Assembly: GCF_024832785.1 (NCBI RefSeq)
Contig: NZ_CP116615.1
Span: forward strand, 1 to 64,000
DNA: 64,000 bases
DNA from: Fontisphaera persica
GTDB lineage: Bacteria > Verrucomicrobiota > Verrucomicrobiia > Limisphaerales > Fontisphaeraceae
Reading direction: 5' to 3'
The notes under the pieces are model-generated. The model saw only the letters and a list, made by a program, of their open reading frames with translations, had not been told where the DNA came from and did no database searches. Shown here one piece after another: positions 1 to 64,000 of this stretch (positions are counted from its first letter, which is position 1; every line of letters starts with the position of its first letter). Made by a program: the position numbers and the translations under genes.

Positions 1-2
1 GC

Positions 3-50
3 GCGAGCATTTCCGAATCGGAGTGGATGCGGCTTGACCTGCTGCGGTAA
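3..50 (+). CDS. possible 3' end of an upstream gene (partial)
   Basis: Frame 3 is open from the window edge to a TAA at 48-50 and ends ESEWMRLDLLR. It lies 31 bp ahead of the next ATG on the same strand, which would suit an operon neighbour. The fragment is too short to assign to a family, and frame 2 also stays open to a TGA at 35-37, so this is only a plausible reading. Confidence 0.25.
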   Translation, partial: ASISESEWMRLDLLR

Positions 51-81
51 ATCGGGGACATCAAAGACCGCAAGCAAAAAC

Positions 82-1536
82 ATGATGAGCAAGCAACGCG
101 CATTCACATTCTGGCTCGGTAGCGTTGGCGTGTGGCTGGGGTGGGTCACCGTCACTTGGGCGGCGGTGGGGTGGCCGCAATTTCGCGGCCCGCAGGCGTC
201 GGGGGTGGCCACGGGTTCATTTCCTACGGTCTTTGGCCCCAAGACCAACGTGCTCTGGCAGGTGGAGCTGCCGCAGGGCCATTCCTCGCCGTGCATCTGG
301 GGGAATTACCTGTTCCTGACCGGGGTGGAGGGGGAGCGATTGGAGACGCTTTGCTTGAATCGGCAGGAGGGGCGCATTCTATGGCGGCAGGCGGTGATGC
401 CGGATAAGCCGGAGCGCGGCATGGGGGCGATGGCGTCGCCCACGCCTGCCACGGATGGCCGGCGGGTGTATGTGTATTTTGGGGCGTTTGGCCTGGTGTG
501 TTATGACTTTACGGGGAAGGAGATTTGGCGGCGGCCGCTGCCCACGCCCGTGACGCAGCATGGGTCGGGGGCCTCGCCGGTGGTGGCTCAGGGAATGGTG
601 GTCATCAACCGCGATGCCGATGTGGACGCGCATCTGCTGGCCGTGAGCGCGGAGGATGGCCGTACGTTGTGGGAGGTGAAGCGGCCGGAAGTGCGCCGGG
701 GTTTTTGCACGCCATTGCTGTGGCCGGCCGAGCAGCCGGAGTTGGTGATTCTGCCGGGGACGCTGCAACTGGCGGCGTATCGTTTGAAAGACGGCGCCGC
801 GGTTTGGCGCGCCCGCGGTTTGCCCAATGAAATGGTGGCCTCGCCCATTTTTGGGGAAGGTCTGTTTTTTGCTGCGGGCTGGACACCTGGGGCCGGGATG
901 CCGGTGCTGCCCGGCTTTGATGAGTTGTTGGCGCAAGGGGACCAGGACAAAGACGGCCGGTTGACCCGCGAGGAAGCGCCGGCGGGCCCGGCGCGCCGCG
1001 ATTTCACCTACGTGGATGCGGACAAGGATGGATTCATCCAGCGCGCGGAATGGGAGTCCATCAAAGCGATTTACGAGAAGTCTGAAAACGCGCTGATTGC
1101 CGTGCGCCCCGGGGGTCAGGGGGACGTGACCGAAACGCATGTGGCCTGGAAGCAACACCGCGGCCTGCCGTATGTGCCCACGCCTCTGTATTACGAGGGA
1201 CGGGTGTATCTGGTGAAGAACGGCGGTTTGTTCTCCTGTTATGAGGCGCGGACGGGGCGGGCCTTGTATCAGGAGGAGCGTTTGGGCGCGCTGGGGGATT
1301 ATTATGCTTCGCCGGTGGCGGCGGGGGGCAAGATTTTGGTGTGCTCGCAACCGGGCATGGCGGTGGTAATCAAGGCCGGGGACACGCTGGAGGTGCTGGC
1401 GCGCAACGCGATGGGTGAACGCATCATGGCCACGCCGGCGGTGGTGGAGAATCGCCTCTATCTGCGCACGCAGGGCAAGCTTTACGCTTTTGGGGAAGCG
1501 ATGGAAACGACGGCGCCGTCCTCCTCCTCGCCGTGA
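82..1536 (+). CDS. exported PQQ-type beta-propeller protein with two EF-hands
   Basis: A 484-residue protein. It opens with a basic N-terminus and hydrophobic signal segment (about residues 4-28) followed by WPQFRGP, the usual start of exported PQQ-like propellers in Verrucomicrobia and Planctomycetes. Blades with repeated G-x-x-x-W elements (ILWRQAV, EIWRRPL, TLWEVKR, AVWRARG) cover both halves. Between them lie two EF-hand loops, DQDKDGRLTREE (about 286-297) and DADKDGFIQRAE (about 311-322), so calcium binding is likely. No active-site residues of true quinoprotein dehydrogenases are evident, so it may be a binding or scaffold propeller. The frame also has a TTG at 34, but the ATG at 82 (or 85) puts the signal peptide at the N-terminus. 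It converges with dprA 18 bp downstream. Confidence 0.85.
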   Translation: MMSKQRAFTFWLGSVGVWLGWVTVTWAAVGWPQFRGPQASGVATGSFPTVFGPKTNVLWQVELPQGHSSPCIWGNYLFLTGVEGERLETLCLNRQEGRILWRQAVMPDKPERGMGAMASPTPATDGRRVYVYFGAFGLVCYDFTGKEIWRRPLPTPVTQHGSGASPVVAQGMVVINRDADVDAHLLAVSAEDGRTLWEVKRPEVRRGFCTPLLWPAEQPELVILPGTLQLAAYRLKDGAAVWRARGLPNEMVASPIFGEGLFFAAGWTPGAGMPVLPGFDELLAQGDQDKDGRLTREEAPAGPARRDFTYVDADKDGFIQRAEWESIKAIYEKSENALIAVRPGGQGDVTETHVAWKQHRGLPYVPTPLYYEGRVYLVKNGGLFSCYEARTGRALYQEERLGALGDYYASPVAAGGKILVCSQPGMAVVIKAGDTLEVLARNAMGERIMATPAVVENRLYLRTQGKLYAFGEAMETTAPSSSSP

Positions 1537-1554
1537 GGCGGGACGCGAGCCATG

Positions 1555-2667
1555 TCAGTGGCCGTCGTTTTTGATGTACAACCGCCCGGGCAACTGCCGG
1601 GCCAGGCGTTTCATCTCCAGCCCCAGGAGCGCCACTGAGACCACCGAGGCGGGCAGGCCGCTGCGGTAAATGAGGTCATCCACGGGCGTTTCCTCGGCGC
1701 TCAAAAGTCCCAGCACTTTCTGCTCGGTCTCGGTCAATTCCAGCAGCGGCAGCACGCCGGTTTCGGCGGGGGAAGGCGGCCGGTTGGAGGCGGGAAAGAG
1801 GTATTCAAATTCGCCCAGGATGTCCTCGGCATTTTCGCAGAGTTTGGCCCCTTTTTTGATGAGGTCGTGGCAACCTTTGCTGCTGGGGGAGTCCACCCGC
1901 CCCGGCACGGCAAACACCTGCCGCCCGTAATCGGCGGCGAAGTTGGCGGTAATCATGGCGCCGCCGTTCAGGCCGGTTTCCACCACCACCGTGCCCAGGG
2001 TCATGCCGGCGATGATGCGATTGCGGATGGGAAAGGTTTGTTTGTCGGCGGGGCGGTTGAAGGGGAATTGAGTTAGCAGGGCGCCATTGGCGGCGATGCG
2101 CTCAAACAGCTCTTTGTTTTCCGGCGGGAACACGAGGTTGATGCCGGTGCCGAGCACGCAGAGGGTGCGGCCTCTGGCGTTGAGGGCGCCCAAGTGGGCG
2201 GCGGTGTCAATGCCGCGCGCTCCGCCACTGACGACGGTCACCCCCACATAGGCGAGCTGGAAGGCCAGTTTCTTGGCGGTTTCAATGCCATAATGAGTGG
2301 CATGGCGGGAGCCTACCACGGCCACGGCGTTGCGGTCCTTGGGCAGCATCTGGCCCTTGACGTAGAGCACCAGCGGCGGGTCGTAGATTTCCTTGAGGGA
2401 GGGCGGATACTCTTCATCCTCGGCAGTGACCAGCCGGCAGCCAAACTCTTCGCAGCGGCGCAGTTCGGCGGCCAAATCCACGTTTTTTTCCCAGGCGGTG
2501 ATGGCGCGGGCAGTTTCTTCGCCAATGCCGTGCACCTGGCAGAGCTGATGAAAAGAGGCGCTCAGAATGGCTGCCGGCTCGCCGAAGTGCTGGAGGAGGT
2601 GACGCACCCGCACGGGGCCGATGCCGTCCAACAGATTCAGCGCCACCAGCGCTTCCCGGTTATCCAT
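1555..2667 (-). CDS. dprA: DNA-processing protein DprA
   Basis: A 370-residue DprA/Smf protein, which loads RecA onto incoming single-stranded DNA in natural transformation. The N-terminal part (about 1-70) has helix-hairpin-helix sequence (LNLLDGIGPVRVRHLL, VHGIGEETARAI). The Rossmann-like core follows: AVVGSRHATHYG, VVSGGARGIDTAAH, LGTGINLVFPPEN, then TVVVETGLNGGAMITA and VFAVPGRVDSPSSKGCHDLI. The C-terminal 80 residues look like the winged-helix DprA tail. It is the last gene of a minus-strand series after the ROK kinase and LmbE genes, 115 bp from the latter. A weak TTGCCG-N17-TAGTTC promoter-like pair ends 8 nt before the ATG. Confidence 0.96.
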   Translation of the reverse strand: MDNREALVALNLLDGIGPVRVRHLLQHFGEPAAILSASFHQLCQVHGIGEETARAITAWEKNVDLAAELRRCEEFGCRLVTAEDEEYPPSLKEIYDPPLVLYVKGQMLPKDRNAVAVVGSRHATHYGIETAKKLAFQLAYVGVTVVSGGARGIDTAAHLGALNARGRTLCVLGTGINLVFPPENKELFERIAANGALLTQFPFNRPADKQTFPIRNRIIAGMTLGTVVVETGLNGGAMITANFAADYGRQVFAVPGRVDSPSSKGCHDLIKKGAKLCENAEDILGEFEYLFPASNRPPSPAETGVLPLLELTETEQKVLGLLSAEETPVDDLIYRSGLPASVVSVALLGLEMKRLARQLPGRLYIKNDGH

Positions 2668-2782
2668 GCCTGAGAGAACTACGGGATGCGCGCCGCAGCG
2701 GCAAGCTCAAAGAGCGGCGGTTTTGGCTGGAAAACCGGCGGCAGGAAGGATGGATTTCCTTGCGCCGGCATGCCGGGCAACT

Positions 2783-3640
2783 TCAAGCACCCAGCAAGAG
2801 GTGCGGCTTTTCCGCCAGTGACAGAAAGCGTCCCCCCTCCCATTTGGCCTGTGGCTGGCCGTCGCGCCAGGCGCGCAGGCGGTAGAGGGTGGCGAAGGTG
2901 AAGGCGGGGGCGGCGCCGCCCTGACCACCCACCACTTCGCCGCCGCGGCGCACGTTGTCCATCATCCAGGCGGGCAGGGAGAGGTGATAGGGATTGCGCT
3001 GCACTTCGCCCACATGGAAGGTGAGCGCGGTGATTAGGTCGCCCAAATCTTGCGCCGAGATTTCCACCATCAGGTTGGGGGCGGCCATGGGCGCCCAATA
3101 CTCGGTTTCCACCAGGTCGCAGACAAAACCGGGAAGGGTGCGCAGGGCATCCATGACCAGATGATGCACGCCAATATGGGTGCTGTTCCAGTCGGCATCG
3201 TGCGGGAAGAAAATGGCCCGGGGTTGCTCGCGTTGCAGAATTTGCGCAATGACCGTCACGCACTGCTGCCAATGTTGCGGCTCCTGGCTGCGGGTTTTGG
3301 GATTGATTTTTTCCAGGCCGGTGGGGGCGGTTTGAATCAACTCAAAGCCGATATGTTGGCAGCAATTTTTTAATTCCTCCCAGCGGGCGGCCTGCCGGGC
3401 CTTGTTGCTGCCCTGCGTCACGGCCACATTGATGATACGCCAACCTGATTCACGCATCAGCCGCAAGGCCAGCCCGCCGATGATGACCTCGTCGTCCGGG
3501 TGGGGCGAAAAAATCAGCGCTTTGGGGGCATCGGGCGCCAGCGCGGGGCGGGGCAGGGGGGCGAAACCGCCCAGGGGATAATGTTTGGCTTCGGTCAACA
3601 GCCGGGCCAGACCGGCAACTAATTGATGATAGGGAGTCAT
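2783..3640 (-). CDS. PIG-L/LmbE family deacetylase
   Basis: A 285-residue protein of the PIG-L/LmbE superfamily, zinc enzymes that remove acetyl groups from N-acetylglucosaminyl compounds. Seen directly: the metal motif FSPHPDDEVIIGG (about 44-56) and the downstream HDADWNSTHIGVHHL with the third ligand and catalytic histidines. There is no signal peptide, so it is probably cytoplasmic. It starts 30 bp after the ROK-type kinase on the same strand, so the two are likely co-transcribed. A ROK kinase next to a LmbE deacetylase suggests amino-sugar or glucosaminide metabolism, but the substrate cannot be read from sequence. Confidence 0.88.
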   Translation of the reverse strand: MTPYHQLVAGLARLLTEAKHYPLGGFAPLPRPALAPDAPKALIFSPHPDDEVIIGGLALRLMRESGWRIINVAVTQGSNKARQAARWEELKNCCQHIGFELIQTAPTGLEKINPKTRSQEPQHWQQCVTVIAQILQREQPRAIFFPHDADWNSTHIGVHHLVMDALRTLPGFVCDLVETEYWAPMAAPNLMVEISAQDLGDLITALTFHVGEVQRNPYHLSLPAWMMDNVRRGGEVVGGQGGAAPAFTFATLYRLRAWRDGQPQAKWEGGRFLSLAEKPHLLLGA

Positions 3641-3670
3641 CAGGTTTGGCGATAATTCACGAATTGTTCA

Positions 3671-5113
3671 TCAGCGGCCACTGGGCGGAGTATGGCCAGC
3701 GTGGCCCTCCACCACCGGCAGGCTGGCGGCAGCAATGGCCTGGCCATGGCGTTTTTCCGTTTCCCCGGGGACATGAAAGGCCAGGCGTCTGGCGAGGTCC
3801 GGAAACTCCGCCTGCAGCACTTCCTGCGCGCCACGGATGATTAAGTCGCCGCCGGCGCCGGAAGTGACCCGGCCCAACACCAGCACATTTTCGATGGTGT
3901 AAAAAGCGGCGTAGTGCGCCAGCGCATAGCCCAGATAAGTGCCAATGGTTTGATAGACCGGCACGGCGCGGGGGTCGCCCTGGGCCATCAAACTTTGCAG
4001 CAGCTTCAACCGCTCCGGAAACGGCATCCCGGCGGGGGTTTCAATCCCGGCTCTGGGCAGGAGACGGGCCACCGCCTGTTGGGAAAAATACTGCACCCCG
4101 CATCCCCGGTCTTTGCTCCATTCATCCACTGGGGCATCTGGCGCGTAGTCCACCGGCATGAAGGCTACTTCGTTCAGCCAGGTGGTGATATTGCCCGCCG
4201 GGGTGACATACCCCCCGGCCATGCTGGTGCCCATGGCGATGCCCAACACGGCATTGCGCTCCAGGGCCATGCTACCCGCCAGGGCGGTGACCTCACCATC
4301 GTTGACCACCTCCAGGGGGATGTTGTTCCACGCCCGCCGGATTTCCAGAAACAGGTCTTTGACGCGGCTTTGGAATAAATCCGGCGGCACGCCGCGAAAC
4401 AGGGAGGCGACTTTGACGCGGTTGTTCACGTACACACCGGCAGCGCTGCCGCCAATGGCGTCCACGCGCGGCAGGTGTTGGGCGGCCCGGCGGAGGGAGT
4501 CCATGATGCCGTCAAAATGATATTGGGGGTCGCGCTGGGGAACGGGGTCCCAAACGACTTCCTCGCTGAAAACCACTTTTCCGTCTATGACGGCCGCGGC
4601 TTTGCGGTCGCTGCCGCCCAAATCGAATCCGATGCGGCAGCCGTTTAAGTGCCGTCCCAAGGGGCGCGTCACCGCCCGCTCGGGAGGCAGGCTGGTGGTA
4701 TCGGTGGCCACCACTTCAAAGGGACGTTCATAGATTCGCTGCCCCATGATTTCAGCGTCAAACCGTCCGGTGACCGTTTGCCGATAGTGCCAATCCAGGT
4801 CCGCGGCCAGGGAAGGAGGGCCGGCCACGTACACCCGGAAGCCGCCCCGGGACCAGAGCAGGAATTTCACCAGCCGCTCGACGAATGGCAGGTTGGCTGC
4901 CGCTTGGGGATGCTGCGCCGGCAGAATGCGGGTGCGGTGGTGATAGACCGAGCCATCGGCCTGCTCCAGCGCCAAGGTCACGCTTTCGCCGCCACCGGCT
5001 TCGTGCACGGCTTGCTGGAATGCGCGATGCGCCAGCACTGCCGGCCGGAAATCCGGGTCCAAGGCTGGCTGAAAACGCGGGGGCGTCAAAAAGTGTGCCA
5101 AAGCTTGTGCCAT
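3671..5113 (-). CDS. ROK family sugar kinase-like protein
   Basis: About 480 residues. After an uncharacterised N-terminal region of roughly 160 residues comes a ROK/ASKHA ATPase fold: phosphate-1 motif CRIGFDLGGSDRKAA, a connecting segment GGSAAGVYVNNR, the catalytic-Asp region LEVVNDGEVTALAG, and the phosphate-2-like GIAMGTSMAGGYV. ROK kinases phosphorylate hexoses or N-acetylhexosamines. The CxCGxxGC zinc motif of many ROK proteins is not visible, so kinase activity is less certain. The frame continues up to a TTG at 5218, but the ATG at 5113 (MAQALAHFL) is preferred; neither start has a clear SD. The LmbE gene follows by 30 bp. It diverges from the membrane protein at 5241. Confidence 0.82.
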   Translation of the reverse strand: MAQALAHFLTPPRFQPALDPDFRPAVLAHRAFQQAVHEAGGGESVTLALEQADGSVYHHRTRILPAQHPQAAANLPFVERLVKFLLWSRGGFRVYVAGPPSLAADLDWHYRQTVTGRFDAEIMGQRIYERPFEVVATDTTSLPPERAVTRPLGRHLNGCRIGFDLGGSDRKAAAVIDGKVVFSEEVVWDPVPQRDPQYHFDGIMDSLRRAAQHLPRVDAIGGSAAGVYVNNRVKVASLFRGVPPDLFQSRVKDLFLEIRRAWNNIPLEVVNDGEVTALAGSMALERNAVLGIAMGTSMAGGYVTPAGNITTWLNEVAFMPVDYAPDAPVDEWSKDRGCGVQYFSQQAVARLLPRAGIETPAGMPFPERLKLLQSLMAQGDPRAVPVYQTIGTYLGYALAHYAAFYTIENVLVLGRVTSGAGGDLIIRGAQEVLQAEFPDLARRLAFHVPGETEKRHGQAIAAASLPVVEGHAGHTPPSGR

Positions 5114-5240
5114 GCAGGCAGTCAAAAAAAAATTATGGCTTCCGGCAAGCCCTTTTGCCGTGGCTTTTTTTAAGACATCGCCGGGCCGGGGTTGAATCTT
5201 GGATTGCCAAGCGCCCAAGTTATTATTCTAATTCGGCCTC

Positions 5241-7232
5241 ATGCTGACCCAACGGATTACGGCCCTGGCTTATGGTGTTTTGCTGGTGCTGGTGATTTCG
5301 CGAGGCGGGCAAGAAGGAGGTTATTATTCCTGCAGTACCATTTACCGCGAGCAGATGGAGGCTTTCCTGGCCGGGCGGCTGGCTTTGAGCGATAACGTTC
5401 TGGCGGCACGCCATGATTTAACCTGGTCAGAGGGTGGGGTGCATCAAGTATGGGGGTTGGGCGTGCCGGTGTGGCGGCTGCCTTGGGAATTGGCGGCGCG
5501 GGCGGCGGGCTTTGCGGCCTTTCCCGATTTGTTCGCCGTGGGCCTTTTTGGCGCCCTTGCCGCCTATGCCGTGCTGAGCGCTTTTTGGGGGAGAACGGAG
5601 GAAAATTGGGACACTGCGATGCCTTTTTTGGCCAGTAGCGCGGCCATGAGCGGCTCCACCCTCATTTTGCTGATGTTTCCGGCCCTTTTTGGCCTGCTAT
5701 CCGCCCGTTTTGATATTTATGAGGAGGCGGTGGTGTATGAGTATTTTTACGCCTTGATTTTGCTGGCCGTGCTGGCGCGGCTGGCGCAACGACCGGGGAA
5801 TCAGTGGTGGTACGCGCTGTGCCTGCTGGCGGGCTTGGGCGGTTTCATACGTCCACCGCTGGTGTTCTATGGCGGGGCAGCGGTCATGGTGGGCGCAGGG
5901 GTGTGGTGGTGGGGGCGGCGGTGTGCTTTGCCGGGGAATGCTGTGAAGACGGAGGCAGCTTCCCCTGGCATTGCTCCAGCGCCACAGGCGGTTGCGCCAG
6001 CGGCGGCATCCCCGGCAAATCGCGGCGTCGAATGCCGCAACGGCTGGCGCGCGCTGGCGCTGGGACTGGTGTTGTTTGGACTGGGCGGGGCGTTGTTGTT
6101 TTTTACCAACCTGGCGCGGTTCGGCAGCGGGTTTGAATTCGGCCACCGGCTTAATTTGCAGGATCTTTACGGCTCAATGTACGCGACGCGGTTTGATCAC
6201 CCGTACCAACAGGAGCCGGTGTGGTCCGCCAGCCGGGAAATGCTGGGGCTGCTGTTTTTTACCCGCGATTTGAACGGCAGTGATTTTTACCGAAAGAAAT
6301 TCTTCCCTGGCCAATCGCCCACCGTGCGATGGCGGGAGATGTACCTGACGGCGTATAACCCGTGGTATTGGCCGTGGCTGGCTGGCGGATTGGTGGCGAT
6401 GGCCTTTGCGGGCATGGCCTGGTGGCGTCGGTACCGGCAGGGGGCCAAAGTTCCGGCGCATGCACGGGTCATCGCGGCGCTGGGCGCGTGGGGCGCACTG
6501 GCCGGCGTCATGTTGTTTGGCTTTTACCTGCGCAACAGTGTGATCTCGTCACGTTACCTGCTGGATTTCATGCCAGCCTTCGGGGCCTTGATAGTGGCCG
6601 GCTGGCTGGGGTGGTGCGCGTGGGTGGGGGTGCGCCGGGCAGGCAGCCTGTTGCTGCTACTTTCCTGGGTCGTATTATGTGGTTGGACATTCTGGCAAAT
6701 CCAATCCCTGCGCAGCACTTATGGCCCGCCACGGCTATTGACGTGGCCCGAGGTGCAGCAGCGGATGGACCACCAACAGGTTGAGGCCGCCCGAATACGT
6801 CCCGCACTGCCCTCTCAATATGATGCCAACACGCGGTTTGAAGACTACCTGATACCCTATAATGGTGGGGGTTGGGACTTGAAGACCGGCGCGGTACGGT
6901 GCCTGATTATCTTGTTCATGGAAGACCCGCAATACTTGGAACTGACGGTGCGGCAGGATCACGAGGATTGGGAGAAAGCACCGCCGCAGCACGTGCGCGC
7001 AAAAATCGGGCTGGAGTTGCTGGAGCGGGAAAGCATTGCCAAGGGCGAGGATGGCTGGGTGGTGCGGTTTCGCGGCCCGCAGAAGCGACGGTATCAGCGG
7101 GGGCTGCAGGTGGGATTTGTCGTATTTGTGCCGAATACACAATTGGCCGAACCCATGACGAGATGGCGGCTAATTAAGGCCAAATGGCGTAATGAACAGG
7201 GCCGTTCAGAAGGTGTAGAAATGGGAAAATGA
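5241..7232 (+). CDS. polytopic membrane protein, possible GT-C type glycosyltransferase
   Basis: A 663-residue protein with about ten hydrophobic segments over residues 5-510 and a soluble C-terminal domain of about 150 residues. The layout is that of GT-C/PMT-like glycosyltransferases: an early extracytoplasmic loop after TM1 containing an acidic patch, many spans, then a periplasmic tail. No DxD/ExD signature could be assigned confidently, so function stays open. The C-terminal domain ends with a basic GPQKRRYQRG segment. ATG at 5241 with no strong SD. It diverges from the ROK gene and is followed by an AT-rich spacer holding an 80-bp repeat. The other large membrane protein of the window (11184-13004) is a possible functional analogue. 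Confidence 0.6.
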   Translation: MLTQRITALAYGVLLVLVISRGGQEGGYYSCSTIYREQMEAFLAGRLALSDNVLAARHDLTWSEGGVHQVWGLGVPVWRLPWELAARAAGFAAFPDLFAVGLFGALAAYAVLSAFWGRTEENWDTAMPFLASSAAMSGSTLILLMFPALFGLLSARFDIYEEAVVYEYFYALILLAVLARLAQRPGNQWWYALCLLAGLGGFIRPPLVFYGGAAVMVGAGVWWWGRRCALPGNAVKTEAASPGIAPAPQAVAPAAASPANRGVECRNGWRALALGLVLFGLGGALLFFTNLARFGSGFEFGHRLNLQDLYGSMYATRFDHPYQQEPVWSASREMLGLLFFTRDLNGSDFYRKKFFPGQSPTVRWREMYLTAYNPWYWPWLAGGLVAMAFAGMAWWRRYRQGAKVPAHARVIAALGAWGALAGVMLFGFYLRNSVISSRYLLDFMPAFGALIVAGWLGWCAWVGVRRAGSLLLLLSWVVLCGWTFWQIQSLRSTYGPPRLLTWPEVQQRMDHQQVEAARIRPALPSQYDANTRFEDYLIPYNGGGWDLKTGAVRCLIILFMEDPQYLELTVRQDHEDWEKAPPQHVRAKIGLELLERESIAKGEDGWVVRFRGPQKRRYQRGLQVGFVVFVPNTQLAEPMTRWRLIKAKWRNEQGRSEGVEMGK

Positions 7233-7530
7233 AAATGAATAATTTTTCTGTTTGGCGATGAACAATACTCATAAACCACTGATGGCAAGCATGATATAAA
7301 ATCTTATTTTTTTCAATAAAAAGTGTTGACAAGCGTGTTTTTTTTTTTTTTTTTTAGGTTGCGTCGCGTAAATCCACCTTGCTGTTCATCGTCTGCCGGG
7401 TGGTGGACGGTGAAAGGTGCGCGGAAGGAGAACGGCTGAAGAATCGGGCGCGTGCTGGACTGGCGGAGGGAGACGAGAGGTGTGAGTGTCCCAAGCTCAG
7501 GTGTAGCCAAAAGTTTACGAGGCCAAAGTT
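7233..7530. other. AT-rich intergenic region with poly-T tract and repeat copy 1
   Basis: No gene was found. The first 120 bp are clearly AT-richer than the flanks and contain TTGACA at 7326-7331, with no acceptable -10 at 16-18 bp, and an uninterrupted run of 18 T at 7338-7355. No stem precedes the T-run, so it is not an intrinsic terminator. The second half contains the 80-bp repeat (7375-7454) and 76 bp leading to the next ATG. Confidence 0.7.
7375..7454 (+). repeat. 80-bp dispersed repeat, copy 1
   Basis: Matches 10764-10843 at 77 of 80 positions with no indels. The differences are A7407/G10796, G7410/T10799 and T7444/A10833. Identity stops sharply at both edges. Inside, CACCTT (7375-7380) and AAGGTG (7414-7419) could pair and are conserved in both copies. 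Read on the minus strand, both copies are open and encode FSFRAPF followed by HHPADDEQQG with two substitutions between. It lies 76 bp upstream of a gene for an exported protein. It could be a leader or regulatory element, or a remnant of a small mobile sequence. Confidence 0.9.
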
Positions 7531-8679
7531 ATGGGGGCGATGTCCATGGAGAGAAACCTGATTGGCATGATGCTGGCGCTGGCAGTCATGAGTTGGTGGG
7601 CGGGCTTGGGCATGGGAGCTGAGGGGGAAGACCGGCCAGTTTTTCAAACGCATTATGCCGTCACGGGACATTGGACAGTCTCATACGTGATTAGCAACCG
7701 ACATACCGTTGACAGCTATTGTTATCCCTTTACCTTGCAACGGCTGGGGAATCAATGGCGCATGAAAGTTGCCTCTGGAACCAACGGGTTTAAAACTTAT
7801 TATGATGTTGGTTGTGATGGAACCAACATCTATATGGTGCACCATGATCTTCTCAGCACCAACATACCCAAGGACAGGAATTCAGCGCTAGTGTATCCCG
7901 GAATAATATGCACGGAACTCAGTGGCGAAATGGTATGGTTTGCGTTCTGTCGTGACACGGTGCCCACGAACGATAAGCCAACAATCCCAAAGCCCAACAT
8001 GTATAGCAGCATTAACCACTATGCGCATATTTATCTTCACGGAAGCGAGGTTAAATACGTTGGAGATGAGGTGATTGAAAATGGGTGGTTTGTCGTGAAC
8101 AAGGAACGCTTGGACAAGGCGCTTCTGTCACCTTATTTGCTGACAAAGCAAAAGATTCTTGGGGGCGGATATCCCCATCCGCCGGGCACTACCAATCTCG
8201 TTTATCAGGCGATTTTTCGGAGAGGTCGAGATGGCATGTTTTATCAACATCACTTCAAGGCGACAGTGGTTGGGTCAAGTAAACTCCATCCAGAAATGGA
8301 AGGCTTTGCCCTGCCCGATACCAACAAGATATCTCATTTTTCCTTCGAGTATGTGTATGTTGACTTGAATGAAAAGGAATTTAGCTGCTACCCGGTGACG
8401 GGCCGGATGCTGGATATCATTGATTATCGGCTGTGGGACAAGGAAAAACAGATGTTCACGCACCTGTACAAAAGCACGAATTTCCTGGGGACAAATGAGC
8501 TGGATAAGGCGGCCTATGTGCTGGATATGGCCAAGCTTAGGGAGGAGAAGAAACGCGGAAAAAGAGTGATGGCCTCTAAACTGCCTTTGGTACTGACCTT
8601 GATTGCGGTGTTGTTGGGGCCACTGGGGTGGTGGCTCCTTGCAGTCAAAAAACAAAGGAAAAACGCAGAAAAAACCTAG
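7531..8679 (+). CDS. exported protein of unknown function with C-terminal membrane anchor
   Basis: A 382-residue protein, family not recognised. It has an N-terminal hydrophobic signal (about 9-29, ending near GMGAEGEDR), an extracytoplasmic body of about 310 residues, and a C-terminal hydrophobic segment (LVLTLIAVLLGPLGWWLLAV, about 351-370) followed by the basic tail KKQRKNAEKT. It therefore looks like a signal peptide plus stop-transfer anchor. The body is rich in Tyr, Asn and Thr with few conserved-looking motifs. Base composition is visibly lower in GC than the flanking genes. ATGs at 7531, 7540 and 7546 are possible; 7531 has an ACGAGG 7 nt upstream. The Cys-rich gene follows 16 bp downstream, so they are probably one transcript. 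A shorter related-looking reading frame lies at 10910. Confidence 0.7.
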   Translation: MGAMSMERNLIGMMLALAVMSWWAGLGMGAEGEDRPVFQTHYAVTGHWTVSYVISNRHTVDSYCYPFTLQRLGNQWRMKVASGTNGFKTYYDVGCDGTNIYMVHHDLLSTNIPKDRNSALVYPGIICTELSGEMVWFAFCRDTVPTNDKPTIPKPNMYSSINHYAHIYLHGSEVKYVGDEVIENGWFVVNKERLDKALLSPYLLTKQKILGGGYPHPPGTTNLVYQAIFRRGRDGMFYQHHFKATVVGSSKLHPEMEGFALPDTNKISHFSFEYVYVDLNEKEFSCYPVTGRMLDIIDYRLWDKEKQMFTHLYKSTNFLGTNELDKAAYVLDMAKLREEKKRGKRVMASKLPLVLTLIAVLLGPLGWWLLAVKKQRKNAEKT

Positions 8680-8695
8680 AGAGGAGAGAAACACT

Positions 8696-9106
8696 ATGAA
8701 GAAAATATGGTTAATGATTGTGTTGGTGCTGGCTAGCGGCATAACTGTATCAACAGCGGCTAGATTTTTAAGGTGCCAATTATACCAAGATGCCATCGTG
8801 GCAATGAATTGCGGCTCTCCATTTAGTGCCTGTCCAGGGAACTGCCTCATTGATAGACATACCATCAATCCAGCGCCTCCGCCGCCTTTCGGGTTGCCGC
8901 CCGCTGGATTACCAGAAGGTATAGTTGGAGGAATGTGCACTATGGGAGCAATTTATGATACATGCAATTCAATTATGCCTAACTGGCTTGTGACCCGTAC
9001 ACGATGGAGCGTTCGGTGCCTGACAACGGCAAGTTCATGCCAATGCGATCCAAATAATGCAATCGGCCAAGTTTTTTCCACGCCGTTGGTTGCTGATTGC
9101 TTTTGA
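8696..9106 (+). CDS. small exported cysteine-rich protein
   Basis: A 136-residue protein. It has a clear signal peptide (MKKIWLMIVLVLASG..., likely cleaved after STAA near residue 22) and then about 114 residues with ten cysteines, including a CQC pair, and a proline-rich stretch (NPAPPPPFGLPPAG) in the middle. An even number of cysteines in a small exported protein suggests a disulfide-stabilised fold. An SD (GAGGAG) lies about 10 nt upstream of the ATG at 8696. It sits between the membrane-anchored exported protein and a MauE-like gene. In methylamine utilisation MauE is needed for the Cys-rich small subunit MauA, so this protein may be the client of the downstream membrane protein. No homology to MauA is claimed. 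Confidence 0.72.
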   Translation: MKKIWLMIVLVLASGITVSTAARFLRCQLYQDAIVAMNCGSPFSACPGNCLIDRHTINPAPPPPFGLPPAGLPEGIVGGMCTMGAIYDTCNSIMPNWLVTRTRWSVRCLTTASSCQCDPNNAIGQVFSTPLVADCF

Positions 9107-9324
9107 TGTATCGAAAGGGTGAGCGGCGGTTGTTTGTAGGAATCACGGCACACCCAGCGTGGTTTAGATGCATCTGCACTTGTTGGGATGAGATTTCCGC
9201 AAAGGGGGGGCGGCCTTTGCTGGGACGCAGGTAAAATCCAAGCCGCTGTGAGCGGAAATAAACCTTTGGCAGAGCGACCTGAAAATCGAACACGAAATTA
9301 GTGTGGGGTGATATCCTTCTTCAT

Positions 9325-9786
9325 ATGCGAATTGAGGACCTTTTCCTTAAATCTGCGGCCGTGATTTTGGCGGTTACGGCAATGTGCAAGCTGATAAGTG
9401 TTGCAGGCGAGGCGAAAGTGATGGCCTTGGCGGACCCGGTATTTCGTTTTATCAGCCTGCGGCAGTTGCTGCTGGTTACGGCACTTGCGGAAGGGGCAGT
9501 GGCCTGGTATGTGTGGAAAGGCAAAGAATCCGCCGCCAAGAGTTTCCTAGTATTGTGGCTGTGCGGTATGTTCATTGGCTATCGGCTTGGCCTGTGGTTG
9601 ATGAACTACAAGGGCTGCTCCTGTGTGGGCACGGTGACGGAGTGGCTGCCGGTGCCACCGGCGACAGTGGACTGGGTCATGAAAGTCGTTCTAGCCTATC
9701 TGACGGCTGGTTCCGCCGTCTGTTTCTGGAAGACATTTCTCAAGGGTGATACAAAACAGACCGTTGGGCACCAGCCTGCCGGGTAA
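9325..9786 (+). CDS. MauE/DoxX-like four-helix membrane protein
   Basis: A 153-residue protein with four hydrophobic segments (about 5-24, 39-58, 67-88, 110-132). Between the third and fourth lies NYKGCSCVGTV, resembling the conserved C-x-C-[FV]-G loop of MauE/DoxX-type proteins, which are linked to periplasmic thiol oxidation. ATG at 9325 (an in-frame GTG lies at 9301). It is 218 bp after the Cys-rich gene and 5 bp before the GT2 gene, so it may be co-transcribed with either side. Likely role by family: electron transfer for disulfide formation in exported proteins. That its partner is the upstream 10-Cys protein is inference. Confidence 0.68.
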   Translation: MRIEDLFLKSAAVILAVTAMCKLISVAGEAKVMALADPVFRFISLRQLLLVTALAEGAVAWYVWKGKESAAKSFLVLWLCGMFIGYRLGLWLMNYKGCSCVGTVTEWLPVPPATVDWVMKVVLAYLTAGSAVCFWKTFLKGDTKQTVGHQPAG

Positions 9787-9791
9787 CTTTT

Positions 9792-10586
9792 GTGGAGCGC
9801 CATTCGTATTCGCCCGCTGACCGGGACAAGGGCTGTCGGGTCCCCGGCTCATCCCCTCCCTCTCTCTCCATTGTCATTCCGGTGTACAATGAAGCCCGGA
9901 GTGTGGAATTGGTGTTGGAGCGGGTACTGGCGCAGTATTTTGTGGCGGAGGTGGTGGCGGTGGATGATGGGAGCACGGATGGGAGTTGGGGGGTGATGCG
10001 CGGGTGGGAGGCGAGGGATGGGCGGGTGCGGCTGGCGCGGCACGAGCGCAACCGCGGGAAGGGGGCGGCGGTGCGGACGGGTTTGGCGCTGGCCACGGCG
10101 CCAGTGGTGGTGGTGCAGGACGCTGACCTGGAATATGACCCGGCGGACTTGGGGCCGATGCTGGAGTTGATTTTGAGCGGCAAGGCGGACGTGGTGTATG
10201 GGAGCCGGTATGCCGATGGGCGGCGGGGGGTGGGGCCGTTGTGGCATACGTTGGGGAACAAGGCGCTGACGCTGTTTTCCAACTTGTGCACTGGGCTGTG
10301 GCTGAGCGACGAGGCGACGTGTTACAAGATGTTCCGGCGGGAGTTGGTGCCGCGGCTGGAGCTGCGGGAGGAAGGGTTTGGATTTTGCCCGGAGTTCACG
10401 GCCAAGGTGAGCCGGTTGGGGTTGCGGGTGATGGAGGTGCCGATAACGTATCATGGGCGGAGCCGGGCGGAGGGGAAGAAAATCCGGCTGCGACATGGCG
10501 TGGAAGCCCTTTGGTGTCTGGTGAAGTACAGCCGTTGGCGGCCTACGGCGGGGGCCATGGGCGGGGCGCGCTCGGCAACTGAATGA
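9792..10586 (+). CDS. GT2 glycosyltransferase (polyprenyl-phosphate sugar synthase-like)
   Basis: A 264-residue GT-A fold enzyme. It has the N-terminal SIVIPVYNE, nucleotide-binding VVAVDDGSTDGSW, the DxD-type motif VVQDADLEYDP (about residues 113-123), then VVYGSRYADGRRG and the acceptor-side region GKKIRLRHGVEAL. The pattern matches the dolichyl/undecaprenyl-phosphate mannose or glucose synthase group (DPM1-like), which makes lipid-linked sugars for GT-C transferases. There are no C-terminal membrane helices. GTG start at 9792, 5 bp after the MauE-like stop. Two large membrane proteins nearby (5241-7232, 11184-13004) could use its product, which is inference. Confidence 0.86.
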   Translation: MERHSYSPADRDKGCRVPGSSPPSLSIVIPVYNEARSVELVLERVLAQYFVAEVVAVDDGSTDGSWGVMRGWEARDGRVRLARHERNRGKGAAVRTGLALATAPVVVVQDADLEYDPADLGPMLELILSGKADVVYGSRYADGRRGVGPLWHTLGNKALTLFSNLCTGLWLSDEATCYKMFRRELVPRLELREEGFGFCPEFTAKVSRLGLRVMEVPITYHGRSRAEGKKIRLRHGVEALWCLVKYSRWRPTAGAMGGARSATE

Positions 10587-10909
10587 CCCCCACAAGGTGG
10601 AATGGGGCTGTCAATAAGTGGCGCAGAGAAATAAGGCGGGGCCAAAGATGGGCGGGAGATGACGGGGTAAGCGGCGGTGGTTGAATGAGCAGGTGGTGGT
10701 GGCGGAAAAACATGCCTCATGGTGTTGACGGGCACTATTTTTCATATTATGCGTTGGTAATAGCACCTTGCTGTTCATCGTCTGCCGGGTGGTGGGCGTT
10801 GAAAGGTGCGCGGAAGGAGAACGGCTGAAGAAACGGGCGCGTGAATAAAAATATTCGAAGGAGAGGAAATATTGGTGGCAGGCTATAAAGATTACCAGGG
10901 AGATATTTC
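10587..10909. other. intergenic region with repeat copy 2
   Basis: No gene was seen in this 323-bp stretch. It contains TTGACG at 10725-10730, without a convincing -10 at the right distance, the second 80-bp repeat (10764-10843), and a 66-bp leader with TATAAA at 10885-10890 and an AGGGAG SD just before the ATG at 10910. Confidence 0.65.
10764..10843 (+). repeat. 80-bp dispersed repeat, copy 2
   Basis: Gap-free 77/80 match to 7375-7454, same orientation, 3389 bp apart, again shortly upstream (66 bp) of a gene start encoding a signal-peptide protein. Flanking sequence is unrelated to that around copy 1, so the unit has defined edges. Confidence 0.9.
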
Positions 10910-11353
10910 ATGCGATGCTTAGCCGCTAGTGGGAATTTGAAAGCCAGCAGATTGGCGGCTGGAGTATGCATATTAATGTTCGTAACCCTGTTGGAGGTTA
11001 ATTCAGCCATTTTCCAAGTTGGAGGACTGGCCATTCGGCGTGGTTACGATCCTGAGGATATGGTTTATAAGGAAGCACAAATCAGCTTTCGTGCCATAGT
11101 TTCCAATGAATGCTGGCGGATTGATATCATAAATAAAAGTGGCAGAGGCTCTTCAATTTCAACGGACGGCAGATACTTTTATTATGCATTATCTCCATAT
11201 CATAAGCGCGGGCAGGCCAGCTCATGGGCGCGCGGAGGGTCATGGGGGTGGCGGTCAAGTAAAACCATGGTTGGCGGTGGTGCTTTTGCTGGCGCTGGCA
11301 CTGGTGGGGGGCGGGGTGATGCTGGGGCGGGGATTTGGGACCGCGCAGCATGA
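10910..11353 (+). pseudogene. 5' remnant of an exported-protein gene
   Basis: The frame starts at an ATG with a good SD and encodes a hydrophobic signal segment (about 13-33) and about 65 residues of extracytoplasmic sequence. A segment N-x-C-W-R-I...ISTDGRYFYYAL resembles in spacing N-Q-W-R-M...VGCDGTNIYMV of the exported protein at 7531, so a distant paralogue is possible. After about residue 100 (near 11215) the sequence turns into low-complexity Gly/Ala/Arg that is the out-of-frame shadow of the next gene, and the two frames overlap by 170 bp. The simplest reading is a gene truncated by a deletion or recombination joining it to the membrane-protein gene at 11184. Confidence 0.5.
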
Positions 11354-13004
11354 CGGGAAGTTTCACACTATCTGGAGCGAGAATTTTTCCCGGCAATTAT
11401 GGGGAGGCGAGGTGTATCCCCGATGGTTGATGGATTTGAATGGGGGGTTGGGGAGTCCGGCTTTTTATTATTATCCGCCGGTGCCGTTTTACGCGACGAG
11501 CTTGTTGCGCCCGGTGTTTGGGGAGGAGGGGGCGAGCGGGCGGATGCTGGGGGCGGGGGCGGTGGTGGCGTTGTGCTTGAGCGGGTTGATGGCCTGGGGA
11601 TGGCTGCGGCGGCGGGTGAGCGAGTGGGCAGCGCTGGCGGGGGCCGGGGCCTACGTGCTCGCGCCGTATCATCTGGCTGCGGATTTATATGTGCGGGGGG
11701 CGTACGCCGAGTTGTGGGCTTTTGCGTGGTTGCCGCTGGTACTGGCCGGAGTGGATTGCATGGCAGACGGGCGGGGGCGGGCGCGGGGGCTGGTCTTGCT
11801 GGCGTGCGGGTATGGGTTATTGGTAGCCACGCATCTTCCCACGACGCTGCTGTTTTCGCCGGTGCCGTTGGTCTATGCCTGGTGTGTGGGTGGGCGGGGG
11901 GCATGCTGGAGGTTGGCGGCGTGGACGATGGCGGGGCTGGGGTGGGGTGCGGGGTTGGCGGCGGTGTATGTGTTGCCCGCCATGACGTTGCAGGAATACA
12001 TATCCATGAGCGCGCTCACCAACTCGCCGAATTTGCAATATGACCGGAACTTTTTGCTGACGGCGCTGCATCCCGAGGGTGAGGCGTTTCGGGCGGCGTT
12101 GTTTTGGCAGGTGTTGGGGACGTTTGCGGTGGGGGCGTGGGGCTTCGTGATGGCGGGGCGGATGGAAGACTTGGGGCTGCGGCGTCGGGTGGTGTGGGGC
12201 GTGGTCGTGCTATACGCGACATTGTTCCTGATGCTGCCGCTGAGCGAGCCGGTGTGGAGGCATGTGCCGCGGCTGAAACTGGTGCAATTCCCCTGGCGAG
12301 CCACAGCCATACTGACCTTGGCGGCGTGCTGGCTGATGGCGGCCGGGTTGCACCAGTGGCGGCAGGGCGGCGGGTGGTGGAAAGGGGTGATGTTGGGTGG
12401 GATGGTGGTGCTGCTGGCGGGGTGGGGATGGATGGATTATCAGGCGATTCGGCACTTTGCGCGGCATCACCAAAGCCCGCCTGCCGAGTGGCTCACGCGG
12501 CAGGAGGACGCCACAGAATATTTGCCGGCATGGGTGGCGGAGCCGTTGGGGCAGATATTGGAGGGGCTGGAGGTCAACCGGGAGCCGGAGCGAGTGAAGC
12601 ATTACACCGATGGCACCCTGCCGTTGTTGCCGCGGATGGGGCTGGTCCAGGACCAGGCGCGTCTGGCGGTGGTGTTTGAGCAAGGGCGCGGGCGGGTGGT
12701 AATCCGGGAATGGCATCCGCGGCGTGTGCAGATTCTGGTGGAGGCGGGGGAGCCAGTCACGTTGCAGGTCAGCCAGTTTTATTTTCCGGGATGGAAGGCC
12801 TGGCGCGGGGTATCGCCGGTGGAGGTGCGGCCGGCGTCGTCGAGCGGGTTGATGCAGGTGGACCTGCCCGCCGGGCATCACACCCTGAGGCTGGCCCGGA
12901 GACTTTTGCCGGTGGAATGGGTGGGGTGGGGGGTGACGTTGGTTTCGGGATTGGCAGCGGTGTTGGTTTGGATAAACTCACGGCGCACACAGCCACGAAA
13001 ATGA
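11184..13004 (+). CDS. polytopic membrane protein, YfhO/PTPS-related GT-C-like
   Basis: About 606 residues with a first span at VVLLLALALVGGGVML and roughly ten further hydrophobic segments, then a soluble C-terminal region. After TM1 comes an extracytoplasmic loop with HDGKFHTIWSENFSRQL and YPRWLMDLNGGLGSPAF, typical of the 6-pyruvoyl-tetrahydropterin synthase-related (PF10131-like) and YfhO-like membrane families. The tail FYFPGWKAW...VDLPAGHHTLRL also resembles YfhO C-termini. Substrate unknown; lipid-linked glycan transfer is the usual guess. The start is uncertain because the N-terminal 30 residues overlap the truncated gene before it. The stop overlaps the next start as ATGA. Confidence 0.65.
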   Translation: MHYLHIISAGRPAHGRAEGHGGGGQVKPWLAVVLLLALALVGGGVMLGRGFGTAQHDGKFHTIWSENFSRQLWGGEVYPRWLMDLNGGLGSPAFYYYPPVPFYATSLLRPVFGEEGASGRMLGAGAVVALCLSGLMAWGWLRRRVSEWAALAGAGAYVLAPYHLAADLYVRGAYAELWAFAWLPLVLAGVDCMADGRGRARGLVLLACGYGLLVATHLPTTLLFSPVPLVYAWCVGGRGACWRLAAWTMAGLGWGAGLAAVYVLPAMTLQEYISMSALTNSPNLQYDRNFLLTALHPEGEAFRAALFWQVLGTFAVGAWGFVMAGRMEDLGLRRRVVWGVVVLYATLFLMLPLSEPVWRHVPRLKLVQFPWRATAILTLAACWLMAAGLHQWRQGGGWWKGVMLGGMVVLLAGWGWMDYQAIRHFARHHQSPPAEWLTRQEDATEYLPAWVAEPLGQILEGLEVNREPERVKHYTDGTLPLLPRMGLVQDQARLAVVFEQGRGRVVIREWHPRRVQILVEAGEPVTLQVSQFYFPGWKAWRGVSPVEVRPASSSGLMQVDLPAGHHTLRLARRLLPVEWVGWGVTLVSGLAAVLVWINSRRTQPRK

Positions 13005-13828
13005 AACGCATGGCAAAGAGGCCAACCAAGGGGCGGGCGTTCACCCTGATTGAGCTGATGGTGGTGGTGTTGATTATTGCCGTGCTGGTGGCGTTGTTGC
13101 TGCCGGCGCTGGCGGCGGCCAAGCAGCGGACGCGGACTGTCCAATGTGTCAATAATCACCGGTCGCTGGTGTTGGTCTGGCAGTTGTATTGCGACGATTA
13201 CCATGGCCGGCTGCCATGGACGGTGGACGACGGCGACGGGCTGCCATTTACCAACTGGGTGGCGGGCCACTTGCGCAATCCGCTGGAGGCGACCAACGCG
13301 GCCTTGTTGGTGGACCCCAAGCGTTCGCTGTTGGCGCCGTATGTCACCCATCCGGGCCTGTATAAATGCCCCGCCGATCCGTCCCCCCTGGTGCGCAGCG
13401 TGAGCATGAACAACCGGCTGAACCCGGTGCGCTTTCTCAAGCCGGTGCTGGTCATTGGGGGATATGGCACCAATTTCATGGTTTATCGGCAGCAGAGCGA
13501 CATCCGGGAGCCGTCGCGCATCTTTGTGTTTTTGGATGAACGCTACGACAGCATCAACGAGGGCAATTTTGCGGTGGATTTGAGCAACACCGGCACGTTC
13601 GACGGGCATGGGGTGCCCACGCCGTATTGGTGGCTGGACACGCCGTCCGGGTACCATCACCAAAGTGTGAACCTGTCTTTTGTGGACGGCCGGGTGGAGA
13701 CGCACCGGTGGCAGGAGCGCACGACGCTGGGGCCGATTGGGGTGACCGGTTTCCGCCGCACCAGCAGCACCGACCGGGACATATCGTGGCTGCAATTCCA
13801 CACGGCCGAGCCGGTGGCGGGGCGTTGA
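13001..13828 (+). CDS. pilin-like protein with prepilin N-terminal methylation motif and H-X9-DG tail
   Basis: A 275-residue protein. The basic leader MKRMAKRPTKGRA precedes FTLIELMVVVLIIAVLVALL, a type III prepilin/pseudopilin signal with Glu5. Residue -1 is Ala rather than Gly. The large extracytoplasmic domain ends with GYHH...FVDGRVE, the H-X9-DG pattern of the very numerous pilin-like proteins of Planctomycetes and Verrucomicrobia. It may be a surface or pseudopilus component; function in these paralogues is mostly unknown. The start codon overlaps the preceding stop (ATGA at 13001-13004), implying translational coupling. This puts the pilin-like protein with the membrane glycosyltransferase-like gene. 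Confidence 0.85.
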   Translation: MKRMAKRPTKGRAFTLIELMVVVLIIAVLVALLLPALAAAKQRTRTVQCVNNHRSLVLVWQLYCDDYHGRLPWTVDDGDGLPFTNWVAGHLRNPLEATNAALLVDPKRSLLAPYVTHPGLYKCPADPSPLVRSVSMNNRLNPVRFLKPVLVIGGYGTNFMVYRQQSDIREPSRIFVFLDERYDSINEGNFAVDLSNTGTFDGHGVPTPYWWLDTPSGYHHQSVNLSFVDGRVETHRWQERTTLGPIGVTGFRRTSSTDRDISWLQFHTAEPVAGR

Positions 13829-13943
13829 GGGAGGCCGGGGGAAGGGGGGGGGCAGGGAGGTGTGGAGGTGGCTGGTGGGCGAGGGGCTTAATAATTTTGA
13901 TTGAATAAATAACCCCAACTTGCGACACAAAAGGCCGGCTTAT

Positions 13944-15209
13944 ATGAGTCGGGACACTTATTCGCCCATAATTGAGCAGGGGCTGGGGGCTAAAATGACG
14001 CCGGCCGGCACGCAAGGGACAGCGGATTTGCCGCTGTTCGACAAGGTGCGCGCGTTCAAAAGCGCGGAGCAAGTGCGGGCCGCCGGGTTGTATCCATATT
14101 TCCGGATGATTTCCTCGGCGCAGGATACCGAGGTCATCATGAACGGCCGGAAGGTCTTAATGCTGGGCTCCAACAGCTATCTGGGGTTGACCAATCATCC
14201 CAAAATCAAGGAGGCCGCCATGGCGGCGGTGGCCAAATATGGCAGCGGTTGTGCGGGGTCACGCTTCCTGAACGGCACGCTGGATTTGCACATTGAGCTG
14301 GAGGAGGCGCTGGCCCGGCTGGTGAACAAGCCGGCAGTGCTGCTCTACAGCACGGGTTTTCAGGTCAATTTGGGCGTTATCAGCGTCATGGCCGGCAAGG
14401 ATGAATACATCCTGGCGGATAAAAGCAATCACGCCAGCCTGGTGGAGGGGTGCCGGCTGGCCTTGGGGGATTACTCGCGTTTTGCGCATAATGACATGGC
14501 CGCCTTGGAGGCGCGCCTGCAAAAGCTGCCCCCGGAAGCGGGCAAGTTGATTGTGGTGGACGGTGTCTTCAGCATGGAGGGGGACATCATCAATTTGCCG
14601 GAGGTTTGCCGGCTGGCCCGGGAACACCGCGCGGCGGTGATGGTGGATGATGCGCATGGCATCGGGGTGCTGGGGCCGCAGGGGGCGGGGACGGTGGCCC
14701 ACTTTGGGCTGACGGACGAGGTGCAATTCATCATGGGCACGTTCAGCAAGTCCCTGGCCAGCCTGGGGGGCTTCATTGCCTCGGATGCCGCCACCATAGA
14801 CTACTTGAAGCATCACTCGAAGACGGTGATTTTCAGCGCGAGCATGAGTCCGGCCAATGCGGCGGCGGTGCTGGCGGCGGTGAAGATTATGCAGAGCGAG
14901 CCGGAGCGAATTGAGCGCTTGTGGCATAACACGGAGCGGATGAAGAAGGGGTTGTTGTCGCTGGGGTTTGATTTGGGCGGGTCGCAGACGCCGATTTTGC
15001 CGGTGTACATCCGGGATTTGCTGAAGACGTTTCAGTTCTGCAAGCGGCTGGAGCAGGAGGGGGTGTTTGTGAATCCGGTGGTTTCGCCCGGCATCCCGCC
15101 GGGGATGGAGCTGTTGCGGGTGAGCCTGATGGCGACGCATACGGACGCGCAAATTGATTTTGCCCTGGACAAGTTTGCCAAGGTGGGGCGTGAGCTGGGC
15201 ATCATCTAG
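13944..15209 (+). CDS. spt: serine palmitoyltransferase (alpha-oxoamine synthase family)
   Basis: A 421-residue PLP enzyme that would condense L-serine with an acyl-CoA or acyl-ACP to 3-ketosphinganine, the first step of sphingolipid synthesis. Visible features: GLYPYFR and [20 protein letters not shown] near the N-terminus, closely like Bacteroidetes serine palmitoyltransferases; [12 protein letters not shown] (cofactor Asp and His); and [13 protein letters not shown] with the PLP-binding Lys. KBL or BioF are alternatives in the same family, but the YPYFR/QDTEV region and the two downstream lipid genes favour SPT. ATG at 13944 preferred over a TTG at 13920. It is followed after 6 bp by an SDR and then a PAP2 enzyme, forming a three-gene operon. 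Confidence 0.87.
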
Positions 15210-15215
15210 CAGGCC

Positions 15216-16202
15216 ATGAAAGTGCTGTTGACCGGCGCCAGCGGGCTGGTGGGCAGCCACGTGCTGGACCGCCTCGTCCGGGAACAAGTGCCGGTGCGGC
15301 TGCTGCTGCGCGCATCCAGTCCCCGCCAGTGGATTGCTTCGCATCTTTCTAAAGTCGAGATTCACGAGGGCGCGCTGGATGCTCCCCAAACGTTGGAGTC
15401 AGCGCTGGAGGGAATCACCCATGTCATTCATTGCGCCGGCGCCACCAAGGCCCTGGACCGGGAGGGATATTTCCGGGTGAATCACGCGGGCACGTTAAAT
15501 CTGGTGGCGGCCATCAACCGGCAGGCTTCCCAGGTGCAGCGGCTGGTGCATGTTTCCAGCCTGGCGGTCACCGGCCCCGCCACGGCTGCCCGGCCGGCGC
15601 GGGAAACGGATCCGCCGCGTCCGCTGACCGATTACGGTCAAAGCAAACTGGCGGCGGAGCAGGTGGTGCGGGAGCAATGCCGGGTGCCGTCGGTGATTTT
15701 GCGTCCGCCGGGGGTGTATGGGCCGAGGGATGGAGAATTTTTCAAATTATTCAAGGCGGTGCAACGCGGTTTGCTGCCGTGTTTTGGGGGAGGGCGCCAG
15801 CAATTGAGCCTGGTTTACGCGCCAGATTTGGCGGCGGCGATTGTGCATTGCCTCACGCAGGAAGGGGCGGTGGGGCAGGTGTTGCATGTGGCGCATCCGG
15901 AGGTGGTGAGCGCCCGCCAGCTTGGTGAGATGGCGGCCCGGTTTTTACAGGTCAAGCCGGTGCCGCTGGTGTTGCCCACCGCGGCTTTGTGGCCGGTATG
16001 TGTGGTGCAGGAAATCATCAGCCAGGTGACGCGCCGGCCGCACGTGGTGAATTTGCAGAAATACCGGGAACTGGCGGCCCCCGGGTGGGTGTGCGATGTC
16101 AGCCGGCTGCGGGAGCTGACGGGGTTCAGCGCGACAACTTCGGTGCAGGAAGGGGTGCCCGCCACGCTGGAATGGTACCGTCAGGCGGGCTGGCTGAAAT
16201 AA
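15216..16202 (+). CDS. extended SDR, candidate 3-ketosphinganine reductase (CerR-like)
   Basis: A 328-residue NAD(P)-dependent epimerase/dehydratase-type SDR. The nucleotide motif MKVLLTGASGLVGSHVL is at the N-terminus, HVSSLAVTG carries the Ser, DYGQSKLAAE the catalytic Tyr-x-x-x-Lys, and RPPGVYGPRD the substrate-side motif. In Caulobacter the reductase that converts 3-ketosphinganine is an extended SDR encoded beside spt. Position directly after spt (6 bp) suggests the same step here. Sequence alone cannot exclude a 3-beta-hydroxysteroid dehydrogenase or sugar-epimerase role. It is followed after 9 bp by the PAP2 enzyme. Confidence 0.75.
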   Translation: MKVLLTGASGLVGSHVLDRLVREQVPVRLLLRASSPRQWIASHLSKVEIHEGALDAPQTLESALEGITHVIHCAGATKALDREGYFRVNHAGTLNLVAAINRQASQVQRLVHVSSLAVTGPATAARPARETDPPRPLTDYGQSKLAAEQVVREQCRVPSVILRPPGVYGPRDGEFFKLFKAVQRGLLPCFGGGRQQLSLVYAPDLAAAIVHCLTQEGAVGQVLHVAHPEVVSARQLGEMAARFLQVKPVPLVLPTAALWPVCVVQEIISQVTRRPHVVNLQKYRELAAPGWVCDVSRLRELTGFSATTSVQEGVPATLEWYRQAGWLK

Positions 16203-16211
16203 GGGGAGTCC

Positions 16212-17165
16212 ATGCGGCATTATCGTTTCATTGATTACGCCACCCAGGGTTACTTGGCCCTGGTGGGGTTGTTGATTTTGTTTTTTCACAACCAGACCGT
16301 GCCCCAGTGGCGGTGGCTGGTGCTCGGCCATGCGGGACTGGTGGCGGTGATTCACTGGATGATTGTGGCGGAGGGGACCGGCCGGCATGGGTTTCTGTTG
16401 TACCTCCTGCGGCATTTTTATCCCATTCTGCTGTACGTGCCGATATACAATGAAACGGGGCATTTGAATCAAATGTTTGCCCGCGGCATGCTGGACCCGT
16501 GGTTTATTCGCGTGGAAGAGTGGATTTTTGGGATGCAGCCCAGCCTGGTATTCATGGAGCGGCTGCCGTATTACTGGGTGAGCGAGGTGTTTTACATTTC
16601 CTATTTTTCTTATTATCTCATGATTACCGGCTGCGGGCTGGCGCTGTTCCTGCAGGGCCGGCAGCAGTTTTTCCATTATATCTCGCTGGTGTCGGTGGTG
16701 TTTTACGCCTGTTTCCTGGTGTACATCTTTTTGCCGGTGGTGGGGCCGCGGATATTTTACCGGGAGCTGGGGGACTTTGGCCTGCCGGCGGGGGTTATGC
16801 CGGCGCATGTGCCGGAATTTCCGGCGGCGGTGCAGGAGGGGCTGTTTTACCAGATTATGGCGCTGATTTATCGCCATTTTGAGACGCCCGGCGCGGCGTT
16901 TCCCAGCAGCCATGTGGCGGTGGCGGTGACGACGCTGTATTTTTCCTTCCGGTATTTGCCGGCGATTCGCTGGATGCATGCGGTAGTGGTGGTGTTATTG
17001 TGCCTGAGCACGGTCTATTGCCGGTATCATTATGCGGTGGACGTGCCGGCGGGGCTGGTGATGGCGGGGGTGATGATTGGGGTGGGCAACTGGCTGATGG
17101 GGCGGGTGGAGGGGCCGGAAGCGGTGGGGCGGGCCGAAGCGGGGCCGGTGGAGAAAAAATCTTGA
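16212..17165 (+). CDS. PAP2-superfamily membrane enzyme, inositol-phosphorylceramide-synthase-like
   Basis: A 317-residue protein with about seven membrane spans. Two PAP2 catalytic blocks are visible: GAAFPSSHVAVA (about 231-242) and YCRYHYAVDVPAG (about 271-283), giving the His/His/Asp triad of lipid phosphatases and of AUR1-type inositol phosphorylceramide synthases. The long N-terminal spans with LLYVPIYNET and the loop LPVVGPRIFYRE fit the AUR1/IPC-synthase subgroup better than simple phosphatases. As the last gene of the spt operon it could attach a phospho-headgroup to ceramide or remove phosphate from a sphingoid lipid. Polar Gly/Glu-rich C-terminus. No terminator is obvious before the following tRNA promoter. 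Confidence 0.72.
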   Translation: MRHYRFIDYATQGYLALVGLLILFFHNQTVPQWRWLVLGHAGLVAVIHWMIVAEGTGRHGFLLYLLRHFYPILLYVPIYNETGHLNQMFARGMLDPWFIRVEEWIFGMQPSLVFMERLPYYWVSEVFYISYFSYYLMITGCGLALFLQGRQQFFHYISLVSVVFYACFLVYIFLPVVGPRIFYRELGDFGLPAGVMPAHVPEFPAAVQEGLFYQIMALIYRHFETPGAAFPSSHVAVAVTTLYFSFRYLPAIRWMHAVVVVLLCLSTVYCRYHYAVDVPAGLVMAGVMIGVGNWLMGRVEGPEAVGRAEAGPVEKKS

Positions 17166-17174
17166 AAAAAACCT

Positions 17175-17203
17175 TTGACAAGGTTTTGGCAAAGGCGTAA
17201 TTT
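17175..17203 (+). promoter_or_regulatory. sigma70-type promoter for tRNA-Thr/tuf
   Basis: TTGACA at 17175-17180, a 17-bp spacer and TAATTT at 17198-17203. Transcription would begin about 120 bp before the tRNA. A weak stem (CCCTGTG at 17246-17252 with CACAGGG at 17269-17275) lies in the leader. Confidence 0.75.
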
Positions 17204-17325
17204 CCCGCCCGTCATTGGGCCTTAGAACAGGACGACTCTGTTAGTCCCTGTGAATTTTTGGGAAAAGCCACAGGGTCTGACGGTGGTTTTGTCTTTTACA
17301 ATGACAGGAAAGTGACGCATGGAAT

Positions 17326-17401
17326 GCCCATGTAGCTCAGTTGGCAGAGCGCGTCCTTGGTAAGGACGAGGTCATCAGTTCAATCCTGATCATGGGCTCC
17401 A
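17326..17401 (+). tRNA. tRNA-Thr (anticodon GGT)
   Basis: Acceptor GCCCATG pairs with CATGGGC. The D-arm is GCTC/GAGC, the anticodon stem CGTCC/GGACG with loop TTGGTAA, and the T-arm ATCAG/CTGAT with TTCAATC. CCA is encoded. It is placed just upstream of tuf, a common bacterial arrangement. Confidence 0.96.
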
Positions 17402-17473
17402 TGTCAAAATCTGCGCCGGCTGTAGCGGCTGGCCTGAGTTGAAAAACCGAAAACATCAACCGTAGGAACTGCG

Positions 17474-18664
<1,191 letters not shown>

Positions 18665-18684
18665 GTCAAGGTTTAAGCGGCGGC

Positions 18685-18709
18685 GGCGTCCCGCGGGGCG
18701 CGGGACGCC
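18685..18709 (+). terminator. hairpin downstream of tuf (terminator-like or processing site)
   Basis: A 10-bp perfect GC-rich stem (GGCGTCCCGC with GCGGGACGCC) around a 5-nt loop (18695-18699), 20 nt after the tuf stop. No T-run follows, so it is more likely a 3'-end stabiliser, pause or processing site before the tRNAs than a full intrinsic terminator. Confidence 0.55.
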
Positions 18710-18768
18710 CCGGCGCGAACCACCGGCAAACGACCGGAGAGACATTGAGCAAGAATCTCTGCGGCAAC

Positions 18769-18844
18769 AGGGCGTTAGCTCAATTGGTAGAGTAGCGGTC
18801 TCCAAAACCGCCTGTTGGGGGTTCGAGTCCCTCACGCCCTGCCA
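18769..18844 (+). tRNA. tRNA-Trp (anticodon CCA)
   Basis: Acceptor AGGGCGT/ACGCCCT, D-arm GCTC/GAGT, anticodon stem GCGGT/ACCGC with loop CTCCAAA, T-arm with GTTCGAGTC, encoded CCA. tRNA-Trp just before secE-nusG is a widely conserved context. Confidence 0.96.
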
Positions 18845-18854
18845 ATTTTTTGCC

Positions 18855-18943
18855 GGAGAGGTGGCAGAGTGGTCTAATGCGGCGGTCTTGAAAACCGCTT
18901 CCCGCGTCGCGGGACGGGGGTTCGAATCCCTCCCTCTCCGCCA
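18855..18943 (+). tRNA. tRNA-Ser (anticodon TGA)
   Basis: Acceptor GGAGAGG/CCTCTCC, anticodon stem GCGGT/ACCGC with loop CTTGAAA, the long variable arm of a type II tRNA, T-arm GTTCGAATC and encoded CCA. It lies 10 bp after tRNA-Trp and 17 bp before secE, so it is probably processed from the same transcript. Confidence 0.96.
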
Positions 18944-18960
18944 AGTCAGGAAACAACGAT

Positions 18961-19227
18961 ATGGATACAGGTGAAATCTTGAAGATTCTGGGCCTGGCCG
19001 CCCTGGCCGCCGTGGTGTTTTACCTTTGGCGGAAGGGGCATTTCCTGCGCCTGAATCGTTATATTCAAGAGACCCGCGAGGAGCTGCGCAAGTGCACCTG
19101 GCCTGGCCGGGAGGAGCTGAAGGGCAGCACGGTGGTGGTGATTGTGTCGGTGGCGCTGCTGAGCGCCTTTACCATTGTGGTGGACGTCGTGTTGCACCTG
19201 CTGGTCAACCTGGTGACGACGGTCTAG
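18961..19227 (+). CDS. secE: preprotein translocase subunit SecE
   Basis: An 88-residue inner-membrane protein of the SecYEG channel. It has an N-terminal span (about 7-22), the amphipathic family motif EELRKCTWPGREEL (about 41-54), and a second span VVVIVSVALLSAFTIVVDVV. The two-span form is longer than the minimal single-span SecE. An AGGA lies upstream of the ATG. It comes straight after tRNA-Ser and 21 bp before nusG. Confidence 0.95.
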   Translation: MDTGEILKILGLAALAAVVFYLWRKGHFLRLNRYIQETREELRKCTWPGREELKGSTVVVIVSVALLSAFTIVVDVVLHLLVNLVTTV

Positions 19228-19248
19228 TTTTCGCCGCCTTCCAGATTT

Positions 19249-19806
19249 ATGCCGCAACCTAAAAGTCAGTGGTTTGTTGTCCACACCCTCGCCGGCCAGG
19301 AGCTGAAGGTGAAGGACAGCCTTGAGAAGCGCATCAAGGCCGAGGAGATGCAGGAGTACATTGAGGAAGTGCTGGTGCCGATGGAGAAGATTGTGGATGT
19401 GCGCGGCGGCAAAAAGACCGTGAGCACCCGCAAATTGTACCCCGGCTATGTTTTTCTGCGGATGAAATTGCTGGATGAAAACAACCGGCTGATTGACCGG
19501 CCGTGGTATTTCGTCCGCGAGACCCAGGGCATCATTGGTTTTGTGGGGGGGGACCGTCCGACGCCGACGGCGGATGACGAAATTGAGAGCATCAAGGCGC
19601 AAATCAGCGAGTCGGAGGACGTGGAGAAGCCGAAGGTCAATTTTGAGGTGGGCGAAACCGTGAAGATTAATGACGGGCCCTTCCTGAACTTCAGCGGGGT
19701 GATTGAGGAAATCGAGCCGGAGCGCGGCAAGCTCAAAGTGACGGTGAACATCTTCGGGCGCAACACGCCGGTGGAGCTGGAATACTGGCAGGTGGAAAAG
19801 ACCTGA
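19249..19806 (+). CDS. nusG: transcription termination/antitermination factor NusG
   Basis: A 185-residue NusG that binds RNA polymerase and couples it to Rho or the ribosome. The NGN domain starts QWFVVHTLAGQELKVK and contains KTVSTRKLYPGYVFL; the KOW domain is VGETVKINDGPFLNFSGVIE. A short acidic linker (ESEDVEKPK) joins the domains. ATG at 19249 without SD. Confidence 0.97.
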   Translation: MPQPKSQWFVVHTLAGQELKVKDSLEKRIKAEEMQEYIEEVLVPMEKIVDVRGGKKTVSTRKLYPGYVFLRMKLLDENNRLIDRPWYFVRETQGIIGFVGGDRPTPTADDEIESIKAQISESEDVEKPKVNFEVGETVKINDGPFLNFSGVIEEIEPERGKLKVTVNIFGRNTPVELEYWQVEKT

Positions 19807-19839
19807 GCGGCCCCGGAACCCCTGGATTGAGTCAAGTTT

Positions 19840-20265
19840 ATGGCAAAGAAAGTTGTCGGTCAGATTAAACTGCAAATCACCGCCGGCCAGGCCACCCCGG
19901 CCCCGCCGGTCGGCCCGGCGCTGGGCCAGCATGGCGTGAACATCATGGCGTTCTGCAAAGAGTTCAACGCCAAGACCCAGAGCCAGGCCGGCATGACCAT
20001 TCCGGTGGTCATCACGGTGTATCAGGACAAGTCGTTCACGTTCATCACCAAGTCGCCGCCGGCGTCGGTGTTGCTGAAGAAGGCGGCGGGGATTGCCAGC
20101 GGCTCCAAGGTGCCCAACAAGGAAAAGGTGGGCAAGGTGACGCGCAAACAGGTGATGGAAATTGTGAAGCTGAAGCAGAAGGATTTGAACGCCAACTCGG
20201 AAGAGGCGGCGTTCCGCATGATTGCGGGGACGGCCCGCAACATGGGCATTGAAATCGTGGACTAA
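19840..20265 (+). CDS. rplK: 50S ribosomal protein L11
   Basis: A 141-residue L11 of usual length. It has the N-terminal [20 protein letters not shown], which contacts the GTPase-associated region of 23S rRNA, and the C-terminal rRNA-binding [14 protein letters not shown]. The first 1-2 residues resemble other L11 (MAKKVVG). It follows nusG by 33 bp. Confidence 0.98.
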
Positions 20266-20320
20266 ACCATCAACCCCTGCGGGAGAGGGCAACCCCCTCG
20301 CTGGCACCGCACACAAGCAC

Positions 20321-21028
20321 ATGGCAGTTAAACGCAGCAAACGATACAAGAAGGCAATCAGCCTGCTCGGCGAACGCAAGCCCCAGCCGCTGAAGGCGGC
20401 GGTGGCGTTGCTGGCCAAAATGCCCCGGGCCAAATTCACGGAAACGGTGGACCTGGCCTTTCATCTGGGGGTGGACCCCAAGCAAAGCGATCAGATGATC
20501 CGCGGCACGGTGCCGCTGCCGCATGGCACCGGCAAGGTGGTGCGGGTGCTGGTCTTTGCCAAGCCCGGCGCAGCGGCCGAGGCGGCCAAGGCTGCCGGGG
20601 CGGAGTACGTGGGCTTTGATGACATGATCAAGAAGTGCCAGGAAGGCTGGGCGGAGTTTGACGTGGCGATTGCCACGCCGGAGGCCATGACGGAAGTCCG
20701 CAAGCTGGGCAAGATACTGGGCCCGCGGGGTCTGATGCCCAACCCGAAGACCGGCACGGTGACGGAAGACACCGCCAAGGCGGTCAAGGAGTTCAAGGCC
20801 GGCCGGGTGGAGTTTAAGGTGGACAAGGGGGGCAATGTGCATGTGCCGGTGGGGAAGATTAACTTTGCGCCGGAGCAGATTGAGGAAAACGCGCGGACGG
20901 TGATTGAGGCCATTTTCAAGGCGCGTCCCGCCAGTGTGAAAGGGCGGTATGTGCTGAGCTGCACGCTGTCCACCACCATGAGTCCGCCGGTGCCGGTGGA
21001 TTTGAAGGAGTTTGCGACCACCGCCTAA
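20321..21028 (+). CDS. rplA: 50S ribosomal protein L1
   Basis: A 235-residue L1, the L1-stalk protein and, in many bacteria, a translational repressor of its own operon. It starts MAVKRSKRYKKA and contains the signature region GKILGPRGLMPNPKTGTV with the expected GPRGLMP core. The ATG at 20321 fits L1 family starts; the open frame before it is spurious. It lies 55 bp after rplK. Confidence 0.97.
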   Translation: MAVKRSKRYKKAISLLGERKPQPLKAAVALLAKMPRAKFTETVDLAFHLGVDPKQSDQMIRGTVPLPHGTGKVVRVLVFAKPGAAAEAAKAAGAEYVGFDDMIKKCQEGWAEFDVAIATPEAMTEVRKLGKILGPRGLMPNPKTGTVTEDTAKAVKEFKAGRVEFKVDKGGNVHVPVGKINFAPEQIEENARTVIEAIFKARPASVKGRYVLSCTLSTTMSPPVPVDLKEFATTA

Positions 21029-21056
21029 GGGCGGGCTGCTTGCGGAGGAAAAGAAC

Positions 21057-21584
21057 ATGCGCGCTGAAAAACAATTTTTAACTCAGGAATATCTGGCCCG
21101 GTTGAACGCTTCGCCGTTCTTTCTGGCCGTGGACTACACCGGCCTGAAAGTGGCCCAGCTTACGGCCTTGCGCCGCCAGTTGGCCGAGGCCGGCGCCGAG
21201 CTGCACGTGGTCAAGAACACCGTTTTCCGGCACGCTGCCAAACAGGCGGGCGTGGAATTGCCGGGGCCGCTGGAAGGGCCGGTGGCGGTGGTGACGGGCA
21301 AAAAGGACGTCACCTTGGCGGCCAAGGCCTTGAAGGCGTTTGCGGCGGCGGAACAGGACAAGCCGAAAGTCCGTTTTGGCTATTTGAACAACCAGCGGCT
21401 GGATGCGTCCATGGTCATGGCGCTGGCGGAACTGCCGTCGCGCGAAGTGTTGCAGGCCAAGCTGCTGGGGCTGTTGCAGACCCCGGCCAGCCGGCTGGTG
21501 GCCCTGCTCAACACGCCGGCTTCGCAACTGGCCCGCGTGCTGCAGGCCAAGGCCGCGAAAGGCGAGGCCCCGGCGGCGGCCTGA
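21057..21584 (+). CDS. rplJ: 50S ribosomal protein L10
   Basis: A 175-residue L10, the base of the L7/L12 stalk. The N-terminal rRNA-binding part includes FFLAVDYTGLKVAQLTALRR and HVVKNTVFRHA. The C-terminal helical tail (LVALLNTPASQLARVLQAKA) carries L12-dimer sites. A clear SD GGAGG (21044-21048) 8 nt before the ATG fixes the start. An in-frame upstream start would overlap rplA. Confidence 0.96.
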   Translation: MRAEKQFLTQEYLARLNASPFFLAVDYTGLKVAQLTALRRQLAEAGAELHVVKNTVFRHAAKQAGVELPGPLEGPVAVVTGKKDVTLAAKALKAFAAAEQDKPKVRFGYLNNQRLDASMVMALAELPSREVLQAKLLGLLQTPASRLVALLNTPASQLARVLQAKAAKGEAPAAA

Positions 21585-21741
21585 GACACCTGGGCTGGAA
21601 AGCTGCAATCATCACTCTTTCCGTCCTCCATCGCCAATGGGGGGCGGGAAACGACAAAAACCTAACATGTAACTCGCCGGCTCGCGGGCAGCGGGCTGAA
21701 TTCCGGCGCGGCCGCGCCGGGCGGCGAAACAGAAAGGACCT

Positions 21742-22134
21742 ATGGCACTGGATAAAGCAAAAATCGTGGAAGAACTGAGCAACGCGACCGTGTTGGAGAT
21801 CGCGGAGCTGGTGAAAGAACTGGAAGCCAAATGGGGCGTGACCGCGGCCGCACCGGTGGCGGTGGCGGCGGCGGCGCCGGCGGGCGGCGCGGCGGCAGCG
21901 GCGCCGGCTGAAGTCAAGGACACCTTTGATGTGATCCTGGCCAAGGTGCCGGCGGACAAGAAGATCCCCGTCATCAAGGCAGTGCGCGAAATCAAGGCCG
22001 GTCTGGGTCTGGCGGAAGCCAAGGCGCTGGTGGAAGGCGCTCCCAAGCCGGTGCTGGAAGGCGCCAACAAGGCGGATGCCGAAGCGGCCAAGAAGAAGCT
22101 CGAAGAGGCCGGCGCATCCGTGGAACTCAAGTAA
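21742..22134 (+). CDS. rplL: 50S ribosomal protein L7/L12
   Basis: A 130-residue L7/L12. It has an N-terminal dimerisation domain ([20 protein letters not shown]), an Ala/Pro/Gly-rich hinge (about 40-57), and the factor-binding C-terminal domain with [17 protein letters not shown] and the G-L[10 protein letters not shown] segment. An AGGA SD precedes it. The 157-bp spacer after rplJ has no gene. Confidence 0.97.
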
Positions 22135-22163
22135 TTGTCCGCAGGAGGGGTGGCGCCGGGTGG

Positions 22164-22291
22164 CGCCGCCCCTTCGGCTGGCCGCCGAAGGCGCGGCCGG
22201 CGGGTGGACCGGCAAAGCAAGAAGAAAGCCTAATATCGGTCGGATTCATCCATGTTTGGGCGAGCGCCCCCTGGAGCAGGGGGGACTCGCC
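22164..22291 (+). promoter_or_regulatory. two hairpins in the rplL-rpoB spacer (attenuator/processing region)
   Basis: Hairpin 1 has a perfect 8-bp stem CCTTCGGC/GCCGAAGG (22171-22178 with 22184-22191), extended after one mismatch. Hairpin 2 has GGCGAG plus CCCCC pairing with GGGGG plus CTCGCC (22259-22291). Neither has a T-run. The same spacer in E. coli carries a partial terminator and an RNase III site that lower rpoB expression relative to rplL; a similar role here is inference. Confidence 0.55.
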
Positions 22292-22361
22292 TTGTGCTGT
22301 CTAAGCCCGAAACTGGCCGGGCGGCTGCGCCACAGCCGACTGGCATAACCTAGCAAGACTC

Positions 22362-25300
22362 ATGTCAACGCGAGCCATCGAACGCAAAAACTTCGGCAAG
22401 ATCAAAGAAGTGATCGCCCCGCCGAATTTGATTGAACTGCAGACCACCTCCTACAAGGAATTCCTGCAGGCCGATGTGCCGCCCAGTAAACGCAAGGACG
22501 TGGGCTTGCAGGCGGTGTTTCGCGAGGTGTTTCCGGTGGAGATCTACGACGGCAAGTTCAAGCTGGACTTTGCCTCCTACAAAATCGGCGAGCCGAAGAT
22601 GACCTGGCTGGAGTGCCTGCGCGAAGGCCAGACCTACGGCGCGCCCCTGCACGTCACCTTCCGCCTCGAAGAAAACGGCAAGGTGGCCCGGGAGGAGGAG
22701 GTGTTCATGGGGGAACTGCCGCTCATGACGCCCCAGGGCAGTTTTGTCATCAATGGCGCCGAGCGGGTCATTGTCAGCCAGTTGCATCGCTCGCCCGGCA
22801 TTGCCTTTGAGGCGACCCAGCATCCCAACGGCAAGACGCTGCACTCTTTCCGCATCATTCCCGACCGCGGTTCCTGGTACGAGGCTCAGTTTGACACCAG
22901 CGATTTGCTGTATGTGTATCTGGACCGCAAGAAACGCCGCCGGAAATTCCTGACCACCACCTTTTTCCGGGCGCTGGCGTTTCTGGAGGAATCCGAGAAA
23001 GGCAAGAACGAGGCGACCCGGGGCAGTGATGCCGAGCTGTTGAAGCTTTTTTACACCATTGAGGAGCTGCCCATCAAGGAGGCCGACAAGCGGGACGATT
23101 TGCCCAACAAGGTGCTCATCGAGGACGTGATGGACGAGGAGAAGGGGCTGGTGGTGGCCCGTGCGTTTGAGCCCTTGTCGCGGGCGGTGGTGAAGCAAAT
23201 TGCCGAGCTGGGGTACAAGACGCTGCGGGTGGTGGACACGTCGGTGGACGACGGCATCATCATCAAGTGCATCAAGAAAGACCCCACCAAGAACGAGGAC
23301 GAGGCCCTGAAGGACATTTACCGCCGGCTGCGGCCGGGGGACCCGCCCACCGCCGCCAACGCGCGCGCGCTGATCAAGCGGCTGTTTTTTGACCCCAAGC
23401 GTTATGACCTGGGCCGCGTGGGGCGTTACAAGATTAATCAGAAGCTCAATCTGCCCAAGAACGACACGCGCATCCTCACCAAGACGGACCTGGTGGAGGC
23501 CACCAAGTACCTGCTGCGCCTGAAGAAGGGCGAGGGGACGCTGGATGACATTGACCACCTGGGCAGCCGGCGGGTGCGGACGGTGGGCGAATTGCTGGCC
23601 AACCAGTGCCGCGTGGGGCTGGCCCGGACGGAGCGCCTGGTGAAAGAGCGCATGACGCTGTTTGACCAGTCGCTGGAGGCCATGACGCCGCAGAAGCTCA
23701 TCAACCCCAAGGCGCTGTCGGCGGTGATTCGTGATTTCTTTGGCCGCAGCCAGCTCAGCCAGTTCATGGATCAGATCAATCCGCTGGCGGAGCTGACGCA
23801 CAAGCGGCGTTTGTCGGCGCTGGGGCCGGGCGGGTTGTCCCGGGACCGCGCGGGTTTCGAGGTGCGCGACGTGCATCCCAGCCATTACGGGCGCATCTGC
23901 CCGGTGGAGACGCCGGAAGGCCCGAACATTGGCTTGATTGCCTCGCTGGCCACCTTTGCGCGGGTCAATGAATTTGGCTTCCTGGAGACGCCTTACCGCA
24001 AGGTGGAAAAGGGCCGCGTGACCGATGAGATTGAGTACCTCACGGCGGACCGCGAGGAAAACTACATCGTGGCGCAGGCCAACGCGCCGATTGATGAGAA
24101 GGGCCACTTTACCACGCCGACGGTGACGTGCCGCCGCAAGGGCGACTTTGTGGACGTGGAGCCGGCGAAGGTCAATTACATGGACGTGTCGCCCAAGCAG
24201 TTGGTGTCGGTGGCGGCCAGTTTGATTCCGTTCCTGGAGCACGACGACGCCAACCGCGCACTGATGGGCTCCAACATGCAACGGCAGGCGGTGCCGTTGC
24301 TGGTGACCGAGACGCCGCTGGTGGCCACCGGCCTGGAGGAGCGCGTGGCGCGCGACTCCTGCGCCGTGGTGGTGGCCGAGGACAACGGCAAGGTGGCCAG
24401 CGTGACGGGCAACCAGATCATCATCACGCGCGACGGCAAGCTGCCCGAGGGCAAGCGCAAGATCAAACACGATCCCGAAAATGGGATTTATGTGTACGGC
24501 CTGCGCAAATTCATGCGCTCCAACGCCGCCACGTGTGTCAACCAGAAGGCCCTGGTCAACCGGGGCGACACGGTGAAGAAGGGGCAGGTGATTGCCGACG
24601 GCCCGTGCACGGCGCAGGGCGAGCTGGCGCTGGGCCGCAACGTGCTGGTGGCTTTCATGCCGTGGAACGGCTACAACTTTGAGGACGCCATTCTCATCAG
24701 CGAGCGCATTGTCAAGGAGGACATTTTCACCTCCATCCACATTGACGAGTTTGAGGTGAGCGCCCGCGACACCAAGCTGGGGCCGGAGGAAATCACCCGC
24801 GACATTCCCAACCTGGGCGAGGAAGCCCTGAAGAATCTGGGGCCGGATGGGGTCATCCGCGTGGGGGCGGAGGTCAAGCCGGGCGACATTCTGGTGGGCA
24901 AGATTACGCCCAAGAGCGAGACGGAGCTGGCGCCGGAGGAGCGGTTGTTGCGCGCCATCTTTGGCGAGAAGGCGGCCGATGTCAAGGACACCTCCCTGAA
25001 GGTGCCCTCGGGCACGTATGGCATTGTCATGGATGTCAAGGTTTCCGCCAAAAAGGAAAAGGAGGGCGAGAAAGAGCCCCGCGCCGAGGCGGGGGAAAAC
25101 CGGCGGGCGGCCAAGCAGGTGCAGGAGGAGTACCGGGCCAAGACCGAGGAGCTGCGCGAGCAGTTGACGGAGGCCTTGAGCAACATTCTGCTGGGGGAAA
25201 AGATTCCGCTGGACGTGGTAAACAGCGAGACGGGCGAGATCATCATCCCGGCCAATCGCAAGATCACCAAGACGTTGTTGCGCAAGCTGGCGCTGGTCTA

Positions 25301-26255
25301 TGACCGCATTGAGATTGATCCTTCGCCCATTCGCAACAAGATCAACGAAATCATTGGCGGCTTCAAAAAGAAGTTCGAGGATTTGCAGTCGCAACTGGAC
25401 CAGGAGATGGAGCGGGTGGAGGCGGGCGATGAAATTGACGCCGGCATCATCAAGATGGTGAAGGTGTACATTGCCTCCAAGCGCAAACTGTCGGTGGGCG
25501 ACAAAATGGCCGGACGCCACGGCAACAAGGGCGTGGTGGCCAAGATTGTGCCGGAGGAAGACATGCCCTTCCTGGCCGATGGGACGCCGGTGGACATTGT
25601 GCTCAATCCGCTGGGCGTGCCGTCGCGCATGAACGTGGGGCAGGTGCTGGAAACCCACCTGGGTTATGCCGCCCGATTGCTGGGCTTGAAGTTCGCCACG
25701 CCGGTGTTTGACGGCATCAAGGAAAAGGACATCTGGGAATTCATCAAGCAGGCGGCGCAAACGCCGGTGGGCCGGGAGCAGGGGCTGCAGCCCAACGGCA
25801 AGGCGCGCGTGTTTGACGGGCGCACCGGCGAGCCGTTCGACCAGGAGGTGGTGGTGGGCTACATCTACATGATGAAGCTGGGCCATCTGGTGGCGGACAA
25901 AATCCACGCCCGCGCCGTGGGGCCGTATTCGCTGGTCACGCAGCAGCCGCTGGGCGGCAAGGCGCAATACGGCGGCCAGCGCTTCGGCGAAATGGAAGTG
26001 TGGGCCATGGAGGCCTATGGCGCCGCCTACACGCTGCAGGAGCTGCTCACCGTCAAGTCGGACGATGTGCAGGGCCGCACGCGCATTTACGAGAGCATTG
26101 TCAAAGGGGACAACTGCCTGGAGGCCGGCATACCGGAATCGTTCAACGTGCTGGTGAAGGAAATGCAATCGCTGGGGTTGGACGTGAAGGTGGGCTACAC
26201 CAACCCGATTGAACATCAACCGACCACCCCGGCCGCCGCCCTGGCCAACTTGTAA
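22362..26255 (+). CDS. rpoB: DNA-directed RNA polymerase subunit beta
   Basis: A 1297-residue beta subunit, shorter than E. coli (1342). The rifampicin-binding segment is [20 protein letters not shown] followed by [20 protein letters not shown]. It keeps Asp, His, Arg and Ser at the E. coli 516, 526, 529 and 531 equivalents but has Ile at 518 and Ala at 522. The C-terminal block [20 protein letters not shown] and the [10 protein letters not shown] motif are present. A charged insertion rich in Lys/Glu (about 905-935) lies in the C-terminal half. No SD before the ATG. rpoC follows by 58 bp. Confidence 0.98.
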
Positions 26256-26313
26256 TTAACCTTGCAGAGCCGGCGGGCGGGGCTGTCCCTGCCCGCCCCT
26301 AGCCACAGCCACT

Positions 26314-29300
26314 ATGAATACGAAAGAAACCGCACGCGAGCTGCTCGGACTGGACAAGGTCAATCAGGTGGATTACGTCGCCATCTCGATTGCCTCGCCC
26401 GAGGCCATTCGTTCCTGGAGCAAAGGCGAGGTCAAGAACCCGGAGACCATCAATTACCGCACCTTCAAGCCGGAGCGCGGCGGTCTGTTTTGCGAGCGCA
26501 TTTTCGGCCCCGTCAAGGACTGGGAATGCTCCTGCGGCAAATACAAGCGCATCAAACATCGCGGCGTGGTGTGCGACCGCTGCGGCGTGGAAGTCACGCT
26601 GGCGCGCGTGCGCCGGGAGCGCATGGGGCACATCGAGCTGGCGGTGCCGGTCTCGCACATCTGGTTTTTCAAGTGCATGCCTTCGCGCATTGGGCTGGTG
26701 CTGGACATGACGGCGCGCGACCTCGAGCGGGTGATTTACTACGAGGATTACATGGTCATTGACCCGGGCCAGACGCCGCTGCAGCTCCACCAGTTGCTCA
26801 GCGAGCATGAATACCGCGAGGCCCGCGAAACCTACGGGCCGGACGCCTTTGTGGCCAAGATGGGCGCCGAGGCCGTGCGCGAGGCGCTGGCCAACGTGAA
26901 CCTGCCGCGCCAGATTGACAAGCTCCAGCAGCAGATGCAGGAGACCAAGAGCAAGCAGATTCGCAAGAAACTGGCCAAGCGCATCCGGCTCCTGGGGGCG
27001 TTTGTGGAGAACCGGGTGAAGCCCGAATGGATGATTCTCACGGTGCTGCCGGTGATTCCGCCCGACCTGCGCCCGCTGGTGCCGCTGGAGGGCGGGCGTT
27101 TTGCGACCTCGGACCTCAACGATTTGTACCGGCGGGTCATCAACCGCAACAACCGCCTCAAGAACCTGCTGCAGCTCAAAACGCCGGAGGTCATCATCCG
27201 CAACGAAAAGCGCATGTTGCAGGAGGCGGTGGACGCGCTGTTTGACAACGGCCGCCACGGGCGCGCCGTGACGGGCGCCGGCAACCGTCCGCTCAAATCC
27301 CTCAGCGACATGCTCAAGGGCAAAAGCGGGCGGTTCCGCCAGAACCTGCTGGGCAAGCGCGTGGACTACAGCGGGCGCTCGGTCATCGTGATTGGACCGG
27401 AGCTGAAGCTGCATCAATGCGGTCTGCCCAAGAAGATGGCGCTGGTGTTGTTCGAGCCGTTCATCATCCGCCGGCTCAAGGAGCTGGGCTTTGTGCACAC
27501 GGTGCGCTCGGCCAAGAAGATGATTGAACGCCAGGCCACCGAGGTGTGGGATATTCTGGAGGAGGTCACCAAGGGCCATCCGGTGCTGCTCAACCGCGCG
27601 CCCACGCTGCACCGGCTTTCGATTCAGGCCTTCGAGCCGATGCTCATCGAGGGCGAGGCCATCCGCATTCATCCGCTGGTCTGCACGGCATACAACGCGG
27701 ACTTCGACGGCGACCAGATGGCGGTGCACGTGCCCTTGTCCATCGAGGCGCAGATGGAGGCGCGCCTGCTGATGATGGCGCCCAACAACATTTTCAGCCC
27801 CTCCAGCGGGCGGCCCATCATGACGCCCACCCAGGACATCACCCTGGGGTGCTTCTATCTCACGGCCGAGCCGCGGCAGCCCAAGGACCCCAACAAGCGC
27901 CTGATGCTGTTTGGCTCGAAGGAGGAGGTCATTTTTGCGTACCGGGAGGGCGAGCTGAAGACGCACAGCCGCGTGCGCCTGGCCAACCCGGACTACGGCC
28001 GGCAGACGGTCTATGGGGATCCGCGGAGCAAGGTGATCGAAACCACTGTGGGGCGGGTCATCTTCAGCGAGGTCTGGCCGGAGCGGCTGGGCTTCTTCAA
28101 CAAGGTGGCGGGCAAGAACGAATTGGGCGACCTCATCTGGAACTGCTACAAGCATTGCGGCCATGATGAGACCATCGCCACCCTGGACCGGCTGAAGGAG
28201 CTGGGCTTCCGCGAGGCCACCCGCGCGGGCGTGTCCATCGGCATTGAGGACATGATCATCCCCGAGGAGAAGGAGAAGCAGATTCGCGAGGCGCAAAAGC
28301 AGATTGCCGAGGTGGAGAAGCAGTACCGCAAGGGCGTGATTACCGACGGCGAGCGGTATAACAAGATTGTGGACATCTGGACGCACTGCACCGACCAGAT
28401 TTCCACTGTCATGCTCCAGACCCTGGAGCGCAACCGGAACAAATCCGAGTACAACCCCATCTTCCTCATGGTCAACTCCGGCGCCCGCGGCAACAAGCAG
28501 CAGGTGCGCCAGTTGGCCGGCCTGCGCGGCCTCATGGCCAAGCCCAGCGGCGACATCATCGAGAAGCCGATTCTCTCGAATTTCCGCGAGGGTCTGACGG
28601 TGCTCGAGTACTTCATTTCCACGCACGGCGCCCGCAAGGGGCTGGCCGACACGGCGCTGAAGACCGCCGACTCCGGCTACATGACCCGCAAGCTGGTGGA
28701 CGTGGCCCAGGACGTGATTGTGCGCGAGGAGGACTGCGGCACGGTCAACGGCATCTGGGTGCAGGCCATCATGGAGGGCGAGGATGAAATTGTCAAACTG
28801 CGCGACCGCCTGGTGGGCCGCTGCGCGTGCGACGACATTTACGACCCGCTGGACCCCAAACGCGTGCTGGTCCAGGCCAACGAGGAAATTGACGAGGAAA
28901 AGGCGCGGGCCATTGAGAACGCCAACATTGAGCGCGTGAAGATTCGCTCGGTGCTCACCTGCGAAAGCAAGCACGGGGTGTGCATCCGCTGTTACGGGCG
29001 CAACCTGGCCACCGGCCAGATGGTCAAGCTGGGCGAGGCGGTGGGAATCATTGCCGCGCAGTCCATCGGTGAGCCGGGGACGCAGTTGACGATGCGGACC
29101 TTCCACATCGGCGGCACGGCGTCGCAGGTGTTCAAGCAGCCGCAGATCAAGGCCAAGCACGATGGCATCATCAAGTACCACGAGCTGCGCTGCGTGCCGC
29201 TGCAGGATGGCAACCACATTGTGCTCAACAAGAACGGCAGCATTGTGGTGCTGGGCGAGGACGGGCGCGAGCTGGAAAGCCACACGCTGGTCATCGGCTC

Positions 29301-30486
29301 GGTCATTTCGATTCCCGATGGCGGCCGGGTCAAGAAGGGCGAGGCCTTCGTGCAATGGGACCCGTACAACGTGCCGATTATTTCGGAAAAGAGCGGGCGC
29401 ATCCGGTTCCATGACATCATCGAAGGCGTGACGATGAAGCAGGAGGAGGACGAGGCCACCGGGCAGCAGGCCAAGGTGGTCATTGACCACAAGGAGGACC
29501 TCCACCCGCAGATCATCATTCTCGATGAGGAAACCAACGAGATGATCGCCAGCTACCCGATTCCGTCCGGCGCCCACATCGTGGTGGACGAGGACGACAT
29601 CATCGAGGCGGGCGCCCTGCTGGCCAAGACGCCGCGCAAGGTGAGCAAAACCAAGGACATTACCGGCGGTCTGCCGCGCGTGGCCGAGCTGTTTGAGGCG
29701 CGCCGGCCGAAGGATGCCGCGGAAATCTCCAAGATTGACGGCGTGGTGGACTTTGGCCCGACGGTGCGCGGCAAGCGGTGCATCATCATCAAGGACCCGC
29801 AGACCGGCCAGGAGGAGGAGCATCTCATTCCGATTGGCAAGCACGTCATTGTGTTCAAGGGCGACGTGGTCAAGCGGGGGCAGCAGTTGACGGAAGGCCC
29901 GATTGACCCGCATGAGATTCTGGAAATCTGCGGCTCGCAGCAGTTGCAGGAGCACCTGGTGAACGAGGTGCAGGAGGTGTACCGCCTGCAGGGTGTCACC
30001 ATCAATGACAAGCACATTGAAATCATCGTCCGCCAGATGCTGCGCAAGGTGCGCATCACCGAGCCGGGTGACACCCGGTTCCTGTGGGGCGAGCAGGTGG
30101 ACAAGCTGGAGTTCGAGGAGGAAAACCAGCGCGTGGAAAAACTCGGCGGCAAGCCGGCCGAGTGCCAGCCCGTGCTGCTGGGCATCACCAAGGCCTCGCT
30201 CGAAACCGAAAGCTTCCTCAGCGCGGCGTCCTTCCAGGACACCACGCGGGTGCTGACCGAGGCCGCCACCACCTCGCGCGTGGATTATCTGCGCGGGTTC
30301 AAGGAAAATGTCATCATGGGCCACATCATCCCGGCGGGCACCGGCTATCCGGCCCACCGCAATGTGCAGTTGAAACCGCTGGTGGAGCTGGAGGAGACCG
30401 CGCCCGAAGCCGCGCCGGCGGCGGCCGCCGCCGGGGAGGGCGAGGGCGTGGAGACGGCGCCGGAAGGCGGCGCGACCGGCGAATGA
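26314..30486 (+). CDS. rpoC: DNA-directed RNA polymerase subunit beta'
   Basis: A 1390-residue beta' subunit. It has the N-terminal zinc site [20 protein letters not shown], the catalytic Mg motif [13 protein letters not shown] (about 468-480), bridge-helix and trigger-loop regions around [20 protein letters not shown], and a second zinc cluster [11 protein letters not shown]. The C-terminus ends in an Ala/Gly/Glu-rich tail of about 35 residues beyond the conserved core. The transcript probably continues from rpoB, and a new promoter follows for rpsL. Confidence 0.98.
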
Positions 30487-30519
30487 GTTGTCAAGCAAAA
30501 AATTTTTTTGAAATACTTG

Positions 30520-30547
30520 TTGCAACCTGAAAACTCTTTGCTAATAT
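30520..30547 (+). promoter_or_regulatory. sigma70-type promoter for rpsL-rpsG
   Basis: TTGCAA (30520-30525), a 16-bp spacer, TAATAT (30542-30547), 62 nt before the rpsL ATG. The sequence context TTGTTGCA at the -35 recurs ahead of rho (50436-50443), with the same 16-bp spacing to a TAAT-type -10. Confidence 0.7.
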
Positions 30548-30609
30548 CCGCGCTCCTTTCCTCTCCCGGGGAAGGGCGCTGAAAGAAGCAAAACACGGAA
30601 ATTACAATA

Positions 30610-30999
30610 ATGCCGACGATTAATCAGCTCGTCCGTTTTGGGCGCCGCAAGGTCGCCACGAAGTCGAAGGCGCCGGCCCTCGAAGGGTCGCCCTTCCGGC
30701 GCGGCGTCTGCATTCAGGTCATGACGCGCACGCCGAAGAAACCGAACTCGGCCATGCGCAAGGTGGCCAAGGTGCGCCTCACCAACGGGTATGAGGTCAT
30801 CGCCTACATTCCCGATGAGGGCCACAACCTGCAGGAGCACTCGATTGTGCTGGTGCGCGGGGGCCGGGTCAAGGACCTGCCCGGCGTGCGCTATCACATT
30901 GTCCGCGGCACCCTGGACGCCGCGGGGGTGGAGAAGCGCCGCGTGAGCCGTTCCAAGTACGGGGTGAAACGGCCCAAGGCCGCCCCGGCGAAAGCTTAA
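30610..30999 (+). CDS. rpsL: 30S ribosomal protein S12
   Basis: A 129-residue S12 of the decoding centre. [17 protein letters not shown] holds the streptomycin-sensitivity Lys, and [16 protein letters not shown] holds the second decoding-site Lys and the Asp that is often methylthiolated. All drug-contact residues are wild type. Short Pro/Ala/Lys-rich C-terminus. It starts the str-type cluster. Confidence 0.98.
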
Positions 31000-31011
31000 G
31001 GATTTGTTGTT

Positions 31012-31485
31012 ATGTCTCGACGTCGTCAAGCAGTCCGCCGGCCCATGGCCGAAGACCCGAAGTACCACAGCGTGCTGGTCACCCGGCTGATCAACACGGT
31101 GATGAAGTGGGGCAAGAAGAGCACGGCCCAGCGGATTGTTTATGGGGCCTTTGACCAGATTGTGGCCAAGAATCCCCAGATCAATCCCCTGGAGGTGCTG
31201 CAGCGCGCGGTGGACAACGCGAAACCGCGCATTGAGACCAAGGCCCGCCGTGTGGGCGGCGCCACGTACCAGGTGCCCCTGGAAGTGCCGCCCGACCGGC
31301 AGATTTCCCTGGCCATGCGCTGGATGGTGGATTTTGCCGACGCCCGCAAGGGCATCGCCATGCGCGAGGCGCTGGCGGCGGAAATCATGGACGCCTACCA
31401 GGGACAGGGCAACGCCATACGCAAACGCGACGAGGTCCATCGGATGGCTCAGGCCAACAAAGCCTTTGCCCATTTCCGCTGGTAG
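31012..31485 (+). CDS. rpsG: 30S ribosomal protein S7
   Basis: A 157-residue S7, the assembly initiator of the 30S head. It starts MSRRRQAVRRP and contains DPKYHSVLVTRLIN, RVGGATYQVPLEV and the C-terminal RKRDEVHRMAQANKAFAHFR. It lies 12 bp after rpsL and is followed by an intrinsic terminator. Confidence 0.98.
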   Translation: MSRRRQAVRRPMAEDPKYHSVLVTRLINTVMKWGKKSTAQRIVYGAFDQIVAKNPQINPLEVLQRAVDNAKPRIETKARRVGGATYQVPLEVPPDRQISLAMRWMVDFADARKGIAMREALAAEIMDAYQGQGNAIRKRDEVHRMAQANKAFAHFRW

Positions 31486-31498
31486 TGGTGGTCCTTGG

Positions 31499-31538
31499 AC
31501 GCCCCGTCGGCTGCGCTGTGAACCGGGGCGTTTTTATT
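31499..31538 (+). terminator. intrinsic terminator between rpsG and fusA
   Basis: Stem ACGCCCCG (31499-31506) with CGGGGCGT (31524-31531), a 17-nt loop, then TTTTATT. It starts 13 nt after the rpsG stop and ends 22 nt before fusA. No convincing promoter fits between it and fusA, so partial read-through probably supplies fusA. Confidence 0.7.
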
Positions 31539-31559
31539 GTCTGATACGGAAAATTTTGC

Positions 31560-33734
<2,175 letters not shown>

Positions 33735-33760
33735 CCTTTAACCCTTAACTTGTTCTTTAT

Positions 33761-34069
33761 ATGCCTGGACAACGCATACGGATTCGCCTCAAAGGCTACG
33801 ATTACCGCATCGTGGACTCCTCGGCGCATGAAATTGTCGAAACGGTGAAACGCACCGGCGCCCGCGTGGCCGGGCCGGTGCCGCTGCCCACCCGCATTGA
33901 GCGGTTCACGGTGCTGCGCTCGCCGCATGCCGACAAGAAATCCCAGGAAACCTTTGAACAACGCACCCACAAACGGCTGATTGACATCATCGAGCCGACC
34001 GCCAAGACCGTGGACGAGCTGAAAAAGCTCACCCTGCCGGCGGGGGTTGACATCACCATTAAAATCTAA
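33761..34069 (+). CDS. rpsJ: 30S ribosomal protein S10
   Basis: A 102-residue S10. It starts [20 protein letters not shown] and contains [20 protein letters not shown], the S10 loop. It opens the S10-spc-alpha supercluster. The linker from fusA is pyrimidine-rich (TAACCTTTAACCCTTAAC...) without SD. No separate promoter is visible in the 26-bp gap, so it is likely co-transcribed with fusA. Confidence 0.98.
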
Positions 34070-34075
34070 GTCTCT

Positions 34076-34792
34076 ATGATTGGTTTACTTGGCAAAAAGC
34101 TGGGGCACGCCCGCGTGTATGACGCCAACGGTGTCATCGTGCCGGTGACCATTGTGCAGGCCGGTCCCAACCGTGTGCTGCAATGCAAAACGCCCGAGCG
34201 CGACGGCTACAAGGCCGTGCAGCTTGGTTTTGGCGAGCAGAAGGAGTCCCGCCTCACCAAGCCGGTGCTTGGCCACGTGAAAAAGCACAACGGCACGCCG
34301 CCCCGCATCATCCGCGAATTTCGCGATTTTGAGCTGGAGGTGAAACCGGGCGACACCGTGGGGGTCAACATTTTCCGCGCGGGCGATTACGTGGACGCGG
34401 TTGGCATCACCAAGGGGCGCGGCTTTGAGGGCGTGGTGAAGCGGCATCACTTCCGCGGCGGCGACATGAGCCACGGCGCCAAGGGCTGGCACCGGCGCAG
34501 CGGCGCCATTGGCTGCCGCCTCTTTCCGGGCACGGTCAACCGCGGCATGAAGATGCCGGGCCACATGGGCCAGGTGCGCCGCACGGTGCAAAACCTGCAA
34601 ATCATCCAGGTGCGCGAGGCGGAAAACCTCCTGCTCATCAAAGGCTCGATGCCCGGCGCCGAAGGGGACTACGTCATCATCCGCGAGTCCAAGAAGCGCT
34701 CGCGCGTCCTCGAAAAAGCGCGCCAGGAGCGCATTGAGAAACATAAATCCATGGCCAAGGGCGGCAAAGCCAAGGCCGCGGCCAAGAAGTGA
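34076..34792 (+). CDS. rplC: 50S ribosomal protein L3
   Basis: A 238-residue L3. The N-terminal IGLLGKKLGHARVYDANGVI, the central loop region FRGGDMSHGAKGWHRRSGAI and GRVKKMPGHMG-like KMPGHMGQVRRTVQNL are family marks; the central extension reaches the peptidyl-transferase centre. The Lys/Arg-rich C-terminal tail (about 205-238) is somewhat longer than usual. Gap to rpsJ 6 bp. Confidence 0.98.
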   Translation: MIGLLGKKLGHARVYDANGVIVPVTIVQAGPNRVLQCKTPERDGYKAVQLGFGEQKESRLTKPVLGHVKKHNGTPPRIIREFRDFELEVKPGDTVGVNIFRAGDYVDAVGITKGRGFEGVVKRHHFRGGDMSHGAKGWHRRSGAIGCRLFPGTVNRGMKMPGHMGQVRRTVQNLQIIQVREAENLLLIKGSMPGAEGDYVIIRESKKRSRVLEKARQERIEKHKSMAKGGKAKAAAKK

Positions 34793-34803
34793 GGATTACG
34801 GAC

Positions 34804-35430
34804 ATGAAACTCCCCGTTCAGGATTTGCAAGGTACGCCCCAGGGCGAAGTGGAAGTGCCGTTTCCGGTGATTGAGAACGGCAAAGGCACCCAGGCGGTGC
34901 ACGATGTGGTGGTGGCGCATCTGGCCGCCCAGCGTTCCGGCACGGCCTGCACCAAGACCTTGGGCGAGGTGGCCGGCACCGGCAAAAAGCCCTGGCGCCA
35001 GAAAGGCACCGGCCGCGCCCGCGCGGGCTCTTTCCAGTCGCCGCTGTGGGTGGGCGGTGGCGTGGTGTTTGGCCCCAAGCCGCGGGATTACCGCAAAAAA
35101 GTCAATGAGAGCACCCGCCGCCTGGCGCTGCGCAAGGCGCTGAGCGAGCGCATCAAGGCCAGCGAAGTGATTGTGGTGGACGAGCTCAAATTGTCCCAGC
35201 CCAAGACCCGCGAGCTGGTGCGCCTGCTGGACAGCCTGGCGCCTGGGGTGACCGTGCTGCTGGTGACCGACAGCATTGACCCCAATTTGCGGCTGGCGGC
35301 CCGCAACCTGCCGTATGTGGAACTGGCCACCGGAGCGGAGTTGAATTGTTACCAAGCCCTCAAACCGGCCAAAATCGTGTTCACCCGCGCCGCCCTGGCG
35401 CAGGTGGGCCAGCGCCTGAGCCAATCCTGA
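34804..35430 (+). CDS. rplD: 50S ribosomal protein L4
   Basis: A 208-residue L4 (E. coli 201). The extended exit-tunnel loop includes [20 protein letters not shown] and [13 protein letters not shown], the macrolide-relevant region, with no unusual insertion. The ATG at 34804 fits family starts better than an upstream in-frame codon that would overlap rplC. Confidence 0.97.
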
Positions 35431-35434
35431 TGCC

Positions 35435-35716
35435 ATGAATGCTTTTGAAATCATCAAAACGGTGCGCGTAACCGAAAAGGGCACCCTGCAGGCCGAGAAG
35501 CTCAACCAGTACACCGTGGTGGCGGACCCGCGGGCCAACAAGGCCCAGATTCGCAAGGCGGTGGAGGAGCTGTTCAAGGTCAAGGTCATTGCCGTCAACA
35601 CCCTGAACATGCCCGGCAAGGCCCGCCGCCAGCGCACGCCGCAGGCGGGCATGACCAGCGAGTGGAAAAAGGCCATTGTCACCCTGAAAGAAGGGGACCG
35701 CATCAACCTCACCTAA
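35435..35716 (+). CDS. rplW: 50S ribosomal protein L23
   Basis: A 93-residue L23 located at the tunnel exit, the docking site for trigger factor. It contains KTVRVTEKGTLQAEKLNQYT and NKAQIRKAVEELFKVKV. The usual Glu of the trigger-factor contact lies in the VEELF segment. 4 bp after rplD. Confidence 0.96.
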   Translation: MNAFEIIKTVRVTEKGTLQAEKLNQYTVVADPRANKAQIRKAVEELFKVKVIAVNTLNMPGKARRQRTPQAGMTSEWKKAIVTLKEGDRINLT

Positions 35717-35729
35717 CCCTTGTTGATTT

Positions 35730-36584
35730 ATGCCTGTTAAAACCTTTCGCCCCCTGACGCCGTCGCGCCGCTACATCACGGTGGCCGACTTCAGCGAGAT
35801 TACCAAGACCGAGCCGGAGAAGAGCCTGGTGGTCACCCGCAAGAAGACGGGCGGGCGCAACTGCTATGGGCGCGTCACGGCCCGCGGCATTGGCGGCGGC
35901 CACAAGCAGAAGATTCGCCTGGTGGACTTCAAGCGCCGGCGTCATGGCCAGGTGGCCACGGTGCAGGCCATTGAATATGATCCCTGCCGCTCGGCCCGGC
36001 TGGCGCTGGTGCAATACCCGGACGGCGAGAAATCCTACATCCTGTGCCCCAAAGATTTGAAAGTGGGCGCCAAGGTGTCCAGCGGCCCAGACGCGCCGGT
36101 GGAAGTGGGCAACCATCTGCCGCTGAAAAACATTCCCATCGGCATGGCCATCCACAACATTGAAATGGTGCCCGGCCGGGGTGCGCAGATGGTGCGCTCG
36201 GCGGGCAGCTCGGCCACGCTGATGTCCCGCGACCAGGGCTATGCCACCTTGCGCCTGCCGTCGGGGGAAATCCGCCGCGTGCACGAGAACTGTTACGCCA
36301 CCATCGGCGAAGTGGGCAACGCGGACCATGAAAACATCGTCTGGGGCAAGGCGGGCCGCAGCCGGCATTTTGGCGTGCGTCCGATTACCCGCGGCGTGGC
36401 GCGGAACCCGGTGGACCACCCCAACGGCGGCGGCGCCGGCAAGAGCAAGGGCGGCGGCGGCTGGCAGCAGTTGACCTCGCCGTGGGGCCTGCTGGCCAAG
36501 GGCTACCGCACGCGCAACAAACACAAACCCTCCAACCGCTTTATTGTGGTGCGGCGTGACGGCCGGCCCATGAAACGCAAGTAA
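35730..36584 (+). CDS. rplB: 50S ribosomal protein L2
   Basis: A 284-residue L2, an rRNA-binding protein near the peptidyl-transferase centre. It starts [20 protein letters not shown]. Core blocks are [20 protein letters not shown] and the C-terminal [20 protein letters not shown] carrying the conserved His. The N-terminal region is slightly divergent from E. coli. 13 bp after rplW. Confidence 0.98.
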
Positions 36585-36605
36585 CCTGCTTTGACCTGAG
36601 AGCCT

Positions 36606-36887
36606 ATGGGACGTTCAATCAAAAAAGGTCCGTTTGTGGACCCCTCGTTGATGAAGAAAATCCTGGCCGCCAAGGAATCCAAGTCCAAGGCGCCCATCAA
36701 AACCTGGTCCCGCCGTTCCATGATCACGCCCGACTTTGTGGGCTTGACCTTCAACGTGCATAACGGCAAGGTGTTCCACCCGGTTTTTGTGACCGAAAAC
36801 ATGGTGGGCCACCGGCTGGGAGAGTTTTCTCCCACGCGCATCTTTAAGAAACACGGCGCTCACACCGCCAAAGCCGAGGCCAAGTAA
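36606..36887 (+). CDS. rpsS: 30S ribosomal protein S19
   Basis: A 93-residue S19. [19 protein letters not shown] and the conserved [20 protein letters not shown] region are present, with [16 protein letters not shown] close to the C-terminus. It forms the 30S head complex with S13. 21-bp linker without SD. Confidence 0.98.
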
Positions 36888-36890
36888 CCT

Positions 36891-37229
36891 ATGCAAGTAC
36901 AGGCGATTACTCGCAACGTCCGGATGTCCCCGCAAAAAGTGCGGGAGGTCACCCGTCAAATCCAGGGTCTTCCCGCCCTGGAAGCCCGCGCCGTGCTGGC
37001 GGTCGTGCCGCGCAAGTCCGCGCGGCTGGTGGCCAAGACGCTTGATTCGGCCATTGCCAATGCGGAAAACAACCATCAATTGCAGGCCGCCCGGCTTGTC
37101 GTGGCGCAGGCCGTCGCCCAGACGGCCAGCCGCCTGAAGCGGTACACCCCCAAGGCGCGCGGCATGGCCGGCCCCATCATTAAACGCAACAGCCACATTA
37201 AAATCGTTCTTTCCGACGGAGCTAAATAA
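36891..37229 (+). CDS. rplV: 50S ribosomal protein L22
   Basis: A 112-residue L22. It starts [20 protein letters not shown], and the tip of the tunnel hairpin lies in [20 protein letters not shown], with no insertion of the kind linked to macrolide resistance. Only CCT separates the rpsS stop from its ATG. Confidence 0.97.
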
Positions 37230-37234
37230 TTACT

Positions 37235-37909
37235 ATGGGTCAAAAAACCAATCCCATCGGTCTGCGCGTCGCCGTCAATCGTGACTGGCGCTCCAAGTGG
37301 TACGCCGAGAAAAAGGACTTCGGCAAGCTGCTGGTCGAGGACTTTGAGCTGCGCCGTTATTTGAAGGAAAAGCTCAAGGACGCCGCGGTGCCCAAAATTC
37401 AGATTGAGCGCGCCGGCAATCGTTGCCGCATCACCATCTTCACCGCCCGGCCGGGGGTGGTCATCGGGCGCAAGGGCACGGAAATTGACAAGCTCAAGGA
37501 AGAGCTGAGCAAGAAAACCGGCAAGGAGATTTACGTCGAGATTCAGGAAGTCAAAAACCCTGACCTCGACGCCCAACTGGTGGCTGAAGGCGTGGCCGTG
37601 CAATTGGAGCGCCGCGTATCCTTCCGCCGCGCCATGAAACGGGCGGTGCAGACCGCCATGGAACAGGGCGCGGAAGGCATCCGCATCCGCTGCTCCGGGC
37701 GCCTGGGCGGCGCGGAGCTGGCGCGGGTGGAGCAATACCTCGAGGGCCGCGTGCCGCTGCACACCCTGCGCGCCAACATTGATTACGGGTTTGCCGAGGC
37801 CCACACGCTCTACGGCAAGCTGGGCATCAAGTGCTGGATTTGCCGCGGCGAGAACAAGCCGGAGGCCGCCAAGACCAATCGTCCGCCCGCCGCGCCGGCG
37901 TCGCGATAA
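37235..37909 (+). CDS. rpsC: 30S ribosomal protein S3
   Basis: A 224-residue S3. It starts [20 protein letters not shown]; the KH domain has the GxxG loop in [17 protein letters not shown]; the C-terminal domain contains [20 protein letters not shown] and [20 protein letters not shown]. Pro/Ala-rich tail. It is part of the mRNA entry channel helicase. 5 bp after rplV. Confidence 0.98.
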
Positions 37910-37923
37910 CCTGAGATTGTTTT

Positions 37924-38340
37924 ATGCCTTTACAACCTGCACGCGTTAAATACCGGAAAATGCACCGCGGCAGCCGCGCCGGTCTGGCGACCCGCGGCAA
38001 CACGGTGGCCTTTGGCGAATTCGGCCTGCAGGCCCTGGAGCGCTGCTGGCTGGACACCAAGCAACTGGAGGCCGCCCGCGTGGCCATCAGCCGTTTCATG
38101 AAACGGCGCGGCAAGTTGTGGATTCGCATCTTTCCGGACAAATCCTACACCAAAAAGCCGTTGGAAACCCGCATGGGCAAGGGCAAGGGCCCCCTGGAAT
38201 CCTGGGTGGCGGTCATCAAGCCCGCCCGCGTGCTGTTTGAAGTGGACGGCGTGCCTGAACCGGTGGCGCGCGAGGCCTTCCGCCTGGCGGCTTCCAAGCT
38301 GCCCATCCACACCAAATTCATCTCCCGGCACCAGCATTGA
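37924..38340 (+). CDS. rplP: 50S ribosomal protein L16
   Basis: A 138-residue L16. It starts [17 protein letters not shown] and contains [20 protein letters not shown] and [20 protein letters not shown], the segment carrying the Arg that is hydroxylated in some bacteria. Binds near the A site. 14 bp after rpsC. Confidence 0.98.
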
Positions 38341-38344
38341 CGCC

Positions 38345-38542
38345 ATGAAAATGAGTGAATTGAAAGACCTGACCCTGGTGGAGCTGCAGGCCAAGAGCCG
38401 CGACCTCCGGCAGGAATTGTTCAACCTGCGCCTCCAGAAGGCCGGCAGCCGGCTGGAGAACCCGGTCCGGCTGCGCCTGCTGCGCCGCGACATCGCCCGC
38501 GTGGAGACCGCCATCACCGCCCGCAAGAAAAACCCGGCTTGA
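38345..38542 (+). CDS. rpmC: 50S ribosomal protein L29
   Basis: A 65-residue two-helix L29. It reads [20 protein letters not shown] and then the family motif [21 protein letters not shown] second ATG two codons on (38351) is also possible. 4 bp after rplP. Confidence 0.95.
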
Positions 38543-38553
38543 ACCTTTTGCTT

Positions 38554-38847
38554 ATGGCTGACACTCCTGCTACTTCTGCCCCCGCCGCCCGCCGCCGCAA
38601 AGAGCGGACGGGCGAGGTCGTCTCCAACAAGATGGCCAAGACCATCGTGGTCCGGGTCGAACGCCGTTTTCCGCATCCCCGCTTCAAGAAAATTGTGCGG
38701 AGCTACAAGAAATACTATGCGCACGACGAGAAAGGCGAAGCCAAACCCGGCGATGTGGTGCGCATTGAGGAAACCCGCCCCCTGAGCCGCCTCAAACGCT
38801 GGCGGCTGGTGGAAATCATTGAGCGCGCCGCCACCGCGGCCGCCTGA
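38554..38847 (+). CDS. rpsQ: 30S ribosomal protein S17
   Basis: A 97-residue S17. The conserved OB-fold core [20 protein letters not shown] and [20 protein letters not shown] is preceded by an Ala/Pro-rich extension of about ten residues. Ends [13 protein letters not shown] plus an Ala tail. The ATG at 38554 is chosen so that it follows the rpmC stop by 11 bp. Confidence 0.96.
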
Positions 38848-38862
38848 ACTGTGTCCTGACCT

Positions 38863-39228
38863 ATGCTGCAAGTCCGCTCCATCCTCGACGTGGCCGACAA
38901 CACCGGCGCCAAACGCGCGGCCGCCATTGGTGTGCTCGGCCGGAACCAGATGTATGCCCGCGTGGGCGACGTCATCAAGGTCCACATCAAAGAGGCCGCC
39001 CCGGACGGCACCATCAAGAAGGGCCAGGTGGCCGATGCGGTGGTGGTCCGCACCCGCCGGCCCATCCGGCGCAGCGACGGCTCCTATGTCCGGTTTGACA
39101 GCAACGCCGTCGTCATCATCAACAAGGAGCGCGAGCCGATTGGGACCCGCATTTTTGGCCCGGTGGCCCGCGAGCTGCGCGACTTGAAGTTCACCAAAAT
39201 CATCAGCCTGGCTCCGGAGGTAGTCTGA
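38863..39228 (+). CDS. rplN: 50S ribosomal protein L14
   Basis: A 121-residue L14. Contains [35 protein letters not shown] and the terminal [20 protein letters not shown]. It forms part of bridge B5/B8 and is the site where RsfS silences the 50S. 15 bp after rpsQ. Confidence 0.98.
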
Positions 39229-39231
39229 TTT

Positions 39232-39513
39232 ATGCCCAAATTGCACGTCAAAAAAGGTGACGAGGTGGTGGTTATCAGCGGCGCCCACAAGGGCCGCCGC
39301 GGCCGCGTCATTGAAGTCCAGCCGGCCAAGCAGCGGGTGCTGGTGGAGGGAGTGCGGATGCTGAAGAAAACCATCAAAAAAGGCCGCAGCCAGCTCCATC
39401 CCCAGGGCACCATCATCGAGCGCGAAGGCCCCATTCACATTTCCAACGTCATGCGGGCGGACCGTTATGATGCCCGGCGCGCCGCCCAGGCCCCCGCCGC
39501 CGCCGAATCCTGA
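39232..39513 (+). CDS. rplX: 50S ribosomal protein L24
   Basis: A 93-residue L24. The N-terminal KOW element is KKGDEVVVISGAHKGRRGRV, followed by EVQPAKQRVLVEGVRMLKKT. It initiates 50S assembly. Somewhat shorter than E. coli L24 (104), ending in an Ala-rich tail. 3 bp after rplN. Confidence 0.97.
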   Translation: MPKLHVKKGDEVVVISGAHKGRRGRVIEVQPAKQRVLVEGVRMLKKTIKKGRSQLHPQGTIIEREGPIHISNVMRADRYDARRAAQAPAAAES

Positions 39514-39534
39514 GCCTTGCCCCGCCATTGAGCC

Positions 39535-40080
39535 ATGAAACCGAGATTGCAGGAAAAATACGAAAACGAAGTGGTGCCCGCTCTCATTGCCAAGCGCCAG
39601 TACAAAAACCGGCATGAGGTGCCCCGCCTCGAAAAAATCGTCATCAACATGGGCGTAAGCTCCCAGTTGGAGAAAAGCGCCGTGGAAGATGCCGCCAAGG
39701 ACCTGGCGCTGATTACCGGCCGCAAGCCGGTCATCAGCAAGTCCCGCAAGAGCATTGCCAATTTCAAATTGCGCGCCGGCCATCCGGTGGGCTGCTACGT
39801 CACCCTCCGCCGCGAGGTCATGTATGAGTTTTTTGACCGGCTGGTGGCGGCGGCGCTGCCGCGCATCCGTGACTTTCGCGGGTTGTCGGCGCGCTCCTTT
39901 GACGGGCGCGGCAACTATTCCCTGGGCATTGCGGAGCAGACCATCTTCCCGGAGGTGGACCTGGACAAGATCAAACGCACCCAGGGCATGGACATCACCA
40001 TCGTGACCACCGCCCGCACCAATGAGGAAGCCTACGATTTATTGAAACTGATGGGCTTTCCGTTTGCGGAAAACCGTTAA
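39535..40080 (+). CDS. rplE: 50S ribosomal protein L5
   Basis: A 181-residue L5, which binds 5S rRNA. It contains [40 protein letters not shown] and the C-terminal [20 protein letters not shown]. Family-typical length. The 21-bp linker ends GAGCC before the ATG. Confidence 0.98.
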
Positions 40081-40099
40081 CCTTTTTGCTTACACTGAT

Positions 40100-40369
40100 A
40101 TGGCGAAAAAATCCTGGTCCGAACGCAACAAGAAACGCATGGCGCTGGTGAAGAAATACGCCGCCAAACGCGCCGAGCTGAAGGCCAAGCATGACTACGC
40201 CGCGCTGGCCAAGCTGCCGCGCAATTCCAGCCCGGTGCGGGTGGTCAACCGCTGCCCCATCAGCGGGCGCCGCCACGGCTATTTCCGCAAGTTCAACTGC
40301 TCCCGGCTGACTTTCCGGGAGCTGGCCCTGCAGGGCCTCATTCCTGGTGTCACCAAAGCTAGCTGGTAA
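40100..40369 (+). CDS. rpsN: 30S ribosomal protein S14 (zinc-less type)
   Basis: An 89-residue S14. It starts [20 protein letters not shown] and has [20 protein letters not shown] and IPGVTKASW. Only two cysteines occur, so it is the C-minus form that does not bind zinc. The ATG at 40100 fits the family; the upstream open frame overlaps rplE. Confidence 0.97.
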
Positions 40370-40378
40370 CTTTGTCCT

Positions 40379-40765
40379 ATGAGCGATCCCATTGCTGACA
40401 TGTTGACGCGCATCCGCAACGCCGCCCACGCCGGCCTGCCCGAGGTGGAAGTGCCCCATTCCCGCCTCAAGGAAAGCCTGGCGGCGATTCTCAAGCGCGA
40501 GGGATACATCCGGGAATACACCGTGGCCGGCCAGGCCGCCAAAACCCTCAAGCTCTTCCTCAAGTACGAAGGCCGCCGCGCCGTGCTGGAGGGCCTGCAG
40601 CGCGTCAGCAAACCCGGCCGCCGCATCTACACGGCCGCCGCCGCCGCCCCGCGCGTCCGCGGGGGGCTGGGCATCGCGGTGCTGTCCACCTCGCGCGGTT
40701 TGATGACCGACGCCGAGGCGCGCAAGCAACATCTGGGCGGCGAGGTGCTTTGCTACGTCTGGTAA
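40379..40765 (+). CDS. rpsH: 30S ribosomal protein S8
   Basis: A 128-residue S8. MSDPIADMLTRIRNAAHAG is the classic start, and GGLGIAVLSTSRGLMTDAEA the classic end with the rRNA-binding Ser. S8 is the autoregulator of the spc operon in E. coli; whether that holds here is not visible. 9 bp after rpsN. Confidence 0.98.
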   Translation: MSDPIADMLTRIRNAAHAGLPEVEVPHSRLKESLAAILKREGYIREYTVAGQAAKTLKLFLKYEGRRAVLEGLQRVSKPGRRIYTAAAAAPRVRGGLGIAVLSTSRGLMTDAEARKQHLGGEVLCYVW

Positions 40766-40785
40766 CCTTTAACTCCCGCTGCTTT

Positions 40786-41322
40786 ATGTCTCGCATTGGC
40801 AAACAACCGATTGTCATCCCGCCCAAGGTGAAGGTGGACGTCAAGGGCCGCACCGTCCACGTGGAAGGCCCCAAGGGCAAGCTGCAATATGAGCTGCCCC
40901 AGCGCACCGCCGCCGCCGTGGAAAGCGGCAAGTTGGTGGTGCACCGCGAGGGCGAGGACGCCCAGGCCAAAGCCCTGCACGGCCTCAGCCGCGCCATTCT
41001 CAACAACATGGTGCGCGGGGTCACCGAGGGTTTTGTCAAGAAACTGGAAATCCACGGTGTCGGCTTCAAGGCCTCGGTCGCCGGCAAGACTGTCACCCTG
41101 AACCTGGGGTACTCGCATCCCATCAACTACGATTTGCCGGACCAGGTCAAGGTGACCGTCGAGGAAAACACCCGCCTCACCATCGAAGGCCCCGACCGCC
41201 AGAAGGTGGGCCAGGTGGCTGCCGATTTGCGCGCCTTCTACCCGCCGGAGCCGTACAAGGGCAAAGGCATTCGTTACGTGGGTGAGCGCATCATCCGCAA
41301 GGAAGGCAAGACCGTGCAATAA
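40786..41322 (+). CDS. rplF: 50S ribosomal protein L6
   Basis: A 178-residue L6. It starts MSRIGKQPIVIPPKVKVDVK and contains the two homologous domains, with VEGPKGKLQYELP in the first and YKGKGIRYVGERIIRKEGKT at the C-terminus next to the sarcin-ricin loop. The ATG is at 40786; an upstream in-frame codon is inside rpsH. Confidence 0.98.
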   Translation: MSRIGKQPIVIPPKVKVDVKGRTVHVEGPKGKLQYELPQRTAAAVESGKLVVHREGEDAQAKALHGLSRAILNNMVRGVTEGFVKKLEIHGVGFKASVAGKTVTLNLGYSHPINYDLPDQVKVTVEENTRLTIEGPDRQKVGQVAADLRAFYPPEPYKGKGIRYVGERIIRKEGKTVQ

Positions 41323-41371
41323 CCCTGATTGAATTGATGGGCTACGGCCCAATCCGTGGCCCGGGAACCCC

Positions 41372-41737
41372 ATGAGAACTGAAGTTAAACATCGTCTGGC
41401 CACCCTCCGCCACTGGCGGGTGCGCAAGAAAATCAGCGGCACCGCCCAGCGGCCTCGCATGAGCGTCTGCTTCACCGGCAAGCACATTTACGTCCAGTTT
41501 GTGGACGACGTCCGCGGCGTGACCCTGGCCTCGGCTTCCACCCGGGCCAAGGACCTGCCCGAGCGCGGCAAGCTCAAGGCCAATGTCAGCTCGGCGGCCA
41601 TTGTGGGCCGCCGCGCCGCCGAGGCGGCCCTGGCCAAGGGCATCACCGCCGTGGTGTTTGACCGCGGCAGCAATTGCTATCATGGCAAGGTCAAAGCGCT
41701 GGCGGATGCCGCCCGCGAGGCCGGATTGAAATTTTAA
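41372..41737 (+). CDS. rplR: 50S ribosomal protein L18
   Basis: A 121-residue L18, a 5S rRNA binder. It contains [38 protein letters not shown] and the terminal [20 protein letters not shown]. The 49-bp spacer before it is the longest inside the spc segment and holds no gene. Confidence 0.97.
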
Positions 41738-41762
41738 CCCCCATTGAACAGGAGCTGTTACC

Positions 41763-42461
41763 GTGGCTGAAAATCCTAAAAAAGAAAACCTGGACCCGCT
41801 CCCCGAGCAGGAGCAGGAGCAGCAAAGCCCCGCCACCGCTGAAGTCCGCGGCGGCGAGACGGGCGAATCACGCGGCGGAGGGCGCGGCCGCCGGGGACGC
41901 GGCCGGCCCAGCGCGGAAGTCACCGAAGGCCCTGAAGGCCAGACCGGGGAAGAACTGACGGAGAAGGTGGTGTTCATCAACCGCTCCGCCAAGGTTGTCA
42001 AAGGGGGCCGCCGGTTTAGCTTCTCCGCCCTGGTGGTGGTGGGCGACCGCAAGGGCATGGTTGGGGTGGGCCTGGGCAAGGCGGGCGAAGTGGCCGACGC
42101 CATCCGCAAAGGCGGTGAAGTGGCCCGGCGCAACATGGTGAAAGTCTGCCTGAAGGACGCCACCATCCCCCATGAAATCTTTTCCGAATACGACGGCGCC
42201 CGCGTGCTGTTGCGGCCGGCCTCGCCGGGCACCGGCATCATTGCCGGCAAGACCGTGCGCGCCGTGCTGGAATCGGCCGGCGTGCGTGATGTATTGACCA
42301 AATCCCTGGGCAGCAAGAACGCGGCCAACGTGGTCAAAGCCACGTTGAACGCCCTGTTGCGCCTGCGTCTGCGCGAGCAGATTTACCGCAGCCGCGGCCT
42401 GCCGCTGCGCCTGCCGGCCGAGACCGCGCCGGCGGCCCAGGAGACTCCGGCCACCGTCTGA
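41763..42461 (+). CDS. rpsE: 30S ribosomal protein S5 with long N-terminal extension
   Basis: A 232-residue S5, about 65 residues longer than E. coli S5. The extra N-terminus is low-complexity: Glu/Gln (EQEQEQQ) then Gly/Arg-rich ([14 protein letters not shown]), followed by the ordinary core [20 protein letters not shown] and the C-terminal [19 protein letters not shown] start at 41763 with an AGGAG 8 nt upstream, one of the few strong SDs in the operon, so the extension is translated. The RGG-like stretch could bind RNA. The neighbouring L30 gene (rpmD) is missing. Confidence 0.97.
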
Positions 42462-42491
42462 GCAGTTTGGAACGTCAGTTGATATTTGCCT

Positions 42492-42953
42492 ATGCGTTTA
42501 CATGATTTGAAACCCCGGCCCGGCGCCAAGCATCGCCGCAAACGCCTCGGCGCGGGCGAATCCAGTGGTCACGGCAAAACCAGCGGCCGCGGTGGCAAGG
42601 GCCAGACCGCCCGCTCCGGCAGCTCCATCCGGCCCACCTTTGAAGGCGGCCAGATGCCGTTGATTCGCCGCATTCCCAAGCGCGGCTTCAACAATGCCCG
42701 CTTTGCCACGCGGTACCTGACGGTGAACCTGGAGGCGCTGAATCGCTTTGAGGACGGCGCGCGGGTGGATGAAGCCCTGTTGCGGCAAAGCGGCCTTGCG
42801 CGGGGCAAGGCGGATGGCATCAAGATTCTCGGCAACGGCGAACTGAAAAAGAAATTGACCGTGGTGGCCAGCGCGTTCAGCGCTTCGGCGCGCGCCAAAA
42901 TTGAAGCCTTGGGCGGGGTCTGCGAAAAGGCCGCCGCGGCGGCCAAAGCCTGA
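42492..42953 (+). CDS. rplO: 50S ribosomal protein L15
   Basis: A 153-residue L15. It starts MRLHDLKPRPGAKHRRKRLG, followed by the glycine-rich GESSGHGKTSGRGGKGQTAR and the core PLIRRIPKRGFNN. It directly follows rpsE by 30 bp with no rpmD between. Confidence 0.97.
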   Translation: MRLHDLKPRPGAKHRRKRLGAGESSGHGKTSGRGGKGQTARSGSSIRPTFEGGQMPLIRRIPKRGFNNARFATRYLTVNLEALNRFEDGARVDEALLRQSGLARGKADGIKILGNGELKKKLTVVASAFSASARAKIEALGGVCEKAAAAAKA

Positions 42954-42976
42954 CCGGAAAGGGGAAACCAGGGGTT

Positions 42977-44374
42977 ATGCTCGCGAAAATCGCCAACACC
43001 TTCACCAATGCCTTCAGGATACCGGAGCTGAAGTCTCGCATCCTGTTCACCCTGTTCATTCTGGCGGTGTGCCGGTTGGTGGCGGTCATCCCCATTCCCG
43101 GCCTGGACGGGTCGGTGTTGTTTGAGTACTTCCGCGACCTGGAAAAACAGCAGGGGCAGGGCGGGGGGTTGATGGGCATGTACAGCCTGTTCACCGGCGG
43201 CGCGCTGGAGCGCTGCGCTATTGGCTCGCTGGGCATCATGCCTTACATCAGCGCCACCATCATCATCCAGTTGCTCACCGCGGTGATTCCACGGCTCAGC
43301 AAACTGGCGCGCGAGGAGGGCGGGCGCACCAAGATTATTCAGTATGGCCGTTACCTCACCGTGCTGCTCTGTCTGGGATGGGGCATGATCATGGCGCACG
43401 TGTGGGAGAACCCGCGGGAAATGTTCCCCGGCCTCACGGAAGATTTGGTGCGCAATCCGGGCTGGTTTTACCGCATTCAGACCACCGTCATCCTGACCAC
43501 CGGCACGCTGCTGCTCATGTGGCTGGGCGAGCAGATCACGGATCGGGGCATTGGCAATGGCGTATCCCTCATCATCACCATCGGTATTGTGGCCCGGGTG
43601 CCCCAGGCCGGCCATGCCCTGGTGGACATGTTCTCCGCCGGTGGCGCGATTGCCGAGAAGTTCACCATCTTCCACGGTGTCTTTTTGATTCTGATGCTGG
43701 CGGCGGTGGTGGCGGGCACCATTGCCATCACTCAGGCCCAGCGCAAGGTGGCGGTGCAGTACGCCCAGCGCGCCGTGGGCCGCAAGGTTTATCAGGGCGG
43801 CACTTCGTTCATGCCCCTGCGCGTCAACTACGCGGGCGTCATGCCCATCATCTTCGCCCAGGCCATCCTCATGTTCCCGCAAAAAATCCTGGAGAGTCTG
43901 GGCAACCTGCCCGGCGTGGGGGCCGGTCTCAAGGGCATCTTCCGCGCCATTGGGGCCTCGCTGAACCACGGCGAGCCGGCCTACTTTCTCATCTACGGGC
44001 TGATGATCATGTTTTTCTCCTATTTCTGGGTTGCCACCCAGTTCAATGAAATTCAGATTGCGGATGATTTGAAGAAATACGGCGGATACATTCCGGGGGT
44101 CCGGCCCGGCCAGGCGACGAGCGACTTCCTGCATCATGCCATGAGCCGGATCACCCTGGCGGGCGCGGTGTTCCTGACGATCATTGCCGTTATTCCAGAT
44201 TTGTTGTATAAGGTAATGAATGTGCCGTATCAGGTGGGCCAGTTTTTTGGCGGCACCAGTTTGTTAATCACCGTGGGTGTGATGTTGGACACCATGCGCC
44301 AGATGGAGACCCACCTCCTGATGCGCCATTATGACGGATTCCTGAAGAAAGGCCGCCTGCGCGGGCGCATCTGA
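42977..44374 (+). CDS. secY: preprotein translocase subunit SecY
   Basis: A 465-residue, ten-span translocation channel. It has RILFTLFILAVCRLVAVIPI (TM1), the plug region around GALERCAIGSLGIMPYISA, the cytoplasmic loop with YAQRAVGRKVYQGG and the C-terminal GGTSLLITVGVMLDTMRQME. It partners with SecE (18961). The usual adk does not follow; map comes next. Confidence 0.98.
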   Translation: MLAKIANTFTNAFRIPELKSRILFTLFILAVCRLVAVIPIPGLDGSVLFEYFRDLEKQQGQGGGLMGMYSLFTGGALERCAIGSLGIMPYISATIIIQLLTAVIPRLSKLAREEGGRTKIIQYGRYLTVLLCLGWGMIMAHVWENPREMFPGLTEDLVRNPGWFYRIQTTVILTTGTLLLMWLGEQITDRGIGNGVSLIITIGIVARVPQAGHALVDMFSAGGAIAEKFTIFHGVFLILMLAAVVAGTIAITQAQRKVAVQYAQRAVGRKVYQGGTSFMPLRVNYAGVMPIIFAQAILMFPQKILESLGNLPGVGAGLKGIFRAIGASLNHGEPAYFLIYGLMIMFFSYFWVATQFNEIQIADDLKKYGGYIPGVRPGQATSDFLHHAMSRITLAGAVFLTIIAVIPDLLYKVMNVPYQVGQFFGGTSLLITVGVMLDTMRQMETHLLMRHYDGFLKKGRLRGRI

Positions 44375-44408
44375 GCGCGGCGGACGGCCGGTGAAAGACC
44401 TTGGGGTG

Positions 44409-45203
44409 ATGATTGTCATCAAAACAGGACGCGATTTGGAAGCCATGCGGGCCGCTTGCCGCGTGGCGCGCGCTGTTTTGGATGAAGTGGCCGCCGCGGT
44501 GGCCCCCGGAGTGACCACGCAGGAATTGGATGATTATGCCGCCGAGCGCATCAAGCATTACAACGCCCGCAGCGCCTTTCTGGGGTATCGGGTGGGCAAC
44601 TTGAAATACCCCTGCCACACCTGCATTTCCATCAACGAGCAGGTGGTGCACGGCCTGGCGGGTCCCCGGCGGATTGCTTTTGGCGACCTTGTCAGCATTG
44701 ATGTGGGGGTCTATTATGAAGGTTTTGTGGGTGACAACGCCCGGACAGTGGCGGCGGGCGGCTGCACCGACCCGGTGGCCGCGCGGCTGTTGGAGGCCAC
44801 CGAAACCGCCCTCCAGCGCGGCATTGCCGCCGCCTTGGCGGGCAACCGGGTGAAGGACATCTCCCGCGCGGTCCAGCAGCATGTGGAAAGCCAGGGCTTC
44901 AGCGTGGTGCGCGAATTCGTGGGCCACGGGGTGGGCCGCCACATGCACGAAGAACCGCAGGTGCCCAATTTTGTGGAACCGGGACGCCCGTCGCCGCTGT
45001 TGCGGCCGGGCATGACGCTGGCCATTGAACCGATGGTTAATGCCGGCAAACCCGGGGTGAAACGCTTGAAAGATGGCTGGACAGTGGTGACCGAAGATGG
45101 TTCACTGTCCGCCCATTTTGAGCACACCGTCCTGGTGACGGAAGGCGAGCCGGAAATCCTGACGTGCACGAATCAAACATCATTCGCGCTGAAGGTGTCG
45201 TGA
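44409..45203 (+). CDS. map: methionine aminopeptidase, type I
   Basis: A 264-residue M24A peptidase that removes initiator Met. The five metal ligands are visible: Asp in SIDVGVYYEG, Asp in GDNARTV, His in VGHGVGRHMHEEP, Glu in LAIEPMVN and Glu in AHFEHTVLV. There is no N-terminal zinc or SH3 extension. ATG at 44409; a GTG at 44391 is also in frame. Its 3' end overlaps infA by 40 nt in another frame. Confidence 0.97.
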   Translation: MIVIKTGRDLEAMRAACRVARAVLDEVAAAVAPGVTTQELDDYAAERIKHYNARSAFLGYRVGNLKYPCHTCISINEQVVHGLAGPRRIAFGDLVSIDVGVYYEGFVGDNARTVAAGGCTDPVAARLLEATETALQRGIAAALAGNRVKDISRAVQQHVESQGFSVVREFVGHGVGRHMHEEPQVPNFVEPGRPSPLLRPGMTLAIEPMVNAGKPGVKRLKDGWTVVTEDGSLSAHFEHTVLVTEGEPEILTCTNQTSFALKVS

Positions 45204-45394
45204 TCGCCGTGCTCAAAGAACGGTTGTACCGGGTGGAACTGGCCAATGGTCATCAATTTCTGGCCTTTGTCACCGCCCGGCGCGCGGCAGCCGGCGACCG
45301 CTACGAGGTGGGCCAGCGCGTGATGGCGGAACTTTCGCCCCTGGACCTGAGCAAGGGGCGGCTGGTGGGGCGCTTGGACGCCTCTCCACGGTGA
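45164..45394 (+). CDS. infA: translation initiation factor IF-1
   Basis: A 76-residue OB-fold IF-1. The core reads RAEGVVIAVLKERLYRVELA, NGHQFLAF, then MAELSPLDLSKGRLVGRL, matching E. coli IF-1 over its length although the start and the loop after strand 3 diverge. A GTG start at 45164 lies inside map, overlapping by 40 nt. No other start codon precedes the core, so the overlap is real unless a non-canonical start is used. Next gene rpmJ. Confidence 0.9.
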   Translation: MHESNIIRAEGVVIAVLKERLYRVELANGHQFLAFVTARRAAAGDRYEVGQRVMAELSPLDLSKGRLVGRLDASPR

Positions 45395-45409
45395 TTTTGG
45401 AGTGAAGTT

Positions 45410-45523
45410 ATGAAGATACGGGCATCGGTGAAGAAACTGTGCGAAAACTGCAAGATTATTAAACGCAAAGGCGTGATTCGCGTCATTTGCACCAATCCGC
45501 GCCACAAGCAGCGGCAAGGTTGA
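45410..45523 (+). CDS. rpmJ: 50S ribosomal protein L36
   Basis: A 37-residue protein: [20 protein letters not shown], then [16 protein letters not shown]. The zinc ligands Cys11, Cys14, Cys27 and His32 are all present, so it is the zinc-binding (C+) form. ATG at 45410, between infA and rpsM as in most bacteria. Confidence 0.96.
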
Positions 45524-45544
45524 GCTTTTTAATTCAAGAACACT

Positions 45545-45940
45545 ATGGCACGCATCATCGGCGTTGAAATTCCGGGCGAAAAACGCATCGAAATCGCCCT
45601 CCGCTACATTTACGGCATCGGCCCCACCACGGCCCTGGAAATCTGCCGCCGCGCCAACATTCCGCTGGGCACGCGGGCAAAGGATTTGACCGAGCAGCAG
45701 CTCTCCCAAATCGTCCATGCCATTCAGGACGGCAAATACGTCATTGAAGGCGACCTCCGCCGCGAAATTGGCCTGAACCTCAAACGTCTGCAGGCCATCA
45801 AATGCTATCGCGGCATCCGGCACCTGCGCGGCCTGCCCGTGCGCGGCCAGCGCACCCAAACCAACGCCCGCACCCGGAAAGGACCGCGCAAAACCGTGGG
45901 GGTGGTGCGCAATCCCAACGCCAAGGCGGGCATCCATTAA
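45545..45940 (+). CDS. rpsM: 30S ribosomal protein S13
   Basis: A 131-residue S13. It starts [20 protein letters not shown] with the helix-hairpin-helix [14 protein letters not shown], and the tRNA-contacting C-terminal tail is [20 protein letters not shown]. Slightly longer C-terminus than E. coli (118). Confidence 0.98.
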
Positions 45941-45957
45941 TCCCTGTTTAACCTGCT

Positions 45958-46590
45958 ATGTCTGACGAGACCAAAAAACCCGCTCCTGCTCCCAAGGAAT
46001 CCAAACCAGAAGCCGCCGCGCCGGCCGCGGAAAAACCGGCCAAGGCTGCCAAGAAGGCCGCTGCTGGCGAAGGCAAGGCGGCTGAGGCCAAGGCGGCTGA
46101 GGCCAAGCCTGCCGCCGAGGCCAAGCCAGCGGAGACGCCGGCACCCGGCACTCCGCCTGCAGCCGCTTCCGCTCCCACGGCGGCGGAACTTTTGGGCGAT
46201 GATCTTTCCGCCAAGAAAATCATCAAAGCCAAGGGTGCCAAAAACATTGTCAGCGGGATTGCGCACATTCTGGCCACTTTCAACAACACCCAGGTCAGCA
46301 TCACGGACATGCACGGCAACGTGATTGGGTGGGCAACCGCGGGCCGCGTGGGCTTCAAAGGCTCCCGCAAAAGCACCGCCTTTGCCGCCCAGCAGGTGGC
46401 GCAGGAGGCCGCCCGCCAGGCGATGTCCCACGGCATGAAGGAAGTGGAGGTCCACGTCAAAGGCCCCGGCTCCGGCCGCGAGGCGGCCATTCGCGCCTTG
46501 CAGACGATTGGCCTGGAAATCACCGTAATCAAGGACGTGACCCCCGTGCCCCATAACGGGTGCCGTCCGCGCAAGAAACGCCGTGTCTAA
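45958..46590 (+). CDS. rpsK: 30S ribosomal protein S11 with about 80-residue N-terminal extension
   Basis: A 210-residue S11; the family is about 129. The core from about residue 83 is normal: [40 protein letters not shown], and the end [12 protein letters not shown]. The first 80 residues are almost only Ala, Lys, Pro and Glu (repeats such as [19 protein letters not shown]), so probably disordered and positively and negatively mixed. The frame is continuous from an ATG 17 bp after rpsM. A later start would leave a large untranslated gap, so the extension appears real. Confidence 0.96.
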
Positions 46591-46618
46591 CCGCAACCCC
46601 GATTAATTTTTCAAGTCC

Positions 46619-47227
46619 ATGGCACACTATACTGGTCCACGCGTTCGCATCAGCCGCCGGTTCAAGACCCCCATCTTCGGCCCGTCCAAGTATTTGGAGC
46701 GCCGCCAATACGGGCCGGGCGTGCACGGCCCCAAGGCCCGCCGCAAGGTCACCGAATATGCGCTGGGTCTGATTGAAAAACAGAAGCTGCGTTATTACTA
46801 CGGCCTGCAGGAGCGCCAGTTCCGCGGCGTTTACGAAAAGGCCCTGCGCCGCCGGGGTGTGACTGGCGAGCAAATGCTCCAATTGCTGGAGTGTCGGCTG
46901 GATAATGTGGTGTATCACCTCGGCTTTGCCCCCACGCGGCCAGCGGCGCGCCAGATGGTCACCCACGGGCACATTCGCGTCAACGGGCGCAAGGTGAACA
47001 TTCCGTCCTACACCCTGAAGGTCAACGACGAGATTGAAGTCCGCAATCACAACGTGAGCCGGCAGATGGCGACGCGCAACCTCGAGATGTCCACCAGCCG
47101 CGCCGTGCCGGACTGGCTGGCGCTCGAGAAGGACAATTTCAAGGGCCGCGTGATGCGCATCCCGACCCGCGATGAAATCCAGCCCATCGCCAACGAGCAG
47201 GCGGTGGTCGAATTTTATTCCCGCTAA
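46619..47227 (+). CDS. rpsD: 30S ribosomal protein S4
   Basis: A 202-residue S4. The S4 RNA-binding domain reads RLDNVVYHLGFAPTRPAARQ followed by VTHGHIRVNGRKVNIPSY. No N-terminal zinc cluster is present. Ends with PIANEQAVVEFYSR. ATG at 46619. Confidence 0.98.
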   Translation: MAHYTGPRVRISRRFKTPIFGPSKYLERRQYGPGVHGPKARRKVTEYALGLIEKQKLRYYYGLQERQFRGVYEKALRRRGVTGEQMLQLLECRLDNVVYHLGFAPTRPAARQMVTHGHIRVNGRKVNIPSYTLKVNDEIEVRNHNVSRQMATRNLEMSTSRAVPDWLALEKDNFKGRVMRIPTRDEIQPIANEQAVVEFYSR

Positions 47228-47335
47228 ACCATAACTCGCCCCTTGCGGGGCAGGGCAAATATACGGGCGCTCCCGGGTTGCGGGAATAAATCCCCGGGGG
47301 TCGCCAGGTTAAATTTGCCGGAAAGGAACTGAACC

Positions 47336-48385
47336 ATGCCAGTACGTCTAGGCCGTTTCGAGATGCCCAAGCGGTTGGTCAAGGATGAAACCACCGCCAC
47401 CGAAACCTACGCCAAATTCATCGCCGAACCGTTTGAAACCGGTTACGGCCACACCATCGGCAACTCGCTGCGCCGCGTGTTGCTGTCCTCCCTGGAAGGG
47501 GCGGCCATCACCAGCGTGCGCATCGAAGGCGCCATGCACGAATTTGCCACGGTGGATGGCGTCGTCGAAGACGTCACCGACATCGTGCTCAATCTCAAGA
47601 AGGTCCGCTTCAAGGCGCACAGCCGGGAAGAACAGGTCCTGTACCTTTCCGTCAACAAGGAAGGCGACGTTCTGGCCGAGGACATCCAGCTCAACCAAAA
47701 CCTGGAGCTGGTGAATCCCAAGCAGAAAATCTGCACCCTCGACAAGAAGCGCAAGCTGGAGATGGAACTGACCGTCAAGGTGGGCCGCGGCTTCTGCCCG
47801 GGCGATGAAAACAAAAAGCCCGACCAGGCCATTGGCGTCATTCCCATTGACTCCATCTTCTCGCCGGTTACCCGCGTGAAATACTCCGTGGAGGCCGCGC
47901 GCGTGGGGCAGCGCACCGATTACGACCGCCTGATTCTCGAAATCTGGACCGATGGACGGATTTCGCCCGATGACGCCCTGACCCAGGCCTCGGCCATCCT
48001 GCAGCGGCACCTGGATGTCTTTGTGGGCTATGACAAGAACGCGGTGGAATTTGAAGAGCAGGTGGACCGTCAGGATGACGAGCGCGCCAAGCTCAAGAAG
48101 CTGCTCAACATGAGCGTCAACGAAATCGAGCTGAGCGTGCGCGCCGCCAACTGCCTCAACAACGCCAACATCACCACCGTGGGCCAGTTGGCGATGAAGA
48201 CCGAGTCGGAGATGTTGAAGTACCGCAACTTTGGCAAGAAATCGCTGAACGAAATCAAAGAGAAACTCGCGGCACTGGGCCTGACCCTGGGCATGCACTT
48301 TGACCCGGACCTCATCGAAGCGGCGCCCGCCCCCAGCGGCTCTTCCGCCCGCGATGACATCAAAAACCTTTTGAGCAACGACTGA
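47336..48385 (+). CDS. rpoA: DNA-directed RNA polymerase subunit alpha
   Basis: A 349-residue alpha subunit. The N-terminal dimerisation domain has FETGYGHTIGNSLRRVLLSS and LEGAAITSVRIEG. The C-terminal domain (about 265-325), which binds UP elements and activators, has LSVRAANCLNNANITTVGQL and KYRNFGKKSLNEIKEKLAAL. An AAAGGA precedes the ATG. The 108-bp spacer from rpsD contains GC-rich inverted repeats (GCCCC/GGGGC near 47240) but no gene. Confidence 0.98.
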   Translation: MPVRLGRFEMPKRLVKDETTATETYAKFIAEPFETGYGHTIGNSLRRVLLSSLEGAAITSVRIEGAMHEFATVDGVVEDVTDIVLNLKKVRFKAHSREEQVLYLSVNKEGDVLAEDIQLNQNLELVNPKQKICTLDKKRKLEMELTVKVGRGFCPGDENKKPDQAIGVIPIDSIFSPVTRVKYSVEAARVGQRTDYDRLILEIWTDGRISPDDALTQASAILQRHLDVFVGYDKNAVEFEEQVDRQDDERAKLKKLLNMSVNEIELSVRAANCLNNANITTVGQLAMKTESEMLKYRNFGKKSLNEIKEKLAALGLTLGMHFDPDLIEAAPAPSGSSARDDIKNLLSND

Positions 48386-48391
48386 TGCCTT

Positions 48392-48832
48392 ATGCGCCAC
48401 TTAAAACGCACCGCCAAGCTTGGCCGCCAGTTCCAGCATCGCAATGCCATGCTGGCCAACCTGGTGTGCAGCCTCATTAAACACAAACGGGTGACCACCA
48501 CCCTTGCCAAGGCCCGCGCCGCGCGCAGCCTGGCCGAGAAAATGGTCACCCTCGGCAAACGCGGCACGCTGCATGCCCGCCGCCTGGCGGCCGCCCGGCT
48601 GCACCAGGAGGACGCCGTGAAAATCCTGTTCAACCAAATCGCGCCGGCCCAGAAAAATCGTCCGGGGGGTTACACCCGTATCGTCAAGCTCGGCCAGCGC
48701 CGTGGTGACGCCGCCCAGGAGGCCATCCTGGAATGGGTGGAGTTGCCGGCCGCGCAACCGGAAACCGCCAAAACCACGGAAGACAAAGCGGCTGCGCCAG
48801 CTCCGGCGGCCACGGCCGAAGCGGCCAAATAA
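48392..48832 (+). CDS. rplQ: 50S ribosomal protein L17
   Basis: A 146-residue L17. It has [20 protein letters not shown], the conserved [20 protein letters not shown], and [22 protein letters not shown]-terminal Ala/Pro/Glu/Lys-rich tail of about 25 residues is added. It is the last gene of the alpha segment, followed by a terminator. Confidence 0.97.
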
Positions 48833-48857
48833 CCTGCGCTACAATCTTAACTCGGGC

Positions 48858-48888
48858 AAAAACCCGCGTCTCCGTGACGCGGGTTTTT
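48858..48888 (+). terminator. intrinsic terminator after rplQ
   Basis: Stem AACCCGCGTC/GACGCGGGTT (48861-48870 with 48876-48885) around TCCGT, flanked by A's upstream and TTTTT downstream. It marks the end of the ribosomal supercluster. The A/T flanks make it usable on both strands. Confidence 0.88.
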
Positions 48889-48924
48889 CCTTTATGGGGC
48901 GGCCCTTGTCACCACACTTTTCTT

Positions 48925-48953
48925 TTGTCCCGCCGCGCGCCAGCGATTATCCT
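48925..48953 (+). promoter_or_regulatory. promoter of asnS, probably leaderless
   Basis: TTGTCC (48925-48930), 17-bp spacer, TATCCT (48948-48953); only 7 nt separate the -10 box from the asnS ATG at 48961. Transcription would begin at or next to the start codon. Confidence 0.55.
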
Positions 48954-48960
48954 CCCGCGC

Positions 48961-50322
48961 ATGCATCAATTGATTAAACACTTGTTGCACGCGCAGGCGC
49001 CCCAGGAAAAGGTAATCGTCCAGGGCTGGGTGCGCACCCGCCGTGACGCCAAAGGTTTTTCCTTTTTTGAAATCAATGATGGCTCCTGCCTGGCCAACCT
49101 GCAGGTGGTGGTCAACGAAGGCACGCCGGCCAACGCAGAAATCACCCACATCCTTACCGGCGCGTCCGTCATCATCGAAGGCGCGCTGGTAGCCTCGCCC
49201 GCTGCCGGGCAGAAATGGGAAGTGCACGCCAGCCGGGTGGAGCTGGTGGGGCCGGCAGATGCCTCTTATCCGCTCCAGAAAAAGGGGCACACGCTGGAGT
49301 TTCTGCGCACCATTGCACATTTGCGCCCGCGCTCCAATCTCTTTGGGGCCGTTTTCCGGACGCGCAGCCGGCTGGCGCATGCCGTGCACCAGTTTTTCCA
49401 GGAGCGCGACTTTGTGTACGTGCACACGCCCATCATCACCACCAGTGATTGCGAAGGGGCGGGGGAGATGTTCCGCGTGACCACCCTCAAGGGCGAGCCG
49501 GGCGAAAAACCGGAGGACGATTTCTTTGGCAAGCCGGCCTACTTGACCGTAAGCGGCCAGCTTGAAGGCGAGGCGCTGGCGTGCGCGCTCTCGCGCATCT
49601 ACACCTTTGGCCCCACCTTCCGCGCTGAGAACTCCAACACCGCCCGGCATGCGGCGGAGTTTTGGATGATTGAGCCGGAGATGGCCTTTTGTGACCTGGC
49701 GGCCGACATGGACCTGGCCGAGGAGTTCATCAAGGCCATGGCGCGCCACATGCTGGACCATTGCGCCGAGGACCTCGCCTTCTTCAATAAATTCGTGGAC
49801 AAGGAAGTCGCTGCCCGCCTGCAATTTGTCGTCGAGCGTCCTTTCCAGCGCATTCCCTACAGCGAGGCCATCCAGATTCTACAAGCTTCGGGCAAGGCGT
49901 TTGAATTTCCCGTGCGCTACGGGGTCAACCTGCAATCCGAGCACGAGCGCTATCTCACGGAGGAGCATTTCAAGTGTCCCGTGACGGTGTTTAATTACCC
50001 GCGCGAAATCAAACCCTTCTACATGCGGGTGAACGATGACGGCCAGACCGTCACGGCCATGGACGTGCTGGTGCCCGGCATTGGCGAGGTCATTGGCGGC
50101 GCCCAACGTGAAGAACGCCCCGACCGCCTGCAGGAGCAGATGGCTTTCCACAAGCTGAACCCAGCGGATTACTGGTGGTACGCCGATTTGCGCAAGTACG
50201 GCACCGTGCCGCATGCCGGCTTCGGCCTCGGCTTTGAGCGCCTCCTCATGTTCCTCACCGGCGTGAGCAACATCCGGGACGTCATCCCCTTTGCCCGCAC
50301 GCCTAAAAATGCGGACTTTTGA
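48961..50322 (+). CDS. asnS: asparaginyl-tRNA synthetase
   Basis: A 453-residue class IIb synthetase that charges tRNA-Asn. The N-terminal OB fold is [20 protein letters not shown]; motif 2 is [20 protein letters not shown], where the small-residue context is typical of AsnRS rather than AspRS; motif 3 is [20 protein letters not shown]. The end [10 protein letters not shown] is like AsnRS. The frame is open further upstream, through the terminator region, but the ATG at 48961 fits the family start and the promoter just before it. Confidence 0.97.
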
Positions 50323-50641
50323 GCGGCCATGGCTTTTTAGTGGCCGGGCGGCGGAGGGCGGGGCAGGGGGAGGTTGGGGCCAAGGCTTGGGCGCCATTCG
50401 CGCAGTGGCTCCGCCCTGAAATTCCTGAAAAATAATTGTTGCATGCGGAGGAAAATGGGTTAATTTTCCCTCGTCACAGGCGCAGCCGCGTCGGCACAGC
50501 AATCAGGTTAAGTGGTTTAAGTGTTCATTGGAGTGCGGCGGCTTTCCCGAAGGTTCAACGTTCAAAACGTTTCGGGGTTGGTTTCTGGAAGTTCCATGGC
50601 CTGGTGACACAACACAAAGTTAGTTAGATAGTTACATCCTT
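50323..50641. other. intergenic region asnS-rho
   Basis: No gene was seen in this 319-bp stretch. A small inverted repeat (GGCCA...TGGCC) follows asnS without a T-run. A promoter lies at 50439-50466, leaving about 170 nt of 5' leader before rho. rho leaders are often regulatory in other bacteria, but no conserved structure could be recognised by eye. Confidence 0.6.
50439..50466 (+). promoter_or_regulatory. sigma70-type promoter for rho
   Basis: TTGCAT (50439-50444), 16-bp spacer, TAATTT (50461-50466), with TTG immediately upstream giving TTGTTGCA as in the rpsL promoter. Confidence 0.6.
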
Positions 50642-51778
50642 ATGGGTTCACATGCCAATTCGGCCCATTATCCCGATTACGGCTCGGGATATCTGGAAAT
50701 CTCGGAAAAGGGGTTCGGCTTTCTGCGGTCCCCGGACAATTTTTTTGCGCCCAAGCCCACTGATATTTTTGTCACACCGGACACCATCAAACGCAGTTTC
50801 TTGCGGGAAGGGGCGCTGGTGGAAGGCACCCTGCAGCCGCCCCATCGCGGCACCAGCCCGCAGTTGCGGGCGGTGGAAAAAGTTAATGGGATGCCCTTTC
50901 AAGAATACGTCAAGACCCTGCGCTTCGAGAATTTGACCACCATTGACCCGGTGGAAAAGTTCAAGCTGGAGACGACGCCCGACCTGATTGAGACGCGCAT
51001 CATTGATCTGGTGACCCCCATTGGCAAGGGCACGCGCGGTTTGATTGTGGCGCCTCCGCGCACCGGCAAGACCACCATCCTCAAGCAAATCGCCAACGCC
51101 ATCACCGCCAACCATCCCGAGGTGCACGTGCTGGTGCTGCTCATTGACGAGCGTCCGGAGGAAGTCACCGACTTCCAGCGCTCGGTCAAGGCCGAGGTGG
51201 TGGCCTCCTCGAATGACCAGGACCTCGAAACCCACGTGCGCCTGTCGCGCTTCATGATTGAACGCTGCCGTCGCATGGTCGAGGCCAAGAAGGATGTGTT
51301 TGTGCTGCTTGACTCCATCACGCGCGTGGCCCGCGCCTACAACAGCGTGCATGGCGGCTCCGGCCGCACCATGACCGGCGGCGTGGATGCCCGCGCCCTG
51401 GAAATTCCGCGCAAAATGTTCGCCGCGGCCCGCAAGATTGAAGAGGGTGGCTCCCTGACCATCATCGCGACCGCCCTGGTGGAAACCGGCAGCCGCATGG
51501 ACGAATTGATTTTCCAGGAGTTCAAGGGCACCGGCAACATGGAGCTGGTGCTGGATCGCAAGCTCAGTGACCGCCGCCTGTTCCCGGCGATTGACATTCC
51601 CCGCAGCGGCACGCGCAAGGAAGAAAAGCTCTTCCCCAAAAACCAGATTGAATCCGTGCGCAAATTGCGGCGCATGATGGTGGACCTCAACCCCGTGGAG
51701 GCCATGGAAACCCTCATTGCCGCCTGCAAAAAGCACAAGACCAACGACGAGCTGCTGGCCAAGCTGGACCGCGGTTGA
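50642..51778 (+). CDS. rho: transcription termination factor Rho (short form)
   Basis: A 378-residue hexameric RNA helicase. It begins directly at the RNA-binding cold-shock-like domain (GYLEISEKGFGFLRSPDNFF) and lacks the roughly 45-residue N-terminal helical domain of E. coli Rho. Walker A is APPRTGKTTILK, Walker B VLLIDERPEEV, then the Q-loop and R-loop regions SNDQDLETHVRLSR and RTMTGGVDARALE. ATG at 50642. Its stop overlaps a possible TTG start of the WYL regulator. Confidence 0.96.
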   Translation: MGSHANSAHYPDYGSGYLEISEKGFGFLRSPDNFFAPKPTDIFVTPDTIKRSFLREGALVEGTLQPPHRGTSPQLRAVEKVNGMPFQEYVKTLRFENLTTIDPVEKFKLETTPDLIETRIIDLVTPIGKGTRGLIVAPPRTGKTTILKQIANAITANHPEVHVLVLLIDERPEEVTDFQRSVKAEVVASSNDQDLETHVRLSRFMIERCRRMVEAKKDVFVLLDSITRVARAYNSVHGGSGRTMTGGVDARALEIPRKMFAAARKIEEGGSLTIIATALVETGSRMDELIFQEFKGTGNMELVLDRKLSDRRLFPAIDIPRSGTRKEEKLFPKNQIESVRKLRRMMVDLNPVEAMETLIAACKKHKTNDELLAKLDRG

Positions 51779-51807
51779 CCGCTCCGGCCCGCCGCCGTGC
51801 CCGGCTC

Positions 51808-52854
51808 ATGGGCAAGCGCGCCCCCAAAACGACACCCCGGACGGTGCAACACACGCGCCCGCCCTTGGATCGTGTGCGGCGCATCCATCACGAAATCGCC
51901 CGGGGCCGCTATCCCAACGCGCGCCAGTTGGCACAGGAACTGGAGGTCAATCCCAAAACCATTTATCGCGACCTCGAGTTCATGCGCGACCGCCTGGAGC
52001 TGCCGCTGGAATTTGACCCACGGCGCAACGGTTATTACTACACTGCCCCTGTCACCGACCTGCCCGCCGTGAGCATCAGCGAAGGGGAGCTTTTTGCCCT
52101 GGTGCTGGCGGAAAAGGCCCTCGGTCAATATCGCGGCACGCCGTTTGAAAAGCCCCTGCTGGCCGCCATTGAAAAAATTGCAGCCGGCCTTCCGGAGACC
52201 ATCAGCGTAGCCCTGCAAGACCTCCAGCAAAGCATCTCCTTCCGCACCCGCGTGGAGCCGCTGCTGGATTTGGAGGTGTTTCACACCCTGGCGGAGGCGG
52301 TGAGCCATCGGCGGCAGTTGCGCCTGCAATATCGCAAGCCCGGCGGCGGGCCGGTGGAAGAGCGCACGGTGGACCCCTACCACCTGGCCAACATCAACGG
52401 GGAATGGTACCTCTTCGCCTACGACCATCTGCGCCAGGCCACCCGGACGTTTGTGCCCATGCGCATCCAATCCGCCGTCCCCACCGGCAAAACCTTCAAC
52501 CGCCCCAAAAAGTTTTCGCTGGAGAACTGGCTGCGCGGCAGTTTTGGCGTGGTGCAGGGGACTGGGGATTACCAGGTGGTGCTGCGTTTTCCCGCCGCTG
52601 CTGCGGACTATTTGCGCGAGAAAAAGTGGCATGAGAGCCAGCAACTGCGGGATTTGCCGGATGGGGGCGTGGAAGTGAGTTTTCGCCTGTCCGGCCTCAC
52701 CGAAGTACAGCGGTGGGTCTTGAGCTGGGGCGGCCATTGTCAGGTGATTGCGCCGCCGGAACTCGCTGCCGCCGTCCGCCAGTCTGCAAAACTCATCCTG
52801 AAACAGCACGCATTTCAGGGCGATTCAAGCCAGCAGCCCGATGGCGGAGCGTAA
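51808..52854 (+). CDS. WYL-domain HTH transcriptional regulator
   Basis: A 348-residue regulator. The N-terminal HTH (about 20-65) has RYPNARQLAQELEVNPKTIY and RDLEFMRDRLELPL. The WYL domain (about 180-260) has NGEWYLFAYDHLRQATRTFV with the W-Y-L core and the later F-x-P-M-R-I. The C-terminal WCX-like extension ends in ILKQHAF. WYL proteins respond to nucleic acid or nucleotide ligands; the target here is unknown. A TTG start at 51775 would overlap the rho stop, but the ATG at 51808 is preferred. The four-helix-bundle gene follows after 4 bp. Confidence 0.85.
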   Translation: MGKRAPKTTPRTVQHTRPPLDRVRRIHHEIARGRYPNARQLAQELEVNPKTIYRDLEFMRDRLELPLEFDPRRNGYYYTAPVTDLPAVSISEGELFALVLAEKALGQYRGTPFEKPLLAAIEKIAAGLPETISVALQDLQQSISFRTRVEPLLDLEVFHTLAEAVSHRRQLRLQYRKPGGGPVEERTVDPYHLANINGEWYLFAYDHLRQATRTFVPMRIQSAVPTGKTFNRPKKFSLENWLRGSFGVVQGTGDYQVVLRFPAAAADYLREKKWHESQQLRDLPDGGVEVSFRLSGLTEVQRWVLSWGGHCQVIAPPELAAAVRQSAKLILKQHAFQGDSSQQPDGGA

Positions 52855-52858
52855 GACC

Positions 52859-53506
52859 ATGGACAACCTGATCCCCAAGCATGGTGGCTTTCGGAATTTA
52901 AGGAGCTTTCAGGTTGCCCAGCTCTTGTACGACGTAACGGTACGCTTTTGCGGGCGTTTCATTGATAAAAGTAGTAGAACCCATGACCAGATGGTGCAGG
53001 CAGCACGGTCAGGCGTTCAAAACATTGCCGAAGGCAGCGTAGCCAGCGCCACCTCCCGAAAAATGGAACTGAAGCTAACCAATGTTGCGCGCGCCAGTAT
53101 CGAGGAGTTGCGCCTGGACTATGAAGATTTTTTGCGTCAACGAGGATGGACGCTCTGGGCGCAGGATGATCCTCGCCGACTGGCGCTGATTAAGCGCCGG
53201 TGTAAAACAGCCGATGAAGTAGCGCAATGGGTAAAGCAAATAGCACAGACCGAATGGAAAAATGGACAAGATGGACGGCATGGAAAGTCCATCGTGTCCA
53301 TAGAGTCCATTCAGGAGCTTTATGCTCAAACTGCAGCCAACGCGGCCCATGTCCTATGTGGCGTGGCCATGGCGCTTTTGGGGCGCCAAATTCAAGCTCA
53401 AGCAAGAGCTTTTGAACAAGAAGGTGGTCTTACCGAACGCCTCTTCAAAGTACGACAGTCCGCAAGGAAAAAGAAATCAGTGGATTCTTCTTCCCATGAG
53501 AGTTGA
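52859..53506 (+). CDS. four-helix-bundle (S23-like) protein carrying a palindromic insertion
   Basis: A 215-residue protein of the four-helix bundle suffix/S23 group. It has FRNLRSFQVAQLLYDVTVRF, the conserved HDQMVQAARSGVQNIAEGSV, and ARASIEELRLDYEDFLRQRG, then a helical C-terminus. S23-like proteins were first noticed in 23S rRNA intervening sequences; their function is unknown. Between the conserved helices a segment (NGQDGRHGKSIVSIESI) is encoded by a palindromic array of 9-nt units. ATG at 52859 follows the WYL stop by 4 bp; an earlier ATG at 52841 overlaps it. Its 3' end overlaps the next start by 11 nt. Confidence 0.78.
   Translation: MDNLIPKHGGFRNLRSFQVAQLLYDVTVRFCGRFIDKSSRTHDQMVQAARSGVQNIAEGSVASATSRKMELKLTNVARASIEELRLDYEDFLRQRGWTLWAQDDPRRLALIKRRCKTADEVAQWVKQIAQTEWKNGQDGRHGKSIVSIESIQELYAQTAANAAHVLCGVAMALLGRQIQAQARAFEQEGGLTERLFKVRQSARKKKSVDSSSHES
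53252..53312 (+). repeat. palindromic 9-nt repeat array inside a coding region
   Basis: The left arm has three ATGGA(C) units spaced 9 nt apart (53262, 53271, 53280). The right arm has three GTCCAT units spaced 9 nt apart (53287, 53296, 53305). The outer ends GAATGGA (53252-53258) and TCCATTC (53306-53312) also pair. The DNA or RNA can form a long imperfect hairpin. Because the period is a multiple of three, the array stays in frame. Confidence 0.85.
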
Positions 53507-54860
53507 CCTGTCTGCCATCTCCACTCCCTCCTCCCGCCGCCTTTTCCTGCGCCGCGTGGCTCTCGCTGGCGGTGCCCTTGCTTTCCCGGACGTCATCCCC
53601 GCTGCGGCGCTGGGCGCGGACGCCCAAGTTGCCCCTTCCAACCGCGTTGCCATGGGGTTCATCGGCATGGGACGTCAGGCCCTATATGCCAACCTTCCCT
53701 GGCACTTGAGCTCCCGCGAAACCCAGGTGGTGGCGGTGTGCGACGTGGACGCCTGGCGGCTGGAGCAAGCCCGCCAGAAGGTGGAGGCAGCCTACGCCGC
53801 CCAGCGTGCTTCCGGCCAGTTTCGCGGTTGTGCCGCCTACCGCGATTTCCGCGAGGTGCTTGCCCGCAAAGATGTGGATGCCGTGATGATTTCCACCCCC
53901 GACCACTGGCATGCTTATATGGCGGTGGCCGCCGCGCGCGCCGGCAAGGATATTGCCTTGGAAAAACCTATTTCCCTCTCCGTGGCTGAAGGGCGCGCCA
54001 TTGTCAATGCCGTCCGCCAGCATCAGCGGGTTTTTCGCACGGATACCGAAGTGCGCAGCGAGTTGAAATTTCTCCAGCTCGTGCAGGTGGTTCGCAACGG
54101 CCTGCTGGGCAAGGTGCAACGCGTCCTGGCTGGCGTGCCCAAAGACCTCGCCCCGCTGGCCCAGCGGCCGCCGGCGATGCCTGTGCCGCCAGACCTCGAT
54201 TATGACTTGTGGCAAGGCCCCGCCCCGGCACGGCCTTATACCGAGCAGCGGGTGCATCCCGTCCGTGATGCCTCCAAGCGCCCGGGCTGGATGATGATTC
54301 GCGATTATTCGCAGGGCATGATTGCCAACTGGGGCGCGCACATTCTCGACATTGTGCAATGGGCGTTGAACACCGAGCGCACCGGACCGGTGGAAGTCGA
54401 GGGCACGGGGGTGTTTCCTCAGGACAATCTTTGGGATGTCTTGCAGGATTTTCAGGTGCGCTACCGTTATGCCAGCGGGGTGGAAGTCTTCTACTCCAAT
54501 GCCGGCCGGCCATTTGTCCGCGTGGAGGGCGCCGAAGGCTGGATTGAACACACCTGGTTCAAGGCGGAGGGTTTCATCGCCTCCAACGAGGCCTGGCTCT
54601 CCTGGAAACCCGGCCCCAACGATATTTCCTTCCCGCTGTTGACGGAAAAGCAGGACTTTGTGAACTGCGTCAAGTCACGCCGGGAAACCATGATTCCGGC
54701 TGAAGTGGGACATCGCACCACCACCCTCTGCCAGATTGGGCACATTGCCATCGAGGTGGGCGGCAAACTGCAATGGGACCCCGAGGCCGAACGCTTCCGC
54801 AACAGCGAGGCCGCCAACCGCCTGCTCACCCGCCCCAGCCGTGCGCCGTGGCAGGTGTGA
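53496..54860 (+). CDS. Tat-exported Gfo/Idh/MocA family oxidoreductase
   Basis: A 454-residue protein. The N-terminal twin-arginine signal SSRRLFLRRVALAGGALAF indicates export of a folded, probably NAD(P)-bound enzyme. The Rossmann domain has NRVAMGFIGMGRQALYANLP and VVAVCDVD; the catalytic region has STPDHWHAYM and DIALEKPISLSVAEG (EKP motif). The C-terminal domain has GWMMIRDYSQGMIANWGAHI. Such exported paralogues act on sugars or cyclitols, substrate unknown. The ATG at 53496 overlaps the previous gene by 11 nt in another frame. It converges with the propeller pair. Confidence 0.88.
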   Translation: MRVDLSAISTPSSRRLFLRRVALAGGALAFPDVIPAAALGADAQVAPSNRVAMGFIGMGRQALYANLPWHLSSRETQVVAVCDVDAWRLEQARQKVEAAYAAQRASGQFRGCAAYRDFREVLARKDVDAVMISTPDHWHAYMAVAAARAGKDIALEKPISLSVAEGRAIVNAVRQHQRVFRTDTEVRSELKFLQLVQVVRNGLLGKVQRVLAGVPKDLAPLAQRPPAMPVPPDLDYDLWQGPAPARPYTEQRVHPVRDASKRPGWMMIRDYSQGMIANWGAHILDIVQWALNTERTGPVEVEGTGVFPQDNLWDVLQDFQVRYRYASGVEVFYSNAGRPFVRVEGAEGWIEHTWFKAEGFIASNEAWLSWKPGPNDISFPLLTEKQDFVNCVKSRRETMIPAEVGHRTTTLCQIGHIAIEVGGKLQWDPEAERFRNSEAANRLLTRPSRAPWQV

Positions 54861-54893
54861 GGAAGCCTGCTTGCCTGACCCTCTGGGGCAGGG

Positions 54894-56918
54894 CTACTTT
54901 GCCAAATTGTAACACCGCAGGACTTGGCGGCCGCGCACGTAAAGTTTGCCCTGTGCCACGGCGGGAAAAGCATACAATTCCTCGTCTTCTTCAAACAATC
55001 GTTGGTGTGCAAGCGGCCGAAAATCCGGTGCAGTCGCGTCCAACAGCAGCAAATCTCCGCGAAATCCCAGAGCCAAAATGCGCTGGCCATCTGAGATGAA
55101 GGAGACATGCTCGGCCCAGGCGTCCTCCTCGTTTTTCCAGAGGGTAACCCACTGCTTCAGGTCCGCCCGCCAGTCTAGACAATGCAAACCGTCGCAGGCG
55201 CCGAGCACGCGCTGGCCCACCACGATGGGGGTGGCCGTCACGGGATGGAGAGGCTGGTACTTGGCGGTGGGTTGCGGGTTGAGACGCCCCCGCCCGTCAA
55301 ACCGATGCCAGCGGGCGCCGTTGTTCTCGGTGGCCAGCAGCAGGCCATCCCCGAGGGCCATGGGCGTGGGCACGTTGAAGTCGCCTTCCACCGGCGGGGT
55401 CAGTTTCCACAAGGGCAGCCCCGTTTGCGTGTCCCATGCACTCAGGCTGTTTTCGTCGTAGGCCACCACCTGGCTGCGGCCTTGCCACTCGCCCGCCATC
55501 AGCGCCGCGTAAGCAGGTGCGCCGCTGCCCGGCCCGGCACACAGAATTTTGCCGGTGGCCGGGTCCAGCCCGGCGACAAAACGTTTCGTGCCGCCCGGCA
55601 ACACCCAGAGCCGGTTTTCATAAAGCAGGGGGGAATTGGCATAGCCCCACTTGGGCCTGCAACCTTGGAAGTCTTTGACCAGATGCCGTTTCCAAAGCAC
55701 TTTGCCGGAGGCCAGCTCCACCGCCAGCAGGTCTCCATAAGCGCCCAGCAAATACGCTCGTCCTTGCGCCAGCAAGGGGGTGGCGCGGGGGGAATTCCCG
55801 TAATCCAGCCGCAGTCCGCGGGTGCGTTGCATGATGGCCCAGACAGCCTCCCCGGAGTCGGCGCGATAACAGCGCCACACGTCGGCTTGGTCCAGCGGGT
55901 CACGGTCCCCCAGCACCACATACCCTTGGGCCACCGCGATGCCGCCCAGGCCGGCGTGATTGAGTTTGCGTTCCCAGAGCATGGGCAACGGTTGCGGCAA
56001 AGCCGCCGGCAATTCAGCCGTCAAGCCGCGCCGTTGCGCCCCGCCCCAGCCCGGCCATTCCTGCAAGGCTTTGGCGGGGTCCTCATACGGTATAAAACCA
56101 TCGCGCGATTCCAGCCGCTTGCACAACGCCCGGTTTTTCCCCACGGCCCATAACGCCGCTTCCATGGCCTCTGCCAGCGGCGGCTCCAAGTCGCGGTACC
56201 GGAAGACGGTAATAAACGGGACTGGCGCGGTGCGCCCAACCAGGCGGAGCGAGCGGCGGGGGATGTTGCCGCAGCCCTCCAACAAAGGCAGGGCGTAGCT
56301 GGACACCACCCCCACCGGCGAGGGCCGTCCCGCTAAGTCCAGCAGCTCCTGCGCCGTAGTGGTGCAACTGGGCGAAATCTTGGTAACCGTGCCCGGCGTG
56401 ATCCCGGCTCCCCGCAGCGCAGCCATGGCTGCGCCGTGCTTTTCCACTTCCTCCATCGGCCCCAGCCACAAGTCCCGGCCCTCCAAATCTGCAAGGTCTT
56501 GCGCTGGGTCAGCCGCAGGCACCACAAACAAGCCGGTCAAGGTGGTTTTGCCCTGCAAATCCGTTAAGCGGGCCACCGGCTGGATGGGCCATTTCCAGGA
56601 CTCGGCCAGGGGCGGAATGAGCGATTCTTTGCCAATAATCAAGTCTGGCCCCCGAGGCAAGACCGCCCTCAGGGCTTCATGGGGAGTGATGGCATATTTC
56701 ACCTCGACCGGCATTTTCAGGGTCTTGGAGAAATGATGCCCCAAGGCGTCATAGTCCCGCTGGCCGGTGCCCGCCACACAGGCGCAGCACAATGCTTTGG
56801 CCAGGGGGTCCATCACCAGAATCGTCAGCCGGGATGGTGGATAAGCTGGTGTGGCGGCTTGCAGCCAGCCGCACAGTCCGAGCGTGCTGACCAGCCCAAA
56901 ATATTGCCATCGCCTCAT
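54894..56918 (-). CDS. exported PhnD-like/PQQ-propeller fusion protein
   Basis: A 674-residue protein. Signal peptide about 1-21. The N-terminal domain (about 28-280) resembles periplasmic phosphonate-binding PhnD/SsuA proteins, with GPDLIIGKESLIPP and GLFVVPAADPAQDLADLEGR and the late VGVVSSYALPLLEGCG. It carries an unusual Cys cluster ALCCACVAGTGQRDYDAL (Cys44, 45, 47) near the start. The C-terminal half is a PQQ-type propeller (GEAVWAIM, GKVLWKRHL, GLPLWKLTP, QWVTLWKN). It lies 26 bp after the NHL-like gene with an AGGGAGAG SD, so they are one operon. A fusion of a ligand-binding domain with a propeller suggests a sensor or redox scaffold; function unknown. Confidence 0.72.
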   Translation of the reverse strand: MRRWQYFGLVSTLGLCGWLQAATPAYPPSRLTILVMDPLAKALCCACVAGTGQRDYDALGHHFSKTLKMPVEVKYAITPHEALRAVLPRGPDLIIGKESLIPPLAESWKWPIQPVARLTDLQGKTTLTGLFVVPAADPAQDLADLEGRDLWLGPMEEVEKHGAAMAALRGAGITPGTVTKISPSCTTTAQELLDLAGRPSPVGVVSSYALPLLEGCGNIPRRSLRLVGRTAPVPFITVFRYRDLEPPLAEAMEAALWAVGKNRALCKRLESRDGFIPYEDPAKALQEWPGWGGAQRRGLTAELPAALPQPLPMLWERKLNHAGLGGIAVAQGYVVLGDRDPLDQADVWRCYRADSGEAVWAIMQRTRGLRLDYGNSPRATPLLAQGRAYLLGAYGDLLAVELASGKVLWKRHLVKDFQGCRPKWGYANSPLLYENRLWVLPGGTKRFVAGLDPATGKILCAGPGSGAPAYAALMAGEWQGRSQVVAYDENSLSAWDTQTGLPLWKLTPPVEGDFNVPTPMALGDGLLLATENNGARWHRFDGRGRLNPQPTAKYQPLHPVTATPIVVGQRVLGACDGLHCLDWRADLKQWVTLWKNEEDAWAEHVSFISDGQRILALGFRGDLLLLDATAPDFRPLAHQRLFEEDEELYAFPAVAQGKLYVRGRQVLRCYNLAK

Positions 56919-56944
56919 ATTGGCTCTCCCTGAGTGATGGCCAA

Positions 56945-58120
56945 TTATAGGCTGAAAACGTGAATGGCGTTGTCCCCTGGGTTGAGCAGATAAATGGTAT
57001 TATTATCCGCACTGATGGCCACGGTGGCTCGCACGCAGCCGCTTTTGTAAGTGGGCAAGGCCAGCACGCCAACGAATTGGCCTGTGGCCGTGAAACGTTT
57101 GACCACTACCGGCGGGCCGGATTCCGCCGCCAGAATATCCCCGTTGGGGGCGAAACAGAGGTTTTTCGGCTCGCAGCACCCCCCGAAGCCATCGGCCGCA
57201 ACGAGGTCCGACCGGCCAAAACTCGATACCATGGTCCCATTGGGTTGATAGCATTCCACCTTGTGCTTCCCGTTGTGGGCCACCCACAGCTTTCCGTCAT
57301 GGCCACGGATGTCCATTTGTCCGCAACAGCCGGACAAGCGGGTTATCACTGCCTTGGGCTGGGACAAGCGGGCATCCACCTTCCACACCATGTAGCCAAA
57401 GGCCGCCGGGGAGGGGGTGGCGACAAATAAATCCCGTCCTACCACCGCCAGGCCGGTGACATCACCACGCCGTTTTTCCACCGATTTCTGGGCTTCTTGC
57501 AGCATGCGCTCCAAATCCGCCTTCGGAAGGTGGGGATTCATTTCTGCATACTCTTTGCGCAGGCGCTGCAGCTCTTCCTTCATCTGGGCTTTCCATTTAT
57601 TCTGTTCTTCAGCGGGCACTTGCAGGGCTGGGACGGGCTTTTCTTCAAGGATTTTATGCTCAGAACTGAGTTTGCAGAGCTTGCCCCCGCCGCCCACGTA
57701 AATAAAGCCCTGGTCGTCCGTGCAAACCGCCTGGGGATTAAATGGCAACGGCACCTTCTTCACCAGTTTGCCGGAGGGGGTAAGCACTTGCAGCTCGCAG
57801 ACGCCCTTGTCTTTTACCTCGCTGAGGCCGACGCACACCAGGAGCTGGCCATCGCGGCTCAGGCAGAAGTTGTTGACCGAGCCGCCCTTGACGGTGACTT
57901 TGATGGGTTTTTCTTCCTTGTATTTGGGTTTCCAGGCAGAGTCGGCGTTGCGGGCTTTTTCCAATTTTCTGGCCTGCTGCAAAAAGCCCTCTTCCTCTGC
58001 GGCGCGGGCCGCCGGTGGCACAACGGGAACACCCCACAACAGGAGGAGGCAGGCGCTGATGATAGGAGGAAACTCCGCACCCCAAGGGCGCAGCCACGGA
58101 AGGAAACACCTTTTAGACAT
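56945..58120 (-). CDS. exported cysteine-rich NHL-like propeller protein
   Basis: A 391-residue protein. It has a long N-region signal (about 1-40, hydrophobic IISACLLLLWGVPVV) and then propeller-type repeats: SVNNFCLSRDGQLLVCVG, NPQAVCTDDQGFIYVGGGGK, LVAADGFGGCCEPKNLCFAP, NGDILAAESGPPVVVKRFTA. A helical charged insertion (NKWKAQMKEELQRLRKEYAE and following, about 170-220) interrupts the blades. More than ten Cys, including two CC pairs (SGCCGQMDIRGHDG and GGCCEPKNLC), suggest metal or disulfide sites. ATG at 58120 is preferred over a TTG at 58132. First gene of the minus-strand pair, diverging from fabG. Confidence 0.7.
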   Translation of the reverse strand: MSKRCFLPWLRPWGAEFPPIISACLLLLWGVPVVPPAARAAEEEGFLQQARKLEKARNADSAWKPKYKEEKPIKVTVKGGSVNNFCLSRDGQLLVCVGLSEVKDKGVCELQVLTPSGKLVKKVPLPFNPQAVCTDDQGFIYVGGGGKLCKLSSEHKILEEKPVPALQVPAEEQNKWKAQMKEELQRLRKEYAEMNPHLPKADLERMLQEAQKSVEKRRGDVTGLAVVGRDLFVATPSPAAFGYMVWKVDARLSQPKAVITRLSGCCGQMDIRGHDGKLWVAHNGKHKVECYQPNGTMVSSFGRSDLVAADGFGGCCEPKNLCFAPNGDILAAESGPPVVVKRFTATGQFVGVLALPTYKSGCVRATVAISADNNTIYLLNPGDNAIHVFSL

Positions 58121-58300
58121 GGTGGGAATCAACCGATGTTTAATTTTTGGACCTTACACACGCTTCACCCCCAGGAGAAGCATGGGCCGACTTTCATTAG
58201 CTTTGACCCGCTTTATACCTGAACGTTCAACGGAGAGAAAGTCTTGTTTTCAACTTTCCGCTTGTGCCCCGGCGCGGCTTGGGGCTTTATCTGGGGCGTT

Positions 58301-59044
58301 ATGCAACTCTTGGAAAATCAAGTGGCAGTGGTGACCGGCGCCGGGCGCGGCATTGGCCAGGCCATCGCTTTGAAACTGGCCGGGGCCGGCGCTGATGTGG
58401 CCGTGGTGGATGTGAAGCTCGAATTCACCCAGGAAACGGTGGACAAAATCAAAGCGCTGGGTCGGCGGGCCTGGGGCTATGCCGCCAACGTGGCCTCCGC
58501 GGCGGAGGTCAAGGCGGCGGCCGACCAAATCCTGGCCGATGCCGGCAAGGTGGACATCCTGGTGAACAACGCCGGCATCACCCGCGACACCCTGCTCATG
58601 CGCATGAGCGAGGAAGATTGGGATGCCGTGCTGGACATCAACCTGAAGGGCACGTTTTTGTTCACGCAGGCCTTTTGCCGGAGCTTTTTGAAGCAGCGCT
58701 CCGGACGCATCATCAACATTGCCTCGGTGATTGGCCTCATGGGCAATGCAGGGCAGTGCAACTACGGCGCCAGCAAGGCGGGCGTCATTGGCTTCACCAA
58801 GTCGGCGGCCCGTGAGTTTGCCAGCCGGGGCATCACCGTCAACGCCCTGGCGCCGGGCTTCATTCAGACCGCCATGACCGATAAATTGACCGCCGAGCAG
58901 AAGGAAGCCATCCTCAAGAATGTCCCCTTGGGCACGCTGGGGCAACCGGAGGATGTGGCGGAGGCGGTGCTGTTCTTCGCCAGTCCGGGCGCGCGGTATA
59001 TCACCGGCCAGGTGCTGGCCGTGGATGGTGGTCTGGCGATGTAA
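58301..59044 (+). CDS. fabG: 3-oxoacyl-[acyl-carrier-protein] reductase
   Basis: A 247-residue classical SDR. It has cofactor motif VVTGAGRGIGQAIALKLA, NNAGITRD, the catalytic triad Ser in IINIASVIGLMGN with Y-G-A-S-K-A-G, and NALAPGFIQTAMTDKL, typical of FabG. It reduces 3-ketoacyl-ACP in fatty acid elongation. ATG at 58301 without SD. It leads the fabG-acpP-fabF cluster with acpP 196 bp on. Confidence 0.95.
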   Translation: MQLLENQVAVVTGAGRGIGQAIALKLAGAGADVAVVDVKLEFTQETVDKIKALGRRAWGYAANVASAAEVKAAADQILADAGKVDILVNNAGITRDTLLMRMSEEDWDAVLDINLKGTFLFTQAFCRSFLKQRSGRIINIASVIGLMGNAGQCNYGASKAGVIGFTKSAAREFASRGITVNALAPGFIQTAMTDKLTAEQKEAILKNVPLGTLGQPEDVAEAVLFFASPGARYITGQVLAVDGGLAM

Positions 59045-59177
59045 AATTTTCACAAAATACCGCTGGACAGATGAGCCGCCCCCCATTAGACAAGTCGCCG
59101 GCAATGCGAATAATGCGCAGCGAGCCTGATGGATTGCGCCGCGTAAAACCGCACCGGAAAAAAGCAAAAATGTTGGC

Positions 59178-59205
59178 TTGACGGGCCGGGAGCGGCTGGC
59201 ATAGA
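59178..59205 (+). promoter_or_regulatory. possible promoter for acpP
   Basis: TTGACG (59178-59183), 16-bp spacer, CATAGA (59200-59205), 35 nt before the acpP ATG. The -35 is good, the -10 weak. A separate promoter would explain the long fabG-acpP gap. Confidence 0.4.
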
Positions 59206-59240
59206 GACAACTGACATTTAACAACGAACGGAGAATACCG

Positions 59241-59483
59241 ATGGCTGACAAACCAGTAGAAACACGGGTCAAGGAAATCATCGTCGAGCAATTAGGCGTG
59301 AATCCTGACGAAGTGACGAGCGACGCGAAAATCGTGGACGATTTGGGCGCAGACTCACTCGACATTGTCGAGCTGGTCATGGCGCTGGAGGAGGAATTTG
59401 GCAGCGAAATCCCTGACGAAGAGGCCGAGAAGCTGCAAACCGTTGGGGATGTCATCAAGTACATCGAAGACATCAAGAAATAA
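59241..59483 (+). CDS. acpP: acyl carrier protein
   Basis: An 80-residue acidic [23 protein letters not shown] carries the phosphopantetheine Ser in [23 protein letters not shown] is the recognition helix III region. A GGAG lies upstream of the ATG. An intrinsic terminator follows 18 nt after the stop. Confidence 0.97.
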
Positions 59484-59501
59484 CCGGCTGGAAATTTCAC
59501 G

Positions 59502-59544
59502 GGGCAGCTCTGGCTGGGATTAGCCCTGGCTGCCCTTTTATTTT
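59502..59544 (+). terminator. intrinsic terminator between acpP and fabF, abutting the fabF start
   Basis: Outer stem GGGCAGC/GCTGCCC (59502-59508 with 59529-59535), inner stem GGCT/AGCC, then TTTTATTTT at 59536-59544 directly followed by the fabF ATG. It would leave most transcripts as a short acpP message and also mask the fabF initiation region. Confidence 0.78.
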
Positions 59545-60804
59545 ATGGCAAGCAGTTGGTCCGACCGCCGTGTCGTCATCACAGGCTTGGGGGTGGTTAC
59601 GCCCTTGGGGCATGACCCGCAGACGCTGTGGCAAAATGTGGTTTCCGGCCAGTGCGGCATTGACCGCATCACGGCCTTTGACCCCGCGGAGTTTGACTGC
59701 CAGATTGCGGCGGAGGTCAAAAATTTTGACCCTTCCCCGGCCTTTCCCTCGCCCAAGGAAGCCAAGCGTTCGGACCGCTTTGCCCAATTTGGCGTCTATG
59801 CCGCCTGGCAGGCGTTGCGGGATTCGGGGCTGGACCTGGAGCGGGTGAACCGTGATGAAATTGGCGTGTTCATCGGCTCGGGCATCGGCGGCCTGCACAC
59901 CACGGCTGAGCAGCACAAGGTGTTGCTCTCCCGCGGCCCCGGGCGGGTTTCGCCCTTCATGATTCCCATGCTCATCTTGAACATGGCTTCGGGCATGTTC
60001 TCGATGTACTACAAATTGCGCGGCCCCAACGTGGCCACCTGCTCCGCCTGCGCCACTTCCACCCACGCGGTGGGCGAGGCGTGGCGCACCATCAAAATGG
60101 GTGATGCCCAGGCCATCTTTGCCGGCGGCAGCGAGGCCACCATTGTGCCTCTGGGCATCAGCGGCTTCTGCGCCATGCGCGCCATGAGCACCCGCAATCA
60201 TGAGCCGAAAAAAGCTTCGCGCCCCTTTGATGCGGAGCGCGATGGTTTTGTGATGGGCGAAGGCGCCGCCGTGGTGCTCATGGAGGAATTGGAGCATGCC
60301 AAGGCCCGCGGGGCCAAGATTTACGCGGAAGTTGTGGGGTACGGCAACACGGCGGACGCTTATCATCTGAGCGCCCCCGCCCCGGGAGGCGAAGGCGCCG
60401 CCCGTTGCATGGCCATGGCGTTGCGCAGCGCGGGATTGCGCACGGAAGACATTGATTACATCAACGCGCATGGCACGGCCACCCCCAGCGGGGATGTGGC
60501 GGAAACCCAGGCCATCAAGACGGTGTTTGGCGAGCATGCCCGCAAAATCGCGGTCAATTCCACCAAAGGCGCCACCGGCCACATGCTGGGTGCAGCAGGG
60601 GCCACGGAGCTGGTCATCAGCATCCTGGCCATGCAAAACCAGGTCTCCCCGCCCACCATCAACCTGGAAAAACCGGACCCGGAGTGTGATTTGGATTACG
60701 TGCCCAACACGGCGCGCGAGATGCGCATTCGGGCGCTCCTGAACAATTCCTTCGGTTTCGGCGGCCACAATGCCACGGTGGCCGTGCGCCAGTTCAACGG
60801 CTAA
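59545..60804 (+). CDS. fabF: 3-oxoacyl-[acyl-carrier-protein] synthase II
   Basis: A 419-residue KAS II. It has the N-terminal RRVVITGLGVVTPLGHDPQT, the active-site Cys in NVATCSACATSTHAVGEA, and the two catalytic His in NAHGTATPSGDVAETQ and NSTKGATGHMLGAAGATELV, with the gating end NNSFGFGGHNATV. Condenses malonyl-ACP with acyl-ACP. The start codon sits right after the T-run of the preceding terminator, so no SD is present. It converges with leuC. Confidence 0.97.
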   Translation: MASSWSDRRVVITGLGVVTPLGHDPQTLWQNVVSGQCGIDRITAFDPAEFDCQIAAEVKNFDPSPAFPSPKEAKRSDRFAQFGVYAAWQALRDSGLDLERVNRDEIGVFIGSGIGGLHTTAEQHKVLLSRGPGRVSPFMIPMLILNMASGMFSMYYKLRGPNVATCSACATSTHAVGEAWRTIKMGDAQAIFAGGSEATIVPLGISGFCAMRAMSTRNHEPKKASRPFDAERDGFVMGEGAAVVLMEELEHAKARGAKIYAEVVGYGNTADAYHLSAPAPGGEGAARCMAMALRSAGLRTEDIDYINAHGTATPSGDVAETQAIKTVFGEHARKIAVNSTKGATGHMLGAAGATELVISILAMQNQVSPPTINLEKPDPECDLDYVPNTAREMRIRALLNNSFGFGGHNATVAVRQFNG

Positions 60805-60828
60805 CCCGCGCCTTCCTCTTTTAAGGGG

Positions 60829-60859
60829 GCCTGAGTTTAAGCAATACAAAGGCTCAGGC
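60829..60859. terminator. weak hairpin between convergent fabF and leuC
   Basis: GCCTGAG (60829-60835) with CTCAGGC (60853-60859) around a 17-nt loop, with short T-rich stretches on either side. It could act as a weak bidirectional terminator. Confidence 0.35.
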
Positions 60860-60959
60860 AGGGGCGGCTTTTCTTTGCCCTAATTCCAAGGCCTTTTGCC
60901 TCCGGCAATCCCCCGGCTTGTGAGACAACGGCTTTGGCTCAGGTTACAGCGCGGACGGC

Positions 60960-62327
60960 TTAAAGGTACTCCCGCGGGTCAGTGATGCGTCCGGTCAGGG
61001 CGCTGGCAGCCACGGTGGCCGGGCTGGCGAGAAAGACCTGGCTTTCCTTATGGCCCATGCGGCCGGGGAAATTGCGGTTGGTGGCGCTGATGCACTTCAT
61101 GGGCTTGTTGATGCGCCCAAAGGTATCCACCGGCCCGCCCAGACAGGCCGCGCAACCGGCGTTTTCGGTCATCATCACGCCGGCCTCCACCAGGATTTGC
61201 CAGATGGACTTGTCGCCCCAGCGGGTGGTTTGCAGGTCCCGCACAATTTCCGGGGTGGCGGGCACGCCGAAGGTGTCAATGACCACTTTGCGTCCGCGGA
61301 TGATGCGGGCAAACTCCACAAAGTCGCTGGTTTTGCCGCCAGTGCAGGAGCCGATGTAAGCGCGGTCCAGCTTGATGTGCTCCAGTTCCTTGGCCAGCTT
61401 GCGTTGGCCGGGGTCGGGATGGCAGGCCACGGTAGGCTCCAGTTTGCTCAAATCCACCACCAGCTCGTAAATAAACTTCTGGTCCTTGTCCGGCTCCACC
61501 GGCTCGTAGGTGGTTTTGGTGCCATTAAGACGGGTGCGGTTTTCCACATATTCCGCCGTGCGGGCGTCAAACTCAAAAATGCCATTTTTCCCGCCGGCTT
61601 CGATGGCCATGTTGGCGATGGTCATGCGGTCGTCCATGGAGAGGCTGGCCACGCCGGGGCCGTCAAATTGCATGGCGCGGTAGGTGGCGCCGTCAAAGCC
61701 GATTTCGCCGATGATATGCAGGATGATATCCTTGGCCATGACGCCCGGCTGCAAACGGCCCTCAAAGCGGAAGTGCATGGTTTCCGGCACTTTGAGCAGC
61801 AGTTTGCCGGTGCCCATGACGAAGCCGGCGTCCGTGTTGCCGATGCCCGTGGCAAACTCGTTGAAGGCGCCGGCGGTGCAGGTATGGCTGTCGGTGCCAA
61901 ACAAGACTTCGCCGGGGCGGGTGTGGCCCTTTTGGGGGAGGGCGCTGTGGCAGACGCCGGCATATTGGGAACCATACTGGCGCACAAAATGGCCTTTGGC
62001 CGGGTCAAACTGCCAGTTGCCATTGGGGTCATCAATGACATCGTAGAAATAAATCAGGCCCTGTTCTTTGACAAACTGCCGCAGCAGATTCACGTTGCGG
62101 TTGGAGTTGGAGTCCGCGGTGAAAATGTAATGGTCGGGAATGATGACCACCTTGGTGCGGTCCCAAACTTTGGCGTCCGGGCCAAATTCACGCTTGAATA
62201 CCCCAATCGTGCCCGGCCCGCACACATCGTGGGTCATGAGCACGTCCGCGTTTACCCAGACATTTTCCCCTGCCTGCACCCGGGCTTTGCCCGCGGCCCG
62301 GGCCAACACTTTTTCCGTCAACGTCAT
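60960..62327 (-). CDS. 3-isopropylmalate dehydratase large subunit-type hydro-lyase
   Basis: A 455-residue aconitase-superfamily large subunit (LeuC/HacA type). It has the substrate and cluster motifs GTDSHTCTAGAFNEFATGIG, GSCTGGKTSDFVEF (first Cys) and ENAGCAACLGG (CxxC), giving the three Cys that hold a 4Fe-4S cluster. LeuC in leucine synthesis is likely. Homoaconitase is possible, since the small subunit is not adjacent to settle it. It diverges from the UDP-glucuronate epimerase gene; its promoter ends 9 nt before the ATG. Confidence 0.87.
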   Translation of the reverse strand: MTLTEKVLARAAGKARVQAGENVWVNADVLMTHDVCGPGTIGVFKREFGPDAKVWDRTKVVIIPDHYIFTADSNSNRNVNLLRQFVKEQGLIYFYDVIDDPNGNWQFDPAKGHFVRQYGSQYAGVCHSALPQKGHTRPGEVLFGTDSHTCTAGAFNEFATGIGNTDAGFVMGTGKLLLKVPETMHFRFEGRLQPGVMAKDIILHIIGEIGFDGATYRAMQFDGPGVASLSMDDRMTIANMAIEAGGKNGIFEFDARTAEYVENRTRLNGTKTTYEPVEPDKDQKFIYELVVDLSKLEPTVACHPDPGQRKLAKELEHIKLDRAYIGSCTGGKTSDFVEFARIIRGRKVVIDTFGVPATPEIVRDLQTTRWGDKSIWQILVEAGVMMTENAGCAACLGGPVDTFGRINKPMKCISATNRNFPGRMGHKESQVFLASPATVAASALTGRITDPREYL

Positions 62328-62336
62328 AGCGCGGTA

Positions 62337-62365
62337 AATCTAACGTTGCCCGTGCCCCCGCGCAA
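62337..62365 (-). promoter_or_regulatory. promoter of the leuC-type gene, probably leaderless
   Basis: On the minus strand TTGCGC (62365-62360), 17-bp spacer, TAGATT (62342-62337), then 9 nt to the ATG at 62327. Confidence 0.55.
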
Positions 62366-62481
62366 CAGCAATGACGCCTGCCCGACTGCGGCTGAGGGTG
62401 GGGCGGATGTCTTTTTTCGTCCTTGTCGGCAGTTTCGGGGGGGGCGCACAGGCAGAGGGGGGAGAACAGCGGCCCGGCGGC

Positions 62482-62510
62482 TCGACAGGCGGCGGCCCGA
62501 CAGTTATTCT
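62482..62510 (+). promoter_or_regulatory. promoter of the UDP-glucuronate epimerase gene, probably leaderless
   Basis: TCGACA (62482-62487), 17-bp spacer, TATTCT (62505-62510), then 6 nt to the ATG at 62517. Transcription would begin at the start codon. Confidence 0.5.
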
Positions 62511-62516
62511 CCGCCC

Positions 62517-63470
62517 ATGAACTTTCTGGTCACCGGCGGCGCGGGTTTTATTGGCTCTCATGTGTGCGAGGCGCTCCTGCAGCGAGGGCATGCCGTATGG
62601 GCGCTGGACGACTTGAACGATTTTTACGCGCCCGCCCTGAAGCAGGCCAATTTACGGGCCTTGCAGGCGTTGGGCCGGGACTTTGAGTTTGTGCAGGGGG
62701 ACATCACCGATGCGGAAACACTGGAGGAGGTATTCAGCTTTGCCCCCTTTGACCAGGTGATTCACCTGGCGGCGCGCGCCGGCGTACGGCCCAGCCTGCA
62801 GCAACCCGCCCTGTACCTGCGGGTGAACGTGGAGGGCACGGCCCTGTTGTTGGAAGCGGCGCGGCGGCACAAGGTGCGCAAAATCATCATGGCCTCCTCT
62901 TCCTCGGTGTACGGAATCAATGCCCGGGTGCCGTTCAGCGAGAGTGACCCCATCTTTACGCCCATCAGCCCTTACGCCGCCAGCAAGCTGGCGTGCGAAG
63001 CCCTGGGGCATGTGTATCATCATGTTTATGGGATGGATGTGGTGATGCTCCGGTTTTTCACGGTGTATGGTCCGCGCCAGCGGCCGGACCTTGCCATTCA
63101 CAAATTCGCGCGCCTGATGCGGGACGGCCAGCCCATCCCGGTCTATGGGGACGGCTCTACAGCCCGGGATTATACCTACATCACCGACACGGTCTCAGGT
63201 GTGCTGGCCTGCACGGAAAAAGAGTTTGGTTACGAAATCATCAACCTGGGCGAATCGCAGACCGTGACCCTCAACCGGCTGATTGAAGTTTTGGAGCAAG
63301 AAATGGGGGTGAAGGCGGTCATAGACTGGCAACCGCCGCAGGCCGGAGATGTGCCGATTACCTATGCCAACGTGGAAAAAGCCCAACGCCTTTTGGGTTA
63401 TGCGCCTCAGGTGAAAATCGAGGAGGGCATTCGCCGGTTTGTGGCGTGGTTTAAGACCACCCAAGGTTAA
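62517..63470 (+). CDS. UDP-glucuronate 4-epimerase (NAD-dependent)
   Basis: A 317-residue extended SDR. It has MNFLVTGGAGFIGSHVCEAL, a D-D-L-N-D-F-Y adenosine loop typical of the UDP-glucuronate 4-epimerase/CapI group, HLAARAGVRPSLQQP, the catalytic Ser in MASSSSVYG and Tyr-x-x-x-Lys in SPYAASKLACE, then RFFTVYGPRQRPDLAI. It makes UDP-galacturonate for surface polysaccharide. UDP-glucose 4-epimerase is the main alternative. The frame is open far upstream as the antisense of leuC, so the ATG at 62517 is the real start. The stop overlaps that of the convergent flavodoxin gene in TTAA. Confidence 0.9.
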   Translation: MNFLVTGGAGFIGSHVCEALLQRGHAVWALDDLNDFYAPALKQANLRALQALGRDFEFVQGDITDAETLEEVFSFAPFDQVIHLAARAGVRPSLQQPALYLRVNVEGTALLLEAARRHKVRKIIMASSSSVYGINARVPFSESDPIFTPISPYAASKLACEALGHVYHHVYGMDVVMLRFFTVYGPRQRPDLAIHKFARLMRDGQPIPVYGDGSTARDYTYITDTVSGVLACTEKEFGYEIINLGESQTVTLNRLIEVLEQEMGVKAVIDWQPPQAGDVPITYANVEKAQRLLGYAPQVKIEEGIRRFVAWFKTTQG

Positions 63471-64000
63471 CCTGCCGTCAGGCCGGCCAGCCGCAGGACC
63501 ACTTGCGCCACCCGCGCGCCCGTCTTGCGGGCGGAATCCAATCCCACTTCGTCTGTGCTGATGTCGTCCTTGCTGGCCACAAGGGTGCCGCCCAGGTAGG
63601 CTGGCGAGTTGCCGCCCACGATGAACATGTTGAAGCTAATCATGGCGGCCTGAATTTGTTGAATGATCAGCTCCTGGCCACCGTTGCGATTGCCCGCCAC
63701 TGCCACTACCCCCACCGGTTTGTTGGCAAACACATTCTTGGGGTCACGCAGGGCATAGCAGCGCTCGATGAATGCCTTGCACAATGCACTCATGGTGCGG
63801 AAATAAGAGGGGGAGCCAATAATCAACCCGCCAAAAGCTGGATCGGTAAATTTGGCCATCAATGGATTGAAATCGTCGTTGATGGGCGTGGGTGAATGCC
63901 CATGGATGTTCAGCCCGCCCAAATCCAGCAGCTCAGTTTGGATGCGGGCGTCCACGGCCCGCGCAGCTTCCAGCGCCGCCTGCACGGCTTTGGCAGTGGT
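63467..64000 (-). CDS. flavodoxin/NADPH-dependent FMN reductase family protein (5' end outside window)
   Basis: The visible 177 residues lack the N-terminal phosphate loop, which lies beyond the window edge; the first visible residues TAKAVQAALEAARAVDARI are an early helix of the fold. Seen: GGLIIGSPSYFRTMSALCKAFIERC (second flavin loop) and NKPVGVVAVAGNRNGGQELI (third). It may be an NAD(P)H:quinone or multimeric flavodoxin-type reductase. TAA stop at 63469-63467. Confidence 0.82.
   Translation of the reverse strand, partial: TTAKAVQAALEAARAVDARIQTELLDLGGLNIHGHSPTPINDDFNPLMAKFTDPAFGGLIIGSPSYFRTMSALCKAFIERCYALRDPKNVFANKPVGVVAVAGNRNGGQELIIQQIQAAMISFNMFIVGGNSPAYLGGTLVASKDDISTDEVGLDSARKTGARVAQVVLRLAGLTAG

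What the first reader, a model, noticed from the sequence alone, without database searches (positions are those of the whole stretch)
7531..9786. Exported protein, 10-cysteine exported protein and MauE-like thiol-oxidation membrane protein in one cassette
A small secreted protein with ten cysteines sits directly upstream of a four-span protein with a C-x-C-V-G loop of MauE type and downstream of a membrane-anchored exported protein. In methylamine utilisation, MauE is needed to form the disulfides of the small Cys-rich MauA subunit. The sizes here (about 114 mature residues, even Cys number, dedicated MauE-like neighbour) recall that, but no MauA similarity was seen. It may be a dedicated oxidative-folding system for an undescribed surface or redox protein. 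Lower GC suggests accessory origin.
Basis: partly seen in the sequence, partly recalled or inferred. Interest (0 to 1): 0.65.

Follow-up and report, generated by a model that had tools for sequence, protein, structure and literature searches.

The report
Cysteine-rich secreted protein maturation cassette
A recurring bacterial gene set pairs a small secreted protein, whose cysteines are conserved, with a membrane protein of a disulfide-forming family and a membrane-tethered LolA-shaped protein, and it looks like a dedicated folding line for a fast-changing surface protein.

Summary
The trio (E, exported and C-terminally anchored; Cys, 10 cysteines; Mau, MauE-like with CSCVG) occurs six times in this genome; in three copies Mau and E are one fused protein. 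E hits occur in 87 of 293 genomes of the order (probably Limisphaerales) but in only 1 besides the window's own of 387 phylum genomes. Of 58 E units with full flanks, 35 have a small exported protein with at least 8 cysteines nearby (controls 4 of 56), 37 a CxC MauE and 30 both. More distant E relatives often stand alone: 6 of 20 newly sampled regions had a Cys partner. The Cys proteins form one very diverged family with eight near-invariant cysteines; an optional pair (C46, C115) tends to come and go together. Membrane glycosyltransferases are frequent neighbours, and a sister cassette lies in an 8-kb tract nearly identical in a second species. Best reading: dedicated oxidative folding of a variable, possibly glycosylated surface protein. 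Redox activity is untested.

The parts
5241..7232 (+). Polytopic membrane protein, possibly a GT-C-type glycosyltransferase; neighbour of the cassette
   Evidence: 8 hydrophobic spans; no Pfam match; polytopic neighbours are frequent at cassettes
7531..8679 (+). E: exported protein with predicted LolA fold and a C-terminal membrane anchor
   Evidence: AlphaFold model and PDB comparison, repeated on relative L072; six copies in the genome
8696..9106 (+). Cys: small exported protein with 10 cysteines (8 core plus optional pair C46, C115); the presumed product
9325..9786 (+). Mau: MauE-like membrane protein with CSCVG; the presumed thiol oxidase
   Evidence: paralogues match PF07291 above cut-off; CxC kept in all 24 cassette copies aligned
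9792..10586 (+). Glycosyltransferase family 2, polyprenyl-phosphate-sugar-synthase-like (that finer label is recalled); begins 5 bases after the stop of Mau
   Evidence: PF00535 8.7e-36
10952..11191 (+). Probable remnant of the N-terminal part of a second E gene
   Evidence: A7 profile 17.6 bits, E 7.6e-4 over residues 15-94 of the 10910 frame; below inclusion with the other E profile (E 0.036)
11139..13004 (+). Large membrane protein, weakly YfhO / PTPS-related-like (frame start; true start probably later)
   Evidence: below the Pfam cut-offs
13001..13828 (+). Prepilin-like protein (N_methyl above cut-off; DUF1559 below cut-off)
   Evidence: PF07963 25.0 bits against 21.2

Best explanation
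The cassette is a dedicated oxidative-folding line for one exported cysteine-rich protein. Cys leaves the cytoplasm through its signal peptide as a reduced chain. E, a LolA-fold half-barrel tethered to the inner membrane by its C-terminal span, catches the unfolded or hydrophobic chain and holds it next to Mau. Mau, a membrane protein whose CxC loop faces the periplasm (my reading of the charges around its spans), passes oxidising equivalents from the membrane and makes the four core disulfides plus accessory ones. The folded protein is then possibly glycosylated by neighbouring GT-C enzymes from polyprenyl-phosphate sugars and shown at the cell surface, where it diversifies quickly. Shown by computation: recurrence of the trio, fusion of Mau with E, the predicted fold of E, conserved and co-appearing cysteines, glycosyltransferase enrichment, and a sister island shared with another species. 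Inferred: electron flow, holding by E, glycosylation, surface display.
For: Six copies in the genome, Mau fused to E in three, and one frame matching both profiles in 10 further loci outside the genus, 2 of them without the C.C.G motif. Of 58 E units with full flanks, 35 have a Cys neighbour, 37 a CxC MauE and 30 both; outside the own genus 29, 30 and 24 of 50. Controls by the uncorrected rule: 1 of 32 and 3 of 24. One Cys family: 39 of 54 members found by profiles built without their BLAST relatives, 45 of 54 above all 50 shuffles of equal composition. Optional C46 and C115 co-occur: 17 both, 3 and 7 alone, 27 neither, Fisher 4.6e-6, 36 pairs tested. LolA fold: Foldseek 2.8e-5, VIA Z 11.1 at rmsd 4.2 over 155 residues. 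E, Mau and Cys distances correlate over 40 units. The genome also has a general VKOR homologue, so the cassette copies are extra.
Against: 23 of 58 full E units lack a Cys partner by the corrected rule and 21 of 58 lack a CxC MauE. The more distant E relatives often stand alone: of 20 newly sampled regions 6 had a Cys partner and 4 a CxCxG MauE. The window Mau itself has no Pfam MauE match. E has no profile similarity to LolA of the same order, and LolA is known as a lipoprotein carrier, not a folding helper (recalled). 18 of 54 Cys proteins have an odd number of cysteines in the mature part, so not all can be paired within one chain. The Cys alignment was made by a program that favours matching cysteines; only the shuffle and leave-out tests guard against that, and 9 of 54 members do not beat every shuffle. 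After thinning, the E-Cys distance correlation is weak (r 0.11, p 0.04).
Confidence: 0.55

Rival explanations
1. E and Mau serve the glycolipid side. The LolA-fold cavity of E carries a polyprenyl-linked sugar or another lipid to the neighbouring GT-C enzymes, Mau gates it by thiol redox, and Cys is the acceptor protein or a regulator.
For: LolA-superfamily cavities bind lipids (recalled). PIG-V, Wzy_C, GT87, PMT_2 and GtrA neighbours recur; polytopic ORFs are enriched; 18 of 39 PIG-V hits in 26 genomes lie within 6 kb of an E hit.
Against: 26 of 45 loci with E and Mau have no strongly polytopic ORF within 3 kb, and 11 of the 26 genomes searched have no PIG-V match; the CxC is kept in all 24 cassette Mau copies aligned, which a lipid role alone does not explain.
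Confidence: 0.17
2. Cys proteins are secreted weapons or signals (bacteriocin-like). Mau and E mature them, and rapid divergence reflects an arms race.
For: Low identity between copies while GtrA and PIG-V flanks stay alike; a sister island shared nearly unchanged with another species; MauE beside precursors with at least 8 cysteines was proposed for candidate RiPP clusters in Streptomyces (passages read, PMC7794033).
Against: No exporter as a regular neighbour: one ABC ATPase and one MacB-like domain among 107 neighbours, each in one member. No immunity gene was recognised, but none was searched for and PADLOC was not scanned. Products of 90-179 aa with signal-peptide-like N-termini are long for RiPPs.
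Confidence: 0.12
3. Cys is a metal- or electron-carrying redox protein and Mau keeps its thiols reduced or inserts a cofactor with help from E.
For: Ten or more cysteines; CxC and CxxC pairs occur in many family members; MauE belongs to a cofactor-protein maturation cluster (passage).
Against: In the window copy most cysteines are spread out; optional cysteines that appear together at distant positions fit disulfides better; no thioredoxin family matches two or more of 107 neighbours, one thioredoxin-domain ORF being seen near locus L057.
Confidence: 0.1
4. The genes are only passengers of variable surface-glycan loci and do not work together.
For: Low GC and glycosyltransferase surroundings; many distant E relatives stand alone.
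Against: Gene fusion, constant CxC, correlated distances and rates above control.
Confidence: 0.06

Closest known systems
MauE of the methylamine-utilisation cluster (Pfam PF07291)
   Same: Membrane protein of the same Pfam family (through paralogues), CxC loop, gene near a small multi-cysteine exported protein
   Different: No sequence match of Cys to methylamine dehydrogenase chains, no MauD-like thioredoxin as a regular partner; instead paired with, or fused to, a LolA-fold protein
MauE-containing candidate RiPP clusters of Streptomyces (decRiPPter, PMC7794033; passages read)
   Same: MauE homologue with a nearby precursor of at least 8 cysteines, proposed from sequence alone
   Different: The passages read mention no LolA-like partner; our products are proteins of about 90-179 aa with signal-peptide-like N-termini in another phylum
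LolA / LolB / RseB / VioE fold superfamily
   Same: Predicted half-barrel fold of E
   Different: C-terminal membrane anchor, fusion to MauE, no profile similarity to LolA; the genome has its own ordinary LolA
VKOR-type and DsbB-type thiol oxidases (recalled)
   Same: Presumed job: feeding disulfides into exported proteins from the membrane
   Different: The VKOR profile found another gene in this genome, not the cassette copies; DsbB was not searched

Membership tests
MauE (PF07291) | Profile match above the curated cut-off | tested here: inconclusive
   Window copy: no MauE hit. Paralogues B, C, E: 29.0, 27.2, 29.9 bits against 27; D 11.2 bits; F none. The window copy is 23-32% identical to the five paralogues
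MauE (PF07291) | Conserved CxC in the loop between two spans (recalled as the family's mark) | tested here: met
   CxC in all 24 cassette copies aligned; invariant in the 18-row alignment
MauE (PF07291) | Needed for disulfide formation in a partner protein | not testable with these tools
   Needs knock-out and mass spectrometry
Methylamine-utilisation (mau) system | MauA-like small subunit beside MauE | tested here: not met
   A profile of the six Cys copies matched three PDB sequences at E up to 1, none of them methylamine dehydrogenase
Methylamine-utilisation (mau) system | MauD-like thioredoxin-fold partner as a regular neighbour | tested here: not met
   No thioredoxin family matches two or more of 107 neighbours; of 86 families 25 were shown. 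One thioredoxin-domain ORF near locus L057
LolA superfamily (fold) | Half-barrel fold | tested here: met
   Prediction only: VIA Z 8.9 for the window model (mean pLDDT 56) and 11.1 for a relative (66); the 19 best rows of the relative's list are LolA, LolB, LolA-superfamily, lipoprotein-sorting or DUF1329 entries
LolA lipoprotein carrier (PF03548) | Profile similarity to LolA | tested here: not met
   No LolA hit in Pfam; hhalign against eight LolA of the same order, probability 0.1
RiPP biosynthetic cluster | Leader peptide and modifying enzyme other than MauE | tested here: inconclusive
   N-termini look like signal peptides; no RiPP enzyme among the 25 of 86 neighbour families shown; no RiPP-specific search was made

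The most novel reading that the evidence does not exclude
A lineage-specific, horizontally moving secretion-coupled 'glyco-redox assembly line': a MauE oxidase and a tethered LolA-fold holder, sometimes one protein, fold a hypervariable disulfide-rich protein and hand it to adjacent GT-C glycosyltransferases, possibly as part of a pilin-like surface fibre. This would be the first case known to me of a LolA fold working as the substrate-holding half of a thiol oxidase.
Probability: 0.3. Interest if true: 0.78.

Novelty: new variant of a known kind. Interest (0 to 1): 0.64.

Why it matters
The role of MauE in disulfide formation is still, in the words of PMC7794033, 'speculated' (passage). A system in which the putative oxidase is fused to its putative holder, with the substrate gene next door and repeated six times in one genome, makes that mechanism directly testable by co-expression and disulfide mapping. 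It would also widen the jobs of the LolA fold beyond lipoprotein and lipid carriage, and identify a diversifying class of disulfide-rich exported proteins in Verrucomicrobiota.

Tried and rejected
MauA kinship of Cys: no match. LolA kinship by profile: none, so LolA is claimed for the predicted fold only. Relatives of E in plasmids, of Mau in phages, and of the MauE pattern in viral contigs: none. A structure of Cys was not attempted, because the six-row alignment that I could hand in misplaced the window row in my judgement. A DNA-pattern scan with a spacing error found nothing and was repeated correctly.

Counts corrected: one search gave 48, 48 and 42 of 69, but its rule had kept 11 units near contig ends only because they had both partners and dropped 19 others; I recounted on the 58 units with full flanks (37, 37, 31) and then removed two Cys calls that were a zinc-ribbon tail or a spurious frame (L063, L090), giving 35, 37, 30. 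Two of the units without a partner have a 7-cysteine one (L048, L063), and L090 has a Cys-family frame that my signal rule missed. The controls (1 of 32, 3 of 24) were counted by the uncorrected rule. For the neighbour tally I gave 107 of the 164 ORFs listed, the window's own genome among them. Seven automatic Cys calls were set aside as bad, doubtful or duplicate. The polytopic control (1 of 60) is from the window's genome only. The PIG-V count used E positions; the list is cut, so 18 of 39 is a lower bound, and the 26 genomes were chosen for having E hits. The prepilin link is suggestive only: 38 N_methyl hits in the genome, one near each of the three cassette loci.

Literature searches for a description of the cassette; sought the organism. 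Listings were cut (25 of 119, 20 of 45). Only PMC7794033 looked relevant; passages of it were read, nothing else beyond listings. Subscription papers and preprints are not in that library, so 'not in print' cannot be claimed.

Full report
WHAT IS THERE. The window holds, on the + strand, an exported protein with a C-terminal membrane anchor (E, 7531-8679), a small exported protein with ten cysteines (Cys, 8696-9106) and a MauE-like membrane protein (Mau, 9325-9786). E and Cys are 16 bases apart; Mau is followed after 5 bases by a family-2 glycosyltransferase. Their GC is 0.499 against 0.612 for the window.

THE UNIT IS REPEATED. Searching the same genome (G000, 4.73 Mb) with Mau found five clear further copies and one weak match; E found two and Cys none convincing. 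Reading the places gave six full units: A (window), B to E in an array at about 2.277-2.294 Mb, and F at 1.63 Mb. In B, E and F, Mau and E form one protein of 529-543 aa; in C, E is fused to a GtrA protein; in A and D Mau and E are separate. All six have a small exported protein with 10 to 13 cysteines beside E. Three paralogous Mau parts exceed Pfam's MauE cut-off; those of D and F do not.

HOW FAR IT REACHES. A six-row E profile hit 38 of 293 genomes of the order at E 0.001; a 30-row profile hit 87 of 293 at E 1e-5, but 2 of 387 genomes sampled over the phylum, one being the window's own and the other of the same class. The order is probably Limisphaerales: a 'same order' contig of 288,723 bases has the same length as a record named Limisphaera sp.. 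A DNA pattern for the MauE motif scanned over named genomes gave 12 loci, titled Verrucomicrobia, Verrucomicrobiia, Limisphaera, Limisphaerales or just 'bacterium'.

CO-OCCURRENCE. Loci came from the E hits and the own genome. My first count (48 Cys, 48 MauE, 42 both of 69) was biased, because it kept 11 units near contig ends that had both partners while dropping 19 others. Recounted on the 58 units with 1.2 kb on both sides, 35 have a small exported ORF with at least 8 cysteines on the same strand (37 before removing two false calls), 37 a CxC MauE and 30 both; outside the own genus 29, 30 and 24 of 50. Control ORFs: 1 of 32 in the same loci and 3 of 24 elsewhere in the genome. Two units without a partner by this rule have a 7-cysteine one. 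Against this, 20 regions from genomes found only by the wider profile gave 6 with a Cys partner and 4 with a CxCxG MauE, one more having a MauE without the motif: the distant E relatives are often alone. Over 40 units, distances correlate for E-Mau (r 0.36), Mau-Cys (0.28) and E-Cys (0.22), permutation p 0.0002-0.0012; after thinning to 36 units 0.23, 0.24 and 0.11 (p 0.04 for the last). This does not correct for species kinship.

THE CYS FAMILY. For each of 54 Cys proteins a profile was built without its BLAST relatives: 39 of 54 were still found at E below 0.01, and 45 of 54 scored above all 50 shuffles of the same composition; the window member scored 32.0 bits (E 6.4e-8) against at most 11.7 for shuffles. 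Eight columns hold cysteine in 91-100% of rows, at window C27, C39, C50, C81, C90, C108, C117 and C135. C46 and C115 are optional and co-occur (17 both, 3 and 7 alone, 27 neither; Fisher 4.6e-6, 36 pairs tested); a second optional pair of columns behaves likewise (1.8e-4). This is what disulfide pairs would leave. Yet 18 of 54 have an odd count in the mature part.

THE FOLD OF E. The window E model has mean pLDDT 56; Foldseek's best PDB hits were mostly LolA, LolB and VioE, none below E 0.001, and VIA gave LolA at Z 8.9, rmsd 4.3 over 153 residues. A relative (L072) gave pLDDT 66, Foldseek 2.8e-5 to LolA and VIA Z 11.1, rmsd 4.2 over 155 residues. No profile similarity to LolA of the same order was seen, and Pfam found no LolA family. 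The 30-row alignment shows no invariant or nearly invariant cysteine in E, so E is unlikely to be a thiol oxidoreductase itself.

SURROUNDINGS. Of 107 neighbouring ORFs (of 164 listed), 8 match PIG-V mannosyltransferase, 8 N_methyl prepilin, 6 GT2, 6 Wzy_C, 4 GtrA, 3 GT87 and 2 PMT_2 (single cases). ORFs with at least 7 spans make up 22 of 110 neighbours against 1 of 60 controls from the own genome, and 19 of 45 loci have one within 3 kb. In 26 genomes chosen for their E hits, at least 18 of 39 PIG-V hits lie within 6 kb of an E hit, among them all four of the window's genome, one of which is below the cut-off. The genome also has a VKOR homologue and an ordinary LolA elsewhere.

MOVEMENT AND DIVERGENCE. 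In the array, GtrA copies are 72-82% and PIG-V copies 77-97% identical, whereas between the six units Mau is 22-66%, E 20-46% and Cys 22-44% identical, at lower GC. Unit F, with a prepilin, GT87, GT2 and another membrane protein, lies in a tract of about 8.0 kb that is 99.8-100% identical to a species of the same genus whose flanking DNA is only 67-92% identical. Recent transfer is the simplest reading; a chimeric draft assembly is possible. At the window's own locus, that species has E in two broken, overlapping frames (45-50% identical) and another E, a 7-cysteine Cys and Mau (63%).

MECHANISM. The fused Mau-E proteins, the invariant CxC and the paired cysteines of the neighbour point to disulfide formation on Cys, with E as a tethered holder. 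This is inference: I know of no redox assay. The main rival is that E carries a glycolipid for the GT-C neighbours. The closest precedents are MauE/MauA and the MauE-containing candidate RiPP clusters of Streptomyces, whose precursors hold at least 8 cysteines (passages of PMC7794033). The LolA-fold partner, the fusion and the repeated, moving unit are what is new here, as far as the searches can tell.

Noticed in passing
L016 2674-10673 (G000 1624.7-1632.7 kb) and L047 1095-9093: About 8 kb nearly identical (99.8-100% in 500-base blocks) between two species of one genus, holding unit F with glycosyltransferases and a prepilin; flanks 67-92% identical. Recent transfer or a chimeric draft.
   Followed up: partly
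L014 and L015 (G000 2.276-2.294 Mb): Array of four units in which GtrA and PIG-V flanks are alike but Mau, E and Cys differ strongly.
   Followed up: partly
G000 2289731-2289865 and the starts of the GtrA genes in L014: Runs of a 15-base in-frame repeat (AAKMS) at the N-terminus of GtrA, differing in copy number between units; might vary expression or length.
   Followed up: no
L053 6881-8242 and L056 11236-12597: A MauE-like domain without the CxC, fused to a zinc ribbon and a prepilin-like segment (FTLVELLVVI).
   Followed up: no
L063 4481-5269, L064 2714-3388: MauE-like proteins without CxC ending in zinc ribbons, a few hundred bases upstream of E.
   Followed up: no
L066 6172-10186 and L119 1832-6835: Tandem E genes (three and four frames) without a Mau or same-strand Cys call nearby.
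   Followed up: no
L075 6953-7869: Two adjacent 15-cysteine exported proteins beside a MauE gene, apparently another cysteine-rich type.
   Followed up: no
window 2786-3640: PIG-L-family de-N-acetylase near the cassette.
   Followed up: no
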